Shown here: piece after piece, positions 1 to 64,000 of the stretch
How positions within the stretch are numbered: position 1 is the first letter of the stretch
Layout of the letters: every line of letters begins with the position of its first letter
IMG/VR virus record: IMGVR_UViG_3300022752_000024
Coordinates: 78,882-142,881 of that record
DNA: 64,000 nt
From: a virus
Direction: 5' to 3' (one strand)
Notes under the pieces: generated by a model
Seen by the model: the letters and a program-made list of their open reading frames with translations, nothing else
Databases searched by the model: none
Told to the model about the DNA's origin: nothing
Translations under genes and position numbers: made by a program

Positions 1-680
1 TCAATATTAATTTGATTAATTTGACCAACAATTTTTGCTCGTAATGGATTTCCATTAAATAAAATAGGTTGATTGCTATTATCAACGACTCTTACGAATT
101 CTCCTGATTGAAATAGTCGTTCAATATTAGAAATAAAAACTTCAGTTTTTCCATTAACTTGTAATGTGTTTTCTATTGTCGCAATTGATTGTGATGTTTC
201 TCCGAATAGTCTATAGTTTGCAGTATTCGCAAAATTTGAATCTAAAGAAGCTAATCTAAGACTTTTTGCGACAAACCATTCACTAGAAGATGCTTTAAAT
301 ACTGCTTCTTTTGTGTTAAAAAAATCAAAGTCTGAATTATAAAGAACTCTAAACAAAAATTGATATGAAGCTGGTGTTCCTTTGGTTTCATATAATTGTT
401 TAGCTGCTTTGATTAATTTTCTTTTATCTGCAAGAGCATCTTCTGGAAAGTTTGGAAGAAAATCGTTGACATAATATTGTATGAATTCGTCACTAGTTTT
501 ATCAACGTCTTTATAATTTAAAAGATTTTTAGTTCTTTCAGTTACTTTTCCATTTTGTTCCATCCACTCATAATATGCTTGAAGAAATTGAACAAATTTA
601 GAGTAATCAGGATTATCCCGAATGAATTCAGGAAGCTGCGATGGAACTAATAACGATGTTTTGTGATTATTTTCGATCAT
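1..680 (-). CDS. T4-like virion structural protein, C-terminus cut by window edge
   Basis: The reading frame starts at an ATG at 678-680 and stays open to base 1, so about 226 N-terminal residues are visible and the gene continues to the left. The start overlaps the stop of the gp6-like gene (ATGA), as expected for coupled translation in the baseplate operon. The N-terminus contains the string LPEFIRDNPDYSKFVQFLQA followed by YYEWMEQ, which I recognise from a large structural protein that follows gene 6 in T4-like marine phages. Its exact role in the wedge or fibre attachment is unknown to me. Identity as a virion protein is an inference from position and this motif. Confidence 0.75.
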   Translation of the reverse strand, partial: MIENNHKTSLLVPSQLPEFIRDNPDYSKFVQFLQAYYEWMEQNGKVTERTKNLLNYKDVDKTSDEFIQYYVNDFLPNFPEDALADKRKLIKAAKQLYETKGTPASYQFLFRVLYNSDFDFFNTKEAVFKASSSEWFVAKSLRLASLDSNFANTANYRLFGETSQSIATIENTLQVNGKTEVFISNIERLFQSGEFVRVVDNSNQPILFNGNPLRAKIVGQINQINI

Positions 681-2755
681 GTCTTAGGCGTAACTTTTAC
701 CAAAATAGAATTTGGATCGTAAGGATCAACTGTAATTATTCTATTTAATGATGAAGAAATAATAGTTGTTGTTGGTTTAGCTGAAACTGTAAATTGTCCT
801 AATTCGTTATTTACCGCAAGAGGATTGAATCCGAGTAGAGTAATCACTCCTTCTTGGTAGTCAATTGTACCCGCATTAGGATTTAAAATTGTTTTTATTT
901 GATTATTATTATAATAATATGTTCTTAGTTTTCCATATCTACCTTGCAGAGTTACTATAGCACCAGCACCTTGACCTGTGGTGTCATTAGATTTTGCTGT
1001 TACTGTAGCTACTGCTGATGTATAGTTATTTCCAGAATTTGTTACAGTAATTGACGCTAGAGTTCCGTTTGGATTAATTTTTGATGTTGCGGTAGCTCCT
1101 GAACCATCACCCAAAATTGTAATTGTTGGAGCAAATTGATATTTGAATCCTGGGTTTATGACCGATACGGATTCAACACCTCCGGTTGATACTGGAACTT
1201 CTTCAATATAAACTAAGTCGATAGTGCTAGTTAAATTAGCAGGATCTCTAAATTTTAAACTCGGAGAACTATTTACTCCACTTAATAGAACTCCTCTCTG
1301 TAGAGGTGTTCCATAATATAATTTATAATCGCTAGGTGTAAATAAGTCTGGATAAAACTTTTTCTGTACTTGAATATTGATTTCATTTGCGATAATTGAT
1401 CTATCAACTGCTTGAATTTTATTAGATAAGTCAGTAGCAGAAAATGTTGAGTTGAAAGAGTTTAGTGTTGTCGCAGAAAAACTTGATATAGCTGATTTTA
1501 CATACAATTCTATTTGTGAAGCAGTTGATGTTGTTTTCTTTGGATCATACAAAACATTAGCGTTGATTTGTATATAGGCGTAATCTGGATCAACAATCGC
1601 AGGAGCAACCGTAAGAACAGAAATTGGTTTTAATACTTCATTAGTGATTCTTTGTTTTTGAACATCAGTTAAAGTGTATGCTCCAGCTGGCTTTAATGAA
1701 ATGAATACTTGTCCATACACCGGAGGATCATTTTCTTGTCCTCCCCAAACATTAATAGCATCAAAAGAAATACCTAATTTGTTTTGTTGAATTAGTGTAA
1801 TATAATCTTCTTTAGATACTGCCCGATTTTGTGCAGCATACGATTTTGGTGCTTGAAATTTAATTGAATCTATTGATTCTTTGGCTGCTCCAGTTGTTGC
1901 AGGAGATACTGAGTTGATTGTGGTGTTTGCAAAACCAGAAACTGGATCAAGTAAAACAAAACTATTTGCACTTGATGCCGAAGAACCTTCAGTAGAAATA
2001 TAGGATACTCTAACAATATTACCATCAAATAATGCCTTTCCTAATACTCCATCACCAAAATAGATTTCATAGTTACTATTCAGTCCTTCTTGTAAAAAAT
2101 AGACTAAACTTGATGAATTTAGTGCTAAAAAATCTGTAGCGTTATTATAAATCTGTGTAGAAGTATTTGTTCCAGATTGTTGCACCGATACTGTCAATGT
2201 TGTGGTATCAATATTCTGATCTGGAATTTCAAAAGTTGAACTAGGATTAGATAAAGTATCTACAGTAAAAGAATAATTTAATGGTGTTCCTTGTTTGATC
2301 GTAATATTATTAAATGTTGCTGTGTTATTGATTACATTTACTGTCGTAGAATCTGAAGTAACGAAGTTATAGTTGATTCCATTAATAGCTTCTGACACAA
2401 AACTAGTACCTTTAGGTAATGTTAGTGCTGAGTCAGTAACTTGATTAACTATTAAATTTATCTTTGCACTTGGCGCAATAGCCGATCTTGGAATATAATT
2501 TAATGTTTTTGCTTGAGATACAACAGAACTTCTTTGAAGTGCAGTATCTAAAAACATTTCATTACCAACCATGTTCAAATAGTATGCATTATATTGAGTA
2601 TTATATGCAAGAACATCAAGAAGAATAGACATGCCAGAACCGGAAAAATTATAGTCCTTAAATGTGTTCTGACTTCTTAGATAGTTAATTAGACTAGTTT
2701 TAACGTCTGCAAAATCTAAGTCTGCAAACTGAAATTGAGAATTGGCTCCAGCCAT
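677..2755 (-). CDS. gp6: Baseplate wedge protein, gp6-like
   Basis: This 692-residue protein matches T4 gp6 (660 residues) in length and in its N-terminal pattern, with a stretch around residues 40-65 (LLDVLAYNTQYNAYYLNMVG) typical of the gp6/baseplate J family. In T4, gp6 forms the ring that ties the six wedges together around the hub. A Gly/Thr/Ser-rich beta region occupies residues 520-620. It sits between gp25-like and a further structural gene, with one-base overlaps on both sides, as in other T4-like baseplate operons. I am confident of the family; the C-terminal third diverges more. Confidence 0.9.
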   Translation of the reverse strand: MAGANSQFQFADLDFADVKTSLINYLRSQNTFKDYNFSGSGMSILLDVLAYNTQYNAYYLNMVGNEMFLDTALQRSSVVSQAKTLNYIPRSAIAPSAKINLIVNQVTDSALTLPKGTSFVSEAINGINYNFVTSDSTTVNVINNTATFNNITIKQGTPLNYSFTVDTLSNPSSTFEIPDQNIDTTTLTVSVQQSGTNTSTQIYNNATDFLALNSSSLVYFLQEGLNSNYEIYFGDGVLGKALFDGNIVRVSYISTEGSSASSANSFVLLDPVSGFANTTINSVSPATTGAAKESIDSIKFQAPKSYAAQNRAVSKEDYITLIQQNKLGISFDAINVWGGQENDPPVYGQVFISLKPAGAYTLTDVQKQRITNEVLKPISVLTVAPAIVDPDYAYIQINANVLYDPKKTTSTASQIELYVKSAISSFSATTLNSFNSTFSATDLSNKIQAVDRSIIANEINIQVQKKFYPDLFTPSDYKLYYGTPLQRGVLLSGVNSSPSLKFRDPANLTSTIDLVYIEEVPVSTGGVESVSVINPGFKYQFAPTITILGDGSGATATSKINPNGTLASITVTNSGNNYTSAVATVTAKSNDTTGQGAGAIVTLQGRYGKLRTYYYNNNQIKTILNPNAGTIDYQEGVITLLGFNPLAVNNELGQFTVSAKPTTTIISSSLNRIITVDPYDPNSILVKVTPKT

Positions 2756-3147
2756 TATCTTGACCTCTCAAGAATTAGGTTAATTGATGTTGGTTCTGTG
2801 CTATTGCCGACAAAAAACTGCAACTCAACATAAAATGCATTTTGATCTTCTATTGACAAAACTTTTACTGAAATTAAATTGACTCTGGGTTCATAGTTTT
2901 TTATGACATTTCGTATTTCTGTCTCTAATGATGATGCAGTAATAGCAGTAGACGGTTCAAAGAGATATCCTTCTACGTTTGAACCTAGCCCTGGTTGAAA
3001 CAGTCTCTCATAGAAGTTTGTCAACAACAGATTTCTCATTGATCGAATAACTGCCTGTTCATCATAACTAATAGAAACATCACCTGTAACTGGATTACGG
3101 GTAAATGTTAAATCTAAATCTGAATAAATTTTTTGTAGTGTAGGCAT
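2755..3147 (-). CDS. gp25: Baseplate wedge protein, gp25-like
   Basis: The product has 130 residues, almost the size of T4 gp25 (132). It carries the GPW/gp25 family core: an early DLDLTF.NPVTGD segment, then a run ending in LLTNFYERLFQPGLGSNVEG, the conserved EPR-type region near residue 85 (NYEPRVNLISV) and a C-terminal beta strand. In T4 this lysozyme-like but non-catalytic protein starts sheath assembly on the wedge. Start ATG at 3145-3147. It overlaps the gp6 start by one base, which indicates translational coupling. Confidence 0.93.
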   Translation of the reverse strand: MPTLQKIYSDLDLTFTRNPVTGDVSISYDEQAVIRSMRNLLLTNFYERLFQPGLGSNVEGYLFEPSTAITASSLETEIRNVIKNYEPRVNLISVKVLSIEDQNAFYVELQFFVGNSTEPTSINLILERSR

Positions 3148-3163
3148 CTCTTATTTATGACTG

Positions 3164-4135
3164 TTATTGTGGAGCACCTGTACTTCCACCTTGTGCATCC
3201 GGGTGTGTATGATTATCTAAGCTGATTCCGCCAGAAACTACATCTCCAGTAGCGGTTATTTTTCCGTTAACGCTCACATCACCAGTTACATTTACGTCAC
3301 CAGTTAAGTTGAAAGAACTGGCAACTGCGGTAACTTTGCTTGCTTTTAAATTAACGTTGCCTGATACTGTAATGCTACACGTACCTTGAATATCTATAAA
3401 ATCGTCACCTACAATAATCTCGTAATTCTTACCTAAAACTTTAGTAACTTTGCTACCATCTGGACGCATTTCAATATAAGTACCTGTTCTGTGTGCAAGA
3501 TTTACTCGTTCCGAATCAGGAGTATCGTCAAACTCGATTACATGACCCGACTCCGTTTCTTTTACATCATTATATGGAGGTACTGCATTATATGGTGAAG
3601 CGGGTTCGCTCCAAGATACTCCATCAGCAGTTGGAACATCTTTTGTTAATGATGCATTTCTACGACCAATAATGGTAGAACCAATGCCTTCATTTCTATA
3701 TAATCTACTTGTTGTAGGTTCTCCGACATACCTAGGATATCGAGTTGCCAAACCGCCAAATGGTTTAGGAGCTGCTGTTAATTCTGCACTTGATCTTGGA
3801 TCAGAGAAACCTTTTTGTGGATTATTTACGTATGGAGTAGGTATCCCAGGTAAAACACCAAAATATATAGGTACTTGACCTGAAGTACCATCGTAAAAGA
3901 AACCAATAACCCAATCACCTTCGACTGGTGTTGTGAATGTTTTTGAATTGTTGACAGGCAATACTGGTTGCGCCCACGGTAAATCAGCAGTAGGAATTAA
4001 TGTTTTATTTTCTGTGTGCCAACCAAATATTCGTATTTGACACCGACCTACATTTAACGGATCTTTTCTGTTTTCAACGACACCCGTCCACCAGATGAAT
4101 CCATTTAATCCTGCAAATATGGTATTCTCATTCAT
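3164..4135 (-). CDS. gp5: Baseplate central spike, gp5-like, without lysozyme domain
   Basis: This 323-residue protein has an N-terminal gp5-type OB fold (residues 10-105: WWTGVVENRKDPLNVGRCQIRIFGW and a VEGDWVIGFF strand) and a C-terminal beta-helix of short V/T/G/D repeats (about residues 240-300). T4 gp5 has 575 residues because a lysozyme domain lies between these parts; here that domain is absent. The last 20 residues contain an HTH triplet (His-x-His, near residue 308). In contractile spikes an HxH near the tip binds iron, so this may be the membrane-piercing apex. It is encoded next to the gp27-like hub gene with a one-base overlap. Confidence 0.88.
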   Translation of the reverse strand: MNENTIFAGLNGFIWWTGVVENRKDPLNVGRCQIRIFGWHTENKTLIPTADLPWAQPVLPVNNSKTFTTPVEGDWVIGFFYDGTSGQVPIYFGVLPGIPTPYVNNPQKGFSDPRSSAELTAAPKPFGGLATRYPRYVGEPTTSRLYRNEGIGSTIIGRRNASLTKDVPTADGVSWSEPASPYNAVPPYNDVKETESGHVIEFDDTPDSERVNLAHRTGTYIEMRPDGSKVTKVLGKNYEIIVGDDFIDIQGTCSITVSGNVNLKASKVTAVASSFNLTGDVNVTGDVSVNGKITATGDVVSGGISLDNHTHPDAQGGSTGAPQ

Positions 4136-5571
4136 TATTTCTTCACTCCTGATACCGTAGCTTTATATATTGGCTTAGAGTTGTCCACATTAGAATAATT
4201 ATTTGGTAAGCTATCTTTAACTACTTCAACGACAGTATTATACGCACCAGTTTGAATGATATGACGAACCGCAGTAATTAAATATTTTCCAGAATAATAT
4301 TTATCGGTTGTTTTTGGATCTTTCTCTGAAGCAGGATCCTGTGATAACATTTTAAAATCTATTGTCATTCCAATAGTTAAGTTAGGATCTCCAGCAACAT
4401 ATAATTTCATTCGAGTATAGTTCGTTAATGCTAATTGAGATTTTCTTTGAGAAAATGTTGTCTCGACAAAAGAATCTTTAGTTACAGAATCTGGTTTATT
4501 TTTAATATAGTCAACTTTCGATTGATTTTTATTTGTTGATGTTAATTTAAAACAACCTTCAGGAGTCTCGTATAGAGTTTTCCCAAATCGATTCTGTAGA
4601 TTGTTAACAACAGGATTTGAATTTAATGTTTTTGCTTTGAGGTGGTAATCCATATAATTAAAATCTGTTACTTCGTATCTATGAAGCAATGGATCAATAG
4701 TCAGCAAACGATTTGCAAACATACCAGAAGATATACCATCTAATATATTAAATGAATCAATTAATTCGTATGCTAAAACATTAAAAACTTCTGTAGAACC
4801 TAAGTCACCATAATCCTCAGATTTTATATTTTTAGGACGATAATGATACGTCTGATATGGAGTTCTTTTGAATAATGTTTGTAATGAAGAAAAATTGTAT
4901 CCTTCAGCATTTTCGAAAAACAACATATCTGCACCAACATTTCCTTGTATTCCAGACTGAGAATAAAGTGTTAACCAATTTATTGCTTCGAATGGTTTAA
5001 AGTTTGGAACAATTATACTGTAGATTCCTTTAGTTTGTTCTATATTTCTCTGATTGTATTTGTGTTCTGGTGCTTTTATATAAACATTTAATATATCTTT
5101 AATGATATCTGAAATTTGTTTATTTGGATAAGATTTACTGATTCGATATTGTTCAGAGAGAACGAGTTCGTCAGAACAAAAATATATTGCATAAGATTCA
5201 GAATCAAATCCAGATGACTTTTGTCTTGGGGATATTTTATATACTCTGAATAGTTTATCTATTCTAATATTAGGATTATTATCTTTACCAAAAGCCAATC
5301 TTATATATTCATTTCCATGTAAACCAAGCTTCTCGATATAACCTTGTGCATCAGAAATCATTACTTGACCAGATACTGAATTATTATAAATGTCCTCAAA
5401 GTAAGATAATTCTACCATGCTAGGTTTTAAGTCTAGTGTGATAAATTGACCGGATAGAAGATTAATCGATATAAGGTTATAGTCTTTAGAGTAAACAATA
5501 CCTTTTGTTTTATCTCCTACGGTAGGATTACTTGTCTGTGCTTGTGTTGGACTAACTAAATTAATTGCCAT
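4135..5571 (-). CDS. gp27: Baseplate hub protein, gp27-like
   Basis: The 478-residue product resembles the T4-like hub protein gp27, which forms the trimeric torus joining tail tube and spike. The N-terminal part (residues 30-110) holds two tube-like beta domains, with SVSGQVMISDAQGYIEKLGL and the segment GNEYIRLAF typical of the family. It is longer than T4 gp27 (391 residues). Its neighbours are gp5-like and gp53-like genes, and in T4 gp27 binds gp5 directly. It is separated from the gp53 gene by one base. Confidence 0.82.
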   Translation of the reverse strand: MAINLVSPTQAQTSNPTVGDKTKGIVYSKDYNLISINLLSGQFITLDLKPSMVELSYFEDIYNNSVSGQVMISDAQGYIEKLGLHGNEYIRLAFGKDNNPNIRIDKLFRVYKISPRQKSSGFDSESYAIYFCSDELVLSEQYRISKSYPNKQISDIIKDILNVYIKAPEHKYNQRNIEQTKGIYSIIVPNFKPFEAINWLTLYSQSGIQGNVGADMLFFENAEGYNFSSLQTLFKRTPYQTYHYRPKNIKSEDYGDLGSTEVFNVLAYELIDSFNILDGISSGMFANRLLTIDPLLHRYEVTDFNYMDYHLKAKTLNSNPVVNNLQNRFGKTLYETPEGCFKLTSTNKNQSKVDYIKNKPDSVTKDSFVETTFSQRKSQLALTNYTRMKLYVAGDPNLTIGMTIDFKMLSQDPASEKDPKTTDKYYSGKYLITAVRHIIQTGAYNTVVEVVKDSLPNNYSNVDNSKPIYKATVSGVKK

Positions 5572-5572
5572 A

Positions 5573-6208
5573 TTATGTCATTAATAGTGATTTCAATTTA
5601 TCTTCCATGTCATCAGCATAGTTTTCATTGATAATTTTTGTCTCTCTTTTCATTTCATTGGTTTCTAATTCATAATCATATATGGTTTTTGTTTGACGAG
5701 ATTGAGTAACTCTAGTATAGCTGCCTGAAGGAAAATATTTTGTGGTTATTAAATTTACAGGTAAGTTTGCATAGGTTTCTTGATCTACAATAAAAACATT
5801 TGTTGTGGTAATATTGGATTGAGAATCATATGTCAATACAAGTTTTTCATATAGTTTTATTGTGGATTGAGTATATGCAATAACAGTTTGACTGTTGGCG
5901 TTTGCCGCTGCTTTATATTTGTCGTTAAGAAACGATTGAAAATTTCTTTGAGATAAAGGTAAATCCCATTGCGGATCAATAATATTGTTTCCATATAAAA
6001 ATATCCAATAACGATATGGGTTATTGTAATATTTTGTTGCTATGATCTCTGGCGTGTCTCCATCTTGCACGGCATAGGTATAATATAATGAAGGATTGTT
6101 CACTAAATTTGGAACAATATTAACTCTAGCCAATAAATTAGTTGCTAAAGTTGCTGTGCCTAAACCATCTGAATTAATTAATTTCGGAAAATTAGAAAAA
6201 TATTTCAT
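5573..6208 (-). CDS. gp53: Baseplate wedge protein, gp53-like
   Basis: The 211-residue product matches T4 gp53 (196 residues). After an N-terminal MKYFSNFPKL segment it has a LysM-like stretch (residues 45-85: YAVQDGDTPEIIATKYYNNP, then YRYWIFLYGNNIIDP) that is the family signature. In T4 gp53 clamps the wedge to the hub. The gene overlaps gp48-like by one base. The remaining 110 residues are helical and poorly conserved. Confidence 0.88.
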   Translation of the reverse strand: MKYFSNFPKLINSDGLGTATLATNLLARVNIVPNLVNNPSLYYTYAVQDGDTPEIIATKYYNNPYRYWIFLYGNNIIDPQWDLPLSQRNFQSFLNDKYKAAANANSQTVIAYTQSTIKLYEKLVLTYDSQSNITTTNVFIVDQETYANLPVNLITTKYFPSGSYTRVTQSRQTKTIYDYELETNEMKRETKIINENYADDMEDKLKSLLMT

Positions 6209-7410
6209 TATCTAACCTCTCCTTTTTCCATTCGTGTTCTGTCGAGAATTTCGATTTCTTTAAATGACAAGTTTAATCTAGTTTGTACAGGTGCGCCACC
6301 AGAATATGCTGCCCAACCATTTGGAGCATAATCAACAGAAACATCTTCTAAAACACAATCTCCTACCTTATATAGTCTATCATTTTCATTTCCAGTTGAT
6401 ACTCCACCATTACCAGTAATTGCGTTTCCCAAAGGAACATTAGGAATAATACTATTGCCTGCTTTCTGTAGCATATTTGTTAGTCCAGAAATTCCTCCAG
6501 ACTTTGCCATTAAAAAATTCATATTAAAAATAGAAGGAGGAGTAAAATACATACCACCTTTACCTTGAACTCTAGGAGAAGATGCGTATATGAACGTATT
6601 GACTATTGCAGAAACTTGATCTGATTCTTCTTTTGATTTTGGAGTAAACAGAAACTCCATGGTAAAAGTTCTAAACCCTACACCTTTATATATTAGTTGC
6701 AACTGAGGATTAATCGCCTTACCTAAAGCTTTTAATCCTAAATCTGTAAGGTTGGTATTAAACTGTCTGTCTGCTAGTCTCAATGCTGCTTCTGGTCCAT
6801 ATTCTTCTAAATTCTTAATGACTGCGTTTTTGATATCAGCTCCACTTCCTCCACCAGCATTTAAATCTTCGATTATCGATCCTATCGCTCCAGCCGCTCT
6901 ATTCATGCCATTAGTTGCCTCTATTAGAGTCAAGTCACTATATTCTGCATGATAATTCATAGCTAAAGTATCTGGCATATACAACGAAACAACAGTCTTT
7001 GTTTCTTTTTTGTTTGGTTTCAAATGAGCATTTAAGTTTGTCGCTAAGTCTGCGGCTTTTACTGTAGCTGATTTTAACTGGCTCGCACCTTTAGCTATTT
7101 GTGCTTTTGCGGCTTCTCTTGCTTTCTCGTCTAATGATACAAAATTCGCAGCACCAGCAGCAGCATTGTAAGTACCTGAAACAGAATCACTTACCGCATC
7201 ATATAATTTTGTTTCTTCGAATTGTGTTGGAAGAATTTCAGAAATAGTGAATTGCACAATATGCATTTTTGAAGGATCATTACCTAAATCTGATGGATAT
7301 TGGTACTTGTTTAGACCTGTTTTTGTCCCAAATAGCTTATCTAATGGTCCTTTAATGACTCCAGTCAAACTGCCTGTAGAGATCCCGCCTATTTGATTGA
7401 TAATAGCCAT
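6208..7410 (-). CDS. gp48: Baseplate tail-tube cap protein, gp48-like
   Basis: The product has 400 residues (T4 gp48: 364). Gly-rich N- and C-terminal segments flank an amphipathic middle rich in Ala and Lys (residues 75-145). Near the C-terminus lies DRLYKVGDCVLEDVSVDYAP followed by NGWAAY, which I recognise from T4-like gp48/gp54 tube-initiator proteins. In T4, gp48 sits on the hub and caps the start of the tail tube. It is the first gene of the minus-strand baseplate operon, about 37 bases downstream of a TATAAATA late box. Assignment to gp48 rather than gp54 is by size and position. Confidence 0.78.
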   Translation of the reverse strand: MAIINQIGGISTGSLTGVIKGPLDKLFGTKTGLNKYQYPSDLGNDPSKMHIVQFTISEILPTQFEETKLYDAVSDSVSGTYNAAAGAANFVSLDEKAREAAKAQIAKGASQLKSATVKAADLATNLNAHLKPNKKETKTVVSLYMPDTLAMNYHAEYSDLTLIEATNGMNRAAGAIGSIIEDLNAGGGSGADIKNAVIKNLEEYGPEAALRLADRQFNTNLTDLGLKALGKAINPQLQLIYKGVGFRTFTMEFLFTPKSKEESDQVSAIVNTFIYASSPRVQGKGGMYFTPPSIFNMNFLMAKSGGISGLTNMLQKAGNSIIPNVPLGNAITGNGGVSTGNENDRLYKVGDCVLEDVSVDYAPNGWAAYSGGAPVQTRLNLSFKEIEILDRTRMEKGEVR

Positions 7411-7446
7411 GAGTTGAATATATAATACAATTAACGTTAATGATTA

Positions 7447-7454
7447 TATTTATA
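7447..7454 (-). promoter_or_regulatory. T4-type late promoter box for the baseplate operon
   Basis: Read on the minus strand this is an exact TATAAATA, the -10 element of T4 late promoters. The expected start site falls near 7440 and the gp48 start codon is at 7408-7410, leaving a short leader. A perfect 10-bp palindrome (TTAACGTTAA, 7431-7440) lies in the same gap between divergent genes. Confidence 0.7.
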
Positions 7455-7873
7455 TGGCATACTCTGGACGATTTAAACCTTCAAACCCACAAAAGTATAT
7501 AGGTGACTATAATAATGTCATTTACCGGTCATCATGGGAATGTAGAGTGATGAATTGGCTTGACAAAAATCCTGAAATATTACAATGGAGTTCTGAGGAA
7601 CTTGTCATTCCATACAAGTCACCAGTTGACGGAAAATTTCATAGGTACTTTCCAGACTTTACAGTAAAGACAAAAAACAAAACACTGGTTATTGAAATTA
7701 AACCAGAAAGAGAAAAAAAAGAACCTAAACCTCGTAGTAGAATTACAAAACAATACATTCAAGAAGTTGCTACCTATGGAATCAATCAAGCAAAATGGAA
7801 AGCAGCAACGGAATATTGTCTTGATAGAGGTTGGGAGTTCAAAGTTTTAACAGAAAAAGACCTAGGAATATGA
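7454..7873 (+). CDS. gp4: Head completion protein with nuclease motifs, gp4-like
   Basis: This 139-residue protein corresponds to T4 gp4 (head completion, 150 residues). It has a TnsA-like PD-(D/E)xK nuclease pattern: a conserved Glu near residue 28 (SWECRVMNWL), then FPDF near residue 67 and IEIKP near residue 80. In T4, gp4 finishes the filled head before tail joining. It is the first gene of the only plus-strand block and diverges from the gp48 operon. Family confidence is good; nuclease activity is only inferred from the motif. Confidence 0.85.
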   Translation: MAYSGRFKPSNPQKYIGDYNNVIYRSSWECRVMNWLDKNPEILQWSSEELVIPYKSPVDGKFHRYFPDFTVKTKNKTLVIEIKPEREKKEPKPRSRITKQYIQEVATYGINQAKWKAATEYCLDRGWEFKVLTEKDLGI

Positions 7874-7885
7874 GATAAATAGTAT

Positions 7886-8482
7886 ATGGCCTCTCAATTA
7901 ACTAAAATCGCACAACAAAAATCCAATCTCGATCACGAAATATTATCGAGAGAGAGTATCAATTGGCTAAAACAAAAAATTAATACTATTCGTAACCCAA
8001 TAGCAGTCGCAAGAGAAATTACAAGAGAACAGCAAAGAAAACAAAGAACTGTACTAAGAGGTCATTTGTATTTCTATGCTTATGATCCAAAATATGCGGA
8101 GATTTTACCATATTACGATATCTTTCCTCTTACTCTGGTATTGGAAAAATATGGCGATGGATTTCTTGGATTAAATCTGCATTATTTACCAATACCATAC
8201 CGTGCCGCATTTTTGGATAGATTGCTCGACTTTGCCAAATACGATGAAAATGAGGGTATAGAGAGGCTCAGAGTAACATATGACATTCTGAGAGCAACTA
8301 AGAATTTAAAGGCGTTTGAGCCCTGTCTGAAGCGTTATTTGTACGGTCAAATGAAAACTCCTCCACTAAAAGTAGAAAACCATGAGTGGGAGACAGCTTT
8401 ATTTTTGCCAGTGGAAAGATTTCAAAAAGCTAAAAAGTCTACGGTACATAAAGAATCGATAGAACAAATAAAGGAAATATAA
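7886..8482 (+). CDS. Conserved T4-like structural or head/tail completion protein
   Basis: The 198-residue product is soluble and basic at both ends, with a conserved-looking centre (GHLYFYAYDPKYAEILPYYD, residues 59-78). I recognise this centre from T4-like marine phages, where it accompanies gp4. Some annotations I recall suggest a gp2-type DNA-end protector or a tail completion role, but I cannot establish which. The gene ends at 8482 and the next begins at 8483, so the two are translationally coupled. The plus-strand tail block makes a virion role likely. Confidence 0.6.
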   Translation: MASQLTKIAQQKSNLDHEILSRESINWLKQKINTIRNPIAVAREITREQQRKQRTVLRGHLYFYAYDPKYAEILPYYDIFPLTLVLEKYGDGFLGLNLHYLPIPYRAAFLDRLLDFAKYDENEGIERLRVTYDILRATKNLKAFEPCLKRYLYGQMKTPPLKVENHEWETALFLPVERFQKAKKSTVHKESIEQIKEI

Positions 8483-9178
8483 ATGCCATCGTTAAACGAG
8501 TTCAAAGCCAGTTTTAAAACTGATTTTGCCAGACCAGCTAGGTTTAATGTGGAAATTCCACTTCCACTAAAACTTGTGGCATATTTAAATACAGCAAGAT
8601 TACTAACATTAAGATGCGAAAATGCTGAACTTCCAGGTAAAACTGTAGCCACAACAGATAGAAAAATTTATGGTCCTATCGAAAAGCAACCGTATCTAAC
8701 TACTTTTAATGACTCTACATTCACCTTCATTGTGAGTGACGACATGAAAGAGAAAAAGCTTTTTGATGCATGGATGGATTTAATTAATCCAAAAACCACA
8801 TTTGACCTAAATTACAAAGGTGACTACATTACACCAATTACTGTGAATCAGTATGATGTAACAAATAAATTATCTTACTCAGTTACAATGATTGATGCAT
8901 TTCCTGTTTCAGTAAACCAATTGGACTTAGATTGGAGTAATGATAACACTCATCATAAACTATCGGTAACCTTTGCATATTATACTTGGGAAAATAATTC
9001 AATTCAAAGCTTTGCACAGGACCTCGTCAATGCTGGAATCTCAACTGGAGTTGATATTGCAACAGAAGCACTTTCGAAATTTAATTTTAAATCACCATTC
9101 AGTCCACTTACTTCTGACACCGGAGGCGCCGTTTATGATATGAAAACTATCGCTAAAGGTTTTGAAGGAAAAAATTAA
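8483..9178 (+). CDS. Tail-tube-like protein (gp19/gp54 family)
   Basis: The 231-residue product has the tail-tube fold signature: DFARPARFNVEIPLP at residues 12-27, then TLRCENAELPGKTVATTDRK with IYGP near residue 60, and a late beta strand. T4 has several tube paralogues: gp19 (163 residues) builds the tube and gp54 (320) starts it on the baseplate. Size and position directly before the gp26-like gene favour a baseplate tube initiator or a tube paralogue over the main tube subunit. A C-terminal extension of about 40 residues looks disordered. Confidence 0.7.
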   Translation: MPSLNEFKASFKTDFARPARFNVEIPLPLKLVAYLNTARLLTLRCENAELPGKTVATTDRKIYGPIEKQPYLTTFNDSTFTFIVSDDMKEKKLFDAWMDLINPKTTFDLNYKGDYITPITVNQYDVTNKLSYSVTMIDAFPVSVNQLDLDWSNDNTHHKLSVTFAYYTWENNSIQSFAQDLVNAGISTGVDIATEALSKFNFKSPFSPLTSDTGGAVYDMKTIAKGFEGKN

Positions 9179-9195
9179 TATTATAGGAGATCATC

Positions 9196-9921
9196 ATGGG
9201 TTTGCCAAAAATAGATACACCAATTTACGAACTTGATTTGCCGTTGTCTAAAAAACATATTCGTTTCAGACCTTTTCTAGTAAAAGAACAAAGAAACTTA
9301 TTGATGGCTCTTGAAGCAGAAGATAATGACAGTATAGAGCAAAACATTAAACAAGTTTTGCATAATTGTACTTTGACTGAAGATATTGATATCGAAAAAC
9401 TTCCTGTTACAGATGTTGAATATTATTTTCTAAATCTTCGTGCCCGGTCAGTCGGAGAAGTTGCAGAAAACAAATATAGATGCAACAATGAGGTAGACGG
9501 AAAAGAATGCGGTAGCATAATGGAAGTGAATGTGAATTTGCTGGACATCAAAGTAGATATGCCAGAAAATATTACAGATACCATTAAGTTGTCAAATAAT
9601 ATGACAGTTAAACTAAAGTATCCTGAGTTTTCTATAGTTAAAGAAGCAAAAGATACTACGGATATTGGAGAGTTTGCAATTAAAATGATTGCAAGTAGTA
9701 TTGAATATATTCACGATGGAGAACAATTCTATTATGCATCTGAAGTGGATCAGAATGAACTTGTTGAATTTATAGATTCTCTCAATCAACAACAGTTTGT
9801 AAAACTAGAAGAATTCTTCAACAATCTACCTAAGTTGCAAAAGACTGTAGATTTTACTTGTGGTAAATGCGAGTTCAATCACAAACTAGAACTTGAAGGA
9901 CTCAACAATTTTTTCGTCTAA
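9196..9921 (+). CDS. gp26: Baseplate hub assembly protein, gp26-like (zero-frame product)
   Basis: The 241-residue product belongs to the T4 gp26-type baseplate hub family that assists hub or tape-measure assembly. It contains four cysteines placed as a split zinc ribbon: C96 and C105 in the middle, C222 and C225 (CGKC) near the end. A good ribosome site (AGGAG) precedes the ATG. The last sense codons before the stop are AAT TTT TTC GTC, which contain a classic -1 slippery heptamer. An open -1 frame continues to 10112, so a longer 305-residue form is expected (see separate entries). Confidence 0.85.
   Translation: MGLPKIDTPIYELDLPLSKKHIRFRPFLVKEQRNLLMALEAEDNDSIEQNIKQVLHNCTLTEDIDIEKLPVTDVEYYFLNLRARSVGEVAENKYRCNNEVDGKECGSIMEVNVNLLDIKVDMPENITDTIKLSNNMTVKLKYPEFSIVKEAKDTTDIGEFAIKMIASSIEYIHDGEQFYYASEVDQNELVEFIDSLNQQQFVKLEEFFNNLPKLQKTVDFTCGKCEFNHKLELEGLNNFFV
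9909..9915 (+). promoter_or_regulatory. Probable -1 ribosomal frameshift site (TTTTTTC)
   Basis: The heptamer T TTT TTC lies in the correct zero-frame phase (9910-9912 TTT, 9913-9915 TTC) two codons before the gp26-like stop at 9919-9921. After a -1 slip reading resumes at 9915 with CGT CTA ACC and stays open for 65 codons. It fits the X XXY YYZ rule used in tail assembly chaperone genes. I did not identify a clear downstream pseudoknot. Confidence 0.7.
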
Positions 9922-10112
9922 CCTTTCGTCATGATTCATTGCAGAATTATTATAGAACAAATTTTGCATTGATGCAGCATCACAAATATAGTCTTGCGGA
10001 ACTTGAGAATATGCTACCGTGGGAGAGAGATATTTACGTGAATCTCTTAATTCAACACATTGAAGAAGAAAATGAAAAAATAAAACAAAGAAACGCAGAA
10101 AGAAGAAAGTAG
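9915..10112 (+). CDS. Frameshift extension of the gp26-like protein (gp51-like part)
   Basis: This -1 frame segment encodes 65 residues and has no good start codon of its own: the first in-frame ATG comes about 18 codons in and has no ribosome site. It begins RLTFRHDSLQ and contains LPWERDIYVNLLIQHIEEE, a helical segment I recognise from baseplate hub proteins of T4-like marine phages. It ends one base before the ATG of the next gene. It is most likely made only as the tail of a 305-residue fusion with the upstream protein, like the G/GT tail assembly chaperones of other tailed phages. Confidence 0.65.
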   Translation, partial: RLTFRHDSLQNYYRTNFALMQHHKYSLAELENMLPWERDIYVNLLIQHIEEENEKIKQRNAERRK

Positions 10113-11807
10113 ATGATACCATTACTAGGTAATAAATCTAGACCAGAACCATCAGAAGAATTAACAAACAATGCAGGCGGATTGATGAGTAAATTCAATC
10201 CGTCTAATTTGGTTCGAGGTTTGGTTGGAGGTAAACGATCAGGTTCTTCTATGGGTGATATGATTGGAACAGATAGACAGAAATTAAAATCTGCCGTAAG
10301 TCCAAAAAACAAAGATCCAGAACTAACAACGGTTGGAGCATCCGATATCTCTCCTGTTCGTAAAGGTGATTCTGTTGCAAACGTGGCTGCAAAAGTATAT
10401 AACCTAATTAACGGAAAATATGATGAAAGAAAAAAAGAAATTAAACTCGAAAATAAGCTGACACAAGAGTTAGCAATAAAAAAAGAAAAAAGACATACGG
10501 AACTTTTGAGAGCATTGAGCGAGAGACCTAAGCAAAAAGTAACTGAGGTAAAGGTACCCAAAAAAGAAGAACCCAAACCAACTCCTCAAGCAGCACCTAA
10601 ACCTAGTGCTCCTCAAGCGGCTGCTCCTAAGCCAACAACACCACAAGCTGCTGCTCCTAAACCAGCATCACAGGCAGCAGCCCCAAAACCTGGTGCTCCT
10701 CAAGCGGCTGCTCCAAAACCTACTACACCACAAGCACCTCAGGCAGCAGCACCTAAACCAACAACACCACAAGCGGCCGCTCCTAAACCAACAACACCAC
10801 AAGCACCACAAGCGGCTGCTCCAAAACCTGCGGCACCTACGGCTGCACCTGCTGCTCCAGCAGTTCCTTCGGCTGCTCCTATTACACAGGCAGCACCTGC
10901 GGTATCTACCGCAACTCAAGTAGCCGTAGGTACAGCATTAGTAGCAGCATCGTCATATTCTTTTGCGGCAGGACCTCTTGCTGAAAATATTGTTGCTCAT
11001 GAAAGTAAAGTTTCTTCTCCATTGCGTAGAGATGGAAAAAAAATTACAACTAAATGGAAAAATGATAGCGAATATAATGCATATAATAAAGGAACTAAAA
11101 TTGCTGCCGATTTTGATGAAAAAGGAGAATCTGTAATTGATTTCTCTAAGATGACAATAGAAGAATATTTGCAGAGAGGTTCTATTAAAGATCCTAAAAA
11201 TCCTAAAAAGATATTTGCTATGGGTAGATATCAAATCATTCCAGACACAATGAAATTTTTGGTTAAGAATTTAAATATAGATCCAAAAACAACATATCTG
11301 ACAAAAGAAACTCAAGATTATCTTTTCATGGCTGGAATCATAGGAACAAAAAGAAAAAAAGTAAAAGCGTATATTGATGGAGATGCAAAAGTAACTAGAG
11401 ATGAAGCCATATTGGAATTATCACAAGAATTTGCCTCAATTGGTGTACCATATGATACGAAATATAAAGGAAAAGTAATAAAAAAAGGACAATCGTATTA
11501 TGGTCAAAACACAAAATCTGGTTTTGCTTTAAATCCTCCAGAAGAAGTTGGTAAAGCTTTAGATGCCGAAAGAGAAAGACAAACGAAACTAAAACAAAAA
11601 TCAACACCATCGAATGTGCCAGGTCAAGGAAAAAAATTAGGTGAAGCATCAACAGAAAATGCAGATTTAAAGAAAACAGCATCATCAGGACAATCCACAA
11701 TAATCATGAATAATAACACTACAGTAGCAGCAATGTCACCAACAAATCAAACTATGGTAGCACCAAAATCTGATGCATCGAAATTCGTACAAGGAGTTGG
11801 AGCATAA
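10113..11807 (+). CDS. Tail protein with Ala/Pro/Lys repeats and lysozyme-like region
   Basis: This 564-residue protein has four parts. Residues 1-85 are a Gly/Ser-rich start with GDSVANVAAKVYNLI. Residues 85-145 are a charged coiled coil. Residues 150-260 form a low-complexity linker of repeated AAPKP and TTPQA units. Residues 285-455 contain VAHESKVSSP and, after FAMG, RYQIIPDTM, resembling lysozyme or transglycosylase domains in tail proteins; the Glu in AHES is a catalytic candidate. Because the gp5-like spike lacks its lysozyme, this protein may supply the cell-wall enzyme for entry (inference). Its N-terminal third is paralogous to the next gene, which it overlaps by one base. Confidence 0.65.
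   Translation: MIPLLGNKSRPEPSEELTNNAGGLMSKFNPSNLVRGLVGGKRSGSSMGDMIGTDRQKLKSAVSPKNKDPELTTVGASDISPVRKGDSVANVAAKVYNLINGKYDERKKEIKLENKLTQELAIKKEKRHTELLRALSERPKQKVTEVKVPKKEEPKPTPQAAPKPSAPQAAAPKPTTPQAAAPKPASQAAAPKPGAPQAAAPKPTTPQAPQAAAPKPTTPQAAAPKPTTPQAPQAAAPKPAAPTAAPAAPAVPSAAPITQAAPAVSTATQVAVGTALVAASSYSFAAGPLAENIVAHESKVSSPLRRDGKKITTKWKNDSEYNAYNKGTKIAADFDEKGESVIDFSKMTIEEYLQRGSIKDPKNPKKIFAMGRYQIIPDTMKFLVKNLNIDPKTTYLTKETQDYLFMAGIIGTKRKKVKAYIDGDAKVTRDEAILELSQEFASIGVPYDTKYKGKVIKKGQSYYGQNTKSGFALNPPEEVGKALDAERERQTKLKQKSTPSNVPGQGKKLGEASTENADLKKTASSGQSTIIMNNNTTVAAMSPTNQTMVAPKSDASKFVQGVGA
10563..10860 (+). repeat. In-frame Ala-Pro-Lys coding repeats
   Basis: Short units such as gcggctgctcctaaacc and ccaacaacaccacaagc recur about ten times with small changes. 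In frame they give repeats of AAAPKP and TTPQA, a flexible linker. The low complexity also opens long spurious reading frames in other phases. Confidence 0.8.
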
Positions 11808-13339
11808 TGGAAAAGGCATATCAATATCAACAAGCAAGAAGAATTGGAAAAATATCCATTTCAGACCTTATTGCTAAAAATATTATTGAAGGTGAAAGTA
11901 TTCCTGGTGCTATAGGAAAATCAATCTCACAAAAATTCAGGGCAAGAGCAACTAGATTTAAAGAGAAATTTGATCTTTTAAACATTGCAAGTATGCTTGT
12001 GGGTAGAAGCAGATTAGGTACTGCTATTCTTGGTAAATTGATGGGTCGTAGTGGTGAAGATATTGCATACTTTGCTAAAAAAGGAAGCAGAGCTGGTGGC
12101 GCAAAAAATCCATTTTATACAAGAATTGGTGCTGGTTCAAGAGAGCCAGTAAAACGAAACGATAATGTAGCGGATGTATTTGCTAAAGTATACAACTTGA
12201 TGGAGCGAACGTATGAGCAAGAAAAACGTTTAAAGGAAATACAAAGTAATTTTAAAGAAGAACAAGACATAGAAGATGAAAGACGCCATGAAGAATTACT
12301 AGAAGCAATCACTGGTAAAAAATCTACTAAGCCTAAGGCGACAAAAATAAAAGAAAAGAAAGAAGAAGGCGGTGGTATTTTTGATACGATCAAGAAGATG
12401 TTTGCTGATCTAGTATCATCTTTGAGTCCATTCATTAATTTAGCTAAAACAATTATGACTGCTTTTGGTAATGGATTTTTGAGTGTGATTGCAAGACTTG
12501 GAGCATTCTTATTAAGTCCTGTTGGTATTGCCATACTAGGACTATTGACTGTTGCTGCACTAGGAAAATATATTTTCGATCTTTGGTTACAAAGAGATGA
12601 AGCTCAAACACAAAAAGCTTTAGCTAGTGGATATGGAGGTGAAGCAGAATATGAATCAATGAAAGAAAGTCAAGAAAAAGAAGCAGAAAGAGCAAAGATA
12701 ATTAAAAAATTCAATAAGGATAAGAAAGGTGATATCACCAATGCTACCTTACCTGAACTGAATGCCTTGCGTGATGATATTCTGCAATATGGTAATCCTA
12801 GATTTCTATTAAAGAGTAATCCTACACCATTAATCAAGGAGACGTCAAAAAAACTTGATTCTATTGAAGCAGAAATTAAAAAGAGAAAAGAAAGTCAGTC
12901 AACTACTACACCTATACCTTCAGTAGCATCACCTGCTGCAATGAGTGAGAAGACTGCTGCACCTATACCTTCAGTAGCAACTCCTGCTGCTATGAGTAAC
13001 CAAACTACTATGTCATCAAGTGCAGAGCCACAATCTAAACCATTACCTGCAGGTGTCAATCTTCAAGATAATGAAAGCAGACCATCTAAACCTATTCCTG
13101 TTTCAACTGTGCCTTCTATTCCACCAGTAGAAAATATAATGAAGCAGAATTTTGAATTAAATCTTCAAGAGAATACTGGCGGTATGGCTGGTGCACCTAT
13201 AGTTATCAATAAAAATAATGTTGGTGGTTTAAATGTTGGAAATGGTGATACCGGAACTATAACTGGTGCTGCATCTGTTCGTGATTCTCCATTAGGTGAC
13301 TTGATTGGTAGATTGCAGAAAAGAGCCTCTGTAATGTAA
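11807..13339 (+). CDS. Tail protein with central hydrophobic segment, paralogue of upstream gene
   Basis: The 510-residue product shares an N-terminal module with the preceding protein: here NDNVADVFAKVYNLMERTYE (residues 119-138), then a charged coil ending DERRHEELLEAI; there GDSVANVAAKVYNLI and KRHTELLRAL. Residues 214-262 are strongly hydrophobic (two possible membrane helices around FLLSPVGIAILGLLTVAALG), as in tape-measure or hub proteins that meet the membrane. Residues 365-400 hold a tandem repeat of PIPSVASPAAMS. The position after the gp26-like chaperone suggests a gp29-type tape-measure role, but length and similarity do not prove it. Confidence 0.6.
   Translation: MEKAYQYQQARRIGKISISDLIAKNIIEGESIPGAIGKSISQKFRARATRFKEKFDLLNIASMLVGRSRLGTAILGKLMGRSGEDIAYFAKKGSRAGGAKNPFYTRIGAGSREPVKRNDNVADVFAKVYNLMERTYEQEKRLKEIQSNFKEEQDIEDERRHEELLEAITGKKSTKPKATKIKEKKEEGGGIFDTIKKMFADLVSSLSPFINLAKTIMTAFGNGFLSVIARLGAFLLSPVGIAILGLLTVAALGKYIFDLWLQRDEAQTQKALASGYGGEAEYESMKESQEKEAERAKIIKKFNKDKKGDITNATLPELNALRDDILQYGNPRFLLKSNPTPLIKETSKKLDSIEAEIKKRKESQSTTTPIPSVASPAAMSEKTAAPIPSVATPAAMSNQTTMSSSAEPQSKPLPAGVNLQDNESRPSKPIPVSTVPSIPPVENIMKQNFELNLQENTGGMAGAPIVINKNNVGGLNVGNGDTGTITGAASVRDSPLGDLIGRLQKRASVM
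12909..12997 (+). repeat. Tandem coding repeat of about 50 bp
   Basis: The string cacctataccttcagtagca occurs twice, near 12909 and near 12959, each followed by a similar Pro-Ala-Ala-Met-Ser coding stretch. The two copies lie in frame in the Ser/Pro-rich linker of the tail protein. Confidence 0.75.
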
Positions 13340-13359
13340 AAACCCCGCACAAGGCGGGG
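13338..13359 (-). terminator. Intrinsic terminator downstream of gp32
   Basis: CCCCGC and GCGGGG (13343-13348 and 13354-13359) form a 6-bp GC-only stem with a 5-base loop. On the minus strand the stem is followed directly by five T, so it ends gp32 transcription. The T run overlaps the stop codon of the convergent plus-strand tail gene. For the plus strand the stem lacks a T run. Confidence 0.85.
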
Positions 13360-13383
13360 CTAAACAAGACCGTCTAGTCTGTT

Positions 13384-14271
13384 TTAATCTTCTGCTGCAA
13401 GTTTGGCAAAGTAATCCATGTCATCATCTTCTGACTCCTCTAAGCTAGGTGCTGCTTTAGGTGCCACTTTCTTGATAACTGGTTCTGCATCTTCAACAGT
13501 TGTTTGTGGGAAAGAACTACCACCGTCTAGACCTAGAACTTTATCTAAACGTGCTTTCACTTGTTCATATGATTTGAACTTACTTGGGTCAATGATCTCT
13601 TTAAGAGAGTATTCAGACTTCCATACTTTCTCAAGTGTATCATCATCGTCAAGTAAAGCGGCAGGTGAATCAAATTCACATTTGTCGTAGTTTTGATAAC
13701 CATCGACTTTACGAATCTTCAGTTTGAAGTTTGCACCTTTCCACAAATCAAAAGGATTCATAGGCTTCTCATCTTCAAATTCTGGATTCATAGCACCATT
13801 GATTTTATCAAAAATGATTTTACCATATTTGAACAAAAAGACTTTACCATTGTTCTCTGGACGCTTAGGGTCTTCAACAACATAGATATTTGAAATATAC
13901 GATAACTTACGCTTCTGATCACGGGCAATCTTTTTGTTTGCTTCTATGCCTGAGTTCCATAGGTTTGTGTTGTGTTCACAAACTGGACACTTGTCATTGT
14001 TTGTAGTACGACAATCATCGATCAGCCAACCACCAGGACCTTGAAAGCCATGACGGAATACTTTGACCCAAGGTAAACCTTCATCGCCATCGGCAGGTGG
14101 CTCAGGTAGAAAACGAATAACAGCATAACCATTACCAGACTTATCTAGTTCTGGTTTCCAGTAATTGTCATCGGATGAATTTGATTCAGAATTTTGATTG
14201 AGTGATTCAATCGCTTTGGAAAGTTTGTCTAGGTTAGACGAACTCTTTTTCAATTTAGAAAAATCTGCCAT
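13384..14271 (-). CDS. gp32: Single-stranded DNA-binding protein gp32
   Basis: This 295-residue protein (T4 gp32: 301) coats single-stranded DNA at the fork and organises gp59, the polymerase and recombination proteins. It has a basic N-terminus (residues 1-20, KLKKSSSNLDKL) for cooperative binding. The core holds a zinc site around CRTTNNDKCPVCEHN, and LSYISNIYVV follows. The C-terminus is acidic and protein-binding (ESEDDDMDYF). I chose the ATG at 14271 because AAGGAG lies seven bases before it; an upstream in-frame ATG at 14325 has no such site. gp59 and gp33 follow upstream on the strand, as in T4. Confidence 0.95.
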   Translation of the reverse strand: MADFSKLKKSSSNLDKLSKAIESLNQNSESNSSDDNYWKPELDKSGNGYAVIRFLPEPPADGDEGLPWVKVFRHGFQGPGGWLIDDCRTTNNDKCPVCEHNTNLWNSGIEANKKIARDQKRKLSYISNIYVVEDPKRPENNGKVFLFKYGKIIFDKINGAMNPEFEDEKPMNPFDLWKGANFKLKIRKVDGYQNYDKCEFDSPAALLDDDDTLEKVWKSEYSLKEIIDPSKFKSYEQVKARLDKVLGLDGGSSFPQTTVEDAEPVIKKVAPKAAPSLEESEDDDMDYFAKLAAED

Positions 14272-14336
14272 AGTAATCTCCTTATTAAACGGCGTATAAA
14301 CGGAATATAATCGACTTGTCCACAATGTATCTCATA

Positions 14337-14365
14337 ATATTAAACTATTTAGTCTCAAATTGCAA
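14337..14365 (-). promoter_or_regulatory. Possible sigma70-type promoter for gp32
   Basis: TTGCAA (14360-14365) and TAATAT (14337-14342) are separated by 17 bp, upstream of gp32. It is weaker than the early promoters elsewhere in the window. Confidence 0.4.
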
Positions 14366-14389
14366 GCACTATTTTACATATTTTTACTG

Positions 14390-15004
14390 CTAGGTAATGT
14401 ATGCCGAACTAGCATACAATTCTTTTAATTTTGCTTTGTACTTCATTTTATCATAAACAAGAAATGGAGTATACTTTTCTATCTTTTTTTGCCAAGTAGG
14501 CCAGATAATATCATCGTCAATCTTTTTTTTCCACATTGGTAAGAAGTTCATAATATCATTGAGTATTACCATAGTCTCTATGCATATTTTACTTGATGCC
14601 AATTCAGAAAGCAATATTGGAAACATACCTTGTCTTGGTTTAATAAGTTCTTCAGGATTATAATTATCCAACAAATAGGATACTTGATTTTCAAAAAGAT
14701 AGAACAATGACTGGTTACGTTTTTGCCATGTGCGGTATATTTCTTCTGCTTCTTCAGTAAGTAATTCTCCTACCCACTTAGAATCATTTACTAAAAAGTT
14801 TGCAACAAAAAAACTTCTACATTCTTCTAAGGAATATTTTCTAGATAATTTGTAGAATGAGTATTTGTTTTTATTGGTAAGAAAAGATTCTTTGGAAGTA
14901 TTAGTCTTACCGTTGTACTTAAAGTAATCATAGCTGTTGCTAATAAAATGCAACCTCAATGATTGATACATCATATAAACGGCTAGTCCTCCATTTTCAC
15001 TCAT
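14390..15004 (-). CDS. gp59: Helicase loader gp59
   Basis: The 204-residue product matches T4 gp59 (217 residues), which binds gp32-coated forks and loads the gp41 helicase. Recognisable features are the N-terminal helix (GGLAVYMMYQSLRLHF), many aromatic and basic residues, and the order gp32-gp59-gp33 found in T4. The start is the ATG at 15004, whose ATGA overlaps the gp33 stop. An in-frame TTG at 15019 is a less likely alternative. Confidence 0.88.
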   Translation of the reverse strand: MSENGGLAVYMMYQSLRLHFISNSYDYFKYNGKTNTSKESFLTNKNKYSFYKLSRKYSLEECRSFFVANFLVNDSKWVGELLTEEAEEIYRTWQKRNQSLFYLFENQVSYLLDNYNPEELIKPRQGMFPILLSELASSKICIETMVILNDIMNFLPMWKKKIDDDIIWPTWQKKIEKYTPFLVYDKMKYKAKLKELYASSAYIT

Positions 15005-15222
15005 AGGGGTAGTCTGCAAGTTTTCTTTATTTGATTATTGCTTTCTGCTTGTTCACGAATCTTTGATTTTAAGTTGGGTGAGATTAAAGTTGAAGCGACT
15101 TCGATTTCTAAACCTGTTTGTGAACAATGGTGCAGAATAGCATCGATATAATCAGAACTTAGCCGACTTGATAGTTCCTCAATCAACAGACTGAAATCTT
15201 TTATTTCCTCTTTCGTTGCCAT
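15001..15222 (-). CDS. gp33: Late transcription coactivator gp33
   Basis: This 73-residue protein corresponds to T4 gp33 (112 residues), which bridges the sliding clamp and host RNA polymerase at late promoters. The core DAILHHCSQTGLEIEVASTL (residues 26-45) is the segment conserved in gp33 of T4-like marine phages. T4-type late boxes seen upstream of several virion genes in this window fit its presence. The partner sigma factor gp55 is not in the window. The start overlaps the preceding small gene by 44 bases. Confidence 0.85.
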   Translation of the reverse strand: MATKEEIKDFSLLIEELSSRLSSDYIDAILHHCSQTGLEIEVASTLISPNLKSKIREQAESNNQIKKTCRLPL

Positions 15223-15370
15223 ATTCTTTTAGTGTCCTTATTAATTCATCAATATCTTCATCATGCATAAAAATGGTAGAAGAAAATCTAAGACCATCTT
15301 CTCTTTCATCATCAATCTTAGTTAACAAAAACTGTTTACTGCCATATGGTGATATTTTAAATCTTATCAT
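15179..15370 (-). CDS. Small protein of unknown function
   Basis: A 63-residue acidic protein, MIRFKISPYGSKQ at the start and an HDEDIDELIRTLKEYG helix near the end. Its ATG overlaps the stop of the SleB-like gene (ATGA) and it overlaps gp33 at its other end, so it belongs to one translationally coupled run. I do not recognise the family. Confidence 0.6.
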   Translation of the reverse strand: MIRFKISPYGSKQFLLTKIDDEREDGLRFSSTIFMHDEDIDELIRTLKEYGNERGNKRFQSVD

Positions 15371-15897
15371 GTGTTTGTATAAAATATGTGATTACCAATT
15401 TGCATTACAACATGCTTTTTATTCCAACCAGGACTAACATACTTTGCATGGTAAAACATTGCTTGAGTTCTAGCTAGTTTAACATGAGCGATAGGTTGTG
15501 TCAATGCTTTCATTGCAATATATTTGGATTCTTCCCAAAGATAGGCATTCTTTGCCGCAGGAACAGTCGTACATGTCCAACTAAACTGACAGACACTTTT
15601 GCCATTATAATTAGTTTTTTGATATACCACACCACATATGTTTACTGGATATTTACCTGAATTAGTTCGATTGATTGTCACCTGTGCTACTGCAAGCTTT
15701 CCTTCAAAAGATTCAGATCCTGCTTCATAGTAAATATTCTTAGCTAAACATTCCATTTCTTTGCTCATGTGTACTTGAATATCAGTATTGATATCTTGTC
15801 TCACTTGATATGGAAACGAATAGATAAGAATTACAGTAAAAAATAATATAGTAGCTATAAGCAGGTTGACACTTGTGAATATTTTATTTTTAAGCAT
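15367..15897 (-). CDS. SleB-type cell wall hydrolase with N-terminal membrane anchor
   Basis: The 176-residue protein has a membrane segment at residues 9-29 (VNLLIATILFFTVILIYSF) followed by a Hydrolase_2/SleB domain: LAKNIYYEAGSESFEGKLAV at residues 51-70, then QVTINR, a CQFSWTC disulphide-type motif and a late AMFYHA strand. The Glu in YYEAG is the likely catalytic residue of this family, which cuts peptidoglycan. A signal anchor would hold it in the inner membrane facing the periplasm. It is distinct from the GH19 endolysin at 51190. The gene is preceded by a stable UUCG hairpin and a TAAGGAG ribosome site. Confidence 0.85.
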   Translation of the reverse strand: MLKNKIFTSVNLLIATILFFTVILIYSFPYQVRQDINTDIQVHMSKEMECLAKNIYYEAGSESFEGKLAVAQVTINRTNSGKYPVNICGVVYQKTNYNGKSVCQFSWTCTTVPAAKNAYLWEESKYIAMKALTQPIAHVKLARTQAMFYHAKYVSPGWNKKHVVMQIGNHIFYTNT

Positions 15898-15918
15898 TAC
15901 TTCTCCTTAATAGTTAGG

Positions 15919-15936
15919 GAGAGACCGAAGTCTCTC
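15919..15936 (-). other. C(UUCG)G hairpin in leader of the wall hydrolase gene
   Basis: On the minus strand GAGAGAC-UUCG-GUCUCUC forms a 7-bp stem closed by an extra-stable UUCG tetraloop, 22 bases before the SleB-type gene. Such hairpins are known from intercistronic regions of phage T4. No T run follows, so it is more likely an RNA-stability or processing element than a terminator. Confidence 0.7.
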
Positions 15937-16033
15937 TTGTCCCAATCAGGTAGACTTTTTGCTAGTAGTCTTTTCTGGTATGATATTTGAAACGAATCCG
16001 TTTAAGGATTGTGTTGTGTGTAAAAAGTGTGGT

Positions 16034-16060
16034 AGTGAGTTTATTTCTCAGGTACTCACT
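16034..16060 (-). terminator. Possible terminator downstream of pqqA
   Basis: AGTGAGT and ACTCACT form a perfect 7-bp stem with a 13-base loop, 17 bases after the pqqA stop. On the minus strand five T follow after a 7-base gap, which is further than usual. It is the only candidate end signal for the pqqA transcript. Confidence 0.35.
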
Positions 16061-16076
16061 CGACCTGTGATATTAT

Positions 16077-16151
16077 TTAGCGATTTGCAATATACATGGA
16101 AATTTCAAAACCAAAACGCATATCTTGTGCTGAAGGTGTAGTCCATTTCAT
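16077..16151 (-). CDS. pqqA: PqqA, pyrroloquinoline quinone precursor peptide
   Basis: This 24-codon gene reads MKWTTPSAQD then MRFGFEISMYIANR. PqqA is the ribosomal substrate whose Glu and Tyr are cross-linked by PqqE to make the redox cofactor PQQ. The required pair is present with correct spacing (E16-x-x-x-Y20). Trp3, Pro6, Asp10, Arg12, Gly14 and the C-terminal Asn-Arg line up with gammaproteobacterial PqqA sequences I remember. AAGGAG lies six bases before the ATG. No other pqq gene is in the window, so the host would have to supply PqqB-E. The gene lies 93 bases downstream of the tmRNA on the same strand. It is too short for ordinary gene calling. Confidence 0.85.
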   Translation of the reverse strand: MKWTTPSAQDMRFGFEISMYIANR

Positions 16152-16243
16152 ATCATTCTCCTTGATTTGTCATAGCAAAATACTACGACTATAATTATAT
16201 ATGCATAGTGTAACACGAATGTAATAATTAAAACCATTAAAAT

Positions 16244-16274
16244 GCAAGGTGATTGGGTAATAAGGACACCTTGC
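16244..16274 (-). terminator. Hairpin at the 3' end of the tmRNA transcript
   Basis: GCAAGGTG and CACCTTGC pair perfectly over 8 bp with a 15-base loop, followed on the minus strand by ATTTTAATGGTTTTAATT. It may be a weak terminator or a tmRNA structural helix; read-through would transcribe pqqA. Confidence 0.5.
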
Positions 16275-16289
16275 GAAACCCCAAGAGAA

Positions 16290-16331
16290 TTAAGCCGCTA
16301 GGCGTTCATCTCCAAAATATGCATCGTTTGC
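16290..16331 (-). other. tmRNA tag reading frame (ANDAYFGDERLAA)
   Basis: After the usual lead-in AAGTAAAT the frame resumes at GCA and reads ANDAYFGDERLAA then TAA. It starts with Ala-Asn-Asp as in most proteobacterial tags and ends Leu-Ala-Ala, the signal read by ClpXP and similar proteases. Confidence 0.9.
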
Positions 16332-16567
16332 ATTTACTTGTTTTGCTCGGATTACGTCCGTCGCCTTTCGTGTTGCCTTCTCTATTATCTCACCCTGTCG
16401 AAACCAGGTCATCCCCATCAGAAGTACACAATCCCCGCTAGAGCCCTAAGAGGTTTCTTTCATCTAGGACAACTATGCACTTCTGGTGGAGATGGAGGGA
16501 ATCGAACCCTCGTCCAGAATGCCTTCACTTTGAAGGAATTACAACAATTCTAATTCTTGTATTTTAT

Positions 16568-16660
16568 TTATTCATTGTAGCTATACAATAACCAAATACA
16601 AATGGATATCAAACAACCAATAGCTAACCCGATACAGAATCCAGTTATGTATTGTATCAT
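16568..16660 (-). CDS. Possible 30-residue membrane peptide
   Basis: An ATG at 16658-16660 opens MIQYITGFCIGLAIG and continues as a single hydrophobic segment before ending YSYNE. The ribosome site is weak and the ATG lies inside the -10 region of the putative tmRNA promoter, so gene and promoter may be alternatives. Other tiny membrane proteins in this phage make it plausible. Confidence 0.35.
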   Translation of the reverse strand: MIQYITGFCIGLAIGCLISICIWLLYSYNE

Positions 16661-16679
16661 TCTTTATTGATTATGTCAA
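16651..16679 (-). promoter_or_regulatory. Sigma70-type promoter for tmRNA
   Basis: TTGACA (16674-16679) and TACAAT (16651-16656) are 17 bp apart. Transcription would start near 16644, about 85 bases before the estimated tmRNA acceptor piece. Confidence 0.65.
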
Positions 16680-16682
16680 TGC

Positions 16683-17348
16683 TTATTTCGGTGTATTTTG
16701 GCGATAATACGTAATTACATCAATTAAACCATCAATATGATCTTTGACTTTTTCTTTGAAGATTATTGGAGCAGAATCTTTTACTGCCATAATGATAACC
16801 AGATTATCAATTGGAGTACCAATTAATTCTTCATACATCGAAGCATAAGCAGTAGTTTGCCAAAAATAGTCTAAAACATCTTCTTTTCTTTTTACTTTAC
16901 TAGATGTTTTAAAGTCTATTACAGAAAGTTCACCTTCATACTCTGCTATACAGTCAACACGACCTGCCATACCTAAAGTCTTAGACCACAATGCTTGTTC
17001 TTGATAATGAATGTTATCTATGTTGTCTAAGAAAGGTTTAATAGAGAGAAAATACTCAACAGCATCAGGCATGATGCCTCTCATATAATATGGTTCATTG
17101 TTGAGATAATTCTCACAGATAGTATGAACATTGGTACCTCTAGATGTAGCTTGTTTGGAGATTTTATTGGCTTCTTCTTCGCCAACTCTTGCTCTCCACT
17201 CCATGATAGCTTTTTTCTTTTTGGCTCCTACTACAGTGGTTACTGATGGCAACTTAGTACCATCAGGTAACTTGTAATATCTTTTCCCATCAGGAAAAGT
17301 TTCTGATTTTAAATCTTCTAGTTGTTTTGGTGGGCAATATGTAAACAT
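16683..17348 (-). CDS. PD-(D/E)xK family exonuclease
   Basis: The 221-residue product has a nuclease core: GRVDCIAEYEGELSVIDFKT (residues 129-148) followed by a Lys, giving the D...D-x-K pattern of Cas4/RecB-like and mitochondrial MGME1-like exonucleases. Upstream residues WRARVGEEEAN and an RGTNVHTICENYL helix supply further conserved acidic positions. It probably digests or trims DNA ends in replication or recombination. T4-like marine phages commonly carry this gene. The ribosome site before the ATG is weak. Confidence 0.75.
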   Translation of the reverse strand: MFTYCPPKQLEDLKSETFPDGKRYYKLPDGTKLPSVTTVVGAKKKKAIMEWRARVGEEEANKISKQATSRGTNVHTICENYLNNEPYYMRGIMPDAVEYFLSIKPFLDNIDNIHYQEQALWSKTLGMAGRVDCIAEYEGELSVIDFKTSSKVKRKEDVLDYFWQTTAYASMYEELIGTPIDNLVIIMAVKDSAPIIFKEKVKDHIDGLIDVITYYRQNTPK

Positions 17349-17367
17349 AATATAATAGATTTTTTAG

Positions 17368-17775
17368 TTAATTACTAGCTCGTAATACTCTAAGTTCAGC
17401 CGCTGTATTGCAGGTTTCAACAAGTTTAGTAATATCTCGCAATCTTTGTTTTTCAGCTACAATTGCGGATGTGTCTGCATTTGTCTCTAATGCACGTTGA
17501 AATAATATATCTTGAGCAGCTAAAAGAGGTTGCCTTTCATTACGCAAACGATCTATAGTGATTGCTTTAGCTTTAGTAATATTTACCGACACGACACCAT
17601 TATTTAATTCCCACGCACCAAAGAAATCATCATCAGCGTTAGGCAATGTGTTAGCATCAACAATAATAGAATGTTCTGGTGTATGTTTGGCTTTAACATC
17701 CTCAATGTTCATTTCGTTTGTTGGAACACACACTGATACGTTGCCATCTTCATTCGTGTATATAATTACGTTCAT
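17368..17775 (-). CDS. Putative tail fibre assembly protein
   Basis: This 135-residue protein ends with a helical segment (ITKAKAITIDRLRNERQPLL, then a LFQRAL...RLRDITKLVET run) typical of phage tail-fibre assembly chaperones and XkdW-like proteins. Such proteins help fold or trimerise the fibre encoded next to them. The gene directly follows the putative adhesin gene at 17785 and has a clear AAGGAG. The N-terminal half is not distinctive. Confidence 0.55.
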   Translation of the reverse strand: MNVIIYTNEDGNVSVCVPTNEMNIEDVKAKHTPEHSIIVDANTLPNADDDFFGAWELNNGVVSVNITKAKAITIDRLRNERQPLLAAQDILFQRALETNADTSAIVAEKQRLRDITKLVETCNTAAELRVLRASN

Positions 17776-17784
17776 TTTGACTCC

Positions 17785-18165
17785 TTAAACTGTTTTCATA
17801 ATAGCCACACTAGTGAAGGCACCAGAATTAACTCGGGCGTCGCTGGCGTTACTAAATTGGACTTGTACAGATGTAGAGGTTTGTGATAACACATGAGCAA
17901 ACATTTCGCCATCTGGATTAGTGCTATACCCAATTGCAGAAACGGCATAAGCATCAGTACCAAGATCAGGAAAAGACACGGTATATTTACCTGCTGCACC
18001 ATTATAGGTTACCCCACTTACATTATCAGACCCGTTTATCGTTGGCGTGGTTGACCCGTTAAAACTAACCCACGCTACAATTGATGATGTAACTGGTTTA
18101 GGAGCAGTATTTTGTGTAGTATTATCGTTGAATATTAAATGTGTTCCATTTGCAGAAATTGTCAT
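17785..18165 (-). CDS. Small virion adhesin-like protein
   Basis: The 126-residue product is Ser/Thr/Gly/Asn-rich with almost no Lys or Arg. It contains VAWVSFNGSTTPTINGSDNV (residues 30-49), then SGVTYNGAAGKYTVSFPDL. This repeated beta domain is familiar from tail fibres and receptor-binding proteins of marine phages, where it usually forms a C-terminal knob. A TATAAATA late box lies 28 bases upstream, which supports a virion role. It could be a whole short fibre tip or a separate domain added to a fibre. Confidence 0.6.
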   Translation of the reverse strand: MTISANGTHLIFNDNTTQNTAPKPVTSSIVAWVSFNGSTTPTINGSDNVSGVTYNGAAGKYTVSFPDLGTDAYAVSAIGYSTNPDGEMFAHVLSQTSTSVQVQFSNASDARVNSGAFTSVAIMKTV

Positions 18166-18192
18166 TTTTATACCTCGTTATTTCGAATCATA

Positions 18193-18200
18193 TATTTATA
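18193..18200 (-). promoter_or_regulatory. T4-type late promoter box
   Basis: Exact TATAAATA on the minus strand, ending 28 bases before the ATG of the adhesin-like gene at 18165. It overlaps the stop codon of phoH. Confidence 0.65.
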
Positions 18201-18912
18201 AACCTAATTTTTCTTTTTGTGTAATATATTCTTTCACAAAACCGCTTCGAACAATGTCATCAGTACAAAACTTAATGTGTCCTACATTTTTAATATTTTC
18301 TAGAATTCTCACCGCATCATGCAATCCAGACTTCTCTTTCTTACTATTTAGATCGTTTTGATTATAATCTCCACATAATATGAACCTACAATTCTCACCT
18401 ACACGAGTTAATACCGTATCGATTTCGTGGAAAGTAGCTGACTGAAATTCATCAAACACAATAATACAGTTTCTAAATGTCAATCCACGAAGAAAGCTAG
18501 TAGTTTGAAACTCTATGATTTCCTTATTTACTAAGAAATGCCAAGCATCGCCTCGACCAATTAGTTCATTAACGATATTCATGTAAGGTTCTTGATATAT
18601 CTTAGCCTTTTCTTCAAGTGTTCCTGGTACAAAACCTAAATCTCTAGAAGGTACTGCCGAACGGATAATAATTATTCTATTATAATAAGAACTTTCATCA
18701 AGGAGTTCACTCAATCCTAAATACATCGCAAGAAACGATTTACCTGATCCTGCTGATCCAGATAATACAAGATTGTTACCTTCATCATATGCTAAAAAAG
18801 CTTTTTCTTGGTTCTCTGTTAGCGGTTTAATTTTCTTCAGAGTGAAATGTTGTGATTTGGCTTCTGCTGAGGCTGTTCTTTTTTTTGTTGCCAATTGTTT
18901 CTCCTTTACCAT
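18196..18912 (-). CDS. phoH: PhoH-like P-loop ATPase
   Basis: The 238-residue protein has the PhoH ATPase core: LTENQEKAFLAYDEG, Walker A GSAGSGKSFLA (near residue 56), RSAVPSRDLGFVPGT and Walker B CIIVFDEFQSATFHEI. PhoH is one of the most common host-like genes in marine phages; a role in RNA metabolism or phosphate stress has been suggested but is unsettled. The annotated ATG overlaps the preceding stop. A TTG at 18894 with AAAGGAG six bases upstream is an attractive alternative start giving 232 residues. Confidence 0.92.
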   Translation of the reverse strand: MVKEKQLATKKRTASAEAKSQHFTLKKIKPLTENQEKAFLAYDEGNNLVLSGSAGSGKSFLAMYLGLSELLDESSYYNRIIIIRSAVPSRDLGFVPGTLEEKAKIYQEPYMNIVNELIGRGDAWHFLVNKEIIEFQTTSFLRGLTFRNCIIVFDEFQSATFHEIDTVLTRVGENCRFILCGDYNQNDLNSKKEKSGLHDAVRILENIKNVGHIKFCTDDIVRSGFVKEYITQKEKLGL

Positions 18913-19181
18913 TCACGAGGCATTTTAGTTTTGTGTCCTGCTTTTACAGTATTACCAGGTACTCTTTCTTTAATTCTACCAATAACTTCTCTTTCAAACC
19001 GTGCATCGGGTTGTCCTATACCAGGAACAGACATACGCATACCATCACCTAATATAGGTGCTTCGTCTATGTATCTTTCTAAATGGGAATTATTGGACTT
19101 AAAATCATCATACTGAGAGATTCTCATTGTATGTTCTTCAAGTGTATTCGTTTCTTTATTTAAGAATGCGTAAGTTGGCAT
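18906..19181 (-). CDS. Conserved T4-like phage protein of unknown function
   Basis: The 91-residue product starts MPTYAFLNKETNTLEEHTMR and contains GDGMRMSVPGIGQPDA; I recognise it from T4-like marine phages, with no known role. The start resembles the edge of FmdB-type zinc ribbon proteins but the cysteines are absent. A GATAAATA late-type box lies 45 bases upstream. Its stop overlaps the phoH start. Confidence 0.65.
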   Translation of the reverse strand: MPTYAFLNKETNTLEEHTMRISQYDDFKSNNSHLERYIDEAPILGDGMRMSVPGIGQPDARFEREVIGRIKERVPGNTVKAGHKTKMPREW

Positions 19182-19225
19182 ATAATCAAATCATTAGGTT
19201 TATTATTAATCATTACAGTATACTG

Positions 19226-19233
19226 TATTTATC
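19226..19233 (-). promoter_or_regulatory. Late-type promoter box (GATAAATA)
   Basis: One mismatch from TATAAATA, 45 bases before the gene starting at 19181 and next to a 10-bp palindrome (CAGTATACTG, 19216-19225). Confidence 0.45.
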
Positions 19234-19409
19234 TAAACTTTAGGTGGCTTGCAACTTGCCTCTATTTTAAAGTTCTTAAACTTCAGCCAATATGTCATGG
19301 ATGATTTAGCACGTTCGCATGACTGCTGATCAGGAAATTCAAGTGTTACTTTCCCAGGCTGATCATTTGGGTCGTTTAGATGAACTGCTATCAATATCAT
19401 CAACCACAT
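19233..19409 (-). CDS. Small protein of unknown function
   Basis: A 58-residue protein starting MWLMILIAVHLNDPNDQPGK, with a YWLKFKNFKIEASCKP end. It overlaps the 3' end of the metallophosphoesterase gene by 47 bases in another frame. The short hydrophobic start could act as an export signal but is interrupted early. No family recognised. Confidence 0.5.
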   Translation of the reverse strand: MWLMILIAVHLNDPNDQPGKVTLEFPDQQSCERAKSSMTYWLKFKNFKIEASCKPPKV

Positions 19410-20169
19410 CGTTGTTCTCCTCTTGTGTCCAAGTTATTATCTCCCATCGACCATCATGATGTTCAACTAACGCAGTACAAGATTCAACCCAATCACCATC
19501 ATTCATGTATGTTACACTATCAATTTCTTTTATTTCTGCTTTATGTATGTGACCACATATCACACCATCATATCCTTTTTTCTTACAGTATCCAGCAAGA
19601 TTCTTTTCAAACTGAAACATAAAGTCTACTGCTTTTTTAACTTTTTGTTTTAGAAATAGAGATAAACTCCAATAACCAAAACCAAACTTATGACGAAACC
19701 AATTGAATTGAGAATTTAGAGCAAGGACAAAATCGTATGCTTTGTCTCCTAACATCGATAGCCATGGTGCTAGTCTTGTGATACCATCAAACAAGTCACC
19801 GTGAGTAACTAGATAATGTTTACCATCTACGCCAACATGCTCACATTGATTTGCAATCTCTAACATACCAAATCCTAGACCATAGTGCAGATATGGTCTA
19901 AGAAACTCATCATGATTTCCTAAAATATAAACAACTTTAGTGCCACGTTTAGCATGACCAAGAATTCTACGAACCACATTTGTATGTGATTGCTTCCATT
20001 TCCATTTATTTTGTTTTATTTTCCATGCATCGATTATGTCACCAACAAGGTATAGTGTTTCACAGGTGTTATGCTTGAGGAAATTATTGAGTAGTTCAGC
20101 CTTGCAGTCTTTAGTGCCAAGGTGAACATCTGAAATAAAAATGCTTCGGTATGTTTTATCCGTTTTCAT
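19363..20169 (-). CDS. Metallophosphoesterase, LpxH-like
   Basis: The 268-residue protein carries all calcineurin-type metal motifs: SDVHLG (residues 12-17), GDIIDAW, GNHDE, a later THGD, and GHIHKAE. The KKKGYDGVICGHIHKAEI region matches UDP-2,3-diacylglucosamine hydrolases (LpxH), which make lipid X in lipid A synthesis. A phage copy could alter lipid A of a Gram-negative host, but other phosphodiester substrates are possible. I chose the ATG at 20169, whose ATGA overlaps the upstream stop; an ATG 24 bases earlier exists. Confidence 0.8.
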   Translation of the reverse strand: MKTDKTYRSIFISDVHLGTKDCKAELLNNFLKHNTCETLYLVGDIIDAWKIKQNKWKWKQSHTNVVRRILGHAKRGTKVVYILGNHDEFLRPYLHYGLGFGMLEIANQCEHVGVDGKHYLVTHGDLFDGITRLAPWLSMLGDKAYDFVLALNSQFNWFRHKFGFGYWSLSLFLKQKVKKAVDFMFQFEKNLAGYCKKKGYDGVICGHIHKAEIKEIDSVTYMNDGDWVESCTALVEHHDGRWEIITWTQEENNDVVDDIDSSSSKRPK

Positions 20170-20714
20170 AGTTGAATATTTGCTGAGTACCATAGTGGTA
20201 CCGCACGTTTTTTCCAGTTTGCTAAGTGTGTTTTATTTTTAGTGTAATAGTTTCTGTATGATGCAATAGAATCACCAGTAACTTTTACGTCATCAGGCAT
20301 TGCTGGTGTCGGTTCAGTAAAAGGCTTTTGTGGTATATTATTAGGTAATCTAGCAAGATGCATTTCTAATTTTGAACATGCATGAACTTTACCGTAACGG
20401 TATGTATATTCATTCATCAATGCTTGAAACAAACTGAATAACCAATCGTAGTTCTTATCAGACTGTCTTACCCAAACCGCGGAAGGGTGATTAACGTGTG
20501 TAGCAGAATAAAGAACATCATCCCGGGAATCCATAAGTCGGTATACAGTTTTCTTGCGGCCAGATGCACTAACACCAGCAGTAAGAACACCGTCAAGAAT
20601 ACGGTGAGCAGTAGAAAGTAATTGAGCATATTCAAGGATCATTTTTATGGTATGTTTATCGTTATGCATTTCTGCACAAAGTTCGGGATCGTTGTGTAGA
20701 TAGAAAATATTCAT
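20166..20714 (-). CDS. Conserved phage protein of unknown function
   Basis: The 182-residue product starts MNIFYLHNDPELCAEMHNDK and contains MILEYAQLLSTAHRIL, a pattern I recognise in many T4-like phages and that resembles pyrimidine-dimer glycosylase-type helical folds. A conserved His-rich start suggests metal or DNA binding, but no function is established. The ATG at 20714 is preceded by GGTGA. A longer frame start at 20744 lies inside the upstream gene and is less likely. Confidence 0.65.
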   Translation of the reverse strand: MNIFYLHNDPELCAEMHNDKHTIKMILEYAQLLSTAHRILDGVLTAGVSASGRKKTVYRLMDSRDDVLYSATHVNHPSAVWVRQSDKNYDWLFSLFQALMNEYTYRYGKVHACSKLEMHLARLPNNIPQKPFTEPTPAMPDDVKVTGDSIASYRNYYTKNKTHLANWKKRAVPLWYSANIQL

Positions 20715-20718
20715 ATAG

Positions 20719-20868
20719 TCACCAATGATGTATAATACCAACAATAATAAAAAGGTTTGTCACAACATATATTAACACAATACCGGCACGAATGCAAGCG
20801 ATTTTGTTAGCTTCGCTGTCATTTGTACCAGATTTTTCACCTAATGCTTTTGCAATAAGTCGCCACAT
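20719..20868 (-). CDS. Small single-pass membrane protein
   Basis: A 49-residue protein: a charged start (MWRLIAKALGEKSG) and one membrane helix (about residues 28-46, GIVLIYVVTNLFIIVGII) ending in HHW. It ends five bases before the next ATG. No family recognised. Confidence 0.55.
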   Translation of the reverse strand: MWRLIAKALGEKSGTNDSEANKIACIRAGIVLIYVVTNLFIIVGIIHHW

Positions 20869-20910
20869 TGTAGTTTAAAAATCTCCACTTTTCTGCTTAA
20901 AATTTGCCAA

Positions 20911-22221
20911 TCAGTATTCCCAGCCTTTGCAATATCCAAATCGCTGCAATTTACCTAAAGCTTTCTCGCACCTCTCACCTATATCTGTTCTGTATTGTGG
21001 ATCATTACCGAGTCTAATTTTCTTTACCTGCTCATACGCCTTATCTTTAGCTTCGGTAATGCTATCTCCTGTACCTGTGCAAACAAGAATGTATGACCCT
21101 GCTGTACCCCACTCAGGCACATTCTCAACAAGATTACCTTCAATCATTTTAACGGTGCTACTAAGTTTTACCTCGCATGGATGAATGTGGTCGATATCTG
21201 TATCCTCAGTAAGAATTGGAAAATCCAAATAGTCTTCCTCATCTCTTTGATTGAATGGAAAGTCTGCATTTGCCATAACTACACCTACACAGGTTTTTTC
21301 TTCTACCTCTAGAGTATTTTTACCTTGTACACAATCTAACATCCATTGTGCAGGATCACCTTTGTGGAGTGGTTGTTGAATATTCCACATAGGATATCCT
21401 GGTCTGGCAGTCCATTCCATTGGCCATGGCGTGCCATCTTTTTCGTCAATAATACAATTCATATCCAACATACCAACGTATCCAATAGAATGTAAAGTCT
21501 TTTGCATAGGTTTCATTAGTACATCGGCTAATTTTGATTTGCTTGTGTAGCGAATAACTGTTCCCATCTCTCCAGTATTCACACCTAGGTCACCATTCAT
21601 TTGTTTTTTAAATTCAAAACCTTCAGCAAAATATGGTTGCCAACCACCAGGACCAAAGATACCTGTTACGGCAACTTCAATACCTTTTTTGAATTCTTGC
21701 AGAATGAATGGGGAAGAAGGTTTACCTTTTTCTTTGCGTTTGCTTAGAAACCCGATGAGGTCGGCTTCGTCTTTTGCGACATATGACAAAGTTTTATCTT
21801 CTTCTTCGCCACAAGGTTTACAGACATATCGTTTTGGATTTTCTTTGATGAAAGATATGGCAGCATCGTAATTTTTGAATTCGAATGAAGGAATGATTTT
21901 ACCGCCAAATTGTTTGACTACATTTTGACCATACATTCGATCAAGTTCGAGTTTTGCTGCTCTTTTTCCTGGTCCGAATATTGGATAACCTGCTTTGATA
22001 TATTTGTCTATCTCATCCATATATTCTAGATTATCTGCCAAGAATATAAGATCAGCAATACCCATATATTTGCGCCAATTGTCTACTTTATCGACTAGGC
22101 CTTCACCTATATGAGCCGCTCTTGAACCTTTAGTATAGAGTTTGACTGTGTGTCCGGCTGCTACACAACGCAGACACCAGTCTAATGTTAACCCGCTTGG
22201 GTCAATTACAAGGATGAGCAT
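20911..22221 (-). CDS. purD: Phosphoribosylamine-glycine ligase-like ATP-grasp enzyme
   Basis: The 436-residue protein has the length and layout of PurD (GAR synthetase), which joins glycine to phosphoribosylamine in purine synthesis. Visible parts are an N-terminal Rossmann-like strand (MLILVIDPSGLTLDW), the ATP-grasp middle with FILQEFKKGIEVAVTGIFGP (residues 190-209), and DMNCIIDEKDG with the metal-binding EWTARPGYP. A C-terminal domain ends near RFGYCKGWEY. It is quite diverged from bacterial PurD, so the substrate may differ. It is a plausible auxiliary metabolic gene feeding nucleotide supply. Confidence 0.75.
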   Translation of the reverse strand: MLILVIDPSGLTLDWCLRCVAAGHTVKLYTKGSRAAHIGEGLVDKVDNWRKYMGIADLIFLADNLEYMDEIDKYIKAGYPIFGPGKRAAKLELDRMYGQNVVKQFGGKIIPSFEFKNYDAAISFIKENPKRYVCKPCGEEEDKTLSYVAKDEADLIGFLSKRKEKGKPSSPFILQEFKKGIEVAVTGIFGPGGWQPYFAEGFEFKKQMNGDLGVNTGEMGTVIRYTSKSKLADVLMKPMQKTLHSIGYVGMLDMNCIIDEKDGTPWPMEWTARPGYPMWNIQQPLHKGDPAQWMLDCVQGKNTLEVEEKTCVGVVMANADFPFNQRDEEDYLDFPILTEDTDIDHIHPCEVKLSSTVKMIEGNLVENVPEWGTAGSYILVCTGTGDSITEAKDKAYEQVKKIRLGNDPQYRTDIGERCEKALGKLQRFGYCKGWEY

Positions 22222-22254
22222 TTTATATCCTAAGGTTAGTTTAAACTATCCTTA

Positions 22255-22566
22255 TTATTTATTACTTCCACTATCATTATATTTTGCCGACTCAACCTTG
22301 TTTGACCAAAATTCTTTTTCGGCTTCAAAGAAATCTAGATCACCTTTAGTCTGCTGAGGTCCCAGTGGTCGTTGCTTCTGCAATAATACATCAGGATATG
22401 TTACCTGAATATCTGCAAATTTGTAACCTACACCTCGAAGAAACTTTTCAAAATGCACCATTACTTCATCTAGATTACAGGCAGAAAAACTTGTTGAGGT
22501 CGAACAATCGACTTCTTCCAAATCTTCAGTATGTGAAGAAAAATTAAAACGAATCAATTCATTCAT
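22255..22566 (-). CDS. Protein of unknown function
   Basis: The 103-residue acidic product has a Ser/Thr-rich start and ends with a Lys/Glu helix (DLDFFEAEKEFWSNKVESAK). Its ATG overlaps the stop of the following small gene upstream in a coupled run. I do not recognise a family. Confidence 0.6.
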   Translation of the reverse strand: MNELIRFNFSSHTEDLEEVDCSTSTSFSACNLDEVMVHFEKFLRGVGYKFADIQVTYPDVLLQKQRPLGPQQTKGDLDFFEAEKEFWSNKVESAKYNDSGSNK

Positions 22567-22829
22567 AGCTTAGGAATCTCCACTTTATCAGATTTTTTAG
22601 GAAAACGTTTTGCAATATCATCAGCACTAACAGTCTGCAATGCAAATTGTTTAAACTGTTCGTAAGAGTCCTTTACGTTATAAGCACTTTTACCGTTAAC
22701 AGCGGCAGTATCTGCAAAGAATAATACACAACCACCAGCAGCCAGAGGAGCAATCTCAATAACACTATCAAGATTAATGATGGTTTTACAATCTTTTTCT
22801 ACTGAATCAACTTCAACAAAAATGGCCAT
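22563..22829 (-). CDS. Protein of unknown function
   Basis: The 88-residue product starts MAIFVEVDSVEKDCKTIINL, suggesting a small beta domain (like proteins that check residues of the form LDSVIEIAP), followed by helices. Starts and stops overlap neighbours by one to four bases on both sides, so it is part of the same operon. Function unknown. Confidence 0.6.
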   Translation of the reverse strand: MAIFVEVDSVEKDCKTIINLDSVIEIAPLAAGGCVLFFADTAAVNGKSAYNVKDSYEQFKQFALQTVSADDIAKRFPKKSDKVEIPKL

Positions 22830-23002
22830 TATGCCTCCAAGTCAGGTTTAGAATTATTTTTGATTTTAGCATTTTTTGATCTTAATTCAGCAAGTTCTGC
22901 TTCAATCATAAATTGTTTAGTTTCATGTAGTCGTTCTGGTGCGGTGACCATCAGCAACCGTTTTGTTTCTTTACTCATTTTATATCCAGATGCAAGCTTC
23001 AT
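22829..23002 (-). CDS. Small charged helical protein
   Basis: A 57-residue Lys/Glu-rich helix. I took the ATG at 23002, which overlaps the preceding stop (ATGA); a second in-frame ATG at 22978 gives 49 residues starting MSKETKRLLM. The product resembles small coiled-coil regulators but has no recognisable family. Confidence 0.55.
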   Translation of the reverse strand: MKLASGYKMSKETKRLLMVTAPERLHETKQFMIEAELAELRSKNAKIKNNSKPDLEA

Positions 23003-23247
23003 TTTTTATCACAGTCCTTTGTACGAATTAAATAATTAGTATGTTCATTATAAGGTCTTACAAAAAAACATTCTCCACTTACTGACCATAGCAAATGATT
23101 TTGGATTCCTTGAGACGGAATCAGTTCAGGAGGGTTCTTCAGTTCTTCATATTTTGTTCTTGCTGCAAGAAAAAATACAATACTAAACAACACTATGACC
23201 GTGTTTGTTCCAATAGCGTATGCGTTTTTACGAATAAACTCAATCAT
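22999..23247 (-). CDS. Small membrane protein
   Basis: The 82-residue protein has one membrane helix (about residues 11-29, YAIGTNTVIVLFSIVFFLAA) and a soluble tail with two Cys. The start ATG at 23247 has GGAG ten bases upstream and overlaps the previous stop. Its neighbour at 23247-23495 is also a small membrane protein, and the two may act together. No family recognised. Confidence 0.6.
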   Translation of the reverse strand: MIEFIRKNAYAIGTNTVIVLFSIVFFLAARTKYEELKNPPELIPSQGIQNHLLWSVSGECFFVRPYNEHTNYLIRTKDCDKK

Positions 23248-23495
23248 CAAATTACTCCAAAGTCATGAAGTAGTACATATAGAGACAACAATAATAACAT
23301 AATTGATGTTAATTGTATAGAGGTAAGTAATAAGTCTACCATTTGCTCTTTATAATATTCCAATTCATGTTGGGTCATTTCACGTTGAGCCAATAGCATA
23401 GGTGGACACTCCGTTTCTCCGCCCATCATATGAACTGTTTTATTTTGTTCTTCTAATCTACGCTTAGTAGATAACCAATGCACAATACTAATCAT
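23247..23495 (-). CDS. Small membrane protein with C-terminal hydrophobic helix
   Basis: The 82-residue protein has a charged N-terminal helix and a C-terminal membrane segment (about residues 56-78, LLLTSIQLTSIMLLLLSLYV). The ATG at 23495 has GGGAG five bases upstream; an in-frame TTG at 23507 is less likely. Topology suggests a tail-anchored protein. No family recognised. Confidence 0.6.
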   Translation of the reverse strand: MISIVHWLSTKRRLEEQNKTVHMMGGETECPPMLLAQREMTQHELEYYKEQMVDLLLTSIQLTSIMLLLLSLYVLLHDFGVI

Positions 23496-23507
23496 TTTAT
23501 CTCCCAA

Positions 23508-24155
23508 TTAATCCCACAGGCTTCTGTAGTAGCGACCAAAAAGTCTAAATCCATTCTGCATACGTTCTTCTACCTTTCGAATACCTTCATAGTCACATTT
23601 ATAGGTATGGTTAGGTCCTTCTTGAAATTCATATAGCATCGGATCACCATTGTCATCCCATTCAACTGGTACACTTTTCATGTCATTTACACCAGAACTA
23701 AATGCTGCTTCCCAAGTATCATCTACGGTATTCTCAAAAGCAAAAATCATTTCACCCATCACCCAATCCCAACGTTTGAAATGGTTATCGTCAACATCCC
23801 ATTCATTTTCTGTTGGTGGTGCCGATGACTTTTTTAATTCTTCGGGTACGTCATCATCATCAACACCAGGAGCACCATGCTTATTGGCATTTAATTGTTT
23901 TAACATAGGCAGAATAATACCAGCCAATGTATGATCCATCGACCATGTATCCCAACGATCAATCTTCACATAATTAATTTGCGGATGCACGAAGTCTAAA
24001 AATTTCTGTCGTGCTATGGAAAATGGACTTAATATCTTTGCGAGTTTTTCAATAATTGGTTCATCGTAATTGATCTCACGCCAAAAGAAAACTTTCTCAA
24101 GAATATCATAAGGAGAAAGCCAATGATGTCGATAGTTGGAAATATATACTTTCAT
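23508..24155 (-). CDS. Conserved T4-like phage protein of unknown function
   Basis: The 215-residue product is rich in Trp, Tyr and Asp. Segments such as MKVYISNYRHHWLSPYDILE and RWDTWSMDHTLAGIILPML, then an acidic loop, are familiar from many T4-like phages in which it is annotated as hypothetical. No catalytic motif is apparent. It is in a tight run of same-strand genes. Confidence 0.7.
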   Translation of the reverse strand: MKVYISNYRHHWLSPYDILEKVFFWREINYDEPIIEKLAKILSPFSIARQKFLDFVHPQINYVKIDRWDTWSMDHTLAGIILPMLKQLNANKHGAPGVDDDDVPEELKKSSAPPTENEWDVDDNHFKRWDWVMGEMIFAFENTVDDTWEAAFSSGVNDMKSVPVEWDDNGDPMLYEFQEGPNHTYKCDYEGIRKVEERMQNGFRLFGRYYRSLWD

Positions 24156-24157
24156 GA

Positions 24158-24370
24158 TTATTTCTCATTCACAATATTAGAAATTTGTTGAGCAGGAATA
24201 CCAATATCATATGCCATGCAATGGTATGATAATAGTTGAATAATCCTAGCAGCCTTATTTATGAGTATACCACGCTCATGCTCACCGAATTGATTTTGTA
24301 TAGCGGCATACTCATTTAATTTTTCAATGAATTTATCAACAGCCAAAGAGTCTTTAATTATTTCACTCAT
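24158..24370 (-). CDS. Small protein of unknown function
   Basis: A 70-residue, mainly helical protein (MSEIIKDSLAVDKFIEKLNE) with a Cys-Met-containing middle. The start overlaps the metallophosphoesterase stop by one base. No family recognised. Confidence 0.55.
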   Translation of the reverse strand: MSEIIKDSLAVDKFIEKLNEYAAIQNQFGEHERGILINKAARIIQLLSYHCMAYDIGIPAQQISNIVNEK

Positions 24371-25182
24371 TAGACCTCCACATATTTAAGTTTAAAGCTA
24401 TCAGCACGATCCTCATACCCATCGTAGCCTCTAGGATTGCAAACTACTCTAGTTGTGCCGATCATATAATCAAATTCTTCATGAGTATGGCCATGCGTCC
24501 ACAGTTTAATATTTCTGTTATCTAATATAAATTCTACTAGGTCACTACTATACGCACCATTAATATGTGTTTCGTGCTTATATTTAGGATGGGTACTCTC
24601 TTTACATGGTGCGTGATGACCAACTACCACAAATTTAGCATCAGGATTTAATACTAGACAAGTTTTTAGTTTATTTAAAAACGTATTATGATCCTCAACA
24701 GCATCCATTGGAAGAAAACGACAGCCTTCACCAACTTTTTTATTGGTGATGACTCTAAAATCACTCATATAGTTTTGGATTTTATTGATTGAGATAGGAT
24801 CACTTTTGTTCATATCTGTCCACAATGTACCACCAAAGAATATAACATCATTAACACGGACGCTCTGCTTATCTAAAATAAGAAAATTATCAAACTTCAG
24901 GTGTTTATATAGAGTATCAAAAGTTTCACTAAAGTCACCATGATAGTGTTCGTGATTACCTGCAACAAATAGAACCATCTTGAATTCTTTACAGCAATTG
25001 GCGATGAATTCGTAATATTCTTTTGCAACCTTTTGGCGAATACTAAATTCATTATTGAGGTCTGTTAGGTCTTCGGCTACTAAAATATCACCACCAAGAA
25101 TGAGAACGTCCGCATTCTCGGTATTCTTGATTACAAGAGAACCAAATTCTAAATGTAAGTCAGAACAAACAGCAATTTTCAT
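24370..25182 (-). CDS. Calcineurin-type metallophosphoesterase
   Basis: The 270-residue protein has the metallophosphoesterase motifs SDLHLEFG (residues 7-14), GGDILVAED, AGNHEHYHG, VGHHAP and THGHTHEEFDY. These bind two metal ions and cut phosphoesters. This subfamily (with HEHYHG) is common in phages and of unknown substrate, and it is unrelated in detail to the LpxH-like protein at 19363. The ATG at 25182 overlaps the previous stop (ATGA). It may act in nucleic acid or nucleotide turnover. Confidence 0.82.
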   Translation of the reverse strand: MKIAVCSDLHLEFGSLVIKNTENADVLILGGDILVAEDLTDLNNEFSIRQKVAKEYYEFIANCCKEFKMVLFVAGNHEHYHGDFSETFDTLYKHLKFDNFLILDKQSVRVNDVIFFGGTLWTDMNKSDPISINKIQNYMSDFRVITNKKVGEGCRFLPMDAVEDHNTFLNKLKTCLVLNPDAKFVVVGHHAPCKESTHPKYKHETHINGAYSSDLVEFILDNRNIKLWTHGHTHEEFDYMIGTTRVVCNPRGYDGYEDRADSFKLKYVEV

Positions 25183-25424
25183 CACAGGTACCTATAGAGT
25201 TCAAAACGTGCATCACGGAGAGAAGTAAATTTTTTATCTTTTATATAGATTGTTTTAGATGACATAACACGGCATTCACCAATTTTAGTGTCAAAGGTAT
25301 AGTATGTAGTCTTACCATTAACCACTTTTGTTTTGCAATGGTAATCATTTACTAGACCAGCAAACATTAGCAATTCGCGGAATTCATCGGATACAATTTT
25401 ACGAAGGTATGCATTATTTACCAC
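25182..25424 (-). CDS. Protein of unknown function (GTG start)
   Basis: An 80-residue basic protein. The start is a GTG with GGAG seven bases upstream, overlapping the previous gene by 11 bases. A middle of beta strands (NGKTTYYTFDTKIGECRVMS) is followed by a short helix. No family recognised. Confidence 0.55.
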   Translation of the reverse strand: MVNNAYLRKIVSDEFRELLMFAGLVNDYHCKTKVVNGKTTYYTFDTKIGECRVMSSKTIYIKDKKFTSLRDARFELYRYL

Positions 25425-25596
25425 TATAGTTCTCCAGTTTAATGCAACGATAATTTTTTTCAGGCAGATTTAATTCTTTAGCAGCAGCCTTGCACATTTC
25501 TTGACCACGAAAGGATGCTAGTGGTCGCCAATCATAGTATGTACGATAATGATCCGCTGAAACTACTGTCCATAGAATTAGTGCATAGACTGCCAT
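25414..25596 (-). CDS. Small protein with N-terminal hydrophobic segment
   Basis: A 60-residue protein starting MAVYALILWTVVSADHYRTY, which could be a signal peptide or short anchor, followed by a region with two Cys. Overlaps its downstream neighbour and abuts the zinc-ribbon gene upstream. No family recognised. Confidence 0.55.
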   Translation of the reverse strand: MAVYALILWTVVSADHYRTYYDWRPLASFRGQEMCKAAAKELNLPEKNYRCIKLENYSGK

Positions 25597-25802
25597 TATT
25601 TTTTTCCTTTTGGTTTAGGAAACTTGCTACACCACAGACACTTGATTGATGGTGTATCTTTGAAGTAAAGATTCATGTCAAAGTATTCCTTACTGCATGA
25701 TACACAGGTAAACTTCTTCATTTCAATATCTTCAGGTTCAGCAACCTTTTTTGTTCTAGGTGTCTTTGGTTTTTCTTCTTCCATAAAATCTAATATGCTC
25801 AT
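25596..25802 (-). CDS. Small zinc-ribbon protein
   Basis: The 68-residue protein has a charged N-terminus and two CxxC pairs (CVSC at about residue 33, CLWC at about residue 55), forming a zinc ribbon, and ends in a Lys/Pro tail. It probably binds nucleic acid or a protein partner; many T4-like phages carry such proteins with no known role. Confidence 0.6.
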   Translation of the reverse strand: MSILDFMEEEKPKTPRTKKVAEPEDIEMKKFTCVSCSKEYFDMNLYFKDTPSIKCLWCSKFPKPKGKK

Positions 25803-25981
25803 CTTTGTAAATGATCCATTATATAATTTTGGACTGTTTCAACATCTACTTTGTACACCTCTGCTGGTGTTTTCATATCAAAGGCACGATTGGGAGAATC
25901 CCACCACATATCAACAAGCTGCATATCACCAAGTAAGGCAAATAACAGCTTGTTGATTCTAGGAGAAAAATTGTTTTTCAT
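25799..25981 (-). CDS. Small protein resembling the MbcA/ParS/Xre toxin-binding domain
   Basis: The 60-residue product contains WWDSPNRAFDMKTPAEVY (residues 28-45), resembling the C-terminal domain (DUF2384-type) of antitoxins such as ParS and MbcA that holds their toxins. No toxin gene is next to it, so it may instead act alone, for example to counter a host toxin-antitoxin defence. That role is speculative. The start overlaps the preceding gene's stop. Confidence 0.6.
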   Translation of the reverse strand: MKNNFSPRINKLLFALLGDMQLVDMWWDSPNRAFDMKTPAEVYKVDVETVQNYIMDHLQR

Positions 25982-26304
25982 CAAACAGCGGTAACTTCTT
26001 CTTTTATTTCAAGAGATTTAGTTGGTTGTGTACTGCCAACATAACAACCGTTGCTGTCAAAATCTTTGAAGTTTACAAGTTGGTATGCGGTCACTTTACG
26101 ACCATCTTTGACTACCTTTACAACACCATTATCATACTTGCGAATGTCATAGATGAAGGTAGAAAGGCGATACATCAAGGCAGTCATCTTTGCATCGGCT
26201 GCAAATGACGCTTTAATATCTTCCACGTTTACTACTTTGCCACTCAAAAGAATTTGAGCAATTTTATTGTGAGGACGAATTTTAGGTGTGTTAGTTTTTG
26301 CCAT
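25981..26304 (-). CDS. Protein of unknown function, first gene of a promoter-led run
   Basis: The 107-residue basic protein has a helical start (KIRPHNKIAQILLSGKVVNV) and beta strands with DGRKVTAYQLVNF. The pattern suggests a winged-helix DNA-binding fold, but this is uncertain. The ATG at 26304 lies about 27 bases after the expected transcription start of the promoter at 26338-26366. An in-frame TTG 15 bases upstream is unlikely. Confidence 0.6.
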   Translation of the reverse strand: MAKTNTPKIRPHNKIAQILLSGKVVNVEDIKASFAADAKMTALMYRLSTFIYDIRKYDNGVVKVVKDGRKVTAYQLVNFKDFDSNGCYVGSTQPTKSLEIKEEVTAV

Positions 26305-26337
26305 AGTATAATATTCCAATCAGGTTAATAGAACTAT

Positions 26338-26366
26338 ATTGTAACATATTCTGGATGATATGTCAA
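26338..26366 (-). promoter_or_regulatory. Early sigma70-type promoter
   Basis: TTGACA (26361-26366), 17-bp spacer, TACAAT (26338-26343). It sits in the gap after the AAA+ gene and would start the run beginning at 26304. Confidence 0.65.
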
Positions 26367-26369
26367 GAG

Positions 26370-27536
26370 TTAAAATGGAATTTCGCCAGTTGGTGGTGCT
26401 ACTGGTGCTACTGGTACCACTTCAGGCTCATTCGCTTTTATATCAATCTTAGTGTATAAATCTAAGAATGACGTTTTGGTTTCTGCATCAAAGCGGGCAA
26501 CACATAGTTCAATCGCTTTCATACGATCACCAAAAATCTTATATGCTTTCGCAATATGGACAAGACGGCGAGTAGAGATAATTTCATCTACGGCATTCTC
26601 ATCAAATGATTTACGAATAACATCTGCCCACTGGACGAGCAGTTCAACGAATTCTTTATCTTCAATAAGAGGAGTAAGAATTTTCTTTTCTGTTTTTGTA
26701 TCGGGAAATTCTTGTTCTACTGTAATTGGAAATCTTTCTAAAAAAGCAGAATCTAGAATTTGAGCCAAATATTTTCCTTCGTCACTTCCTTGACCTTTGG
26801 TATTTGCAGTAGCAATCACATTGAAGCCAGGTGCAGGATACACCATCTCGCCATTCTTCTTATTAAAGTATGGCTTACCTTCTAGAATACCTTGCAAACA
26901 CATTAGCTTGTTAGAGCCACGGTCTACCTCATCAATCAGTAAAATCGCACCTCGCTTCATTGCAAGAATAACAGGACCGTCACGGTTAACCACGTTACCA
27001 TCAACAAGTGTAGGACCGCCAAGTAAGTCGTTTTCATCGGTCTCAATAGAAATATTGACACGGATACATTCACGTTTTAGCGTGGCGCATACTTGCTCAA
27101 CCATCAAGGTCTTACCGTTACCTGATAGACCAGTAACGAACACAGGATAGAATTCTTTTGAAGAAATGATATTAGTCAAATCTTTGAAAAATCCAAACGG
27201 TACATAATCAGGATATTTCACAGGAACAGAAGGTTCCGACTCATCAATCAGTTTAGGTTGTTTGAAAGCCAAGACCTGTGCAGCCATTTCAACGGTCTCG
27301 GTTTCTCTTACCTCGATAGGTGCGGAAGTTTTTACTTGCGGTTTAGCAGAACCAGCTACCTCAGGTAATTGATATTGACCACGACCTGCACGATATTCCT
27401 TGCGTGATACAAACCAAAATGGATAAGGTACATCCTTTTCTGTTACCACACGGTCAACCTGGTCACGGTTTAGAATCGCACCTTCGCCATATAATTCAGC
27501 CGCGGCTTCTACAAAAGCAATAGCATTTTTATTCAT
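26370..27536 (-). CDS. MoxR/CobS-type AAA+ ATPase
   Basis: The 388-residue protein has a charged N-terminal third and an AAA+ core: Walker A GLSGNGKT, then DLLGGPTLVDG, Walker B AILLIDEVDRG, sensor VIATANTKGQG and an ERFPITVE box. This is the CobS/MoxR group, known in marine T4-like phages as cobS. Related bacterial ATPases work with VWA-domain partners as chaperones or chelatases. A matching VWA protein is encoded at 37283-39391. I chose the ATG at 27536 (GAGG upstream) over an in-frame start at 27593. Confidence 0.85.
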   Translation of the reverse strand: MNKNAIAFVEAAAELYGEGAILNRDQVDRVVTEKDVPYPFWFVSRKEYRAGRGQYQLPEVAGSAKPQVKTSAPIEVRETETVEMAAQVLAFKQPKLIDESEPSVPVKYPDYVPFGFFKDLTNIISSKEFYPVFVTGLSGNGKTLMVEQVCATLKRECIRVNISIETDENDLLGGPTLVDGNVVNRDGPVILAMKRGAILLIDEVDRGSNKLMCLQGILEGKPYFNKKNGEMVYPAPGFNVIATANTKGQGSDEGKYLAQILDSAFLERFPITVEQEFPDTKTEKKILTPLIEDKEFVELLVQWADVIRKSFDENAVDEIISTRRLVHIAKAYKIFGDRMKAIELCVARFDAETKTSFLDLYTKIDIKANEPEVVPVAPVAPPTGEIPF

Positions 27537-27546
27537 TGTTACCTCA

Positions 27547-27729
27547 TTAAAGATTTTCATTTTGTTTATACAAAGTATAAAATTCAGAATCATCCACGTA
27601 ATTCATTAATTTCATTATAGCAATTACCTCATCAACTGACATACCCATGATGGTCGCCACCTGTTCTGGTGTTTTACCGTCACCAAGCATTTCAACAATT
27701 GTAATACATTGTTCCTTCATTTTACCCAT
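27547..27729 (-). CDS. Small protein of unknown function
   Basis: A 60-residue helical protein (MGKMKEQCITIVEMLGDGKT) with a helix-turn-helix-like stretch QVATIMGMSVDEVIAIM, as in small DNA-binding proteins. It lies just upstream of the AAA+ gene in the same run. A regulatory role is possible but unproven. Confidence 0.6.
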   Translation of the reverse strand: MGKMKEQCITIVEMLGDGKTPEQVATIMGMSVDEVIAIMKLMNYVDDSEFYTLYKQNENL

Positions 27730-27733
27730 AATC

Positions 27734-27844
27734 TTATCCTATTAAAATCTTACCTAAAAAGTAGCCACACAACAAGAATCCAAGGATTATTATCAGACCA
27801 ACAAGCTCTGCTAGAAAAATTGTAATTATTTTAATAAATTTCAT
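27734..27844 (-). CDS. Tiny membrane protein (36 residues)
   Basis: A single long hydrophobic helix starting MKFIKIITIFLAELVGLIII and ending GKILIG. It fits exactly between neighbours (4-5 bases apart on either side). It is one of several tiny membrane proteins of this phage. Confidence 0.55.
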   Translation of the reverse strand: MKFIKIITIFLAELVGLIIILGFLLCGYFLGKILIG

Positions 27845-27848
27845 TTTA

Positions 27849-28079
27849 TTAATTTTCTAAAAACACTTGGGTTGTGGCTTTGCGAAGGATAGCCATGGTT
27901 TCATCATAATCCTTTTTTGAGAGTTTTTCAGCAAGGATTCCTGCTAAGGTTGTTTCATAGTATCCTGTGGCATACGCATATCCACCACGTTTTTGATACG
28001 TCACGGCAGAGAATCCACGCAGGACAGCATCAGCCTCGGCTCGGCGTTGCGATTTAACAACAAGATTTGTCTTTTTCAT
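27849..28079 (-). CDS. Early protein of unknown function
   Basis: A 76-residue basic protein (MKKTNLVVKSQRRAEADAVL) with a Gly/Tyr-rich middle. It is the first gene after the promoter at 28109-28137. No family recognised. Confidence 0.6.
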   Translation of the reverse strand: MKKTNLVVKSQRRAEADAVLRGFSAVTYQKRGGYAYATGYYETTLAGILAEKLSKKDYDETMAILRKATTQVFLEN

Positions 28080-28108
28080 AATCAGCCTTTCTCTATCAGT
28101 ATGGCTCT

Positions 28109-28137
28109 ATTATGAGGCATTCCTGCCCAATTGTCAA
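28109..28137 (-). promoter_or_regulatory. Early sigma70-type promoter
   Basis: TTGACA (28132-28137), 17-bp spacer, CATAAT (28109-28114). The flanking ACCCTTGACAATT matches the repeated early promoter. An 18-bp inverted repeat lies ten bases upstream of the -35 box. Confidence 0.8.
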
Positions 28138-28147
28138 GGGTTATTTT

Positions 28148-28165
28148 TGTTGCTTTTTTGCAACA
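28148..28165. repeat. 18-bp inverted repeat upstream of an early promoter
   Basis: TGTTGC-TTTTTT-GCAACA, a perfect 6-bp dyad. Two closely similar 18-bp elements lie upstream of early promoters at 39462 and 41216, so this is a candidate operator. Confidence 0.5.
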
Positions 28166-28268
28166 TATCTGCCGGAGCCTTGAAAACCTAGCATCCACGC
28201 GGGACGTATACAGGCTAGGAAGGGTTGTAGGAGGTTTTCTGGTAGTGGTCCACATGGAGATATTAGCC

Positions 28269-28297
28269 AAAAAAAGAGCCTCTTATACGGAGGCTCT
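28269..28297 (-). terminator. Strong intrinsic terminator
   Basis: AGAGCCTC and GAGGCTCT (8 bp, 7-base loop) followed on the minus strand by seven T. It ends the operon of genes 28609-29442 and 28329-28574. Bases 28141-28268 downstream hold no convincing gene. Confidence 0.92.
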
Positions 28298-28328
28298 GGA
28301 AATTATCATTTTGACAATTATTGGATGG

Positions 28329-28574
28329 TTAATTAAAAAATTCCTGATTCATTTCATGGGTCTTAATTTCCTTTTCCGTATATTCTACGGAATGCCATTC
28401 TCCGTCAGGAGTTTGGGCACGTACAATATCAAAGGAATATATGGATCCCATTTCAGTAAAAAAGCCCTCGACCTCTGCAAAACGGGTTACAGTCTTTTTA
28501 TTGTCTAGCATGGTACCAAACCATCCATTACGGAGTTGGATACGCATTCCTTTTTTAATTTCAGCGGTTTTCAT
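28329..28574 (-). CDS. Early protein of unknown function
   Basis: The 81-residue protein starts MKTAEIKKGMRIQLRNGWFG, a small beta-barrel-like pattern as in KOW or SH3-type domains, and ends in an acidic helix. It follows the AAA ATPase gene and is closed by a strong terminator. Function unknown. Confidence 0.6.
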   Translation of the reverse strand: MKTAEIKKGMRIQLRNGWFGTMLDNKKTVTRFAEVEGFFTEMGSIYSFDIVRAQTPDGEWHSVEYTEKEIKTHEMNQEFFN

Positions 28575-28608
28575 TTTTTCTCCTAGTTCAATGTAAGTAC
28601 ATTATAAA

Positions 28609-29442
28609 TTAGCCGCATAGTGCAAATTCCGCTAATTGTTTCCAATTGTCATTAGGGTTCGCTTTACGAATTTTGGTGCATTGTATAAGTGAACGAAGGG
28701 ACAGTTCACGAACATAGTCCTTAACATTATCAATAAGGTTAAGGGCATCGAGTTTCATAGCACGAGGAAACTCAGGCATAAACTCTGGTGCATCAACAAG
28801 GAAACGCATCCGGTCAACTTTTTGTTGGGTAGTCATTGATAGGTCAACAACCATAGAACGGCTAAGGATCGCTTGGTCAATCTGGCTTGATGATAGGTTA
28901 CTGATAAAGATAACACGACCTTTGAATTCAAAAGATTGAGGAAGGTCCTCATCACGGATATCCGCACGGTAAGTGATAATACGGCGAGAATAAGAATCCA
29001 ACGCAGCCTTCAATAAATTCAATGATACAGGATCCCGCAGGATAGAATCTGTATCATCAAAAACTAGGACGCCATCTTTGTTTTCGTATAATGTACGGTA
29101 CAGGCCTTTGGCAGTCGAATAGCCTTTTACAACCACATAATTCTTTTTGCCTACAGGTGCACCGATTTCAGCAAGGGACATATCCTTCATGCCTGCTTGC
29201 CGCAAGGATTGAGTAACAGTAAAGGACTTGCCAAGACCGCCAGGACCTGTAACGATAACGGAAGCCTGATCGCCTTTGGCTAGCATGGTCACCATATCTG
29301 ATACAAAACCAAAACGCTCATTAATTGAAAAACGTGATTCTACAACAGGAGCAGGTTCTGTATTGAATTTGGTAACAGTAACAGGACCATTTTGTTGGTT
29401 CTTGGTCTTACGAAAACCTGCACGTGGAACGCCTCTTGGCAT
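28609..29442 (-). CDS. AAA-type ATPase, early
   Basis: The 277-residue protein has Walker A GPGGLGKSFT (near residue 66), Walker B GVLVFDDTDS, and a sensor-like FISNLSSSQID. This ATPase family is common in T4-like phages without an assigned role. A disordered basic N-terminus (residues 1-35) precedes it. It has its own strong promoter (29480-29508). It is distinct from the CobS-type ATPase at 26370. Confidence 0.8.
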   Translation of the reverse strand: MPRGVPRAGFRKTKNQQNGPVTVTKFNTEPAPVVESRFSINERFGFVSDMVTMLAKGDQASVIVTGPGGLGKSFTVTQSLRQAGMKDMSLAEIGAPVGKKNYVVVKGYSTAKGLYRTLYENKDGVLVFDDTDSILRDPVSLNLLKAALDSYSRRIITYRADIRDEDLPQSFEFKGRVIFISNLSSSQIDQAILSRSMVVDLSMTTQQKVDRMRFLVDAPEFMPEFPRAMKLDALNLIDNVKDYVRELSLRSLIQCTKIRKANPNDNWKQLAEFALCG

Positions 29443-29479
29443 ATTATGCTCCTTTGAGTTAATTAATCAGTATGGATAC

Positions 29480-29508
29480 AGTATAGGGTATCCATGCCGA
29501 ATTGTCAA
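29480..29508 (-). promoter_or_regulatory. Early sigma70-type promoter
   Basis: TTGACA (29503-29508), 17-bp spacer, TATACT (29480-29485), with the conserved GTATCCAT downstream of the -10 box. Serves the AAA ATPase gene starting at 29442. Confidence 0.85.
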
Positions 29509-29513
29509 GGGTT

Positions 29514-29603
29514 TTATCCTCTTATTCCTATTAAAAATAAGAGAGTTGTTGCAATAATTGCAATTATTCCTGTTATTATCACAATTGCAAGATCCTCACG
29601 CAT
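29514..29603 (-). CDS. Tiny membrane protein (29 residues)
   Basis: MREDLAIVIITGIIAIIATT then LLFLIGIRG: one membrane helix with charged ends. The ATG overlaps the preceding gene's end. Last gene of the run from the promoter at 30754. Confidence 0.55.
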   Translation of the reverse strand: MREDLAIVIITGIIAIIATTLLFLIGIRG

Positions 29604-29796
29604 AGTGCCTCTCTATAATCTCAGGACGATAAGAACCCACAAAGGCAATCAATTCCTTTGGTGATAGTGAATCCAGTTTTTCTTGGATAGCGTTATAAGC
29701 AAAATCTTCCAATTGTTCGGGTGTCATGCTAATAACCCTCTGCCACGCATATTCCGTCTGTATGCGGTCCCTACGGTCGTTAGTGAGTCTTAACAT
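29596..29796 (-). CDS. Early protein of unknown function
   Basis: A 66-residue helical, acidic-basic protein (MTPEQLEDFAYNAIQEKLDS in the middle). Coupled to both neighbours by short overlaps. No family recognised. Confidence 0.55.
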   Translation of the reverse strand: MLRLTNDRRDRIQTEYAWQRVISMTPEQLEDFAYNAIQEKLDSLSPKELIAFVGSYRPEIIERHYA

Positions 29797-30260
29797 TACA
29801 TTTCCTCCGTTTTTTCATCAAGTGCCAATTCACTCACTACGTCAGAGAATTCGGTATCATCATAGGAAGCAAAAGTCCACTGGTTGTTTTGAAACAGGTA
29901 ACAATACTCTGCTCCACGGTTATAGTATTCCTCAAGAAAATCAGCTTCGGACTTAAAAATTCGTGCGGTTGCATCGAATTCACCACGGTCACGACCATAA
30001 AAGGTTGACCAATCTTTTGCATTGGCTTCCTCATACGCCTCACGCTCACCCTCAAAAGGTGAGAAAGGACGTTTTTGACCAATCACTTTTCCTAGTGACG
30101 AAATATCACCCAAAACCAACAGGTCAAGGATATTCTCTTCCGTGTTATAACTTTCAACTAGGGTCTGACCAACACCTTGCAGATAACCATCCCAATGACA
30201 ATAAACTGCCATAATAACAGTATCAGCCAATTTGATACCAATAGCGGAACGAGTAGCCAT
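29796..30260 (-). CDS. Conserved phage protein of unknown function
   Basis: The 154-residue acidic protein starts MATRSAIGIKLADTVIMAVY and continues CHWDGYLQGVGQTL. I recognise this start from a widespread phage family whose function is unknown. Its ATG overlaps the previous stop. It is read from the early promoter at 30754-30782. Confidence 0.7.
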   Translation of the reverse strand: MATRSAIGIKLADTVIMAVYCHWDGYLQGVGQTLVESYNTEENILDLLVLGDISSLGKVIGQKRPFSPFEGEREAYEEANAKDWSTFYGRDRGEFDATARIFKSEADFLEEYYNRGAEYCYLFQNNQWTFASYDDTEFSDVVSELALDEKTEEM

Positions 30261-30400
30261 TATTTTTTCTCCATAATATAATCAATCACAATTTTTGATT
30301 CTGAATAATCAGAATATTCCAAGGCAGCCTCAATCATTTGCTCATGCAGGTCATAAAGGTCTTCCAGCATGGCTTCAATAATTTGACGTTTCCTATACAT
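30260..30400 (-). CDS. Small helical early protein
   Basis: A 46-residue protein (MYRKRQIIEAMLEDLYDLHE), likely all helix. It overlaps the upstream gene by eight bases and the downstream gene by one base. Confidence 0.55.
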   Translation of the reverse strand: MYRKRQIIEAMLEDLYDLHEQMIEAALEYSDYSESKIVIDYIMEKK

Positions 30401-30722
30401 ACGTTTTTTCCTTCATCAGGTCGGAATACTCAATAGCCGTTTCAGGGTATAGAATTTCGCCATCAAAATCCAACTGGCTTTGCTCAAACCAGGACAGATA
30501 GGTATCAGGTTCAATGGTAAAATATTCCACGTATTCCTGGGACATATCGCTATTATGGCAAAGGATTTTTTCAACGTGGTCAACGATAGGCTGATAGGAT
30601 GCCTTATCATTGTAAATAGGCACGTTTAGAATCTTATGGGATGACCCACCTTTCATTTTCCAATAAGGTTCGTCAGGTGAGCCATAATTCTCGGTGTACT
30701 GCGTGTGGATGACTAGCATCAT
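30393..30722 (-). CDS. Early protein of unknown function
   Basis: The 109-residue product starts MMLVIHTQYTENYGSPDEPY followed by WKMKGG, with many aromatic residues and an acidic end. This start occurs in other phage hypothetical proteins. It is the first gene after the promoter at 30754-30782 with AGGAG six bases before the ATG. Confidence 0.65.
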   Translation of the reverse strand: MMLVIHTQYTENYGSPDEPYWKMKGGSSHKILNVPIYNDKASYQPIVDHVEKILCHNSDMSQEYVEYFTIEPDTYLSWFEQSQLDFDGEILYPETAIEYSDLMKEKTYV

Positions 30723-30753
30723 AAAAGTCTCCTATCAATCAATTTATATGACT

Positions 30754-30782
30754 ATTATAAGGCATCCATGCCGAATTGTCAA
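30754..30782 (-). promoter_or_regulatory. Early sigma70-type promoter, both boxes consensus
   Basis: TTGACA (30777-30782), 17-bp spacer, TATAAT (30754-30759). Serves the five-gene run from 30722 down to 29514. Confidence 0.88.
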
Positions 30783-30787
30783 GGGTT

Positions 30788-30925
30788 TTACCAACCTTCC
30801 ATCCACATTTCAATCTTGTCATAATAGTATTCCGCAAGGTCTGCTATAAATGACAACTGTTTCAATAATAGCAACGGAAACAGGATTGTCAATCGGATAA
30901 GCCATGTTAGGGTCCAATTATACAA
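30788..30925 (-). CDS. Small membrane protein, probable TTG start
   Basis: A 45-residue protein with one hydrophobic helix (LTWLIRLTILFPLLLLKQL) and an acidic tail. TTG at 30923-30925 has AGGAG eight bases upstream and directly follows the previous stop. An in-frame ATG at 31006 would add 27 residues but overlaps the previous gene widely. Confidence 0.5.
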   Translation of the reverse strand: MYNWTLTWLIRLTILFPLLLLKQLSFIADLAEYYYDKIEMWMEGW

Positions 30926-30927
30926 TT

Positions 30928-31104
30928 TTAGACTCCTAAAAAATTCGTAGGTAAGTCGGCAAAGGTTGCATTGGTACCATAAAGGTTTGCCCGCTGCCAA
31001 GACCACAGGTCGGCTATTTTATTATAGGTAGGACCAAACACGTATCCCGTAGCCTCTACACAGGACTGCCAGCCACCTGGCACGTTTTTACAGACAATTT
31101 TCAT
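30928..31104 (-). CDS. Small early protein
   Basis: A 58-residue protein starting MKIVCKNVPGGWQSCVEATG with aromatic residues and little charge. Too short for the usual length cut-off but fits the operon spacing. No family recognised. Confidence 0.55.
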   Translation of the reverse strand: MKIVCKNVPGGWQSCVEATGYVFGPTYNKIADLWSWQRANLYGTNATFADLPTNFLGV

Positions 31105-31107
31105 AAT

Positions 31108-31278
31108 TTATACCTCATCACAAAAGTCAACAATTTCGGTAAGTTTAATTGCAGGGTGTGCAAAATCATACCACATTTCATTTACCAAGTCGGTTACATC
31201 GGCATCCTCAGATACCCAAACACGCACCACAACCTCGATGGATTTTAGTTTATCCTTGTCCAGTTTATCCTTGTCCAT
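31108..31278 (-). CDS. Small acidic early protein
   Basis: A 56-residue protein with a direct repeat at its start (MDKDKLDKDKLKSIEVVVRV). Its ATG overlaps the previous stop by one base. No family recognised. Confidence 0.55.
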   Translation of the reverse strand: MDKDKLDKDKLKSIEVVVRVWVSEDADVTDLVNEMWYDFAHPAIKLTEIVDFCDEV

Positions 31279-31442
31279 TAGTATACCTCTCTTTCGCGGA
31301 TGTCATAGGTAAAGTAATGATTTCCATCATCCTTTTCCATCTCTTTAATATAATTAATGGCATCATCATACTTGGCAAATACTCTCAAAACGGTATCTCC
31401 CTCATATTCATATATTTCCACTACAATAAATACTTTTTGCAT
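31278..31442 (-). CDS. Small early protein
   Basis: A 54-residue protein starting MQKVFIVVEIYEYEGDTVLR with a middle helix AKYDDAINYIKEM, resembling small beta-alpha-beta proteins. Part of the run from the promoter at 31653. Confidence 0.55.
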   Translation of the reverse strand: MQKVFIVVEIYEYEGDTVLRVFAKYDDAINYIKEMEKDDGNHYFTYDIREREVY

Positions 31443-31446
31443 TTTC

Positions 31447-31611
31447 TTACCTCATTGTTGCTAATCTTACCCATGCACCATCCACAGGTAATCTCAAGGT
31501 TTCGGACTCATCCAAAGAAAAGGTGTCAAAATTATCATCATCCACCCATCCGTCGGTGTTACTCCAGAGAAAATCTGGATCAATTGTGTTTTGAATAACA
31601 AAGCGGTTCAT
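31447..31611 (-). CDS. Small early protein
   Basis: A 54-residue acidic, Trp-containing protein starting MNRFVIQNTIDPDFLWSNTD. First gene after the promoter at 31653-31681. No family recognised. Confidence 0.55.
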   Translation of the reverse strand: MNRFVIQNTIDPDFLWSNTDGWVDDDNFDTFSLDESETLRLPVDGAWVRLATMR

Positions 31612-31652
31612 AATTAAAACTCCTATATTTCATCATCAATCAATATGGATAC

Positions 31653-31681
31653 AGTATAAGGCATCCATGCCGAATTGTCAA
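31653..31681 (-). promoter_or_regulatory. Early sigma70-type promoter
   Basis: TTGACA (31676-31681), 17-bp spacer, TATACT (31653-31658), conserved GTATCCAT after the -10 box. Leads a run of five small genes down to 30788. Confidence 0.85.
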
Positions 31682-31707
31682 GGGTTATTCCACTGGTTAG
31701 TGACCAC

Positions 31708-31917
31708 TTAGATTACAAAGTCTACCACGTAGGTATCCATTTCAATTTTGCTAATCTTGCACTTAAAATCAAATGCCTGCATCAAATTGGAAAAGACCTT
31801 GCGGGATACGGACATCGGAGCGGTGTAGAATAATGATCCATTGTACACTTCAAAGTCCGTTACCTTCAGTCCTGCATTGGTACACACCTCGGACACTACC
31901 TGATTAAAATTATCCAT
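31708..31917 (-). CDS. Early protein, paralogue of 33262-33474
   Basis: The 69-residue protein ends VFSNLMQAFDFKCKISKIEM then DTYVVDFVI and contains VYNGSLFYTAPMSVSRK. The gene at 33262 encodes IYNGTLFYTAPLSVSRK and RCKISRIEMDYYAVDFVA, so the two are clear paralogues. I chose the ATG at 31917, just after the preceding stop. Function unknown. Confidence 0.65.
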   Translation of the reverse strand: MDNFNQVVSEVCTNAGLKVTDFEVYNGSLFYTAPMSVSRKVFSNLMQAFDFKCKISKIEMDTYVVDFVI

Positions 31918-31918
31918 G

Positions 31919-32116
31919 TTATTCAGTCTCCCCAAATAGGTACGATATATCACGTTGGTCCAATTCCATCATTAATTCCTCATCAGCCATCGCACGATAA
32001 CCTTTGAAGCCTGATTCTAGAATTGACCTCAATAATTCCACGCCATAGTCGGAATTCATAACGGTATCAAAATCATTATCCACTAGGGTTTCAATAGCTT
32101 TTTCACGGTCGAACAT
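31919..32116 (-). CDS. Early protein, paralogue of 33812-34021
   Basis: The 65-residue acidic protein starts MFDREKAIETLVDNDFDTVM. The gene at 33812 starts MINREKAIETLIRDDVNTVT and shares GF+GY and a following helix, so they are paralogues. It stands next to 31708, whose paralogue lies next to the other copy's region, suggesting duplication of a cassette. Confidence 0.65.
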   Translation of the reverse strand: MFDREKAIETLVDNDFDTVMNSDYGVELLRSILESGFKGYRAMADEELMMELDQRDISYLFGETE

Positions 32117-32165
32117 TTTTTACCTCTTATAGTTAAGAATTAATTAAGTAGCCTTTAAGCAGCCT

Positions 32166-32915
32166 TTACGCTGCCGCCAACATAATTGTAGGATATTTCA
32201 CAAAACCAGTGGTGTCTTTTTTCGCTTTACCTTTTGCATATAAGCCAACTACCACACCTTTAGGATCAAGGAATCGCAGGTCAGAATCATCACCATTAAA
32301 GACAGGACGACCTAGATACGATTCTGGCATGGGTTCAGTCTTTTTGATACCAAAGACCACTGCCACATTGTAACCTTGCTCAATAGCCTTAATAACATCA
32401 GAATCATTACCATCGGCGGCTGAAAAGGTCAAGTGGTAGTTAGGAATATGCTTAATCTTACGACCAAGGATTTTGGTATAGTCATAAAATTGTACCTCAG
32501 GGAATGCAAAGAAAATGTTAGGATACGTCACACCATTACGGACTACCTCATACTTTTCCCATGCGATATCACTAGTACCATTAGGACGATAAACAGGAAT
32601 CAAACCTAAACGGATAGATTGTTTAAGACCTAATTCGATATCTGCAACCATTAAACGCATGAATTCCTCACGGTTTTCAAAGAATAAACGGGTCTTGCGT
32701 TTCCGTGCTTCCTGTATGACGTTAGTGGTCTCGCCACGTTTCATCATACCGCCACGACCAGCCATATTGAGGCAGGCTAGTGTACAGCCTTCAGTCCGCA
32801 TGGCGCAGGTTTCATAACCAGAAAGGTTAGCAGGAGCAAGGTGTAGAATGTAGGTATTGAAACCTTGCTTAGTGCCTTTGAGGACTTTGGGATTACCCGT
32901 AGATAATAATTTCAT
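32166..32915 (-). CDS. GP88-type conserved phage protein
   Basis: The 249-residue protein starts MKLLSTGNPKVLKGTKQGFN and has a cysteine cluster ETCAMRTEGCTLACLN near residue 40, the hallmark of the widespread phage GP88 family. The three Cys could bind a metal cluster; the function is unknown. It also contains FSAADGNDSDVI and GDDSDLRFLDPKG. It has its own promoter at 32953-32981. Confidence 0.8.
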   Translation of the reverse strand: MKLLSTGNPKVLKGTKQGFNTYILHLAPANLSGYETCAMRTEGCTLACLNMAGRGGMMKRGETTNVIQEARKRKTRLFFENREEFMRLMVADIELGLKQSIRLGLIPVYRPNGTSDIAWEKYEVVRNGVTYPNIFFAFPEVQFYDYTKILGRKIKHIPNYHLTFSAADGNDSDVIKAIEQGYNVAVVFGIKKTEPMPESYLGRPVFNGDDSDLRFLDPKGVVVGLYAKGKAKKDTTGFVKYPTIMLAAA

Positions 32916-32952
32916 AATTTGTTTGCTTTCGTCAATTAATCACTATGGATAC

Positions 32953-32981
32953 ATTCTACAGGTAATCCTGCCAATTGTCAA
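32953..32981 (-). promoter_or_regulatory. Early sigma70-type promoter
   Basis: TTGACA (32976-32981), 17-bp spacer, TAGAAT (32953-32958), then GTATCCATAG. Serves the GP88-type gene. The -35 box overlaps the stop of the upstream gene. Confidence 0.78.
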
Positions 32982-33244
32982 GCGTTTTTGGCAAAATCTT
33001 TTCGAATGCCAGTCACCGTTTTCCGTGGCATGGAAACGGTAATATTATAATAACCTTTAGACTCCATGACCCTCCGAATATTGCCTGAAATAGTCCACCG
33101 CTGAAGGTGTTGCTCATCTGTCAAGTCCTCCAATATTCCACAGAGGTGTTCTAATTTGGGTTCCAATGTAAAAGGGATAACGTCAAGGACCTTGCCGTCA
33201 CGGACAATTGTTTTCTTTTTAGCAACCACAATTTCGTTTTTCAT
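32978..33244 (-). CDS. Early protein of unknown function
   Basis: An 88-residue basic protein starting MKNEIVVAKKKTIVRDGKVL with a C-terminal beta segment (GYYNITVSMPRKTVTGIRKD). Last gene of the run from the promoter at 33769. No family recognised. Confidence 0.6.
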   Translation of the reverse strand: MKNEIVVAKKKTIVRDGKVLDVIPFTLEPKLEHLCGILEDLTDEQHLQRWTISGNIRRVMESKGYYNITVSMPRKTVTGIRKDFAKNA

Positions 33245-33261
33245 TTTACTATCCTTTACAG

Positions 33262-33474
33262 TTAAGCAACAAAATCCACGGCATAGTAATCCATTTCAAT
33301 TCTGCTAATTTTGCAGCGGCCATTAAACTCCTTCATTAGGTTGGAGAATATCTTACGGGACACTGATAACGGAGCCGTATAGAATAAGGTTCCGTTGTAT
33401 ATTTCATAATCAGCAGGAGCCAGGTACTCGCCACATGTTTTATTGACAACGGTTTCAAAAAATGAATTTTTCAT
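33262..33474 (-). CDS. Early protein, paralogue of 31708-31917
   Basis: A 70-residue protein with IYNGTLFYTAPLSVSRKIFS in the middle and a C-terminal beta segment, about half identical to the 69-residue protein at 31708. Function unknown; it may bind a host target in two variants. Confidence 0.65.
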   Translation of the reverse strand: MKNSFFETVVNKTCGEYLAPADYEIYNGTLFYTAPLSVSRKIFSNLMKEFNGRCKISRIEMDYYAVDFVA

Positions 33475-33497
33475 GTTAATGTGTACTCACTTAAAAA

Positions 33498-33734
33498 TTA
33501 ATCTTCAGACAATTCCACGTCCTCATCGGTATAGCCTTCCACGTAGAAATTGCCATCATCAGCCGCAGAATTAACAAAATTCAAAAAATCCTCACGGTAT
33601 GCAATAGGATCCATTTCCTTCAGTATAGCAGATGGTGCGAATTCAAGATAGCCCATGCGGAACGGCTCATTGCATTCGTCCAACAATTCGTCAAACATTT
33701 CCATGGCTTCGGATTCAGTGTAGATGGTAGTCAT
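33498..33734 (-). CDS. Small acidic early protein
   Basis: A 78-residue very acidic protein (MTTIYTESEAMEMFDELLDE). I chose the ATG at 33734, which has TAGGAG five bases upstream; an earlier in-frame start lies in the leader. The leader ATTGATAGGAGATTATATG is shared with the gene at 34021. The acidity might mimic DNA, which is speculation. Confidence 0.6.
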   Translation of the reverse strand: MTTIYTESEAMEMFDELLDECNEPFRMGYLEFAPSAILKEMDPIAYREDFLNFVNSAADDGNFYVEGYTDEDVELSED

Positions 33735-33768
33735 ATAATCTCCTATCAATTAATCAGTGTATGGATAC

Positions 33769-33797
33769 AGTATAACGGCAAAGGTGCCAATTGTCAA
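33769..33797 (-). promoter_or_regulatory. Early sigma70-type promoter
   Basis: TTGACA (33792-33797), 17-bp spacer, TATACT (33769-33774), GTATCCAT downstream. Leads genes 33498, 33262 and 32978. Confidence 0.85.
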
Positions 33798-33811
33798 GGG
33801 CTTTGCCAAGA

Positions 33812-34021
33812 TTATCCTTCATACAATTCGAGTTTAAAACTATCATCAAACCGTTCTGCCAATTCTGTTATCAATTCAGAATTGGTATAATTCTGATAAC
33901 CACGGAACCCTGTTCTAAGAATATCCTCAAGGTACCAGGTGTCGTTATTGGAAAGAAAATCTGTTACGGTATTAACATCATCCCGAATCAGGGTCTCAAT
34001 GGCTTTTTCACGGTTAATCAT
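33812..34021 (-). CDS. Early protein, paralogue of 31919-32116
   Basis: A 69-residue acidic protein, MINREKAIETLIRDDVNTVT at the start and TGFRGYQNYTNSELITELAE later. Start ATG at 34021 with AGGAG five bases upstream. Paralogous to 31919-32116. Confidence 0.65.
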   Translation of the reverse strand: MINREKAIETLIRDDVNTVTDFLSNNDTWYLEDILRTGFRGYQNYTNSELITELAERFDDSFKLELYEG

Positions 34022-34053
34022 ATAATCTCCTATCAATTAATCACTATGGATAC

Positions 34054-34082
34054 AGTATAGCGGAATGGCAGTGAATTGTCAA
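34054..34082 (-). promoter_or_regulatory. Early sigma70-type promoter
   Basis: TTGACA (34077-34082), 17-bp spacer, TATACT (34054-34059), GTATCCAT downstream. Serves the single gene starting at 34021. Confidence 0.85.
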
Positions 34083-34089
34083 GGGTTAT

Positions 34090-34450
34090 CCAAGGAAAAA
34101 ATGAAAATAAACCGTAGGAAATACTGTTATCCAAAAGATAACCGCAGGATATTCTATTGGTTTTGGGTTCCTGATAGTTTTTGGCTATCGGGCGCATAGG
34201 GTCTCGCGGATCCTCTTGGTAGATAGGTCTTAATTACATCCACCGAGCAAACCTTTCAGAATACTGCCAGGAACCTTCAGAAAGGTCTCAGAGGGTCCCT
34301 AAGGGTATGCGGAATGGCTAGCATAGTATACCGAAAAAGCCTCGGAGAAACCCGTTTAAACGGCAAAGTTTACTCTGGGACAACTAATTATCGGAATGAT
34401 AACATCATGCCCAGGAGTGGATTAGGATACCAGATTTGCTGCATCACCAT
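34090..34450 (-). ncRNA. Candidate early noncoding RNA
   Basis: This stretch of about 360 bases has a consensus promoter (34457-34485) and an upstream terminator that isolates it, yet no convincing gene: the best frames are 15-54 codons without ribosome sites. It is richer in G and C than its surroundings and contains inverted repeats, for example a 12-bp palindrome (CCGTTTAAACGG, near 34350) and GTTATC...GATAAC near 34127. On the minus strand a T-rich tract (TTATTTTCATTTTTTCC) near 34095 could end it. A structured regulatory RNA is my inference. Confidence 0.45.
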
Positions 34451-34456
34451 AGAATC

Positions 34457-34485
34457 ATTATAGGGTATTTCAAAGGAATTGTCAA
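34457..34485 (-). promoter_or_regulatory. Early sigma70-type promoter, both boxes consensus
   Basis: TTGACA (34480-34485), 17-bp spacer, TATAAT (34457-34462). No gene with a ribosome site follows for nearly 400 bases. Confidence 0.85.
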
Positions 34486-34502
34486 GGGTTTTGCGAGGAA
34501 AT

Positions 34503-34536
34503 AAAAAAAATCCTCTAGTTTTTCCACTAGAGGATT
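34503..34536 (-). terminator. Strong intrinsic terminator
   Basis: AATCCTCTAGT and ACTAGAGGATT (11 bp, 6-base loop) followed on the minus strand by a run of eight T. Ends the gene at 34556-34855. Confidence 0.92.
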
Positions 34537-34555
34537 CTTATCAAGTTACTAAGGC

Positions 34556-34855
34556 TTATGCGGTTGCAAACTTAGTAACAACGGCTTTCGAAGGTTTCTT
34601 GGCAGCCTTGATGGCTTTGGTGCCAACTTTTGGTGCTTTCATGGCTGCCAGCTTGGCTTCCAGCTGGGCGATTCGAGCAGCCTTTTTGGCTTCACGGTCT
34701 TGGGCTTTCAAGGTCTTTTGGATAGCCTTGGTGGCTTTTTGAGTAGCCTTGAATTCCTTTTCATCGGCTTGGGCGGACTTCAATTGAACCTTCAAGGATT
34801 TGAGGGTTGCGGTAGCGGCAGCGATATCTGCCTTAAGGAGTTGGATCTTAGTCAT
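34556..34855 (-). CDS. Lys/Ala-rich coiled-coil early protein
   Basis: The 99-residue protein is about half Ala and Lys. Residues 1-70 form a long charged coiled coil (KSLKVQLKSAQADEKEFKAT), and residues 70-99 are a basic tail (KAPKVGTKAIKAAKKPSKAV) like histone H1 tails. It may bind DNA or RNA. It has its own promoter (34903-34931) and terminator, so it should be made strongly and alone early in infection. Low sequence complexity limits any homology claim. Confidence 0.65.
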   Translation of the reverse strand: MTKIQLLKADIAAATATLKSLKVQLKSAQADEKEFKATQKATKAIQKTLKAQDREAKKAARIAQLEAKLAAMKAPKVGTKAIKAAKKPSKAVVTKFATA

Positions 34856-34902
34856 ATGTTACCTTTCGAAAAAATTAATCAATTTGTTTACTCAATGGAT
34901 AC

Positions 34903-34931
34903 AGTATAGCGGTTTTGCTGCCAATTGTCAA
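34903..34931 (-). promoter_or_regulatory. Early sigma70-type promoter
   Basis: TTGACA (34926-34931), 17-bp spacer, TATACT (34903-34908), GTATCCAT downstream. Serves the Lys/Ala-rich protein gene. Confidence 0.85.
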
Positions 34932-34943
34932 GGGTTATTTCAA

Positions 34944-35033
34944 TTAATCCTTGCGGTCAAATAGTGCGTCCAGGATAATGTATACACTACCTGCAATAGT
35001 TGCAATAATAAAAACGATCTCTAGAGTTTCCAT
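34944..35033 (-). CDS. Tiny membrane protein (29 residues)
   Basis: METLEIVFIIATIAGSVYII then LDALFDRKD: one membrane helix and a charged tail. GAGG lies ten bases before the ATG. Second gene after the promoter at 35217. Confidence 0.55.
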   Translation of the reverse strand: METLEIVFIIATIAGSVYIILDALFDRKD

Positions 35034-35047
35034 ACCTTACCTCTTAA

Positions 35048-35179
35048 TTAAATGCAAAGGTTAATCAGATTACAAGTTACCTCAACGATCCCACTACCTA
35101 CAATTGTCGAAATAGCAAGGACTGCCTTCGAGAATACTGCCCCGGTGATCAGGCTTGCGAGAATGATAAGGATTTGCAT
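35048..35179 (-). CDS. Tiny membrane protein (43 residues)
   Basis: A hydrophobic protein starting MQILIILASLITGAVFSKAV. I chose the ATG at 35179 because an upstream in-frame start at 35245 lies inside the promoter. Contains two Cys near the C-terminus. Confidence 0.5.
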   Translation of the reverse strand: MQILIILASLITGAVFSKAVLAISTIVGSGIVEVTCNLINLCI

Positions 35180-35216
35180 AGTGTGGTTTTTCTTTCGTTT
35201 TTTCAGCGTATACACT

Positions 35217-35245
35217 ATTATAGCGGATTCGGTGCCAATTGTCAA
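35217..35245 (-). promoter_or_regulatory. Early sigma70-type promoter, both boxes consensus
   Basis: TTGACA (35240-35245), 17-bp spacer, TATAAT (35217-35222). Leads two tiny membrane protein genes. Confidence 0.85.
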
Positions 35246-35579
35246 GGGTTATCGAGGGTTATTGGTGTTGTAGGAAAACAACGCTGGTGGGATATACTCT
35301 GAGGATTCTTTGTGACTCTGCGGTCAGGTTTTGGTGGGCTTAGTGAAATTAAAAAAAAGTTAATATTCTCAAACCCCTAGACCCGTAACTGAAAAACTCC
35401 TAGCAAAACCCGTGGATTCCAAAATTTTTTTCGGAGCAGAATCCACGGTAAATCCAAAATAAAACCAAACTTATGAGGTACCAAGAGGGGTTGAGTTAAT
35501 TTACTCAGTCTAACTTAAAATGCTTAAATGGTGCATCGAGAATATTGGAGAATTCCTAGAAGATACCGCAGATACTACA
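35246..35579. other. Gene-free region with a long hairpin
   Basis: No frame with a ribosome site is visible on either strand in these 334 bases. A perfect 10-bp stem (CCGTGGATTC at 35410-35419 with GAATCCACGG at 35439-35448, 19-base loop) is followed on the minus strand by GGTTTT. It may end the operon at 35580-37252. No promoter was found. Confidence 0.5.
35410..35448 (-). terminator. Possible terminator after the 35580-37252 gene run
   Basis: Ten perfect base pairs with a loop of 19 bases and a short GTTTTGC tail on the minus strand, about 130 bases after the last gene. The T run is short, so the call is tentative. Confidence 0.4.
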
Positions 35580-35759
35580 CTACACATACACATCTACTCT
35601 ATTTGCACTCACAACCATCTCACGTTGTTTCTTTTGATATTCTTCAAGTTTCTCTTTCTTTAAGAGACTCTCAAGACGATCCATTTGTTTTCTATAATCT
35701 TCAATACTCACTTCTTTACGGAGTAATTGTAGACTGTGATTGCCATTAACGATTTTCAT
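35580..35759 (-). CDS. Small charged helical protein
   Basis: A 59-residue protein (MKIVNGNHSLQLLRKEVSIE) dominated by a Lys/Glu/Gln helix (MDRLESLLKKEKLEEYQKKQ). Last gene of the run. No family recognised. Confidence 0.55.
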   Translation of the reverse strand: MKIVNGNHSLQLLRKEVSIEDYRKQMDRLESLLKKEKLEEYQKKQREMVVSANRVDVYV

Positions 35760-35777
35760 AGGAGTAGTAGGAATAGA

Positions 35778-35924
35778 TTAGAACCAGTGCAGGCTTCTCT
35801 TATAGTTGAATTCATTGATGATTCTGTCAATGTCAGCAGGAGACTTAGGATTACGTGAGGAGATATATTGATCAATTTCGTTCATTTGTTTATTAGCGAA
35901 CCATTGAATAATCTTTGTTAACAT
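35778..35924 (-). CDS. Small protein of unknown function
   Basis: A 48-residue protein, MLTKIIQWFANKQMNEIDQY at the start and basic aromatic end (YKRSLHWF). AGAAAGG lies upstream of the ATG. The pattern ISSRNPKSPADIDRII suggests a short helix pair. Confidence 0.55.
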   Translation of the reverse strand: MLTKIIQWFANKQMNEIDQYISSRNPKSPADIDRIINEFNYKRSLHWF

Positions 35925-36017
35925 TTTACGACCTTTCTGTATTTGTTTGTATACAGTTATATAGAAAGAAAATGTTGCAATTGCACATATACGTTTTATT
36001 TTATTTCATGATAACAG

Positions 36018-36116
36018 TTATTTTAACTTCTCTATCAGCTTTTCAGAATGAATTAATCGTGCTTCTAGATATTCGATATACTCTTTCATTAGTTGAATTT
36101 GTTCTTGGTCGTTCAT
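36018..36116 (-). CDS. Tiny helical protein (32 residues)
   Basis: MNDQEQIQLMKEYIEYLEAR then a Lys-rich end, a single amphipathic helix. The ATG overlaps the stop of the preceding gene (ATGA). Confidence 0.5.
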   Translation of the reverse strand: MNDQEQIQLMKEYIEYLEARLIHSEKLIEKLK

Positions 36117-36304
36117 TCTTCAACTCCAAAGTGTTTCAAAATGCATTCATATGGGTCGTGTTCTTCTCTAAGTGCAATAGACGCACATTCTTGAACAATC
36201 AACTGGGCGAACTTTTGACATTCGGGCATATCCCAATGTCCGATACCAAACATATCTTTTTCGTACCCAGCCTCGATAGCAAGTTCTTTAATTCGTTCGT
36301 TCAT
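36113..36304 (-). CDS. Small conserved phage protein, paralogue of 36788-37054
   Basis: A 63-residue acidic protein: MNERIKELAIEAGYEKDMFG, then FAQLIVQECASIA. The same start-and-middle pattern occurs at 36788 (MNDRIIQMAIEAGFNP, FAELLVEECAKVA). This family is common in T4-like phages, with no known function. Confidence 0.65.
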   Translation of the reverse strand: MNERIKELAIEAGYEKDMFGIGHWDMPECQKFAQLIVQECASIALREEHDPYECILKHFGVEE

Positions 36305-36307
36305 TTT

Positions 36308-36559
36308 CTATCCTTCAATCAGAGTACGACTTTGTACATCCCAATAGTGTACTACGGCAGCCATAGCGGAAGTCAAGTCAATATATTGTCCTAGATGCTT
36401 TTCGTCATCAACAGTAAAGGTGTATTGTCCAGTATACACTAAAGCGATCCAGATATCCACGATAGCTTGTTTATTTGCTTTACCTAGGATTTTACCTGTC
36501 TGTACATCATAGTAGTAAAATGCATTAGATCGTTCTTGCCATTCAAAGTTGTTTTTCAT
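36308..36559 (-). CDS. Protein of unknown function
   Basis: An 83-residue protein starting MKNNFEWQERSNAFYYYDVQ followed by TGKILGKANKQAIVD. I chose the ATG at 36559, which overlaps the stop of a 34-residue gene (ATGA); the longer frame upstream has no support. The repeated YYYDVQTG and HYWDVQSR segments suggest two similar small beta motifs, perhaps WW-like. Confidence 0.6.
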   Translation of the reverse strand: MKNNFEWQERSNAFYYYDVQTGKILGKANKQAIVDIWIALVYTGQYTFTVDDEKHLGQYIDLTSAMAAVVHYWDVQSRTLIEG

Positions 36560-36660
36560 AGCGGTTTTGCGTAACCTTTCTTGTGTAGTGTTCCTGTAAT
36601 ATAATCGACATAACACCACGATTGAGTCTTTGCCCATGCAACTACTGAAGTTATTGCCAT
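36556..36660 (-). CDS. Tiny protein (34 residues) sharing a motif with its neighbour
   Basis: MAITSVVAWAKTQSWCYVDY then ITGTLHKKGYAKPL. The pattern W-x-Y-x-D-x-x-T-G resembles YYYDVQTG of the next protein. It overlaps both neighbours by one to four bases. Confidence 0.5.
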   Translation of the reverse strand: MAITSVVAWAKTQSWCYVDYITGTLHKKGYAKPL

Positions 36661-36791
36661 TATTTCTCTCCGAACTTGGTACACTTGTATTGTTCTGCAC
36701 TTGTTTTGTACATAACATATTCATGCAGGTTATCCCATACATCTGGTTCACCATAAAATAGGAATACTAGAAGTAATATGGCAAATATCAT
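36660..36791 (-). CDS. Small exported or membrane protein
   Basis: A 43-residue protein starting MIFAILLLVFLFYGEPDVWD: a short hydrophobic start and a soluble tail with one Cys. Overlaps the previous stop (ATGA). Confidence 0.5.
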   Translation of the reverse strand: MIFAILLLVFLFYGEPDVWDNLHEYVMYKTSAEQYKCTKFGEK

Positions 36792-37054
36792 TCTGACCCC
36801 TCTGTGATTGGAAGGGGCGTAAGGGGCGTTGAATCTTTGAAATTGAAATGATCTCTTATTTCTTCTTCGACAAAAACAATACCATCATAAGAAGAATCCA
36901 ATCCACACTTTCTCAAAGTAAACTCTCTGGCTACTTTAGCGCATTCCTCGACAAGCAATTCAGCAAACTTGTCAAATAAAGGTATATTACCTCCAGTGCA
37001 GTTTACGGGGTTGAATCCTGCTTCAATAGCCATTTGTATAATTCGGTCGTTCAT
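36788..37054 (-). CDS. Conserved phage protein, paralogue of 36113-36304
   Basis: An 88-residue acidic protein (MNDRIIQMAIEAGFNPVNCT). Related to the 63-residue protein at 36113 through the first 45 residues, with a longer C-terminus. No known function. Confidence 0.65.
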   Translation of the reverse strand: MNDRIIQMAIEAGFNPVNCTGGNIPLFDKFAELLVEECAKVAREFTLRKCGLDSSYDGIVFVEEEIRDHFNFKDSTPLTPLPITEGSE

Positions 37055-37252
37055 TTACTTGCCTTCTGTTAAAAAAAGTGGAGAAGAACCTTCGTGTACA
37101 AAATTTTCTGCTAATTCTTCTGCGTCATTAATTCTTACTTTACTAAGTCTCTGTAAGTGTTTACCATCAACATAAAAATCTACCATGTAAGTATCTGAGA
37201 ATCTAGATACTGTTGCTTTTCTGTTATCGATCTGGTATTCAGATAGTAGCAT
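37055..37252 (-). CDS. Small protein of unknown function
   Basis: A 65-residue protein starting MLLSEYQIDNRKATVSRFSD with VDFYVDGKHLQRL, a small beta domain, and an acidic helix. It abuts the following gene directly. No family recognised. Confidence 0.55.
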   Translation of the reverse strand: MLLSEYQIDNRKATVSRFSDTYMVDFYVDGKHLQRLSKVRINDAEELAENFVHEGSSPLFLTEGK

Positions 37253-37282
37253 TTGGTTGTCTCCTTTATATTAATACTTTCT

Positions 37283-39391
37283 TTATGTAATCATTCCAAT
37301 AAACTTGTTAAGTACAACACGGTTAATAACTTTGTTTGTATTGTACTTGGTAAACGCTGTAACAAGACTGCGGGTCGTATTCGATTTTACTTGAAAGTCA
37401 CCATCATCGTCAACATCAGTTTCGGCACGAATAATATAATACTCGTCATAACCAGATGAAGTACATGTTACGCTTTTCTCTTTCATGAATTTATCACGAA
37501 TGTCATCTAGGTTTGCAGTCTTAGGAAACAGTCGGCGACTTTCTTGTTTAAATTCACGGCTATTCACAAGATAGAAACCAATAACATTTGTATTAGTAAC
37601 TTGTTTTAAAATGCTTAAAGCAGCAGCAGTATATGATTCATTGCCAGGTTCTTTTACTTTTTCAATAATACCACTAGACTTGTGACGCATGACTGCCGAT
37701 CGTTTAGCGGTAGTGGTAAAACTGTAATCATCTCCACCTTGTCTTGAATACAACAAATGACCTTCACCATCAGTAAGAAAAACAGTATTCACAACTTGTA
37801 GTTTATTCTCTTTTTGAAACTTAGGAACAATCTTTATTGCAGAAAATATTGTTTCGTTGAGAGGTGTGTACTGCATCTTCATCCAGTCTGGGAAGCCACG
37901 CATTCTACTATGAGTAACAAGTTGAGAACCATGCAATAACACGGAAGCCATAAAAGAAAGTTCGTTTGCTGTCATCTTATTTGAAAGGATATTCATCAAA
38001 TGAAAACGTTTCATAATAATTTCATTCTGTTTGTATGTTACAGGTTCTTTGCCTCGTTCTGGATGATCGCCTTGATAATAAAAGTGATTGCTAAAAGCAT
38101 ATACCTCAAAAGGAATATTTACTTTTTTGCAGAACAATACAAGATTCAATAGCTGTTTAATTGTTGCATTCAAATGAGGAACCATCGATCCAGACCAATC
38201 AAGGAACATAACAAGTCCATGTGATTTGCCACCAGGTACAACAGTCAGTCGTTTAAAAATATCATCATTAAATTTGTATGAATAAATTTTACTCATATTC
38301 AAATCGCCAGTCTTTGCAATACTAGCACGTTTCATTTGATCTGCATTTTTACGCAGTTCAAATTCTTTTACTAGGTAAGAAACTACCTTTGAAGATTTTT
38401 TCTTAAATACGTTGAATTCTTCATTTGTAGTTATAGTGTTGAAGTATTGTTCGTTTTTATATCGGCTGATGATATGCTTATATGGAACAATAACACGATT
38501 GAGATCAATATCTTCTGGAATGTCACCATATTCGTAATCCGTAGGATCAGCACTTACAAGTTCTTTTTCACGTTTTCGAAATGCATCATCGGTGTAAGAT
38601 TCAATTTCATCATCTGTATTATTGAATTCATCACCATCAGAATTTTTTCCTTCAGCAGAATCTTCATCTTCTGATTGGTCGTCAGGAGATTCTGGTGTAT
38701 CAGATAATGAATCGTTTTCTTCATCAACTTCATCACCGTCATCAAAATCTTCGGAAGAATAATCAGTATCATCACTCCACTCATCAGTTGGTTCGGCAGG
38801 TTCATCTCCATTCTTCTGTTTGCGTTTTTCTTTTTCTTGGCGATAAAGTGCCATGATTTTCTTAGACACTTCAATAACATCATCAAAAGTTTCTAACTTT
38901 TCCATTTCTTCGACAAGAAAAAGTTCTTCATTATCGAATTTGATACCTAGAGATGCACCAATTTTGAAATGTAAATTCAGTCGATCTAGAATATTCATTC
39001 CATTCAAGTCAACACCGTTAGTAGCAAAAAAATCACGGGAAAGAAGTTCTCTGTAGGCTTTTGAGAATGGCGCACGGAGACCAGGATATTTTCGTTTGAT
39101 TAGTTTTTCAATTCTAGCATCTTCGACAACATTAAGAATTGCTTTAGGAATCTTCAAATCAACAACAGAATCATGCCAACCATGTTCTGGTGTATTCAAT
39201 GCATGACTAATTTCGTGACCAACGAACAGATCGTACAATTCAGGAGTAAGACCATCTTTAAGAATAGGAACTACGAGCTTTCTTTCTTTAAGATTAAAAT
39301 ATGCGGTAGGAACCTTTTTGTATTCAACAGTCAGATTTTCTGTTGCCATAAGTTTGGCAAGCTGCGATTTGGATTCTTGTGTGATTTGCAT
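37283..39391 (-). CDS. Zincin-like plus VWA-domain protein (CobT-type partner)
   Basis: The 702-residue protein has three parts. Residues 1-180 contain HEISHALN (HExxH, near residue 59), a zinc metallopeptidase motif, with a later conserved EDARIEKL. Residues 190-285 are a very acidic linker. The C-terminal half is a VWA domain with the MIDAS motif DWSGSM and an LTDGEG loop. This layout resembles the CobT subunit of aerobic cobaltochelatase and other MoxR-partner VWA proteins. It is the likely partner of the CobS-type ATPase at 26370. Its substrate in phage infection is unknown. The promoter at 39420 serves it. Confidence 0.78.
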   Translation of the reverse strand: MQITQESKSQLAKLMATENLTVEYKKVPTAYFNLKERKLVVPILKDGLTPELYDLFVGHEISHALNTPEHGWHDSVVDLKIPKAILNVVEDARIEKLIKRKYPGLRAPFSKAYRELLSRDFFATNGVDLNGMNILDRLNLHFKIGASLGIKFDNEELFLVEEMEKLETFDDVIEVSKKIMALYRQEKEKRKQKNGDEPAEPTDEWSDDTDYSSEDFDDGDEVDEENDSLSDTPESPDDQSEDEDSAEGKNSDGDEFNNTDDEIESYTDDAFRKREKELVSADPTDYEYGDIPEDIDLNRVIVPYKHIISRYKNEQYFNTITTNEEFNVFKKKSSKVVSYLVKEFELRKNADQMKRASIAKTGDLNMSKIYSYKFNDDIFKRLTVVPGGKSHGLVMFLDWSGSMVPHLNATIKQLLNLVLFCKKVNIPFEVYAFSNHFYYQGDHPERGKEPVTYKQNEIIMKRFHLMNILSNKMTANELSFMASVLLHGSQLVTHSRMRGFPDWMKMQYTPLNETIFSAIKIVPKFQKENKLQVVNTVFLTDGEGHLLYSRQGGDDYSFTTTAKRSAVMRHKSSGIIEKVKEPGNESYTAAALSILKQVTNTNVIGFYLVNSREFKQESRRLFPKTANLDDIRDKFMKEKSVTCTSSGYDEYYIIRAETDVDDDGDFQVKSNTTRSLVTAFTKYNTNKVINRVVLNKFIGMIT

Positions 39392-39419
39392 TTTAATGTC
39401 TCTCTAGTGAAGATGATAC

Positions 39420-39448
39420 ATTATCTCATGGATCCAACAATTTGTCAA
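39420..39448 (-). promoter_or_regulatory. Early sigma70-type promoter
   Basis: TTGACA (39443-39448), 17-bp spacer, GATAAT (39420-39425). Serves the zincin-VWA gene. An 18-bp inverted repeat lies 13 bases upstream of the -35 box. Confidence 0.7.
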
Positions 39449-39461
39449 CAGAAAACCTGAG

Positions 39462-39479
39462 TGTTGCATTTATACAACA
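39462..39479. repeat. 18-bp inverted repeat upstream of an early promoter
   Basis: TGTTGCATTTATACAACA. It matches the element at 41216 in 16 of 18 bases and overlaps the stop codon of the AbrB-like gene. Confidence 0.5.
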
Positions 39480-39643
39480 GGTGATATCACAATGACATTA
39501 CCGGCTGGATCCACTTTCAGATCCAAGTTTAGTTCTGTACCTTCTTCCCAACCAAGTTCGTCAAGGAGTTCTGGTGGAAATGTCATAATGGCATCGCCAG
39601 ATCCATCTTCAGCATCTTCAACTACTAATTTATATTTTGTCAT
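39470..39643 (-). CDS. AbrB/MazE-type small DNA-binding protein
   Basis: The 57-residue protein has MTFPPELLDELGWEEGTELN (residues 20-39), the swapped-hairpin pattern of AbrB/SpoVT and MazE antitoxins (usually IPxELLExLGWxxGDxL). It may be a regulator. It lies directly beside one of the 18-bp inverted repeats, so binding there is a testable idea. Confidence 0.65.
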   Translation of the reverse strand: MTKYKLVVEDAEDGSGDAIMTFPPELLDELGWEEGTELNLDLKVDPAGNVIVISPVV

Positions 39644-39645
39644 AA

Positions 39646-39801
39646 TTAAAAATAAGAAAATTGTTTACGGAGTTGTTCGTATTCTTCTAAATCTTTTTGC
39701 CATCTTGTTTTAATTGCCCAGCCTTTTACGATTTCATCCAGTTTTTTCCAAGGATCATCAACACCAACTACTTCACCGTTGTAAATTTTTTCGTTTTCCA
39801 T
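39646..39801 (-). CDS. Small charged protein
   Basis: A 51-residue protein starting MENEKIYNGEVVGVDDPWKK with a C-terminal Lys/Glu helix. It ends three bases before the AbrB-like gene. No family recognised. Confidence 0.55.
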   Translation of the reverse strand: MENEKIYNGEVVGVDDPWKKLDEIVKGWAIKTRWQKDLEEYEQLRKQFSYF

Positions 39802-39810
39802 AATATCCTA

Positions 39811-40005
39811 TTAATGATAATAATCACTCTGATCGATAACAAAAGACTTGTTTTGTTTCTTTAAATTTCCTAGAGACTTTGCCATCACAACAAATTCATC
39901 TATTTCTTCCTCTGTCATTTCTTCTAGCATTTCTCCCATTTCTTCAATTAAGCAAATTTCTTCCTCACTAAAAAAATCAAGTTCATTCGAATTTGAGTCC
40001 GACAT
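39811..40005 (-). CDS. Small acidic protein
   Basis: A 64-residue protein with a very acidic helical middle (ICLIEEMGEMLEEMTEEEID). I chose the ATG at 40005 with AAAGGAG nine bases upstream. It overlaps the end of the methyltransferase gene by 23 bases. Confidence 0.55.
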   Translation of the reverse strand: MSDSNSNELDFFSEEEICLIEEMGEMLEEMTEEEIDEFVVMAKSLGNLKKQNKSFVIDQSDYYH

Positions 40006-40681
40006 ACAAATTACTCCTTTCATCATAAGCTGTTGATAAACGATTTACTGCGAGATCATAAACATCAGTAACAATCTCTGCTCCAGCCCAATTTCTATGT
40101 GCGTGGATACAGGCTTCTGCGGTACTACCTGATCCCATGAATGGATCAAATATCATTTCTCCTGGATTTGTATAAACATCAATAAATTGACTAAGGAGTC
40201 CAGTTGGAAAGTTATCAACATATGCTTTATATGCTTTAACTTCTGTTTCTATCACATCCGGAATGGACATATCACTAAAACCAGGCCTGGAGAACTGTTT
40301 TCCGGGCTTCTTAAAGGTTAAAATGAAGGAGTAGTTAAAACGATACAGATTAGCTAGTTTTGAGCGTACCCATATTTTTTGACTTTTGTGGATCCAATGC
40401 AATTCTTCCATCGTATCTATGATGAAATTGTGTTTTTTTATCACTTTTCCGCCAGATTTACGGTCACGGAGGATAATTGTGACTACATTATTGATTGGAT
40501 TCAGTTTGGAGAAGGTATCATACATCAATCTTTCCCATTTTGCTCTAGATTCATCAGGATTTTCCCCAATCTCGTCAAAATCAGGAGGTGATGTAATGAC
40601 ATAATGATACTGGAGACCTCGATCCAGAGTATCTAAGCAGTCTTCATTGTATAGAACACAATTATCCGTGGGCATATACAT
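39983..40681 (-). CDS. DNA methyltransferase (N4-cytosine/N6-adenine type)
   Basis: The 232-residue protein has motif IV TSPPDF (residues 30-35) and motif I DPFMGSGSTAEA (near residue 178), the order of the beta class of amino-methyltransferases. TSPP favours N4-cytosine methylation. No restriction enzyme is next to it, so it probably protects phage DNA from host restriction or marks phage DNA. AAGGAG lies seven bases before the ATG. Confidence 0.85.
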   Translation of the reverse strand: MYMPTDNCVLYNEDCLDTLDRGLQYHYVITSPPDFDEIGENPDESRAKWERLMYDTFSKLNPINNVVTIILRDRKSGGKVIKKHNFIIDTMEELHWIHKSQKIWVRSKLANLYRFNYSFILTFKKPGKQFSRPGFSDMSIPDVIETEVKAYKAYVDNFPTGLLSQFIDVYTNPGEMIFDPFMGSGSTAEACIHAHRNWAGAEIVTDVYDLAVNRLSTAYDERSNLYVGLKFE

Positions 40682-40796
40682 TGATTTTCTCCTTATGTTT
40701 TACTTTACGGGTATATTGCACATCAATTTTATGTTTTTGTGGTGCTGGAATAGGTGTCCGACAGACAGGTTTAGGTATTTTAACAATTATCTTCAT
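40662..40796 (-). CDS. Small basic protein
   Basis: A 44-residue Lys/Pro-rich protein starting MKIIVKIPKPVCRTPIPAPQ. It overlaps the start of the methyltransferase gene by 20 bases and follows 40798 directly. No family recognised. Confidence 0.45.
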   Translation of the reverse strand: MKIIVKIPKPVCRTPIPAPQKHKIDVQYTRKVKHKEKINVYAHG

Positions 40797-40797
40797 T

Positions 40798-41154
40798 TTA
40801 TCGTCTCATCTTAGCTATATCTTTTGCCTCATCACTATTGAATATAGGAACAGCATTGGATTTATGCAAAGTACCAATACCTATCATTTTTGTTCCTGTA
40901 TATTTTTTCTGATTATCGATTGGCTTTGTAGCTGCTCCAGTGTCAGCAGAGTTTAAACTTGGTATGTGTCGAGTAGATCGTTCGGCAGGAACAACAAGCT
41001 TAGGCATTTTACTATTTGACTTAAAAATCTTCTTATTCTGTTTTTTAACACCAGACATAGAATTAATTTTTTTAAGCCATTCGTCATATTCTGCCTGTGC
41101 AGCTTTTGTTAGTTTTTTTGGCTTTGATTTTCGAATGTATCCGTAAACTATCAT
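40798..41154 (-). CDS. Conserved phage protein of unknown function
   Basis: The 118-residue basic protein has an N-terminal helix (KAAQAEYDEWLKKINSM) and a conserved-looking second half (MPKLVVPAERSTRHIPSLNS, then KKYTGTKMIGIGTLHKSN). I recognise the second half from many phages, where it is hypothetical. A cysteine-free, extended chain suggests a protein- or nucleic acid-binding linker. Confidence 0.7.
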   Translation of the reverse strand: MIVYGYIRKSKPKKLTKAAQAEYDEWLKKINSMSGVKKQNKKIFKSNSKMPKLVVPAERSTRHIPSLNSADTGAATKPIDNQKKYTGTKMIGIGTLHKSNAVPIFNSDEAKDIAKMRR

Positions 41155-41180
41155 GATAGTCCCTCACTAAAAGAGACTTA

Positions 41181-41209
41181 ATTATAATACAAAATCAAGA
41201 GTTTGTCAA
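41181..41209 (-). promoter_or_regulatory. Early sigma70-type promoter, both boxes consensus
   Basis: TTGACA (41204-41209), 17-bp spacer, TATAAT (41181-41186). Leads genes from 41154 downwards. An 18-bp inverted repeat lies six bases upstream of the -35 box. Confidence 0.82.
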
Positions 41210-41215
41210 CTACTA

Positions 41216-41233
41216 TGTTGCAAATATACAACA
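41216..41233. repeat. 18-bp inverted repeat upstream of an early promoter
   Basis: TGTTGCAAATATACAACA, 16 of 18 bases the same as the element at 39462. A position just above a -35 box suits an operator or activator site. Confidence 0.5.
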
Positions 41234-41243
41234 GTCTTCGATT

Positions 41244-41420
41244 TCAGTAGTAGCGATCTTCTTCATCATCATAGCGATTTTTGTATTCCCATTCTTTTAA
41301 TTTCTTCTTTATTTCAGAATGTTCTTTTACTTTTCTTTTCACATTGAGCTTTTGATTACTTCGATCATAATCATCAGCATAGTCATCATTTTTACGAAAT
41401 TTACCAGAAAACTTACTCAT
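41244..41420 (-). CDS. Small charged protein
   Basis: A 58-residue protein starting MSKFSGKFRKNDDYADDYDR, with mixed Asp/Lys/Tyr content and a long helix (KEHSEIKKKLKEWEY). It lies just before the promoter at 41181. No family recognised. Confidence 0.55.
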   Translation of the reverse strand: MSKFSGKFRKNDDYADDYDRSNQKLNVKRKVKEHSEIKKKLKEWEYKNRYDDEEDRYY

Positions 41421-41438
41421 ATGAAAATAGTACTCCTT

Positions 41439-41816
41439 TTATTTCAATGTTAAAAACTTAATACCTTTTATCTTACTCTCAGGTAGTGTTTCTTTGTCAC
41501 TATTTTTGGTTACAAAAAATATTTCCGAATTTGGATATACTATTTGAACTATTCTTAATAGCTGACATGCCGTACCATCAATATCATCATATGAAAATAC
41601 TTCATCAACACATTTTAATTCTGTAACTAACCTTCTACGGGATTCGTAATTTTTATTTAAACTTTTTTCGTATTTTTTTAAATAGTTGTCAGAATGGACT
41701 CCAACAATTAACCAATCGCCTTTTAATTTAGCTTTTTTAAAAAATGCAATATCTTCAGATTCTATAGGATCAAACTCACCAATCGTAACAATTATTTTGT
41801 CTCTTTTTATTTTCAT
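41439..41816 (-). CDS. Small nucleotidyltransferase-like protein
   Basis: The 125-residue protein starts MKIKRDKIIVTIGEFDPIES, followed by LKGDWLIVGVHSDNYLKKY. This is the fold of TagD/RfaE-type cytidylyl- and adenylyltransferases, but the usual HxGH after the first strand is replaced (ESEDIAF), so activity is doubtful. Such degenerate proteins occur in T4-like marine phages. I chose the ATG at 41816, which overlaps the previous stop (ATGA). Confidence 0.6.
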   Translation of the reverse strand: MKIKRDKIIVTIGEFDPIESEDIAFFKKAKLKGDWLIVGVHSDNYLKKYEKSLNKNYESRRRLVTELKCVDEVFSYDDIDGTACQLLRIVQIVYPNSEIFFVTKNSDKETLPESKIKGIKFLTLK

Positions 41817-42235
41817 GGTAGCATGTTGGGAAAACACTCCTTAACAAATCCGTAAGTTAGTCCTTTTACTCCTAAGTCTTTTGACATAATTCCAATTACA
41901 ACTTCAGCTTCTCTAAATTCAAGAGACTCTAAAAATTGAAGGAGTAGTTCGTTTCTTTTTTCTTCAGTCAAAGCTTCTGCGGATGGATGACCATCTTGAA
42001 ACAAATACAATCTACGTAATTCGGTACTCAACTGTGCATATGATACGCCAGGAAGAGTGTCTGGAATCTTATAGTTGTCTGGTATTTCTTTTATCTTCCA
42101 TCTATAATTTGGACTAAAAGTATATTCTAGAACCTTGACTAAAGTAGGAGATAAATTCTTTTCTATTACTGCTTTTCTTTCTGCTTTTGTTTTTGCTTCT
42201 TCAAACTCATCAAATATTTCATAAATGTTTTTCAT
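41813..42235 (-). CDS. Conserved phage protein of unknown function
   Basis: The 140-residue protein starts MKNIYEIFDEFEEAKTKAER and continues with LVKVLEYTFSPNYRWKI. I recognise it as a common phage family (I believe DUF6433) seen near RNase H and replication genes. It is all helical. Its ATG overlaps the RNase H stop by one base. No function known. Confidence 0.65.
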   Translation of the reverse strand: MKNIYEIFDEFEEAKTKAERKAVIEKNLSPTLVKVLEYTFSPNYRWKIKEIPDNYKIPDTLPGVSYAQLSTELRRLYLFQDGHPSAEALTEEKRNELLLQFLESLEFREAEVVIGIMSKDLGVKGLTYGFVKECFPNMLP

Positions 42236-43092
42236 TAAAATTCCTCAATAACATCCATCAGATTTTTTAATCGGTACTCAATAAAGTAATTTAATAATTT
42301 ACTTCTTGGTGCTGGTTTAGTTTCATCATATGTATTTATGATTTTTTCCTTTATATCACCTGGTATAAGAGATAAGTCGATCAGTAGTTGATTTCGTGTA
42401 AATCCAGTATTTGCAATAGATTCATAGTTGCTATAATGTTCAGCAAGAAACTTATCTAGTTTTCCTTTTGTGATAGGAGTCTGACGCTTCTCTAAAACAA
42501 AACAATCTGACGGAGAAAGTATGTTAGGAATACCATCACCTTTATCGCCTTTAATAATCTTCTCTTTTAAGTCCTGTATAGGATTTTGAGATACAACAAA
42601 TTTCTTCAAAGCAGGATTGTACTGCTTCACGTTAAATTTGCTTTTATTATTATATGCTTGAAGTTGTAGAAAGTCGCCATCGCTCGAAAGAATCAAAATA
42701 TTCTCATGCATAATGTGACGAGGTACGAGTGTACCAATAATGTCGTCGGCTTCGGCACCTTCAACATCAATTACTTTATATGGAAAATTTTCTTTGAGTT
42801 CTGTTTTGAGTTTGGCAAGAATATCAAAAATTAAATGCCAATCAAGATCAGATTTTTCACGGGCTTTTTTACGACCGGCTTTATAGAAAGGAAATATTGA
42901 TTTGCGCCAGTAGTTGCGGTTATCACAACACAGAACTACTTCGCCATATTCTTTAAATTTATTAGTATTGGTACGAATAACATTCAGCACCATGTGGCGA
43001 ACCAATCCTTCTTCTAGCTTAACATTTTTTTGTGATGCGAGTTGTGCCATAATGCCAGACAGCAGAACTTGGTTTAAGTCAATTAGTATCAT
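42235..43092 (-). CDS. rnh: T4-type RNase H (5' to 3' nuclease)
   Basis: The 285-residue product matches T4 RNase H (305 residues), the FEN-1-like nuclease that removes RNA primers from lagging strands. Metal-binding acidic positions are visible: MILIDLNQ (D5), CCDNRNYWRKSIFPFYKAGR, VEGAEADDIIGTL, SSDGDFLQLQ and a helix-hairpin-helix KGDKGDGIPN. It fits next to the other replication genes in this region. Confidence 0.93.
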   Translation of the reverse strand: MILIDLNQVLLSGIMAQLASQKNVKLEEGLVRHMVLNVIRTNTNKFKEYGEVVLCCDNRNYWRKSIFPFYKAGRKKAREKSDLDWHLIFDILAKLKTELKENFPYKVIDVEGAEADDIIGTLVPRHIMHENILILSSDGDFLQLQAYNNKSKFNVKQYNPALKKFVVSQNPIQDLKEKIIKGDKGDGIPNILSPSDCFVLEKRQTPITKGKLDKFLAEHYSNYESIANTGFTRNQLLIDLSLIPGDIKEKIINTYDETKPAPRSKLLNYFIEYRLKNLMDVIEEF

Positions 43093-43119
43093 GATAATAT
43101 CTCAAAGTTATGAGACTAT

Positions 43120-43148
43120 AGTTTACTCTATATCTTTCAATTTGTCAA
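43120..43148 (-). promoter_or_regulatory. Possible sigma70-type promoter for RNase H
   Basis: TTGACA (43143-43148), 17-bp spacer, TAAACT (43120-43125), overlapping the 3' end of the upstream gene. The -10 box is weak. Confidence 0.5.
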
Positions 43149-43467
43149 ATGTATTTTGAATAAATTCGGTTGATGTTGTTGTTTTTTTAGCAACTACTCC
43201 ATAAAAATCACATGTTATCAATCTAGAAATATATTCCAAAGGTTCTACTAGAATAGCTTCAAACAAATCAGGTTCTATAGGGGCTCCATCTTCGTCTTGT
43301 TTAAACAACATAATATGATACATATCACCCATTTCACTACCTTCTATAGTTTCTCCTGGTATTTTATATTTTGCACCTTCAATATTTACTGTATCTTCTT
43401 CGGAACCTGGTACAAAAAAGAAAGCATCGAAATTTTCATTCTTCGCTTCTTTGAGAGACTCTAACAT
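43123..43467 (-). CDS. Protein of unknown function
   Basis: A 114-residue acidic protein starting MLESLKEAKNENFDAFFFVP with MGDMYHIMLFKQDEDGAPIE. The start overlaps the GIY-YIG-like gene by 32 bases. No family recognised. Confidence 0.6.
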   Translation of the reverse strand: MLESLKEAKNENFDAFFFVPGSEEDTVNIEGAKYKIPGETIEGSEMGDMYHIMLFKQDEDGAPIEPDLFEAILVEPLEYISRLITCDFYGVVAKKTTTSTEFIQNTFDKLKDIE

Positions 43468-43873
43468 TATAATCCTTAATATGTGATTTTCTAACTCTTA
43501 CCATTATCCATGTATTGTAATAGTCATCACATTCTATCACTCCACGGACAAATTGCTCTTTAGCTTCTAGATAACCACATTCACCTTTTGATTTGCAAAG
43601 ATGCAATATCTCACGAGAAAAGTTATCCTCTCCGTGTAGTATAACATCATTTACTAATTCTGTGTTAGATCCGTAGTAAGTTTGCCAATTACTAGAAACT
43701 TTCACTTTTTTCTTTTTACCTTTGACTTGTTTGGTTCTAGAAGAATAAAAAAATTTCTTGCCTATGTATTTTTTTCCATTCGTCAGATTGGTAATCTGGT
43801 AAACAAAACCATAATTATCACCAATCAAGTCTTCTGTAAAATCTGTATTATTGTATGTCCAGTTTAATCCCAT
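43436..43873 (-). CDS. GIY-YIG-like nuclease
   Basis: The 145-residue protein has YGFVYQITNLTNGKKYIGKK (residues 21-40), which fits the GIY-YIG motif pair, then a basic stretch and LHGEDNFSREILHLCKSKGE, where the later conserved Arg and Glu are expected. T4-like phages use such enzymes as homing-type or host-DNA-degrading nucleases. There is no sign of an intron, so it may be a free-standing one. Start overlaps the zinc-ribbon gene. Confidence 0.7.
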   Translation of the reverse strand: MGLNWTYNNTDFTEDLIGDNYGFVYQITNLTNGKKYIGKKFFYSSRTKQVKGKKKKVKVSSNWQTYYGSNTELVNDVILHGEDNFSREILHLCKSKGECGYLEAKEQFVRGVIECDDYYNTWIMVRVRKSHIKDYNVRVSQRSEE

Positions 43874-44049
43874 TCATCGCCATCTTCAGAGTCGTCATCA
43901 TCTATATATTCCTCTTGAATTTCATCGATGACTTCTCCGCAGAATGGACAATGTTCTGGATACTCCTGAGAAACAAATTCATCCACGTATGCAACTTGGT
44001 AACTAGATTCGCAGCTAGAACATTCTGCTGTTATTGTTTTATCGTTCAT
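43864..44049 (-). CDS. Small zinc-ribbon protein with acidic tail
   Basis: The 61-residue protein has CSSC (near residue 10) and CPFC (near residue 34), a zinc ribbon, and an acidic C-terminus (DDDDSEDGDEWD). It lies between the ribonucleotide reductase and the nuclease. No assigned function. Confidence 0.65.
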   Translation of the reverse strand: MNDKTITAECSSCESSYQVAYVDEFVSQEYPEHCPFCGEVIDEIQEEYIDDDDSEDGDEWD

Positions 44050-44059
44050 TTATTTTCCT

Positions 44060-45049
44060 TTAGTGTGCCCAGACATCACCCCAATCTCCAGATAAAGCAC
44101 CTTTTGCATAATCAGTTGCTCTATTCTCAAAGAAATTAGTATGTGTTGGTGCATTAATCATTTCTTCAACCCATGGTAGTGGATTACGTTTTACTTTATT
44201 GATACCTTTAAGACCAAGGCTAATGAGCCTACGATCAGCAATATAGCGGATATACTGTTTAACGTCAGCAGAATCAAGTCCTTCCATTTGTCCCATGCTA
44301 AACGCAAGGTCAATAAATTTATCTTCAAGTTCTACCATTCTTTCTGCAATAGTATAAATTTTTGATTTTAATTCATCATTCCAAATTTCTTTATTTTCTT
44401 CTATATATGTCCTGAATAATTTAATCATAGATTCAGCATGTTGAGTTTCATCTACAATCGACCAAGTAACGATCTGTCCCATACCTTTCATTTTACCTTG
44501 GCGTGGAAAATTAAGTAACATGATAAAAGAACTGAATAGTTGCATTCCTTCGGTGAAAGCAGAGAATACTGCAATGTGAGTAGCAGTAGAAGTCTTATCT
44601 TCATCCTGTGTGCTAATATCAAGAACATAGTTATGCTTTTCTCGCATAGCCTCATATTCTAAAAATTCATTGTACGTAGTTTCGGGTAAACCTAAAGTTT
44701 CAATGAGATGTGAATATGCTGCAATGTGTAATGCTTCTCTTGCAGCAAAACCCATCAACATCATTCTAATTTCAGGTTGAGGAAAATACGGTAGATAATT
44801 CTTTACGTATCCACCAGCAACATCAATATCTCCTTGTGTGAAGAAACGAAAGATGTGTGTTAAAAAATTCTTTTCGGAATCAGTAAGTTTTTTCTTCCAA
44901 TCTTTAACGTCTTCGAGCATTGGAACTTCAGTATGAAGCCAATGTGATTGTTCATGTTTTAGCCACGAATCATATGCCCATGGATAGTTGAATGGTTTAA
45001 AATATTCTCTTCCTTCATTTAACTTCTGTTGCGGTATTTTTTTTATCAT
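44060..45049 (-). CDS. nrdB: Class Ia ribonucleotide reductase small subunit
   Basis: The 329-residue NrdB makes the tyrosyl radical that NrdA needs. Visible features: the first metal-ligand helix, then AAREALHIAAYSHL, in which the E-x-x-H-x-x-x-Y pattern supplies ligands and the radical Tyr. Next come MREKHNYVLD and an FSAFTEGMQLFSSF helix, and DETQHAESM with the last ligands. It is shorter than T4 NrdB (388). With nrdA and thyX it forms a deoxynucleotide block. Confidence 0.95.
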   Translation of the reverse strand: MIKKIPQQKLNEGREYFKPFNYPWAYDSWLKHEQSHWLHTEVPMLEDVKDWKKKLTDSEKNFLTHIFRFFTQGDIDVAGGYVKNYLPYFPQPEIRMMLMGFAAREALHIAAYSHLIETLGLPETTYNEFLEYEAMREKHNYVLDISTQDEDKTSTATHIAVFSAFTEGMQLFSSFIMLLNFPRQGKMKGMGQIVTWSIVDETQHAESMIKLFRTYIEENKEIWNDELKSKIYTIAERMVELEDKFIDLAFSMGQMEGLDSADVKQYIRYIADRRLISLGLKGINKVKRNPLPWVEEMINAPTHTNFFENRATDYAKGALSGDWGDVWAH

Positions 45050-45179
45050 TCTCGTCTTCTTTCGTTTGTTGTTTTTTTCTTTCGATTGGCGGTGGAAAAT
45101 ATGGTTCTATTACATAATGATTAGCACCCCACCATCCGAATGCACTAAAAAATCCATACAATAATAACTCCAATACCAT
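45015..45179 (-). CDS. Small membrane protein between nrdA and nrdB
   Basis: A 54-residue protein starting MVLELLLYGFFSAFGWWGAN, then a hydrophilic Lys/Glu tail. The hydrophobic start and proline-rich middle suggest a membrane anchor. It overlaps the nrdB start by 35 bases. Similar small genes sit at this place in related phages. Confidence 0.55.
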   Translation of the reverse strand: MVLELLLYGFFSAFGWWGANHYVIEPYFPPPIERKKQQTKEDENDKKNTATEVK

Positions 45180-45180
45180 T

Positions 45181-45825
45181 TTATTTCTCCATCAATCTAT
45201 CAACGAATTCAAGCAATAATCTATGATGCCTTCCGTCATGATATTTACCTTTCATCCAACTATATGATTCGAACCAATGAGGTTCACTTTCTAAATGGCA
45301 GGCAATTAATCCTATATTGTTTTGTATGATAGCCATTGGGTCACCATTCGCATATCTTGCTACTGTTTCAAAGTGTTCTTCACTTCCTGCAACTGCAAAT
45401 CCATCATAAAAGTAGATTCTTTCCTGTTGATTGTTCCACTCAACTTCCATGTGTTTTGCGTGAGGTCGTCTTGTGTCTGTGTTTGGTCGTTTGATGTACT
45501 GGGTAATGGTAACATCATCAGATAGAATCCCAAGATAATAGTCAGAGGCCCAATAACCGCCCATACAGATTCCGAGATACTTACCACCGTCTTGTACAAA
45601 TCTACGTATTCTATCGCCATTATGGGCAAAACACATATCAAACTTACTAGCATCACCAATGCCACCTGGGATGCATACCATATCAACGTTATCAAAAAAA
45701 TCTTCTTCGAGTTCATGTTTTGTAAAAATTTTAAATCTATAATTTGGAGTTAGAGCATTGAGTATACCATTTCCAGATTGCACGGAGCAATAAGGTTGGT
45801 GCATAAACATTGCAATCGTTTTCAT
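45181..45825 (-). CDS. Class I glutamine amidotransferase-like (BPL_N-type) protein
   Basis: The 214-residue protein has the amidotransferase fold of biotin-protein ligase N-terminal domains: VDMVCIPGGIGDAS, nucleophile loop LGICMGGYWAS (Cys near residue 88) and CHLESEPHW with His-x-Glu late. It may be a glutamine-dependent or peptidase-like enzyme of unknown substrate. The ATG at 45825 overlaps the nrdA stop region with AAGGGTGAT upstream. Placement in the RNR block suggests a nucleotide-related role, which is inference. Confidence 0.75.
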   Translation of the reverse strand: MKTIAMFMHQPYCSVQSGNGILNALTPNYRFKIFTKHELEEDFFDNVDMVCIPGGIGDASKFDMCFAHNGDRIRRFVQDGGKYLGICMGGYWASDYYLGILSDDVTITQYIKRPNTDTRRPHAKHMEVEWNNQQERIYFYDGFAVAGSEEHFETVARYANGDPMAIIQNNIGLIACHLESEPHWFESYSWMKGKYHDGRHHRLLLEFVDRLMEK

Positions 45826-45826
45826 A

Positions 45827-47629
45827 TCACCCTTCACATGCTATACAATCATTACCTTGTGCGATTTGTGTCATATCTAATTCTTTAATTACTTGTCTTT
45901 CAATACGTTTTGATACTTTATCTGCTTTACCAATTTTCTCTGAACGGCAGTAATATAATGTCTTTAATCCTTTTTTCCATGCCATGAAATGAATAGCATG
46001 GATGTACTTAATGTGTACATCCGGTCTAAAAAATAAATTTAACGATTGTGCTTGGTCAATGTATTGCTGTCTATCTGCTGCTAAATCGATGACCCATCGT
46101 TGGTCAATTTCCATACTTGTTTTGAATACTGCCTTTTCATTTTCATCTAAAATATTTAAGTGTTGTACTGAACCATCGTTAGCAATAATGCTTGACCAAA
46201 CATCATTATAATCTTCTGTAGCAATCGCACCAGATTCATCAGCTAATTTACTTTCAATCAGTTTATTCAACCATTTGTTTTTGTTTAGGTGTGATCCCGA
46301 GAGCGTATCTTGTCTATAAGCATTAGCACGATAAGGCTCAACGCTAGGAGAAGTGTTACCCATAATAATACTGGATGATGCGTTTGGTGCAATAGCCATA
46401 AGGTGGCTGAAACGGCGGCCATATCCCACAGCATCGGGTGCTTCACCACGTTCTTTACCAAGTTCCAAATTCGCTTCATCTAATCCCTCTCTAATATGTT
46501 TGAAGATTCTGTTATTGGCAACTTTTGCCATGACACCTTCAAAAGCAATACCATTGCGTTGTAAGTAAGCGTGAAAACCGAGAGCACCAACACCAATACT
46601 ACGCTCACGGGATGCAGAATATTTTGCACGGCTGATTGTGTCAGGAGCGTTATCAATAAAATACTGTAACACATTATCAAGCATCTCAGCAACGTCTTTG
46701 AGGAATAATTTATCATTTTTCCATTCATCATAAGTCTCCAAATTCAATGACGATAAACAACATACGGCGGTTCGTTCTTCGTTTGTGGGTAATATAATTT
46801 CACTGCAAAGATTTGATTGATGTACTTTCAAACCTTTATCTTTTAGCCATTCGGGAAGCATTCTATTACTTGTATCAATAAAATGAATATATGGTTCACC
46901 AGTATGCATACGCAATTCTAAAATCATCTGCCACAACATTCTTGCAGACACTACTTCTCTCACTTCTCCGGAATGTGGGTCTTTTAATTCCCACTCATCA
47001 CTTGCACTTGGATCCAACATACAGTTTTCAATGATACTCATGAAGTCATCTGTAATGTTAATACCGTGATGTAAATTCAGGCAACGCACATTTTGGTCAC
47101 CTGTCGGTTTTCTCATCTCAAGGAAGGAAATAACATCAGGATGACTAATATCAAGATAGGCAGCATAAGAACCACGACGAGTGCGACCTTGACGATATGC
47201 CAAACTAGACGAATCGTAAATCTTGAGGTGAGGCATAACGCCAGTAGATTTGTCATCCGCCGAACGAATACCAAAACCAATCCCAACACCGCCACCAAGC
47301 ATACTAAGCCAATTAGTTTCACTAAGATTATCAACTAGTCCCTCCGCTGTGTCTTCAATATAATTAAGGAAGCAACTAATAGGCATACCTCTCTTACTAC
47401 GACCAAAAGAAAGAATAGGGGTAGAATAAGAAAGCCAATGCTTAGAGCTATATTCGTAAAGACGCTGTGAATGCTCGATATTACTTCCAAATGCTTTAGA
47501 TACAAATGCAAATCGTTGTTGAGGCGATTCTTCATCCTCTCGCATATATGACTCTTTTAGCCGTTTGATTCCAAGCTCATCAAATAATTTATCTCTTTCT
47601 AAGTCTATCTTAATTCCTAAATATTCCAT
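45827..47629 (-). CDS. nrdA: Class Ia ribonucleotide reductase large subunit, no ATP-cone
   Basis: The 600-residue NrdA reduces ribonucleotides with the NrdB radical. Catalytic parts are present: SNLCSEI (N-x-C-x-E), GRTRRGSYAAYLDI, ALGFHAYLQ and a C-terminal CIACEG redox pair. T4 NrdA has 754 residues; here the first visible motif ERDKLFDELGIKRL begins by residue 11, so the N-terminal ATP-cone that senses dATP is missing. Loss would remove feedback inhibition. AAGGTAAAT precedes the chosen ATG. Confidence 0.93.
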   Translation of the reverse strand: MEYLGIKIDLERDKLFDELGIKRLKESYMREDEESPQQRFAFVSKAFGSNIEHSQRLYEYSSKHWLSYSTPILSFGRSKRGMPISCFLNYIEDTAEGLVDNLSETNWLSMLGGGVGIGFGIRSADDKSTGVMPHLKIYDSSSLAYRQGRTRRGSYAAYLDISHPDVISFLEMRKPTGDQNVRCLNLHHGINITDDFMSIIENCMLDPSASDEWELKDPHSGEVREVVSARMLWQMILELRMHTGEPYIHFIDTSNRMLPEWLKDKGLKVHQSNLCSEIILPTNEERTAVCCLSSLNLETYDEWKNDKLFLKDVAEMLDNVLQYFIDNAPDTISRAKYSASRERSIGVGALGFHAYLQRNGIAFEGVMAKVANNRIFKHIREGLDEANLELGKERGEAPDAVGYGRRFSHLMAIAPNASSSIIMGNTSPSVEPYRANAYRQDTLSGSHLNKNKWLNKLIESKLADESGAIATEDYNDVWSSIIANDGSVQHLNILDENEKAVFKTSMEIDQRWVIDLAADRQQYIDQAQSLNLFFRPDVHIKYIHAIHFMAWKKGLKTLYYCRSEKIGKADKVSKRIERQVIKELDMTQIAQGNDCIACEG

Positions 47630-47645
47630 ATTTACCTTATTGTTA

Positions 47646-48293
47646 TTATATTGTCCATACAAATTCTTCTATCATAGGGAAGATAGGTCTAATTGCTTCT
47701 GCACATGCTAAAGCTATTTCTTGATGTTCCTTCTGTGTACCATTTGCACTCCTGAGTTGTATATAGTGAACCCAAGAACGCAAATTTCCGTTCATATACA
47801 GGCGAGAAGGGGTCATACCCTCAGGTAATACTACTCTTGCTTGTTCTTTAGCAACCCCGTTTTTTATTGCCCAGTCATAGGCTTGCTGCACTTTAAATGC
47901 TACTGCTTCTTGTTGTTCTTTCCATCTTTGTTTGATATACTCATCACCAGTTTCAATACTGTTTTGACGATTCTTATTGTCCTGCAATCTTGCTTCACGG
48001 TATTCAAATTCATTTTCCACTACCGCATATCGTTGGCTAAATTCTTGAAAAGAAAAAGACCTATGACGCAATATTTGCCTTGCTATATCTCTTGTTGTAT
48101 TAATTTCTAAACACACATTCACCATTTCTAAAGGTGACCAATGTTGATGTTTAACTAGATAACGAACCAGTTTTTCTGCTGTTTCATTATTATTTTGATT
48201 TGCCGGATTAGACACTCTAGCGGCATATGCTACCTGTTCTAGTAAGTTTTTTCCGTCTGTTGTCTGAGAATAATTAATTAATTCAACTTTCAT
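47646..48293 (-). CDS. thyX: Flavin-dependent thymidylate synthase
   Basis: The 215-residue ThyX makes dTMP from dUMP with FAD. The signature RHRSFSFQEFSQR (RHRxxSxxxxSxR, near residue 74) is complete, and the substrate-binding LRSWVHYIQLRSAN is present near residue 175. I chose the ATG at 48293, starting MKVELINYSQ. It is next to nrdA, as in other marine T4-like phages. Confidence 0.95.
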   Translation of the reverse strand: MKVELINYSQTTDGKNLLEQVAYAARVSNPANQNNNETAEKLVRYLVKHQHWSPLEMVNVCLEINTTRDIARQILRHRSFSFQEFSQRYAVVENEFEYREARLQDNKNRQNSIETGDEYIKQRWKEQQEAVAFKVQQAYDWAIKNGVAKEQARVVLPEGMTPSRLYMNGNLRSWVHYIQLRSANGTQKEHQEIALACAEAIRPIFPMIEEFVWTI

Positions 48294-48756
48294 TACCATA
48301 GCTCCATATTTCCTTTTTATATTCATCTGACCAATGATCATAATATGATGAGTTTTTTAATGCATTTCTAGCATTAATTAATTTATCTTTAGGCTGTGCA
48401 ATGATAACTGGATACTGTTCATTACCGGTACGAATACCATTAATGTAACCAGGATCGTCAGGATGATCCTTGAGAAAGATAATATTGTTAAAATTTTTAT
48501 TCAAGTTATTAATTATAACAACACAATCATCATTTGTCAAATTACCAATACTATTTAAAAATAATACTACTTCATAGTCACCAACAAAGCTTTCCATGTA
48601 GCGTGATATGAAGTCTTCTGGTTCATAAGAAATATATGATATGAAGATTTTATTATCAAGTAAAGCTTTTTTTGCATATGGACATATAGCAAAACCATCA
48701 AGCTCACTTCTTTTTTTGGATATATGGTTAATCCAATTAATTATATTTTCTTCCAT
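48283..48756 (-). CDS. Conserved phage protein of unknown function
   Basis: A 157-residue acidic protein (MEENIINWINHISKKRSELD, GFAICPYAKKALL). The single Cys in ICPYAK and several aromatic residues recall DUF1415-type proteins, but I cannot assign a role. It overlaps primase at one end and thyX at the other. Confidence 0.6.
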   Translation of the reverse strand: MEENIINWINHISKKRSELDGFAICPYAKKALLDNKIFISYISYEPEDFISRYMESFVGDYEVVLFLNSIGNLTNDDCVVIINNLNKNFNNIIFLKDHPDDPGYINGIRTGNEQYPVIIAQPKDKLINARNALKNSSYYDHWSDEYKKEIWSYGNES

Positions 48757-49760
48757 GATGTAAACTCAAGGTTCGCTCTTAAATTACAGAAAGTAAATTT
48801 ATCTATAAGATCCAATATTTCATCAGGTGAAATTCCTGCTAAAATCATCTCATTTATATCTTTTTGCTTGATGTTTTCCGGCAGTAATGTTACATTATAT
48901 CCAGAAGTGATTGCTTTACCAATTTGTTTTACAATATCTTTATTTCTTGGTTCATTATCATACACTAAAACAAAATCAGTTAGTTCTAACTTCGCTGCTC
49001 TTGTAAGATCAGAATCGGCAGTCGCAATTGCATTTGGTAAAAACAACGAATCGATTGGACCTTCAACTACATAAACTTTTTTATTTTTGTCAACTCTATT
49101 TAATCCATAAAACTTTGGTGTTTCAACCAAGGAGATCGTGATATAACGGATCTTTGATTCAGCAAGAGCCCGACCCTGAATGGCAATGAGTTCATTACTT
49201 TCATTGTAGAATGGGATGACAAGCCTAGCATCTTCCTCTTTAAGATTCTCGTTTTCAACGCCGAGAGATTGTACCAGTTTTTTGAAATCAGGAGCAAAGT
49301 ATAATTCTTCATGAAAACTATTCGGAATTTTCCTTGCTTGAACATATTTTTTTGCAAAATGCGAATCTGGTAAGGCTTCAATTGTATCCAAGTCGATCTT
49401 CTTTTGTGCCTTCTTCTCATCGAACGTTGGTTGACTCTTGAACCCTTCAAAGTTCGGTTTCGGATAATTATGATTCCCGGTCTCACCATTGGTAAAACGC
49501 TCATAAGCATATTCTTTCAATAAAGAAGGATCGATAAGTCTTAGGAAGTTATAAAAAGTATGACCAGTACCACAGTTGTGGCATGTATAGAAATAGTCGT
49601 TATTCTTCTTATAAACAAATCCTCTTGCTTTGGATTTATTCTTTTGTGAATCGCCACAAATAGGACACCTAAAGTTGTACAGGTCTTGCTTTTTTTGAGC
49701 AAAACGTTCCAACTTTGGTGAAACTAGGTGCAGGAATTTTCGATCAATATAGATACTCAT
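48741..49760 (-). CDS. gp61: DNA primase gp61
   Basis: The 339-residue product matches T4 gp61 (342 residues). A zinc finger is visible at CPICGDSQKNKSKARGF and YTCHNCGTGHTF (residues 33-70), and the TOPRIM centre at KVYVVEGPIDSLFLPNAIAT and FVLVYDNEPRNKD. It makes RNA primers with the gp41 helicase, which gp59 loads. gp41 is not in the window. A sigma70-type promoter lies just upstream. Confidence 0.93.
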   Translation of the reverse strand: MSIYIDRKFLHLVSPKLERFAQKKQDLYNFRCPICGDSQKNKSKARGFVYKKNNDYFYTCHNCGTGHTFYNFLRLIDPSLLKEYAYERFTNGETGNHNYPKPNFEGFKSQPTFDEKKAQKKIDLDTIEALPDSHFAKKYVQARKIPNSFHEELYFAPDFKKLVQSLGVENENLKEEDARLVIPFYNESNELIAIQGRALAESKIRYITISLVETPKFYGLNRVDKNKKVYVVEGPIDSLFLPNAIATADSDLTRAAKLELTDFVLVYDNEPRNKDIVKQIGKAITSGYNVTLLPENIKQKDINEMILAGISPDEILDLIDKFTFCNLRANLEFTSWKKI

Positions 49761-49766
49761 TATGTA

Positions 49767-49795
49767 ATTCTATCACAATATCGATAGAATGTAAA
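49767..49795 (-). promoter_or_regulatory. Sigma70-type promoter for primase
   Basis: TTTACA (49790-49795), 17-bp spacer, TAGAAT (49767-49772), ending seven bases before the primase ATG region, so the transcript leader would be very short. Confidence 0.5.
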
Positions 49796-49806
49796 GAGAC
49801 AAAAAA

Positions 49807-50235
49807 TTATTTACCGATTAAATTGGCAAACGTTTCTAAATTAACATGTGATACTAGCCAAGATAATGCAATAATACCACCCACTAACATCCACTTCCAT
49901 TCAAGTAATTTTTCCAATGATTCTTTTTCGTTCGTGTTGTGTTCTTGCATATCTTTACGCAAAGCCTTTAGCTCTTCCATGAGCCGAAGTTCTGATGCCT
50001 GTAGCTTATCAAGTACAGTATCTATTCTATCATGTATTTCACGAACATCGGCTTCGGTTTCTAATCTTCTGTTATCAATATCCATGTAAATTTTTGCGAT
50101 GTGTCTATCGTGCTGGTCCACCAGTTTCTCCATTATTTTGTCCATTTTATCGCAAAGAATACATAGAGTACTTACTTGTTGTTTTAGAACTCCTACGTCA
50201 ACTTGTAAACTTACTATTTCTTTATCGTCAGACAT
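49807..50235 (-). CDS. Coiled-coil protein with C-terminal membrane helix
   Basis: The 142-residue protein is a long coiled coil (residues 1-112) and a membrane segment near the end (WMLVGGIIALSWLVSHV). This layout recalls XhlA-type and other lysis-accessory proteins. It stands at the edge of the lysis region, so a membrane or holin-helper role is plausible but unproven. Confidence 0.6.
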   Translation of the reverse strand: MSDDKEIVSLQVDVGVLKQQVSTLCILCDKMDKIMEKLVDQHDRHIAKIYMDIDNRRLETEADVREIHDRIDTVLDKLQASELRLMEELKALRKDMQEHNTNEKESLEKLLEWKWMLVGGIIALSWLVSHVNLETFANLIGK

Positions 50236-50245
50236 TTTATTTTCT

Positions 50246-50443
50246 TTACTTTTTAGGAGGAATTGCTGTACCTTCTAGTTTCTTATGAACTTTGATGGTT
50301 TTGCAAACTTCTTTTTCTTTTTTGGTTTTATTATCAAATTCTTTTACACAGACTTTTTGTTCTTCAGCAGCAAATGCTGCTTTAGTTAGTGGTGCAAAAA
50401 GCAAAAACAGAATCATTGAAACTAAGGCTAATTCTTTCTTCAT
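50246..50443 (-). CDS. Small secreted protein
   Basis: A 65-residue protein with a clear signal peptide (MKKELALVSMILFLLFAPLT, cut near AFA-AEE) and a short mature part with two Cys in VCVKEFDNKTKKEKEVCKTI. It probably forms one disulphide in the periplasm. Similar small secreted proteins accompany lysis genes in marine phages. Confidence 0.65.
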   Translation of the reverse strand: MKKELALVSMILFLLFAPLTKAAFAAEEQKVCVKEFDNKTKKEKEVCKTIKVHKKLEGTAIPPKK

Positions 50444-50465
50444 TTTTCTTCCTTTTCAGTAAATA

Positions 50466-50915
50466 TTAAATCTCTGGATGAGGTGGTTGTGCTGGTGCTT
50501 CTTTCCCATTAAAACCAGAAACAACTTGTGGCGTAAACGCAGGCTGCTGTATTACAACAGTTGTTGGTGCCGAAGGTGCTGGTGGTGGAACATCATGCAT
50601 AACTTTTTTTGTTGCCTCAAAGTTATCATTAGCCATCTTTTGTGCTTGCAACATTGCTTCCTTATCCTCTTTGCTTTGACCAGATACCATAATACCCGAT
50701 AATGTACCAGTCAAGAATGTCGCAATAGGAACAATCAGTTCAAAGAATTTTTGGTCGATAGGACTGATAGCATTTAAAGGTTGTGTTACAAAAATAAGAG
50801 AATATAACACAACAAAAACAATACCAGTCAATGTTAATGAAAGGCAAATACCAATAAAGAATTTTAGACGAGCCATTAACTGCTCATCAGTATAGACAAA
50901 ATTATTATTTTCCAC
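50466..50915 (-). CDS. Two-helix membrane protein, holin candidate
   Basis: The 149-residue protein has two membrane segments (about residues 17-40 FIGICLSLTLTGIVFVVLYS and 57-79 FFELIVPIATFLTGTLSGIM) and a Pro-rich cytoplasmic tail. Its place in the lysis cluster makes it the best holin candidate. GTG at 50913-50915 has AAGGAG six bases upstream; the upstream in-frame ATG at 50975 overlaps the next gene widely. Confidence 0.6.
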   Translation of the reverse strand: MENNNFVYTDEQLMARLKFFIGICLSLTLTGIVFVVLYSLIFVTQPLNAISPIDQKFFELIVPIATFLTGTLSGIMVSGQSKEDKEAMLQAQKMANDNFEATKKVMHDVPPPAPSAPTTVVIQQPAFTPQVVSGFNGKEAPAQPPHPEI

Positions 50916-51186
50916 AGTTTGCTCCTTGAACATTTGCAGGGTTAGCAGGTGAAATATTTGTGTTAGTTTGTTCATTTACTGGTCCTAATCTTGGGTCTCT
51001 CTGACCTTTAAAAATATGCTCAGGGCATGTTCTAGTCACATCACATAAAGGCATTTTACAAATATCTTTATTCCAATTTTCTGGGTCTTGACAAGGGTAA
51101 CGGAATCTATCACCGCTGCAAGTTGCTAATCCTAATGGTAAGAGTAACAATAAAAACATAAATTTAGCTAATTTTTTATCACCCAT
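50905..51186 (-). CDS. Small Cys-rich lipoprotein
   Basis: The 93-residue protein has a signal peptide ending in a lipobox-like LATC (near residue 23) and several further Cys (PCQDPE, ICKMPLCDVTRTC) that likely pair as disulphides. It is known to me from marine phages next to lysis genes. An outer-membrane or periplasmic role in lysis is inferred from context. Confidence 0.65.
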   Translation of the reverse strand: MGDKKLAKFMFLLLLLPLGLATCSGDRFRYPCQDPENWNKDICKMPLCDVTRTCPEHIFKGQRDPRLGPVNEQTNTNISPANPANVQGANCGK

Positions 51187-51189
51187 AAT

Positions 51190-51804
51190 TTATGCTCCAA
51201 AAACATGTAAAGCATGTTCGTAGTGTTTAATTCTATCATCTAGACCAATAGTACCACCATTGATTACTTTGGTCATCTTCACAATATCACCTTTATCCGC
51301 TAAATCATTTAGCTTATTTGTTTCCCAGAACCAGCATCCTGATTGTGCAGCACCTTCAAAGGTACCCATATACAATGCCGCTTCTTCTGGTGAAATTTGT
51401 AATGATGCTGCAAACCATGTATAGTTTGTTTTACCAGTCAATTGGATTAGACCACGACCACGATATTTATATCCATCACCTGACGCTTCGTCTCCATTAC
51501 CCATGCGATTCGCATAGATTTTGTTTGCGATCTTTTGTGGATTTTTTTCGTATGCTTTAGCAGTAGCCATATCCGGAAAGTATTTTCCAAATATCTTCAT
51601 TAGACTTTCTGCTTTGTAATTTAGATTTTCTGATAAGAAAATAAACTCACCAGACTCATGAGCGCATTGTGCCATAAATGCAGCAATACGCTTTGGTGTG
51701 TTTATTTCATAATCGGGAAGCAATTGACTTAATGCTTTATGCCATTGGTCAACGTAAGGATTTTTAGGAAGCAGTTGTTTTAATTGTTCTTTTGTCAGTT
51801 CCAT
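51190..51804 (-). CDS. GH19 chitinase-like endolysin
   Basis: The 204-residue protein is a glycoside hydrolase family 19 lysozyme: AAFMAQCAHESGEFIFLSEN (catalytic Glu in HESG and a second Glu nine residues on) and YRGRGLIQLTGKTNY, the family signature. It cuts peptidoglycan sugar chains. It has no signal peptide, so a holin must release it. Its gene is followed by a spanin-like pair. Confidence 0.9.
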   Translation of the reverse strand: MELTKEQLKQLLPKNPYVDQWHKALSQLLPDYEINTPKRIAAFMAQCAHESGEFIFLSENLNYKAESLMKIFGKYFPDMATAKAYEKNPQKIANKIYANRMGNGDEASGDGYKYRGRGLIQLTGKTNYTWFAASLQISPEEAALYMGTFEGAAQSGCWFWETNKLNDLADKGDIVKMTKVINGGTIGLDDRIKHYEHALHVFGA

Positions 51805-52061
51805 TACTTTACACTTTCATAAATGTCTTTTTGTATATGATACCAATCAATCCATGCATCATTTTTCACAGAACATTCATGATAAGATGTGTAATTTATA
51901 CCTATCTTTTTTGCTATTTCGCTGAGAGTAGCATCTTCAGGAGTCATTTGCAATTCTTTGCATTTCTCCAATAACGGCGCTGGTGCTTCTGGAAATTTCA
52001 TAACAACAGGTACCGTTGTTGAACATCCAGCAAGCAGCAAAGCAATTAAAGCAAATCTCAT
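51804..52061 (-). CDS. Small lipoprotein, outer-membrane spanin candidate
   Basis: The 85-residue protein has MRFALIALLLAGCSTTVPVV: a short signal and lipobox LAGC (Cys13). It is Pro-rich after the Cys, as in o-spanins (Rz1-type). It overlaps the i-spanin candidate by four bases, the usual arrangement. Confidence 0.7.
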   Translation of the reverse strand: MRFALIALLLAGCSTTVPVVMKFPEAPAPLLEKCKELQMTPEDATLSEIAKKIGINYTSYHECSVKNDAWIDWYHIQKDIYESVK

Positions 52062-52516
52062 TTTGGTGTCTCCGCTGCTTTATTTATTGCTTGTATAAAT
52101 TCTTTAGGAATTTCACATTCACCACCTGGTAGAAATTTTGTGTCATATTTTACCACTTCTCGGTCAATGTATTTAACTACTTCATCACCTTTTTCTTTTA
52201 TAATTTTATTCTTTGTTACGATCTTTGTGACTATCTCTTTATTTACTTGTTGAGATTTTTCTTCTGCAACTTTAACCTTTACTTCTAATTCTTTCACTCT
52301 GGCTTCCCATTCATTATTATTATGAATTGCACCTACCATAAAAACTCCAAACACTATCATTGATATTGAGACTACCTGAATAGGTATCTTATATACATAG
52401 AGTGGTGGTATGAACTTAGCAATTATTTTAACAAGATATGTTGCAGTCAGACCTATTACACCAAGTAACAGTATCCCATAAAAAATCCAATTAGGTAACA
52501 AATTTATAATCCACAT
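52058..52516 (-). CDS. Inner-membrane spanin candidate
   Basis: The 152-residue protein has hydrophobic segments near the start (residues 8-27 and 47-65) and a coiled coil (WEARVKELEVKVKVAEEKSQ, residues 73-92) before a polar end. i-spanins have a membrane anchor plus periplasmic coiled coil, though usually only one helix. With the lipoprotein at 51804 it would fuse inner and outer membranes at lysis. Confidence 0.65.
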   Translation of the reverse strand: MWIINLLPNWIFYGILLLGVIGLTATYLVKIIAKFIPPLYVYKIPIQVVSISMIVFGVFMVGAIHNNNEWEARVKELEVKVKVAEEKSQQVNKEIVTKIVTKNKIIKEKGDEVVKYIDREVVKYDTKFLPGGECEIPKEFIQAINKAAETPK

Positions 52517-52774
52517 TTATTTTATCAATTCCAAAACACTATTATTGTTATTATTTTTTTCTATTTTGATCCAACCATTATTACCAAATTTGTATCCTTC
52601 TTTTTCTTTTACGGATACTTTTAAGCCTTCAAAATTTTGTACAATATACTTTGCTAAACTATTATTGTCTAAACCATTCATTTTAATTAACATTATGTTT
52701 TCAACTATTGAAGCTTCTACTTTTATTTCAAACTTTTCTTCGAGAAAACTTTTAACGTCAACAAATTCTGTCAC
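52517..52774 (-). CDS. Protein of unknown function
   Basis: An 85-residue acidic protein (MTEFVDVKSFLEEKFEIKVE), mainly beta and helix with an Asn-rich end. Between lysis genes and packaging-related proteins. No family recognised. Confidence 0.55.
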   Translation of the reverse strand: MTEFVDVKSFLEEKFEIKVEASIVENIMLIKMNGLDNNSLAKYIVQNFEGLKVSVKEKEGYKFGNNGWIKIEKNNNNNSVLELIK

Positions 52775-52944
52775 TTCGGTACTTTCCTGTATAATGTAGG
52801 ATATTTTCTTTTTCTCTTTTTCATGTCAACCGCAGTTGCACTAACTGGATCGGTTCCACTTTGTGGACCAGTCACATTAGTTGGTCCTGCTGATGCCACG
52901 GCACCTGCACCCATCTCACTAATAAATTTCTTAAATGTGATCAT
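52771..52944 (-). CDS. Small protein with capsid-targeting-like N-terminus
   Basis: A 57-residue protein starting MITFKKFISEMGAGAVASAG. The first ten residues resemble T4 capsid targeting sequences, which gp21 cuts after (L/I)-x-E; here the cut would follow ISE, leaving GAGAVASAG-rich mature protein ending in a basic tail. I chose the ATG at 52944 (ATGA overlap with the previous stop). Confidence 0.6.
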   Translation of the reverse strand: MITFKKFISEMGAGAVASAGPTNVTGPQSGTDPVSATAVDMKKRKRKYPTLYRKVPK

Positions 52945-54116
52945 CTGCAATTCCATTTTCTTAAAGATTTATTAATTCTGCTATTAGGATCTCTTGCTGT
53001 TTTTGCCGAAGTCAATCTTTTTTTCATTCCTTTCATTCTAGCACAAAAGGACTTTCTACGATTAGCAGCTTTACTACCTTTCTTTAATTTAGAAGGCTTT
53101 GTAGTAACTGCCATAGATAACTTCGATCCTGGATTTTCTCTGCGGTATGACATGATGCCTTTGCGATTCAAACCACCTTTAGGGTCTTTTCCTTCTTTTC
53201 TTTTCCATGCAGCAGATTCGTCTAATTCTTGTTTTATCCAATCATCAGGAGTTTTACCGTGTTTCTTTTTAAAGTCGTTATGTAATTCTTTACCGGTTAT
53301 GTCATGATTCGCAGATATCTTCATCATCAATTTATGTATAGTATCGTAATCGTGTTTGTCTAAATTGTGCAAACCAGATTCTAATTCTCTAACGTGATCT
53401 TCTGTCAAGATATCATCTATAATATTAAATTCTTCTTTTAGACCGGCAATAAAGTTATAATCGTCCATTGTTAGGACACCTTTTTTGCGAATATCGATGA
53501 GTCTTTCGGTGATGCGGTGAAGTTCTAGATCATCTTTAATATCTTCTCTAGCCAATTCGAGCATACGAATCATCAAAGGAATATTAAAGGTTATGGTATC
53601 TTTTTTATCTTCTGCTTCAGATATGTAGGCTTTAAATGATTTCATTGGTTGTTTTTCTTCTTTTACTGATTTCCAACCACCACCTTTTGACTTGTACCAC
53701 TTAGAAGCCCAACCGTTTGCATATGCAGAAGGATATACATCAAATTTTGATCTTGCTAGTGATACTGCTCTTGACCAAAGCTTGGGATTTGTTGGCTTAT
53801 TTTTTTCTTCTAAATGTTCCATGTCTTCACTCATCTTTCTTTTTCCGGTACTCGACACATTAATTGGTGCGCCTTTTCTTTCTGGATTAGGATCGTGTTT
53901 TCTTTTTGCTCTAACAGCAGCAGCACGTTGCGTTTTAGAAAGTGATGATCTCTGTGTTTTTGACATACACTTTGGTTTTGCTTCACCGGGTTCTCTAGCA
54001 CAAGGACCAACAACCTCACCTTTAGAATTGATTCTTTTCCAATCGCCTTTAGGATGAGTTTTGCTAAACCACTGTCTTAAATCCTCATTGTGTAAAAAGC
54101 TTTTTAGAGATTTCAT
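52941..54116 (-). CDS. Basic head-associated protein with two conserved phage domains
   Basis: The 391-residue protein begins MKSLKSFLHNEDLRQWFSK. Residues 8-90 (CAREPGEAKPKCMSKTQR and similar) match the DUF5872-type phage domain. Near residue 157 a second start-like peptide MKSFKAYISEAEDK follows. The last 90 residues (KGIMSYRRENPGSKLSMAVT, RKSFCARMKGMK) match a very basic phage domain I remember as DUF6321. High Lys/Arg content suggests DNA contact in the head. No enzymatic motif is visible. Confidence 0.65.
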   Translation of the reverse strand: MKSLKSFLHNEDLRQWFSKTHPKGDWKRINSKGEVVGPCAREPGEAKPKCMSKTQRSSLSKTQRAAAVRAKRKHDPNPERKGAPINVSSTGKRKMSEDMEHLEEKNKPTNPKLWSRAVSLARSKFDVYPSAYANGWASKWYKSKGGGWKSVKEEKQPMKSFKAYISEAEDKKDTITFNIPLMIRMLELAREDIKDDLELHRITERLIDIRKKGVLTMDDYNFIAGLKEEFNIIDDILTEDHVRELESGLHNLDKHDYDTIHKLMMKISANHDITGKELHNDFKKKHGKTPDDWIKQELDESAAWKRKEGKDPKGGLNRKGIMSYRRENPGSKLSMAVTTKPSKLKKGSKAANRRKSFCARMKGMKKRLTSAKTARDPNSRINKSLRKWNCR

Positions 54117-54499
54117 AGTTTTCTTAGTGTTTCTGCGATATGTAAATCTACAGGAATATCGGAAACAAAAATATCTTTTCCATTTACTCCTTTGATGACT
54201 TTTGGTAATATATTTAAATACATCAAGAATGTCTTCAGTACGTCATAATCTCGTTCTTCTATCCGATAGAATAATATTCTTGATATGGCTTCTGGACCAA
54301 AAACATTATTCAACAATATAAGATGATTAAGTATCAATCTTTCTTTTAGTGTTTTTGTTAGCTTATATCTTCGAAAGAGCCTCTTGAGATACTTTGTTCT
54401 CTTGAGGTCTCCTTCGAATTCCGACATTATACAATTTGGCGACTCATAAGCTTTTGCAGCATAAATCAAAAAATTGCTTTCATTCAAATCATCAAACAT
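54113..54499 (-). CDS. Conserved phage protein near structural genes
   Basis: The 128-residue all-helical protein includes FLIYAAKAYESPNC near its start, ERLILNHLILLNNVFGPEAI, and a Leu-rich end. It is recognisable from T4-like marine phages (I believe DUF7207) and of unknown function. Its start lies 14 bases after a small gap from a virion protein gene. Confidence 0.65.
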   Translation of the reverse strand: MFDDLNESNFLIYAAKAYESPNCIMSEFEGDLKRTKYLKRLFRRYKLTKTLKERLILNHLILLNNVFGPEAISRILFYRIEERDYDVLKTFLMYLNILPKVIKGVNGKDIFVSDIPVDLHIAETLRKL

Positions 54500-54512
54500 C
54501 TAATATTTCTTA

Positions 54513-55142
54513 TTATAGACCACTAAAGTAGCTGTTTGAAGTAGTATTTCCTGAAGAAACATTAAAAGCTACTGGATTTGCTAGTGCAACTAAAGTTTCT
54601 TTTAGGTAACGCTTTGTTCCGTCGCTATTTACTTTAAAAGTGAATCTATTCCATCCAGTATTAATGGCGCTGTTTGCTCCACTAATCAAACTATTCGCTA
54701 GACGAGATGCTGTAACTAAAATAACATCGGCGCCACGGTTTGGATACTGAACATTGGTGCTAGGAATCGTATTGGCAACATAAACAAGAGAACCGCTTGC
54801 AAGTGTTGCAAACACAGGATTCGCTATGTTAATTTTAGAGTTGGCAGTATCTATCGAAGTAATTGTGTTATTTGACTTTAAAAATCCAACATCGTTTTGG
54901 TTAACACCAGACAAGTCGAAAGCTAGTCTCGAAACTGCAACATCTCCTACAAATGAGTTAGCTACTCCATACACATACATACCAACAGCAATCGAACCAA
55001 AGCTTGCGTTTGATGTGAAGGTAATCGTGTTTCCTGATGTAACTGCACCATTAGTTGTGAGTACTGCTACAGGTAAAACTTCTCTTAAATCTGGAAACGC
55101 TGGTTTATTATTTCCAGAATCCGTATTTCCCCATGATGGCAT
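54513..55142 (-). CDS. Virion structural protein
   Basis: The 209-residue protein starts MPSWGNTDSGNNKPAFPDLR, a start I recognise from structural proteins of T4-like marine phages. It is low in charge and rich in Ser, Asn, Thr and Val (beta-sandwich type), with a C-terminal domain near WNRFTFKVNSDGTKRYLKET. It may decorate the capsid or tail. A late-type box lies 33 bases upstream. Confidence 0.75.
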   Translation of the reverse strand: MPSWGNTDSGNNKPAFPDLREVLPVAVLTTNGAVTSGNTITFTSNASFGSIAVGMYVYGVANSFVGDVAVSRLAFDLSGVNQNDVGFLKSNNTITSIDTANSKINIANPVFATLASGSLVYVANTIPSTNVQYPNRGADVILVTASRLANSLISGANSAINTGWNRFTFKVNSDGTKRYLKETLVALANPVAFNVSSGNTTSNSYFSGL

Positions 55143-55173
55143 TTTATTCTCCTTTTAACCGAGGGTTATATTG

Positions 55174-56517
55174 TTATTTATTAGATTTCTTTTCTTCTTT
55201 TTTCTTGTCGTCTTTCTTATCATCCTTTTTGGTCACATCGGGTTGACCTGGACGATTTCTCATCATTGGATCTAATTCGACAGTATCTCTATTCTGTTTT
55301 GTTAGAGTTGTTCCTCCAGATAAAGTTGCGGCTGCTGTAGGTTTTTTATCGCCTTTACTATCTTTCTCATCCGCCTTTTCTAGCTTAGGAGATTTTCCAT
55401 AAACTCTTGCTGGATCTTTATTTTCTTTTTCGTGATCGTAGGTGTCTTCTTTCATAACACTTTTTTTCTTATACACCGACTTAACGATTCTGGCAGAACG
55501 AGAGTCTTCTTTTTTTCTTTCTGCTACTCTTGTTAATGTTCCTTTTGGTTCATCAGACAATACAGATTCTTTTTTAATATCATTGATTTCAGATTGCTTT
55601 TGAGTAGCTTGTTTCTTATAATGTTCTGGATCAGGTAATCCAGATGATTTTCTAATTGCTTGATGTTTTTGATGTAATCTTTCAGCAGCCGTAGGAGTTG
55701 ATTTTTTAATGTTGATTTTAATTGGTTTTACTTTTGCTTCATCAAGTTCAACTTCTTCTTCTTTTACGCAAGACCCAGGTGAATATGCTTTCTTACCTGG
55801 TTTAGGTTTATATCCTGTCCAGCAGCGACTTGCTTCATCTAACTCAAGTGTTTCATAATCATAATCTTCTTTCATCTCTTTTGATTCTTCTTCTTCTTCA
55901 TAATCATCAGGATCAATCTTTAGTTCATCTTTACGATTTTGGTAGTCTAAAAGTTTCTTGATGTTTTCGATATGACCTTGTAGATAACCATGCTCCAAAC
56001 GCATATCTGGATTAACCATAGCAACCATACGATCCAGTTGATCTTTAATATTTTGTGCAACAATTAAATATCCAAGATCATCTTCTTTAGGAGAACCTTT
56101 TTTCTCCATAAGATGTTTCTCGATGAAGAAAATGCAATCTTGTAGTTTAGCCATGCCTTCTACGAGATCATATGAATCTGCTTCGACTCTATCTTCGATG
56201 TATTCATAAATTTCAGTCGCTACGGGACACATATGAAAATAACGAGTATAGTAATCAAATACTTTTATTTCATGATCTTCTGGATGATTCTTTTGTTCCA
56301 TGAACTCAACTTCTTCTCTTTGGGTCATCAGCCATTGTTTAAATGCATTTGACTTAGAGTGAGCAATCTTTACGTCTTTAGTGACATATTCAGGATTAAT
56401 ACCTCTAGTTTTTAGATATTTGTCCAACGAAGCAGATTCGGAGATACCAGCTTTAGCTGACCATGGATCCCAAGGATTTTTACCAAAAACTTCTTTAAAC
56501 GTCTTTTTATTCTTCAT
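55174..56517 (-). CDS. Lys/Glu-rich protein, probable virion or prohead protein
   Basis: The 447-residue protein starts MKNKKTFKEVFGKNPWDPWS. Residues 40-200 are a helical domain (KLQDCIFFIEKHLMEKKGSP), followed by acidic and basic low-complexity stretches with repeated EEVELDEA and a DDKKDDKKKEEKKSNK tail. The LDEA repeats resemble scaffold- or internal-protein segments in T4-like phages. No enzymatic motif is seen. I chose the ATG at 56517; AAGGA precedes it. Confidence 0.6.
   Translation of the reverse strand: MKNKKTFKEVFGKNPWDPWSAKAGISESASLDKYLKTRGINPEYVTKDVKIAHSKSNAFKQWLMTQREEVEFMEQKNHPEDHEIKVFDYYTRYFHMCPVATEIYEYIEDRVEADSYDLVEGMAKLQDCIFFIEKHLMEKKGSPKEDDLGYLIVAQNIKDQLDRMVAMVNPDMRLEHGYLQGHIENIKKLLDYQNRKDELKIDPDDYEEEEESKEMKEDYDYETLELDEASRCWTGYKPKPGKKAYSPGSCVKEEEVELDEAKVKPIKINIKKSTPTAAERLHQKHQAIRKSSGLPDPEHYKKQATQKQSEINDIKKESVLSDEPKGTLTRVAERKKEDSRSARIVKSVYKKKSVMKEDTYDHEKENKDPARVYGKSPKLEKADEKDSKGDKKPTAAATLSGGTTLTKQNRDTVELDPMMRNRPGQPDVTKKDDKKDDKKKEEKKSNK
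55175..55182 (-). promoter_or_regulatory. Late-type promoter box (AATAAATA)
   Basis: One mismatch from TATAAATA, 33 bases before the structural gene at 55142 and overlapping the stop of the previous gene. Confidence 0.5.
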
Positions 56518-57529
56518 CACTTTTTCCTTCTGAAGTCATACCAGCCTTTCCCAACATTTCTTTTTTTAGTGATGAGAATGATTTCAGTTTGTATGGTGGC
56601 TTATTAGCAGGAGTATTTTTCATTTCATCCAATTCAACTTCTTCTGATGTTGGTTTATAGTCCTTTAGTCGAGCGTAAGCTTTTCCTAAATTGTCAACAT
56701 CTTTCTTAGTAGTTGTTGGTTGATGCATCTTTTTTAAAACATATGATTTAACTGTAGATTTACTCAATTCATCAAGTTCTTCAACTTCTTCTTTCTTAAC
56801 AGTCACTGGCATTGTTTTACCTTGAAACTCAAAAGATTTCTTTCCTTGCTTTGCAGCAGCATGAGCAGCCATACGTAGACCACTTTCTTCTACATCTGTA
56901 TCTTCGTGCTTATATGCAACTTTATAGCTAGAATGTTCGTTATCTTTACCACCTTTAGTACGACCAGCTAATGTGTCCGTAGTTCTTTGAGAGTGGTCTA
57001 TTTTTTCATCGATTTGATCTGCATCTTCTTTCATTGCTTGTTTAGTAGCAGTAGCATACATCACTTCTTTCCAACGTTTACCATATTTCTTCTTAAATTG
57101 ATCGGTATTGTCTTTCATAGACATAACAATTTCTTCTTTTTTCTTGGCTTGTGCTGGAGTCATTTCTTTTTCGTCCATAGGAATGGCACCTTTTTTGCCA
57201 TACATAGATTCAATTAGACGATCAGTAAAAGTCAAATCTTCTTTAGAATACAACTTAGTATTGGTAAATCGTTTTTGGCGAGCACCATATTTACCTCTCT
57301 TTTCTTTCGGCTCATCATCGTCATGTTCAGGTTCATCTTTTTGACGACCACCACCATAACGTGTCCCTAATTTAACACCAGAACCACCACTTGGTTTTGG
57401 TTCACTTGCTCTCTTTTTAGCATCTGCTACAGTAGGAAATGCTTCATTTAATTGCTCGGATTCTTTTTTGTCTAATACTTTGTTAACCGAATCGATTAAT
57501 GATTGAGATACTTTGTCTTTTGCGAACAT
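56507..57529 (-). CDS. Lys/Glu-rich protein with repeated internal motif
   Basis: The 340-residue protein is very charged, with segments such as LDELSKSTVKSYVLKKMHQ and ELDEMKNTPANKPPYKLKS, and KKYGKRWKEVMYATATKQA. The LDELSK...SY motif occurs in many proteins of marine T4-like phages, perhaps as a processing or head-targeting element. It overlaps its downstream neighbour by 11 bases. Likely head-associated; function unknown. Confidence 0.6.
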   Translation of the reverse strand: MFAKDKVSQSLIDSVNKVLDKKESEQLNEAFPTVADAKKRASEPKPSGGSGVKLGTRYGGGRQKDEPEHDDDEPKEKRGKYGARQKRFTNTKLYSKEDLTFTDRLIESMYGKKGAIPMDEKEMTPAQAKKKEEIVMSMKDNTDQFKKKYGKRWKEVMYATATKQAMKEDADQIDEKIDHSQRTTDTLAGRTKGGKDNEHSSYKVAYKHEDTDVEESGLRMAAHAAAKQGKKSFEFQGKTMPVTVKKEEVEELDELSKSTVKSYVLKKMHQPTTTKKDVDNLGKAYARLKDYKPTSEEVELDEMKNTPANKPPYKLKSFSSLKKEMLGKAGMTSEGKSDEE

Positions 57530-57530
57530 A

Positions 57531-59414
57531 TTATTTCTCCTGTTTCTTTTTCTTTTTGATTGTTATACCAATAGTTCTATCTTGGTCTTTATATGACTGT
57601 AATGGTTCTTTGTTTGTTGCTCCGTTCAGTACGCCACCCACTCCCATATCTACTGCTCCGGGGTCGTCTATTGCCTCTTTTACTTTGGATCTGATTTGAC
57701 TAAATTTGCGAGGACCATCTGCGGTGCCTTTCTTGTTGTATTTATCGAAAGACATATCCTCACGATACGTTACGTCCCCAAGACCTGACATAGGATACAC
57801 CGTTCCTTGTTGTCTAGTATCAAATTCTGGACCAATACCCGATAGGTTTCTGAGCCTCTGATTTGGGGTTGGAGAATCAGACCATCTTCTGTTTTTTGCT
57901 TTTAGCTTTTCTTTGTCTTGCGTGAAGTTGGGTTCTTTGGGCGGTGGGTTGATTGTGAGTTTAGGTTCTTTTGTTGACCTACTGGTTTCTTTTTTGGTTT
58001 TGTTGGATTCGTAGGTTCTGAAGGTGTAACCTGAGTTACTGGCAAGGTCTCCGTCGGTAACGGAATCGATTTTTCCAGACTTTCTGAGGAGTTGCATGAC
58101 TGGACTATTGTTGTCGGCAACGTACTGTCCTTTGATTCCGCTACTGTTGGAGTTTGTTTTTTGAATAGACTTAGAATTTTTTGAAACATGAGAATACTCC
58201 TTAAATATCATCGAAAATTTTTCATTTATATCTATCTTACTATTTTTTGCAAGCCAATCGTAAGCAACATCATTGGAAGTCTGTCGATCTAAGAAATCAT
58301 TGACATGGTCATAAACATCAGTAATCGATTCCTCAACAACTTCGAGGTTATCATTGTTATTGAACAAATTGAAATCTTCAAACATTTGATGATATATTAC
58401 TTTGTTTGTTTGAGACTTTTGCCATTTTTCTTGACGAATTGACTCGTCTATCATTCGTCTTAGACCAATATTTCTCTTTCTACTAACTTCATCTAAGGTA
58501 TCCACATACACCATCATTGTAGAATATCCTAATTCTTCCAATTCTTCTTTAACGATTGAGAGTTTTTCGATGTTATCTGCGGTACTATTAATTATCAGTG
58601 GACCACGAATTCGAATAGCTTCTCTACGGTAATCTCTTGTTTGTTCTGATAGTTTTTGCTTATCCATCAAGTAGTCAAAAGCTTGTGCGATATTCAACTC
58701 CACCGCTTTTTCTTCAGCTATAGCTTCTCGAATAATAATGTCTTTTCCTGATCCTGGACCACCAGTCACAAAGATAGCTTTAAATTTGCCACGCATATGA
58801 GATTCGTTTAATCCCATACCAGTTCTAGTATCATGCATTAATTCTTTAGCATGAGAATTAGAAACATGATTAGGAACACCAAGCTTGAAGCTTTTGATAT
58901 CATTATTCTTGGCATGTTCACGCATTTTAGTGCCAGACATACCTTCTGTTCCTTCTGCATCAGGATCTCGTTCTCCAGCAGAATGTACAGTTATTTTTTT
59001 GAAGTTATATAATGCTCCTTCGTGAGTTCCATTGTATTTGTTTAGTTTTTCTTTCATTTCAGCAACACGGTCAGAACCAACAACCATATGTAGATGAGTT
59101 ACACCTTTTTTGTGTAACTGCTCTGCATGATGAATAAAACTAGGATTTGCTTTAGAAGAAGCTTCAAAATTAGTGCCAGGAGAATATCTCTTTAGATGTT
59201 TTAGCTTTTGTGATGCTGATAATGGATTCTTTTTTGCATCTTGAGAGTGTGAGGTAACCACAGAATGCGTTGCATTATTCTTTTTGGCTACGTCTTTAAC
59301 TTTATCAATTAACTTCAAATGTCCAGTTGTGGGTGGATTCATTCTACCAAATGTAAAAACATGGTGAACTTCTCCACTTTTCTCCTCTTGCAATATGTCT
59401 AAAAAAGTTTTCAT
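57531..59414 (-). CDS. Nucleotidyltransferase-kinase fusion, NadR-like
   Basis: The 627-residue protein starts MKTFLDILQEEKSGEVHHVF. Residues 18-190 are a nucleotidyltransferase domain with FGRMNPPTTGHLKL (HxGH type) and a late GMSGTKMREHA (SxTxxR type). A P-loop GGPGSGKDIIIREAI follows near residue 218, then a kinase-like region with MMVYVDTLDEVSRKRN. This order is that of NadR (NMN adenylyltransferase plus nicotinamide riboside kinase). The C-terminal 200 residues (GYTFRTYESNKTK and on) are a conserved T4-like tail. An N-terminal capsid-targeting-like peptide may place it in the head. Substrates unproven. Confidence 0.7.
   Translation of the reverse strand: MKTFLDILQEEKSGEVHHVFTFGRMNPPTTGHLKLIDKVKDVAKKNNATHSVVTSHSQDAKKNPLSASQKLKHLKRYSPGTNFEASSKANPSFIHHAEQLHKKGVTHLHMVVGSDRVAEMKEKLNKYNGTHEGALYNFKKITVHSAGERDPDAEGTEGMSGTKMREHAKNNDIKSFKLGVPNHVSNSHAKELMHDTRTGMGLNESHMRGKFKAIFVTGGPGSGKDIIIREAIAEEKAVELNIAQAFDYLMDKQKLSEQTRDYRREAIRIRGPLIINSTADNIEKLSIVKEELEELGYSTMMVYVDTLDEVSRKRNIGLRRMIDESIRQEKWQKSQTNKVIYHQMFEDFNLFNNNDNLEVVEESITDVYDHVNDFLDRQTSNDVAYDWLAKNSKIDINEKFSMIFKEYSHVSKNSKSIQKTNSNSSGIKGQYVADNNSPVMQLLRKSGKIDSVTDGDLASNSGYTFRTYESNKTKKETSRSTKEPKLTINPPPKEPNFTQDKEKLKAKNRRWSDSPTPNQRLRNLSGIGPEFDTRQQGTVYPMSGLGDVTYREDMSFDKYNKKGTADGPRKFSQIRSKVKEAIDDPGAVDMGVGGVLNGATNKEPLQSYKDQDRTIGITIKKKKKQEK
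57902..58189 (-). CDS. Possible nested overlapping gene
   Basis: In another frame inside the NadR-like gene, a 95-residue frame starts MFQKILSLFKKQTPTVAESK with AAGGAG seven bases upstream of its ATG, and ends in a Pro/Lys/Thr/Ser-rich chain. The good ribosome site sets it apart from ordinary shadow frames. Low-complexity composition means it could still be chance. Confidence 0.35.
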   Translation of the reverse strand: MFQKILSLFKKQTPTVAESKDSTLPTTIVQSCNSSESLEKSIPLPTETLPVTQVTPSEPTNPTKPKKKPVGQQKNLNSQSTHRPKNPTSRKTKKS

Positions 59415-59420
59415 TCTAAC

Positions 59421-60575
59421 TTAATCTCCGGCTGTTGTGCCTGAGCCTTTTATTGAACTGAGTGGATCCGATTGGGAATTAAATTTAATTCTATGTGAAG
59501 CAAAAGTTTTACCTTTATACTTAAATTGAACTCCAGTTCCACTATGATGAACTTCAATATTTTCATGATCATTAAAAATATGTTCATGATGCTCACTAGG
59601 ATCAATTGAATGATGTTTAAATTCTCCTCGTGAAGTATATGATGTATGTCTTATGTGATTATGTCCTTCATTCTGCATCGGGGTTTTATGTGCATGAATC
59701 ACCTTTCTGATATGATCAACCAATTCTTCTTTTGGTAAATTAGAAAGATGCTCATGTAAATGAGAGGAAATCTTATTTAATGTTTCAGCATTTTTCTTCT
59801 TCACATAAGCATTCATTTTTGGATTATCTTTCAGCATTTTTTTTCTCTGATCAGCATTTGTTGCCTGAGTCACCAGTTTTGGATATTTTTTAATGATGTC
59901 TTTTCGATGCTCATCATGAATATCTTGAGCTTTAGGTCCAGCCGATCCAATACCCAGATTCGATGTTGGGACATGCTTACTTGAAGAATCAGTTACTTTT
60001 AAACTAATACCATTATGTTTAACTTGTTTCTTTTTGCGAGTTGATGCAACTATGTCAGATGAATCTTCTTTTTGTGTCGCCTTTATACCAGTTGTACGTA
60101 ACAAATCGTTAGGTTGAGATGTCCAATGTACCTGATGTATTTTATGGCCATCGACTTCAACTTTTTTCTTAATGTCATTGGCAGCCGATTTTGCTCTATT
60201 ATTTATTTTTTTATATTCATTATTACTGACAAGCTTCTTTAATCTATCGTGCGCTTCTTCTGGGCTATCTCCATTTTTGTCTGGATGTTTTTCCATGTGC
60301 TTTCCACCAAGCAAATGGTATCCAGTTAGAATTTCGTGAAGTTTGCCTTTTGTGTCTGGCGAGGCTTTTTTGTTTTCGGTTTCTTCTGCTAATTCATACA
60401 AGTCATCTTCTTCATCAAAATGAGATTCTTTTAAGCTCATTTCTTTTAATTCTTGTTCATCTTGCATTCTTAAATGCTTTAAAATTTTATCTATTTCAGC
60501 ATCAGTAAGATGTTCTTTTTTTTCAGTCAAGAGTCCTGCTCTTTCCATCCACATTATTTTTTGTATGGTGTTCAT
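59421..60575 (-). CDS. His/Lys-rich phage protein, probable head-associated
   Basis: The 384-residue protein starts MNTIQKIMWMERAGLLTEKK, an N-terminus like a capsid-targeting peptide (LLTE). It is Lys/His-rich, with a middle domain VHWTSQPNDLLRTTGIKATQ and NGISLKVTDSSSKHVPTSNL that looks like a small enzymatic core, perhaps of restriction-nuclease type. AAGGAAAAAAAC lies before the ATG at 60575; an upstream in-frame start at 60647 is not supported. Function unknown. Confidence 0.55.
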   Translation of the reverse strand: MNTIQKIMWMERAGLLTEKKEHLTDAEIDKILKHLRMQDEQELKEMSLKESHFDEEDDLYELAEETENKKASPDTKGKLHEILTGYHLLGGKHMEKHPDKNGDSPEEAHDRLKKLVSNNEYKKINNRAKSAANDIKKKVEVDGHKIHQVHWTSQPNDLLRTTGIKATQKEDSSDIVASTRKKKQVKHNGISLKVTDSSSKHVPTSNLGIGSAGPKAQDIHDEHRKDIIKKYPKLVTQATNADQRKKMLKDNPKMNAYVKKKNAETLNKISSHLHEHLSNLPKEELVDHIRKVIHAHKTPMQNEGHNHIRHTSYTSRGEFKHHSIDPSEHHEHIFNDHENIEVHHSGTGVQFKYKGKTFASHRIKFNSQSDPLSSIKGSGTTAGD

Positions 60576-60588
60576 GTTTTTTTCCTTA

Positions 60589-61737
60589 TTATTCTTTTGC
60601 AAATCTAGGATTATTAAGTATTGCGTTTGAGACTTTGACTGGAACAAGTTTCGAAACTGGTCTCATTTTTCCAGCCTTGTCTTTTTTCTGAAGAACGATA
60701 CCTTCACCTTGAGATTTTTTACCATCTATACTTGTGTGCATATCAGGATGTTCAACACCTTTTAAAACATGTTCAGTAGCTTGTCCTAAGTGATGACGTA
60801 TATCTAAAGAACGTTGAAAATGGCTAGAATTTTGATCAACATGTGATTTCAGAGAATCAAATTTTGCACGAGTTTTTGTTTTTCCAGCTCCAGTTTTTAA
60901 CTTTGATGCCGCTTTTTCACCTTCATCATTCAAATGTTTCTTGTAACCTTCGATAGAAGCAGTTTCTCCACGTCTTGTTGTTCTATTTAAGTATGTAGTA
61001 AAATGTCCACCTTTTTTTGTGTCAATATGTTCTGGTGTAAGATGATGTGTTTTGTGATTCTTCAGTAATGCTTCGGCAGCACTAATATGGTGATCTGTAG
61101 CCTCTTTGTCGTCCTTTGAATACGTAGAAGATTTGGCATGATATTCATGTTCTGGCACAAAAACATTTTTACTTTTCTTCAAAGCACCATTAGATACTGC
61201 ATGGGCTACACCATGACTAACTTCTGTATGAACTGCTATTCCTAGCGGTGCTTTAGTTTTTGCCTTGTAGGTGATTCGATTTGGTGTTGTGGTGGTGTGT
61301 TCTCCTGATGTTTCTCCAGGAGACTCTGGAGTATGCAACAAATCTCCCTGAACATGATGTCCTTTATTAACAAATTCATGGCCATGCTTGAGTAGATGTT
61401 TTAGAGATTTTGCGTATTCTGGTTGGTGTCCAAAGTGGTGGTCAACTTCTTCAGGTGTTCTGGCAATAATTCCTCTGGCAATCCTGTGTTTATCAGAAAC
61501 ACCGACGCCATGCTGATCATGAATAACATGAACCGAAGCACCACCGTCAGTTTTTAGTGATGCGCCAACGTTGCTCGGTTTACCTAGTCTCTTTTTGTGG
61601 AATTGTTTAATCAAGTCAACTGCCATACGAGCATGTTGTGGAGCTTCGTGAGGTATGTCCTTTGTGTGGGTTAGATGACCCAACATCTCATCATCAATGG
61701 ATGAAGCTTCTATTAAAAATGACTTAAATGATCGCAT
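60589..61737 (-). CDS. Nucleotidyltransferase/ligase-like phage protein
   Basis: The 382-residue protein starts MRSFKSFLIEASSIDDEMLG, a capsid-targeting-like N-terminus (cut after LIE). Four ligase-like motifs follow in order: ASLKTDGGASVHV (KxDG, near residue 55), VQGDLLHTP, EGIVLQKKD and KLVPVK. This is the pattern of covalent nucleotidyltransferases (DNA/RNA ligases). His-rich loops separate them. A TATAAATA late box lies 51 bases upstream. I chose the ATG at 61737 over in-frame starts further up. Confidence 0.6.
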   Translation of the reverse strand: MRSFKSFLIEASSIDDEMLGHLTHTKDIPHEAPQHARMAVDLIKQFHKKRLGKPSNVGASLKTDGGASVHVIHDQHGVGVSDKHRIARGIIARTPEEVDHHFGHQPEYAKSLKHLLKHGHEFVNKGHHVQGDLLHTPESPGETSGEHTTTTPNRITYKAKTKAPLGIAVHTEVSHGVAHAVSNGALKKSKNVFVPEHEYHAKSSTYSKDDKEATDHHISAAEALLKNHKTHHLTPEHIDTKKGGHFTTYLNRTTRRGETASIEGYKKHLNDEGEKAASKLKTGAGKTKTRAKFDSLKSHVDQNSSHFQRSLDIRHHLGQATEHVLKGVEHPDMHTSIDGKKSQGEGIVLQKKDKAGKMRPVSKLVPVKVSNAILNNPRFAKE

Positions 61738-61787
61738 TATTTGTATTTCTCCCAGAATATGCAACACGCTTCGGTTGCTAGTGAGAT

Positions 61788-61795
61788 TATTTATA
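61788..61795 (-). promoter_or_regulatory. T4-type late promoter box
   Basis: Exact TATAAATA on the minus strand; the gene at 61737 starts about 51 bases downstream. A small hairpin (GCAAC/GTTGC, 61761-61778) lies in the leader. Confidence 0.65.
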
Positions 61796-62504
61796 ATACT
61801 AATTTATTTATTCCATGTTTTTTTAGACAATAAGCTACTTCAGGGTCTTTTAGTGAATAGAAGCTAGGATTATCGACCGCCGATACTGGATGATGTCTCG
61901 CACAGACCAGAATATCATTGATAATTGTAGGCATACCTAGTTTCTGTTTTACCCTGAAATAATACTCACAATCAACAACATATAAAATACTTTCGTCCAT
62001 AAATATTTTACTTGAATTTTCGCAATTCAATATTGATATGTTTGATGGATTACCTATCGTGTTTTCTCCAACAAGAACATTGTCAGAATAAAATGGAATT
62101 CTAGTGTTGAAGAATTCTTTTTTATTTTCACTATGGGTGAATCCATTTGCTACCCATTTTGCGCCAGCATCAAATGCGGTTTGAATCTTCTCTAGTGCTT
62201 TTGCGTCTACAAAGAAATCGTCTTGATATAAAATCTTGATAATTTCTCCTTTAGCATAGCTCATTGCGGTATTGATGTTTGCTGCTGCTTTACCTTTTTG
62301 ATAAAAATATTTAAAGTATCTGATATCAAGTAAGCTAGAATGTTTATCGCAAACTTCTAAGACTTTTGTATCTGGACTCTGATCTGTTATAACAACTTCA
62401 AAGTCTTGTACTGTTTGATATTTAAGTTCAGTTAAAAGTTGGTCTAAAAATGCGTGACCATAACCACCCATTTCATACGTTGGAATACATATTGAAAATT
62501 TCAT
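61791..62504 (-). CDS. Family 2 glycosyltransferase
   Basis: The 237-residue protein is a GT-A fold enzyme: SICIPTYEMGG at the start, VVITDQSPDTKVLE, and the metal-binding ILYQDDFF (near residue 95). It transfers a sugar from an activated donor. With the neighbouring glycosyltransferase and methyltransferase it may modify virion or host surface sugars. Confidence 0.8.
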   Translation of the reverse strand: MKFSICIPTYEMGGYGHAFLDQLLTELKYQTVQDFEVVITDQSPDTKVLEVCDKHSSLLDIRYFKYFYQKGKAAANINTAMSYAKGEIIKILYQDDFFVDAKALEKIQTAFDAGAKWVANGFTHSENKKEFFNTRIPFYSDNVLVGENTIGNPSNISILNCENSSKIFMDESILYVVDCEYYFRVKQKLGMPTIINDILVCARHHPVSAVDNPSFYSLKDPEVAYCLKKHGINKLVL

Positions 62505-63255
62505 TTTTCAAATCTCTCGCTAAAGGTAAATATTGATTTTTATAGGTATTATTCATTTCTTCCTCGCCCATCAAATGACCGGTTCCCAATCCTTTCATCT
62601 TATCACTTTCGGGCATTCTATTTTTGATTTGCATTTTTCTTTTCTTTAGTTGTTCATTATAAGGAGACCATCCATACCAAAGAATTACTAATTCTTCCGT
62701 AGTATAGTTAAAATGCCTTCCCATAGGATAAGTTATTTCATTTCTGTTATGAAGTAGTCTACCTCTACGAATAGGAAATGAACCTTCTTTATAATGAATA
62801 CCATACGACTTTTGTTTTACTAGAGGTAGGTCATAGGTTGGATCTGTATATGGTTCATTATCCACCATAGTCATTACAGGTATACCAAAACCAAAAGTCA
62901 CTGGTTCGCTAGGTCCAATACCGAGATTCACAAATGAAGTTTTTTGTTCATCGTATGCTGCTGTAACAGATAAATCACCCAACAAGAATTCTGTTGTGTT
63001 TAGACAAATTCTCCAACCATCAATTTCTTTATCTATATCTTCAACTTCTGCATCAATTTCTCTTGCTCCGAAGAATTGATTTCTAGATTGACGAATTTCC
63101 CAATGTGGACAGATTTCTTTAATAATATCTACAGAATTATCCGTTGAAGAATAATCAATCATTATGCCATGGTCAAACATATCTTTATGATGCTCTAACC
63201 ACCAAGGCATCAAATATTCTTCATTATAAAAATGAGAAACTAAGGTCGGTTTCAT
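62473..63255 (-). CDS. Glycosyltransferase-like protein
   Basis: The 260-residue protein starts MKPTLVSHFYNEEYLMPWWL, then EHHKDMFDHGIMIDYSSTDN SVDII: the FYNEEYLLPWWLxHH pattern of GT92-type phage glycosyltransferases. A later DGWRICLNTTEFL region corresponds to the DxD area. It overlaps both neighbours (32 bases and 4 bases). Confidence 0.75.
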   Translation of the reverse strand: MKPTLVSHFYNEEYLMPWWLEHHKDMFDHGIMIDYSSTDNSVDIIKEICPHWEIRQSRNQFFGAREIDAEVEDIDKEIDGWRICLNTTEFLLGDLSVTAAYDEQKTSFVNLGIGPSEPVTFGFGIPVMTMVDNEPYTDPTYDLPLVKQKSYGIHYKEGSFPIRRGRLLHNRNEITYPMGRHFNYTTEELVILWYGWSPYNEQLKKRKMQIKNRMPESDKMKGLGTGHLMGEEEMNNTYKNQYLPLARDLKNEIFNMYSNV

Positions 63256-64000
63256 ACAATTTCTACCTGCGGAAAATATTTCAGAAAAACAACATTATCA
63301 CTTTTTCTCGATAATACTTTTTGTTTAATCTCGTCAAAGAAGTTCCATGCAAGAGGAACAATGCAAATCTTATCAGTTTCTTCCAGTAGTTTATCTGGAG
63401 AGCAAATTGGAATCTTTGAACCAGGACTATACAATCCTTGCTTTAAAGGATTATCATCTACAATATAATCAAGTTTAAACATCGAGAAATTTAAAAATGT
63501 ATTTCCTTTAGCGGCAGCACCATAACCAATAACTTTATAACCATTATCATATAATTTATTGATTTTGTGTAAAGTCTCTTTCGCAATACGTATACAATTT
63601 TCAGAATAGGTCAACATTACTTTTTCGTTGAGTTCATCTTCTTTTTCAAAGAACTCCAAAGAACGATCTTCTTTGCTTTTAGATAAAACAAATACAAAAC
63701 TTGTTCCATGCACTGGTGTTCGCACAACATCAATTACTGATAATCCAGCTCTTTTTGCTAGTGTGCAGAACGACTTAACGCTAAAAAATGAAATGTGTTC
63801 ATGGTAAATGGTATCAAATTGGTTGTTCTTTACCATATCTGCTTGAGATGTTTGTATAAAAATACAACCATCGTCACTTAGTGTTGATTTGCACTTTTCT
63901 AAAAAGTCTTTAGGATATGTATTATGTGCAAAAACATTTTGTGCAATGATTACATCAAATTTCGTGTTGAGTTTGTTTATACTGTCGCTAGTAAGATAAT
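63252..64000 (-). CDS. SAM-dependent C-methyltransferase-like protein, N-terminus cut by window edge
   Basis: The frame is open to base 64000, giving at least 248 residues and no start in the window. The visible part contains KFDVIIAQNVFAHNTYPKDF (late part of a class I methyltransferase fold) and TIYHEHISFFSVKSF, the mark of sugar C-methyltransferases (Methyltransf_14-like), then the C-terminal domain with VIGYGAAAKGNTFLN. It probably modifies a nucleotide sugar used by the neighbouring glycosyltransferases. An internal ATG at 63836 should not be taken as the start. Confidence 0.78.
   Translation of the reverse strand, partial: YLTSDSINKLNTKFDVIIAQNVFAHNTYPKDFLEKCKSTLSDDGCIFIQTSQADMVKNNQFDTIYHEHISFFSVKSFCTLAKRAGLSVIDVVRTPVHGTSFVFVLSKSKEDRSLEFFEKEDELNEKVMLTYSENCIRIAKETLHKINKLYDNGYKVIGYGAAAKGNTFLNFSMFKLDYIVDDNPLKQGLYSPGSKIPICSPDKLLEETDKICIVPLAWNFFDEIKQKVLSRKSDNVVFLKYFPQVEIV

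Follow-up and report, generated by a model that had tools for sequence, protein, structure and literature searches.

A pqqA gene for the PQQ precursor peptide in a T4-like phage, and unannotated pqqA genes in cultured methylophages

The window analysed here, a stretch of 64,000 nucleotides that makes up bases 78,882-142,881 of the 142,881-base record of a T4-like virus, carries on its minus strand a frame of 24 codons which opens with an ATG at 16151-16149 and whose stop codon ends at 16077, with the translation MKWTTPSAQDMRFGFEISMYIANR. A gene of this length and position (16077-16151, stop included) had been claimed, with its strand unstated, in a sequence-only reading that took it for pqqA. 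The strong AAGGAG site and the residues Glu16 and Tyr20 claimed along with it are likewise found: the Shine-Dalgarno sequence lies at 16163-16158 on the minus strand, 6 nt upstream of the ATG, and the two residues have the E-x-x-x-Y spacing of the PQQ-forming pair. The profile check proposed at the same time bears the identification out, since the 24-residue peptide scores 31.9 bits with the Pfam PqqA model PF08042 (cut-off 21.1) and 31.8 bits with the NCBIfam PqqA equivalog model TIGR02107 (cut-off 20), above the curated cut-off in both cases. This gene is the sole PqqA match in the 142,881-bp record, and the same search was positive in 0 of 14 control genomes. The peptide had no match in a search of the PHROGs, and the plus-strand frame at 16077-16151 is interrupted by an internal stop. 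Judged by its sequence, the gene is a genuine and intact pqqA carried by a phage.

One mark of an auxiliary gene is a place between phage genes in a real phage genome, and pqqA has such a place, in an order that relatives share. Its neighbours are of the T4 type, with the gp32 single-stranded DNA-binding protein, the gp59 helicase loader, a late transcription coactivator and a Hydrolase_2 endolysin on one side and a PD-(D/E)XK exonuclease and PhoH on the other; further T4-type genes in the window encode a gp6-type baseplate wedge, the ribonucleotide reductase subunits NrdA and NrdB, and a primase. Directly upstream of pqqA, in a conserved order, is a permuted two-piece tmRNA gene with the tag ANDAYFGDERLAA (16199-16576, minus strand), which was predicted by ARAGORN and scores 148 bits with the Rfam model beta_tmRNA and 153.4 bits with tmRNA_permuted. 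This tmRNA is of the permuted betaproteobacterial type, and tags vary among the many gp32 relatives that have a tmRNA upstream of gp32. Elsewhere on the minus strand of the window lie a 436-residue protein with phosphoribosylglycinamide synthetase (PurD-type) domains above cut-off and no PHROG match (20911-22221), a CobS-like AAA ATPase (26373-27593; PHROG "porphyrin biosynthesis", CbbQ_C) and a large protein (37286-39391; PHROG "peptidase") with a weak match to a cobalamin-biosynthesis PHROG.

The leader of pqqA contains a 9-bp hairpin, GUCGUAGUAUUUUGCUAUGAC (16169-16189, minus strand; predicted fold -9.9 kcal/mol, z -3.13), and ahead of it a -10-like TATAAT (16194-16199, minus strand) that matches the -10 element of a promoter found in relatives. 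In six of these (L123, L124, L125, L128, L130 and L148) a near-consensus TTGACA-N18-TATAAT promoter (TATACT in L130) is followed by the hairpin, the ribosome site and pqqA; the window retains the TATAAT, the hairpin and the ribosome site of this arrangement, a clear -35 element is absent from it, and a consensus scan of the minus strand between tmRNA and pqqA returned no promoter. The hairpin of the T4-like relatives has changes on both sides at 4 of its 9 pairs among 6 sequences, which 15 of 500 shuffles equalled in an alignment whose row L128 is misaligned by one base. The best minus-strand consensus match in 15300-17400 lies instead ahead of the tmRNA, where a sigma70-like TTGACA-N17-TACAAT at 16679-16651 agrees with the consensus at 11 of 12 positions; weaker matches lie at 16612-16585 and at 16412-16384, the latter inside the tmRNA. 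The scan, which scored consensus match only, returned 13 sites overall against 9.3 in shuffles, and it is a guess that tmRNA and pqqA could share one transcript from the promoter at 16679-16651.

The arrangement was followed in viral loci fetched with gp32, for which the best 80 of 597 matches were taken, many of the less alike having short flanks. The ten closest loci (at least 79% identity: L122-L130 and L147) include 8 with pqqA, counting L122, in which the contig end cuts the gene, while the contigs of L126 and L127 stop short of the expected position; among the remaining 70 loci the gene is found in one (L148). Gene order was examined in 47 of the 80. A whole pqqA is present in 8 of them, in each case with a tmRNA on its upstream side; a tmRNA without a whole pqqA is found in 21 of the remaining 39. 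The pattern of presence and absence suggests that pqqA has been gained or lost within an otherwise kept gene order. In L123, L124, L125, L128 and L130, though not in L148, the gene after pqqA starts with KGTKTE..NLKEAFAGESQANRRYLYFANMADIEG and encodes what we take to be a rubrerythrin-like protein; the window has the endolysin at this place.

The gene extends well beyond T4-like phages. When two PqqA peptides were compared by tblastn with 50,697 GenBank phage records, each query matched the same 12 records, 9 of which belong to six cultured methylophages (four records of Melnitz and one each of P19250A, Venkman, MEP301, MEP401 and MEP402). Of the other three, one is ctXG6705, an environmental phage, and two are contigs filed under "Acinetobacter phage MD-2021a". 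The latter was rejected as a pqqA phage, because the one of its two contigs that was inspected, CAKLQF020000010.1, carries a run of adjacent genes (ppk, pqqB, pqqC, PqqD and one of radical-SAM type) and is likely to be mislabelled bacterial DNA. The six are a subset of the methylophages, since MEP431-434, HIM624-A, phIMB624-A, Venkman EXVC038S, MG-MTP1 and RSA-MFP1 (NCBI taxonomy) lie outside the count. The gene is annotated as PqqA in 0 of the 9 methylophage records: in five, that of P19250A among them, the matched stretch carries no feature, and in the four from Melnitz it carries a "hypothetical protein", which in the one inspected is a minus-strand frame across the match. A pqqA gene is shorter than the usual minimum length of gene callers, and it has therefore probably been overlooked. 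A DNA pattern derived from the peptide retrieved at least 120 viral contigs, and a regular expression found a PqqA-like peptide in 120 of 120, Glu and Tyr being kept in this set by construction of the pattern.

The phages concerned are in part unrelated. A 7.4-kb region of MEP301 has only 73-88 bases in common with P19250A, MEP401, MEP402 and ctXG6705, and these bases are the pqqA stretch, from which it appears that pqqA entered unrelated phages more than once. The region matches Venkman and five SAR11 phages over longer stretches, the SAR11 phages being without a PqqA match in the tblastn search of GenBank phage records.

It has next to be asked whether the gene is kept because it is useful or is simply carried along, as a host fragment acquired by chance and without function. 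Sites beside RNA genes are a usual place of cargo, and a 75-bp gene beside RNA genes which many relatives lack would fit that description. A less biased sample was therefore drawn by fetching loci through four other phage genes, adding the gp32 loci, and searching them with a PqqA HMM. Where the flank towards pqqA spans 4 kb or more, the gene is present in 34 of 39 loci (P19250A group) and in 40 of 46 (MEP301 group); it is present in 4 of 45 loci of the MEP402 group and 8 of 80 of the Melnitz group, many of which are shortened by contig ends. In whole records, for which 50 of 52 initially chosen records selected for length were counted, it occurs in 10 of 12 (P19250A group), 11 of 11 (MEP301), 2 of 8 (MEP402), 3 of 14 (gp32) and 0 of 5 (Melnitz, at 37-63% identity). 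Since related contigs such as L125 and L147 or L128 and L129 are not independent, these fractions describe collections rather than separate evolutionary events.

The five groups pooled gave 129 copies at 47 bits or more and two chance matches at 8.5 bits, with none intermediate. Glu and Tyr are retained in all 129 copies, and no decayed copy was seen in this HMM search of loci fetched by other genes, although the training peptides all had both residues and a strongly decayed copy could escape such a model. Frameshifts or a loss of these residues in related phages, which the sequence-only reading had named as evidence against itself, were thus not encountered. The ratio pN/pS is 0.174 over 79 distinct viral copies and 0.10-0.23 within four groups of 5-34 copies, all preselected by a regular expression that includes G-F-E and Tyr. 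A Shine-Dalgarno-like 4-mer precedes the ATG in 254 of 254 viral copies, compared with 271 of 2,540 random ATGs of the same loci, and the other viral copies accordingly look translated too. By these sequence measures the phage pqqA is under purifying selection, and retention by selection, a second mark of an auxiliary gene, is found here in the pN/pS of 0.174 and the 129 of 129 copies with both residues. The low pN/pS within groups, the lack of decayed copies, the ribosome site at every copy and the sharing of nothing except the pqqA stretch between MEP301 and the phages named above all tell against passive carriage, which we regard as extremely improbable.

If the gene is useful, the enzymes that act on its product must come from somewhere. 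PqqB, PqqC, PqqE and PQQ dehydrogenase had no match in the 142,881-bp record, which is possibly a fragment, so that the claim of the earlier reading that no other pqq gene is in the window holds as far as PqqB, PqqC and PqqE are concerned. The same picture is obtained across the pqqA-bearing viral records: PqqE is above its cut-off in 0 of 43 (three radical-SAM-type matches score 17-28 bits against a cut-off of 381), PqqB and PqqC are found in 0 of 31, and a PQQ dehydrogenase is found in 1 of 43, whereas a bacterial genome used as a positive control yielded PqqB, PqqC and PqqE alike. The one exception, G012, is an IMG/VR contig of 72,356 bp in which a full XoxF-type methanol dehydrogenase (608 bits) stands beside the other genes of the pqqA-bearing contig. 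A formate-dehydrogenase-like frame follows XoxF (L338, 3990-8784), with curli-like and phage-like small genes nearby, all but XoxF being named by eye. G012 is taken, with some doubt, for a VP_266-like phage; bacterial contamination was considered as well, since both dehydrogenases look chromosomal.

An intact PqqA in a record in which PqqB, PqqC and PqqE went undetected is best explained, as the earlier reading had proposed, by a phage that adds only the substrate peptide. One PqqA peptide is consumed for each PQQ made, and bacterial methanol dehydrogenases of this kind require PQQ. During infection the phage peptide would enter the host pathway: PqqE and PqqD would join its Glu16 to its Tyr20, after which PqqB, PqqC and a protease would complete the conversion to PQQ. 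If the phage shuts down host transcription, the peptide rather than the enzymes would run out and become limiting, because one peptide is spent per PQQ, and the phage copy could then sustain PQQ-dependent periplasmic oxidation, and hence respiration, until lysis. We consider it likely that the phage tops up in this way a consumed, rate-limiting substrate peptide for the host PqqBCDE, although processing of the peptide, an increase in PQQ and a benefit to the phage belong to what the model would predict. A parallel exists in cyanophage psbA, through which a phage replaces a fast-consumed host component; psbA, however, replaces a damaged protein, whereas the peptide supplied by phage pqqA would itself become the cofactor.

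Bacteria also keep extra copies of this gene. In a family drawn round the genome G403, pqqA is present in 149 of 150 genomes, with at least 2 copies in 141, a median of 4 and a maximum of 12; from its XoxF copies (which match the XoxF of G012 at up to 88%), small genomes and peptides, we infer this family to be the Methylophilaceae. According to PMC4109929, Methylophilaceae have 3-12 pqqA copies while the other pqq genes are typically single. PMC11317620, citing Ge et al., has the availability of PqqA as rate-determining in Methylovorus sp. MP688, and quotes a report that pqqA is nonessential for PQQ synthesis in Methylobacterium extorquens AM1, where orphan copies were not examined. The extra copies of Methylophilaceae and relatives (PMC4109929, PMC9851590) resemble the phage gene in lying apart from the other pqq genes, in their near-identical peptide and, by the motif search described below, in having the same palindrome upstream of part of them; they differ in being chromosomal and several per genome, whereas the phage copy is brought into the cell. 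Of 187 distinct viral copies, 47 have a host-like peptide in the strict sense that it is identical to one from the 30 sampled Methylophilaceae-like loci, although their DNA differs from the nearest sampled copy at 2-9 of 66 bases. This observation bears on the idea that the phage peptide is a decoy, which would bind PqqE/PqqD or the protease without yielding PQQ and so stop host oxidation. A lone substrate-like peptide could indeed compete with the host peptide, but a copy that equals a host peptide exactly cannot be a selective blocker, and the reacting residues, which all 129 copies keep, would presumably be lost from a decoy, so that a blocking role seems very unlikely.

The peptide of the window itself ends in MYIANR and is of another type. 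By exact pattern the IANR type occurs in 0 of the 150 Methylophilaceae-like genomes and in at least 119 stretches of other genomes, by title mostly burkholderial, Methyloversatilis (a methylotroph by name, outside the Methylophilaceae-like family) being among them; the best IANR-type bacterial peptides among the matches listed, for example that of Limnobacter, agree with the window at 19 of 22 residues. The exact pattern A[QK]D[ML]RFGFEI.MYIAN occurred in 0 of 399 genomes of the order searched, so that no bacterial donor was found for the very peptide of the window. Similarity of the tmRNA gave 8 records with short matches only and did not help to predict the host. One locus, L291, is titled "Candidatus Methylopumilus", a title that is doubtful at about 50% G+C and with a genome given as 3.0 Mb. 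Since the IANR type is missing from the 150 Methylophilaceae-like genomes, the methylotroph-like host suggested by the sequence-only reading is doubted as far as Methylophilaceae are meant, and the host of the window phage is probably a PQQ-making betaproteobacterium outside that family, as judged from 22 residues. The enzyme served could accordingly be a methanol, another alcohol or a glucose dehydrogenase.

In a further explanation, PQQ or a product of PqqA serves a role other than alcohol oxidation, such as lanthanide uptake or redox protection. The rubrerythrin-like next frame in 5 of 6 relatives inspected would suit such a role, and PMC11317620 speculates that PqqA is part of an alternative lanthanide uptake system. 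Against this, the single dehydrogenase-bearing record of the 43 has a methanol dehydrogenase of the XoxF type, and wherever a host is given for a pqqA-bearing isolate it belongs to Methylophilales or Methylophilaceae, a point which does not weaken the explanation for the window phage. On balance we think another role unlikely.

Bacterial and phage pqqA genes share a palindrome, TMATGAWWWTCATKA, in part of their upstream regions. Matches at 14-15 of its 15 positions occur upstream of pqqA in 16 of 42 Methylophilaceae-like regions (0 of 126 shuffles), in 37 of 117 regions of other bacteria (0 of 351 shuffles) and in 42 of 202 viral regions (0 of 606 shuffles), the seed having been written after the motif was noticed in viral and bacterial sequences. 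A matrix built from 63 bacterial sites alone finds sites of at least 9 bits in most viral upstream regions, 132 of 202; of 400 random windows drawn from the same loci 22 have such a site, and of 404 shuffles 10. Of 138 viral sites of at least 8 bits, 84 are in plus orientation, and 75 of these lie 60-109 nt before the ATG; the position count covers these 84 of the 138. The palindrome, also in the form CTCATGAAAATCATGAG, is a candidate pqqA operator, for which no regulator was found named in the literature listed. A wider role as an operator of methanol oxidation was rejected, since no site of at least 6 bits lies upstream of 11 xoxF genes (each start being placed at the first ATG of its frame). 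The window has a weak match at 16225-16239, 88 nt upstream of the ATG and overlapping the predicted 3' end of the tmRNA, and its matrix score of 10.3 is marginal by itself, as 18 of 400 random windows reach 10.

This marginal operator and the lack of a clear -35 element in the window, together with the absence of pqqA from some records, the reported dispensability of pqqA in M. extorquens AM1 and the missing bacterial donor of the window peptide, were counted against substrate supply. On the other side stand features read directly from the sequences: the intact coding sequence, the purifying selection, the host-like peptide, the ribosome site, the host-type palindrome of most copies and the near-consensus promoter of the relatives.

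A phage-encoded PqqA is in itself not new. PMC7678222 reported one in 2020 from VP_266 and VP_139, T4-like phage populations of Methylophilaceae in Lake Baikal, along with a methanol dehydrogenase, and proposed a rise in PQQ during infection; the likeness to the window phage lies in the T4-like genome, the PqqA precursor gene and this proposal. The paper also says that none of the putative AMGs it describes occurs in P19250A, the record of which does encode PqqA. The VP_266 gene was described in one population and together with a viral methanol dehydrogenase, whereas the genes described here stand alone, with a dehydrogenase in 1 of 43 records, and occur in unrelated phages. The window phage in particular has no methanol dehydrogenase in its 142,881-bp, possibly fragmentary record, and its peptide is not of the Methylophilaceae type, unlike the setting of VP_266 and VP_139. 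A 2026 paper on a reservoir counts pqqA, pqqD and pqqE of viruses with the AMGs of P cycling (PMC13188868). The string "pqq" occurs 0 times in the papers on the isolates MEP401 and MEP402 (PMC10580990), MEP301 (PMC8024684), Venkman (PMC8163748) and MG-MTP1 and RSA-MFP1 (PMC13059738), and once, as a medium ingredient, in that on Melnitz (PMC9004378). No earlier report of pqqA in cultured methylophages, of the IANR lineage or of the palindrome was found in the open-access literature searched. What is new is thus the unannotated pqqA in 9 records of six cultured methylophages.

On a broader interpretation, pqqA would be a travelling regulatory cassette, acquired or rebuilt as a stand-alone gene by each of several unrelated phages along with the host pqqA operator, so that the PQQ regulator of the host would switch the phage copy on with its own regulon. 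The gene would then be a near-hallmark of Methylophilaceae phages, probably missed as too short, and a second lineage, including the window, would be found in phages of other PQQ-making Betaproteobacteria. We put this forward tentatively, our doubts slightly outweighing our confidence. If cultured methylophages do supply PqqA, the bottleneck that phages relieve would be cofactor supply and not enzyme supply, which is testable with the existing isolates Venkman, MEP301, MEP401, Melnitz and P19250A. The findings also correct published annotations, yield a short DNA sequence as a marker of phages that infect PQQ-dependent hosts, and expose a candidate pqqA operator. The gene is also encoded in a virus contig of jumbo size, the IMG/VR contig G008 of 356,312 bp (locus L029), with the PqqA peptide WTKPTAQEMRFGFEITMYVMNR.

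Follow-up and report, generated by a model that had tools for sequence, protein, structure and literature searches.

Four genes within positions 52771-61737 of the 64,000-nucleotide stretch of DNA analysed here (the window) begin with short peptides resembling capsid-targeting sequences, and a fifth such peptide lies inside an open reading frame (ORF). The genome that carries them is that of an uncultured T4-like phage, placed near Kyanoviridae and not in Tevenvirinae. We consider it highly probable that these N-termini serve as capsid-targeting sequences like those of the T4 internal proteins, that they are cut by a gp21-type protease, and that the proteins are carried into the host. Packaging and cutting very likely take place in this phage; injection of the proteins is likely. 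This is an extension of a known targeting system to a new lineage and to new enzyme cargo, and no earlier report of the tag in cyanophages or pelagiphages was found in the open-licence literature.

Tagged N-termini in the window and among relatives

The preliminary description of this DNA had named five peptides, each of which is indeed present (all on the minus strand, as are the other features of the module; the arrow marks the predicted cut). MRSFKSFLIE↓A (61708-61737) starts a 382-aa DUF6267 protein, MKTFLDILQE↓E (59385-59414) starts a 627-aa nucleotidyltransferase, and MITFKKFISE↓M starts a 57-aa basic protein (52771-52944) whose layout is similar to that of T4 gp61.1 (MKTFKEFIKE↓D, 54 aa). 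A noncanonical tag or propeptide, MNTIQKIMWMERAGLLTE↓K (60522-60575; MNTIQKIMWM...LLTE in the preliminary description), starts a 384-aa protein, and MKSFKAYISE↓A (53616-53645) forms residues 158-167 inside the ORF at 52941-54116. The ten-residue tag with its characteristic residues 4, 7, 8 and 10 is carried by three genes of the window and is degenerate in two. Two further start matches that we regard as real fall in the head-gene region (G000, 41.8 and 48.2 kb): MKSLKDFIDE, between the portal and protease genes, and MRNFIEYVKE, near terminase.

Defined strictly as M..[FYLI]..[FYIL][ILVM].E, the tag occurs at 6 of 297 candidate ATG starts in this genome and at 3 of 682 internal ATGs (Fisher P=0.026), a modest excess that by itself is only suggestive. 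The strict pattern also gives some false matches, namely MEMFDELLDE, two likely spurious ORFs of T4 and two of SPO1. The comparison of N-termini across relatives that had been proposed earlier recovered an overwhelming excess, with 136 related loci yielding the consensus M-K/L-S/T-F-K-x-F/Y-L/I-x-E↓A/E/S/G. In these loci, 265 of 2,086 ORFs match the strict pattern, compared with 8 of 8,137 internal methionines; counted as distinct peptides, the figures are 183 of 2,969 starts and 9 of 7,113 internal methionines (odds ratio 52, P ~5e-86). Because these ORF and peptide counts include sequences of common ancestry, a fairer figure is the presence of the tag in 37 of 832 homology clusters, where 1.8 were expected. 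When the core [FY]..[FY][LIVM].E is allowed to fall at any position, it places its first aromatic residue at residue 4 in 167 cases, a sharp peak next to the 9 and 10 cases at the adjacent positions; 29 occurrences lie elsewhere in N-terminal regions and 68 in the remainder of 532,000 residues.

Phage proteins often have lysine as their second residue, and orthologs share their ancestry; both points would suit a reading in which the N-termini recur without any targeting function, either because translation initiation favours certain starts (AAA-rich, MK...) or because operons were duplicated. We regard this as very improbable, since start-codon context leaves unexplained the aromatic residues 4 and 7, the aliphatic residue 8 and Glu 10, the core peaks so sharply at residue 4, and unrelated clusters share a tag that is gained or lost among orthologs.

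The first tagged gene of the module, that of the DUF6267 protein, has a candidate T4-type late promoter, TATAAATA, at 61788-61795, 50 nt upstream of the gene. Genome-wide this element has no copies on the plus strand and 11 on the minus strand, 8 of them within 70 nt upstream of ORFs, gp22 included; the window contains 4 copies where 8.0 were expected, no excess over chance, and only placement is informative. Among relatives, 51 of 230 tagged and 89 of 1838 untagged ORFs have it within the 90 nt preceding them, and its reverse complement is found in the same 90 nt at 0 tagged and 7 untagged ORFs.

Protease specificity and comparison with T4

Between its portal and scaffold genes, the phage encodes a gp21-family protease (PF03420, E=4.3e-34). 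In the gp23 alignment, the known T4 cut FLTE↓AEIGG stands opposite LLSE↓VNSAG of this phage, and the scaffold protein gp22 contains 15 [LI]xE sites where 6.9 were expected (P<0.002); read together, these indirectly suggest a protease specificity of (L/I)xE↓. The conserved consensus positions 4, 7, 8 and 10 are those required in T4 IPIII, in which mutagenesis identified residues 4 and 7 as necessary for targeting and residues 8 and 10 for processing (PMC9026906). Applied to T4, the strict motif picks out ipII, ipIII and gp24, which are known cut proteins (PMC5694885).

The likeness to T4 IPI, IPII and IPIII (CTS MKTYQEFIAE / MKTFKEF...ITE) extends to the ten-residue length, the aromatic residues 4 and 7, the aliphatic residue 8 and Glu 10, as well as to the inclusion of small basic carriers, a gp21-type protease in the genome, and the sharing of the tag by otherwise unrelated proteins. 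Outside the tag no sequence relation to T4 internal proteins was found, and unlike those small anti-restriction proteins, the carriers here include conserved multi-domain enzymes in an operon. An enzyme as packaged cargo has its counterpart in the T4 ADP-ribosyltransferase Alt, which enters the head, undergoes gp21 cleavage at LxE-like sites and is later injected (PMC9026906, PMC5694885), although the enzyme classes here are different, the Alt tag MELITE is shorter, and Alt is also cut C-terminally. In phiKZ and SPN3US, ejection proteins packaged in the head are trimmed by a gp21 homolog that cuts after Glu (PMC5694885); four of their propeptides have >100 residues, in contrast to a tag of ~10 here.

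Short, basic and hydrophobic as they are, the peptides might also be membrane-associating amphipathic starts that hold proteins at the host membrane. We find this extremely improbable: their ten residues include a conserved Glu and form no hydrophobic stretch, their match to the T4 CTS of known function is specific (PMC9026906), and one tagged ortholog is reported from virions (PMC3037559). The earlier proposal that these N-termini are used as in T4, for packing followed by a gp21 cut, is the best explanation, and the gp21-family protease, the gp23 site and the ortholog in virions all speak for it, as does the retention of the tag, on different proteins, by both near and remote orthologs.

In such a T4-like pathway, the operon would be read late from the TATAAATA promoter, and residues ~1-8 would attach each protein to the scaffold core of the prohead. 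The gp21-type protease of the phage would then cut after Glu10 (LxE↓), leaving the mature proteins inside the head amid the packaged DNA, to be delivered into the host along with it. This cargo would be enzymatic, comprising a ligase-fold DUF6267 protein, a fusion of nucleotidyltransferase and P-loop kinase-like domains and a possible PD-(D/E)xK nuclease, all with predicted activities, together with small basic proteins.

Proteins of the module

The DUF6267 protein (60589-61737; PF19782, E=3.5e-24) is a putative divergent ATP-dependent ligase-like nucleotidyltransferase. Its motifs KxDG, QGD, EGxV and KxV are invariant (K62, D64, G65, E345, G346, V348 and K363 in 58-63 members), and motif I KxDG, motif IV EGxV and motif V KxV follow one another in the order seen in ATP-dependent DNA/RNA ligases. 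In a Foldseek search with its structure model (pLDDT 91.5, pTM 0.88, residues 8-19 disordered), DNA/RNA ligases take every one of the leading 29 places among the PDB matches (best E=7.1e-3, prob 0.98). None falls below E 0.001, so the ligase fit is partial; the TM of the matches is low, and a long helical insert sets the protein apart from those enzymes. The hhalign comparison with T4 RnlA and gp30 was not significant, the RnlA match falling on the EGYV motif, and no match to PDB sequences was obtained with profiles of DUF6267, the nucleotidyltransferase or the 384-aa protein. The model suggests that the DUF6267 protein folds like an ATP-dependent ligase, from which we infer an enzymatic role; no paper naming DUF6267 was found in the open-licence literature.

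The tag is a clean, detachable N-terminal extension of the DUF6267 core, which begins KNTHLEHLED in the untagged protein of S-MbCM7 and elsewhere comes after the tag. Of the 132 cluster members, 90 carry a strict tag, with 62 distinct 10-mers among them, and the orthologs of S-MbCM7, S-SM1 (T4-GC71) and S-PM2 lack one even though cyanophages have gp21, which makes packaging of DUF6267 appear lineage-dependent.

The 627-aa protein (57531-59414) combines an HxGH-type nucleotidyltransferase, or cytidyltransferase, domain (Pfam CTP_transf_like, E=1.9e-6; TIGR00125 match; phrog_3041, E=1.7e-64) with a P-loop kinase-like domain. Within its cluster, 67 of 114 members carry the tag (37 distinct). Two jumbo-phage homologs do not, and the HTVC008M cytidyltransferase begins MKTLKELLRKK, without the Glu. 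Tagged orthologs include those of P-SSM2 (MKSFSQFLTE), P-RSM4 (MKKFNAFLIE) and S-SM1, whose MKKFSAFLNE↓A is the only strict match in 25 kb. The S-SM1 cytidyltransferase (T4-GC190) was detected in virions by mass spectrometry (PMC3037559). T4-GC190 offers an orthologous domain with a perfect tag in all three phages, whereas in the window protein this domain is joined to a P-loop kinase-like one and the identity is only ~40%. Perfect tags are also present in Melnitz.

Four residues of the 384-aa protein (59421-60575), E81, D174, S191 and K193, are invariant among 16 homologs and possibly nuclease-like, of PD-(D/E)xK type. Its model (pLDDT 84) gave only weak, mixed fold matches, the best nuclease being HinP1I (E=0.16, prob 0.41), and we do not claim a nuclease identity. 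Five of its seven [LI]xE sites fall within residues 18-64, consistent with a long propeptide. Its noncanonical start is credible because orthologs carry canonical tags (e.g., MLNFKSFLKE, MISFSNFLTE; close orthologs start MTTIQTRIWLERAGLLAE↓A) and because T4 IPI has a like layout, MKTFKEF followed by a cut site at ITE.

Three further products of the module lack a canonical tag start. The 340-aa charged protein (56507-57529) has an LNE↓A site at residue 29 and an internal [LI]DE↓xSKxT repeat (ELDE↓LSKSTVKSYV at ~residue 247), and is possibly a core or propeptide protein; for the 448-aa charged protein of the same operon (55174-56517), family searches gave no informative match. A cut polyprotein at 55174-57529 is not claimed, as [LI]xE density there is not clearly above shuffles. 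The 391-aa protein (52941-54116), with a C-terminal DUF6321 (PF19846, E=1.4e-17), begins with the near-match MKSLKSFLHNE. Relatives encode the DUF6321 domain on its own, in a gene with a canonical tag start. The internal MKSFKAYISE, less certain as a start than the other peptides, is possibly an internal start or a trace of gene fusion; no clear Shine-Dalgarno was seen for it.

The tagged proteins could instead be parts of the core or scaffold, or head proteins bound to DNA. They would be packaged and cut in the manner of T4 gp67/gp68, but would afterwards stay in the head or be lost rather than being delivered as enzymes. T4 gp24 is a shell protein with the same motif, MKSLKDFIDE and MRNFIEYVKE are similar tags on head-region genes, and targeting and cutting signals are uninformative on ejection. 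However, structural filler would have no need of catalytic motifs, yet those of DUF6267 do not vary across 58 diverse members, and the nucleotidyltransferase retains its signature; in addition, the sole [LI]xE site of DUF6267 is the tag's own, so the mature protein would survive the protease. We judge the head-protein role distinctly unlikely and favour carriage of the proteins into the host.

Implications for aquatic T4-like phages

With the same tag on several unrelated proteins, enzymes among them, this phage and many of its aquatic T4-like relatives probably bring a set of enzymes into the host along with their DNA. A more specific suggestion, which we hold to be rather doubtful, is that these phages inject a premade nucleic-acid end-processing kit. 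Besides the ligase-fold DUF6267 protein, it would contain the kinase and nucleotidyltransferase, the possible nuclease and a HAD phosphatase that has a tag-like start and is encoded near terminase; if this is true, host-inflicted cuts in phage DNA or tRNA could be repaired ahead of all phage gene expression.

The T4 targeting signal was established on small anti-restriction proteins of coliphages. On conserved enzymes of aquatic T4-like phages, the tag would provide a simple sequence rule predicting which proteins of unknown function enter the capsid and reach the host. It would account for the presence of a cytidyltransferase in cyanophage virions, and suggests that ligase-like and kinase-like enzymes, once injected, may act early in infection.

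N-terminal tags in the genome and among its relatives

The preliminary description had read several neighbouring N-termini as T4-like capsid-targeting tags, and all five of its peptides (MITFKKFISE, MRSFKSFLIE, MKTFLDILQE, MNTIQKIMWM...LLTE and an internal MKSFKAYISE) were found where it placed them, in a minus-strand module at 52771-61737. The strict pattern M..[FYLI]..[FYIL][ILVM].E matches 6 of 297 candidate starts in the virus's own genome, compared with 3 among 682 internal ATGs (P = 0.026); one of the six and two of the three look like chance matches, and the other start matches are confined to the tagged module and the head region.

N-termini were also compared across 136 loci that surround homologs of DUF6267, most of them IMG/VR contigs and with 2,250 ORFs in all, where the motif opens 265 of 2,086 ORFs but only 8 of 8,137 internal methionines. 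Counted as distinct 10-mers, the figures are 183 of 2,969 starts versus 9 of 7,113 internal positions, one of the nine being the window's own MKSFKAYISE. Tags occur in 37 of 832 homology clusters, versus 1.8 expected, and loci L094, L095 and L097 hold runs of five tagged genes, consecutive or nearly so. Residue 4 holds the leading aromatic of the core [FY]..[FY][LIVM].E 167 times, and A, E, S or G follows the Glu in 140 of 202. Cyanophage DUF6267 is untagged, and tags come and go among orthologs.

Correspondence with T4 and a virion protein

In T4 IPIII, mutagenesis assigned residues 4 and 7 to targeting and residues 8 and 10 to processing (PMC9026906). These are the conserved columns here; the pattern had been chosen to include them, but the position test, in which the aromatic peaks at residue 4, is not circular. 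Scanning about 150 kb of T4 with the strict pattern returns ipII, ipIII and gp24, all cut by gp21 (PMC5694885); it also picks up the 54-aa gp61.1 plus two ORFs that are probably spurious. The hypothetical gp61.1 (8966-9130 of T4 locus L144) starts MKTFKEFIKE, then D; because this fits the tag rule, it should be a packaged internal protein. T4 IPI begins MKTFKEF with its cut motif, ITE, further on, a layout shared by MNTIQKIMWMERAGLLTE, the long variant opening the window's 384-aa protein.

Using mass spectrometry, Sullivan et al. (PMC3037559) detected a putative cytidylyltransferase, T4-GC190, in S-SM1 virions, which offers independent experimental support for the tag reading. This protein is homologous to the window's MKTFLDILQE protein and starts MKKFSAFLNE, then AERS; the 25 kb examined contain no other strict match. 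Homologs in P-SSM2 and P-RSM4 start MKSFSQFLTE and MKKFNAFLIE, and two jumbo-phage homologs begin directly with the enzyme core, without a tag. In phage C48C1 (L009, 8995-9064), the annotated cytidyltransferase start leaves out an in-frame, ATT-initiated, tag-like IKNFSQYLLE followed by E, so that start may be misannotated or non-ATG.

We consider the tags real and their interpretation as T4-like capsid-targeting sequences supported.

Candidate cargo

The 627-aa cytidyltransferase joins an HxGH nucleotidyltransferase to a P-loop domain, which in HTVC008M is a separate gene similar to L-seryl-tRNA kinase and related kinases. DUF6267 (382 aa) keeps KxDG, QGD, EGxV and KxV invariant in 58 members; its AlphaFold2 model (pLDDT 91.5, pTM 0.88) has a disordered tag linker, and every one of its leading 29 Foldseek matches is a DNA or RNA ligase, the top match having E = 7.1e-3 and prob 0.98. 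We read it as a putative, divergent ligase-superfamily nucleotidyltransferase. The 384-aa protein has invariant E, D and S-x-K and a weak nuclease fold match; the 391-aa protein carries DUF6321, in relatives a short stand-alone gene bearing its own tag; and the module also encodes a 57-aa basic protein.

A short SKxTLxSYVxK module occurs at 56507-57529 and in loci L039, L097, L118 and L121, and in all 5 distinct cases [LI]DE, a gp21-type cut site, stands immediately before it; such modules are possibly small peptides released within the head. A protein of Caulobacter phage Cr30 starts MRSKILAE, then ISKKTLANYTQKA.

Late promoter elements, head genes and the proposed packaging route

The T4 late promoter element TATAAATA occupies 61788-61795, and DUF6267 starts 50 nt downstream of it. 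Genome-wide the element occurs 11 times on the minus strand and never on the plus strand, 8 copies being just upstream of ORFs, gp22 among them. Among relatives it precedes 22% of tagged versus 4.8% of untagged ORFs, the rate inside ORFs being 0.3% per 90 nt; its distance to the ATG of DUF6267 there is 30 to 68 nt.

The head genes sit beyond the window, at roughly 37-48 kb of the 142,881-base record, and comprise gp23, gp22, a portal and a gp21-family protease (PF03420, E = 4.3e-34). Gene order is closest, among isolates, to Pelagibacter phage HTVC008M, Methylophilales phage Melnitz, phage C48C1, Stenotrophomonas phage DLP6 and T4-like cyanophages. Adjoining the terminase gene, also outside the window, a HAD-phosphatase-like protein (record positions 48247-48891, MKYFRYLREE) and a small protein (47852-48250, MRNFIEYVKE) both look tagged.

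Elsewhere in the record (10154-11746, outside the window), a UvsX-like recombinase gene seems split, its second ORF opening with an intein-like C-terminus ending VLENGIVTHN before recombinase sequence resumes. ARAGORN calls a tmRNA at 16199-16576 of the window (minus strand; tag peptide ANDAYFGDERLAA). An apparent GH19-like cell-wall hydrolase near the tagged module (51190-51804, minus strand) probably belongs to a lysis cassette.

The T4 route comprises late synthesis, docking, cutting, retention and injection, each represented here by its sequence side alone. Tagged proteins would be made late, dock on the core through the tag, be cut after LxE, stay with the DNA and then be injected; their injection and enzymatic roles are what we infer. 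The mechanism is already known from T4; to judge from the searched literature, its lineage, breadth and enzyme cargo here are new.
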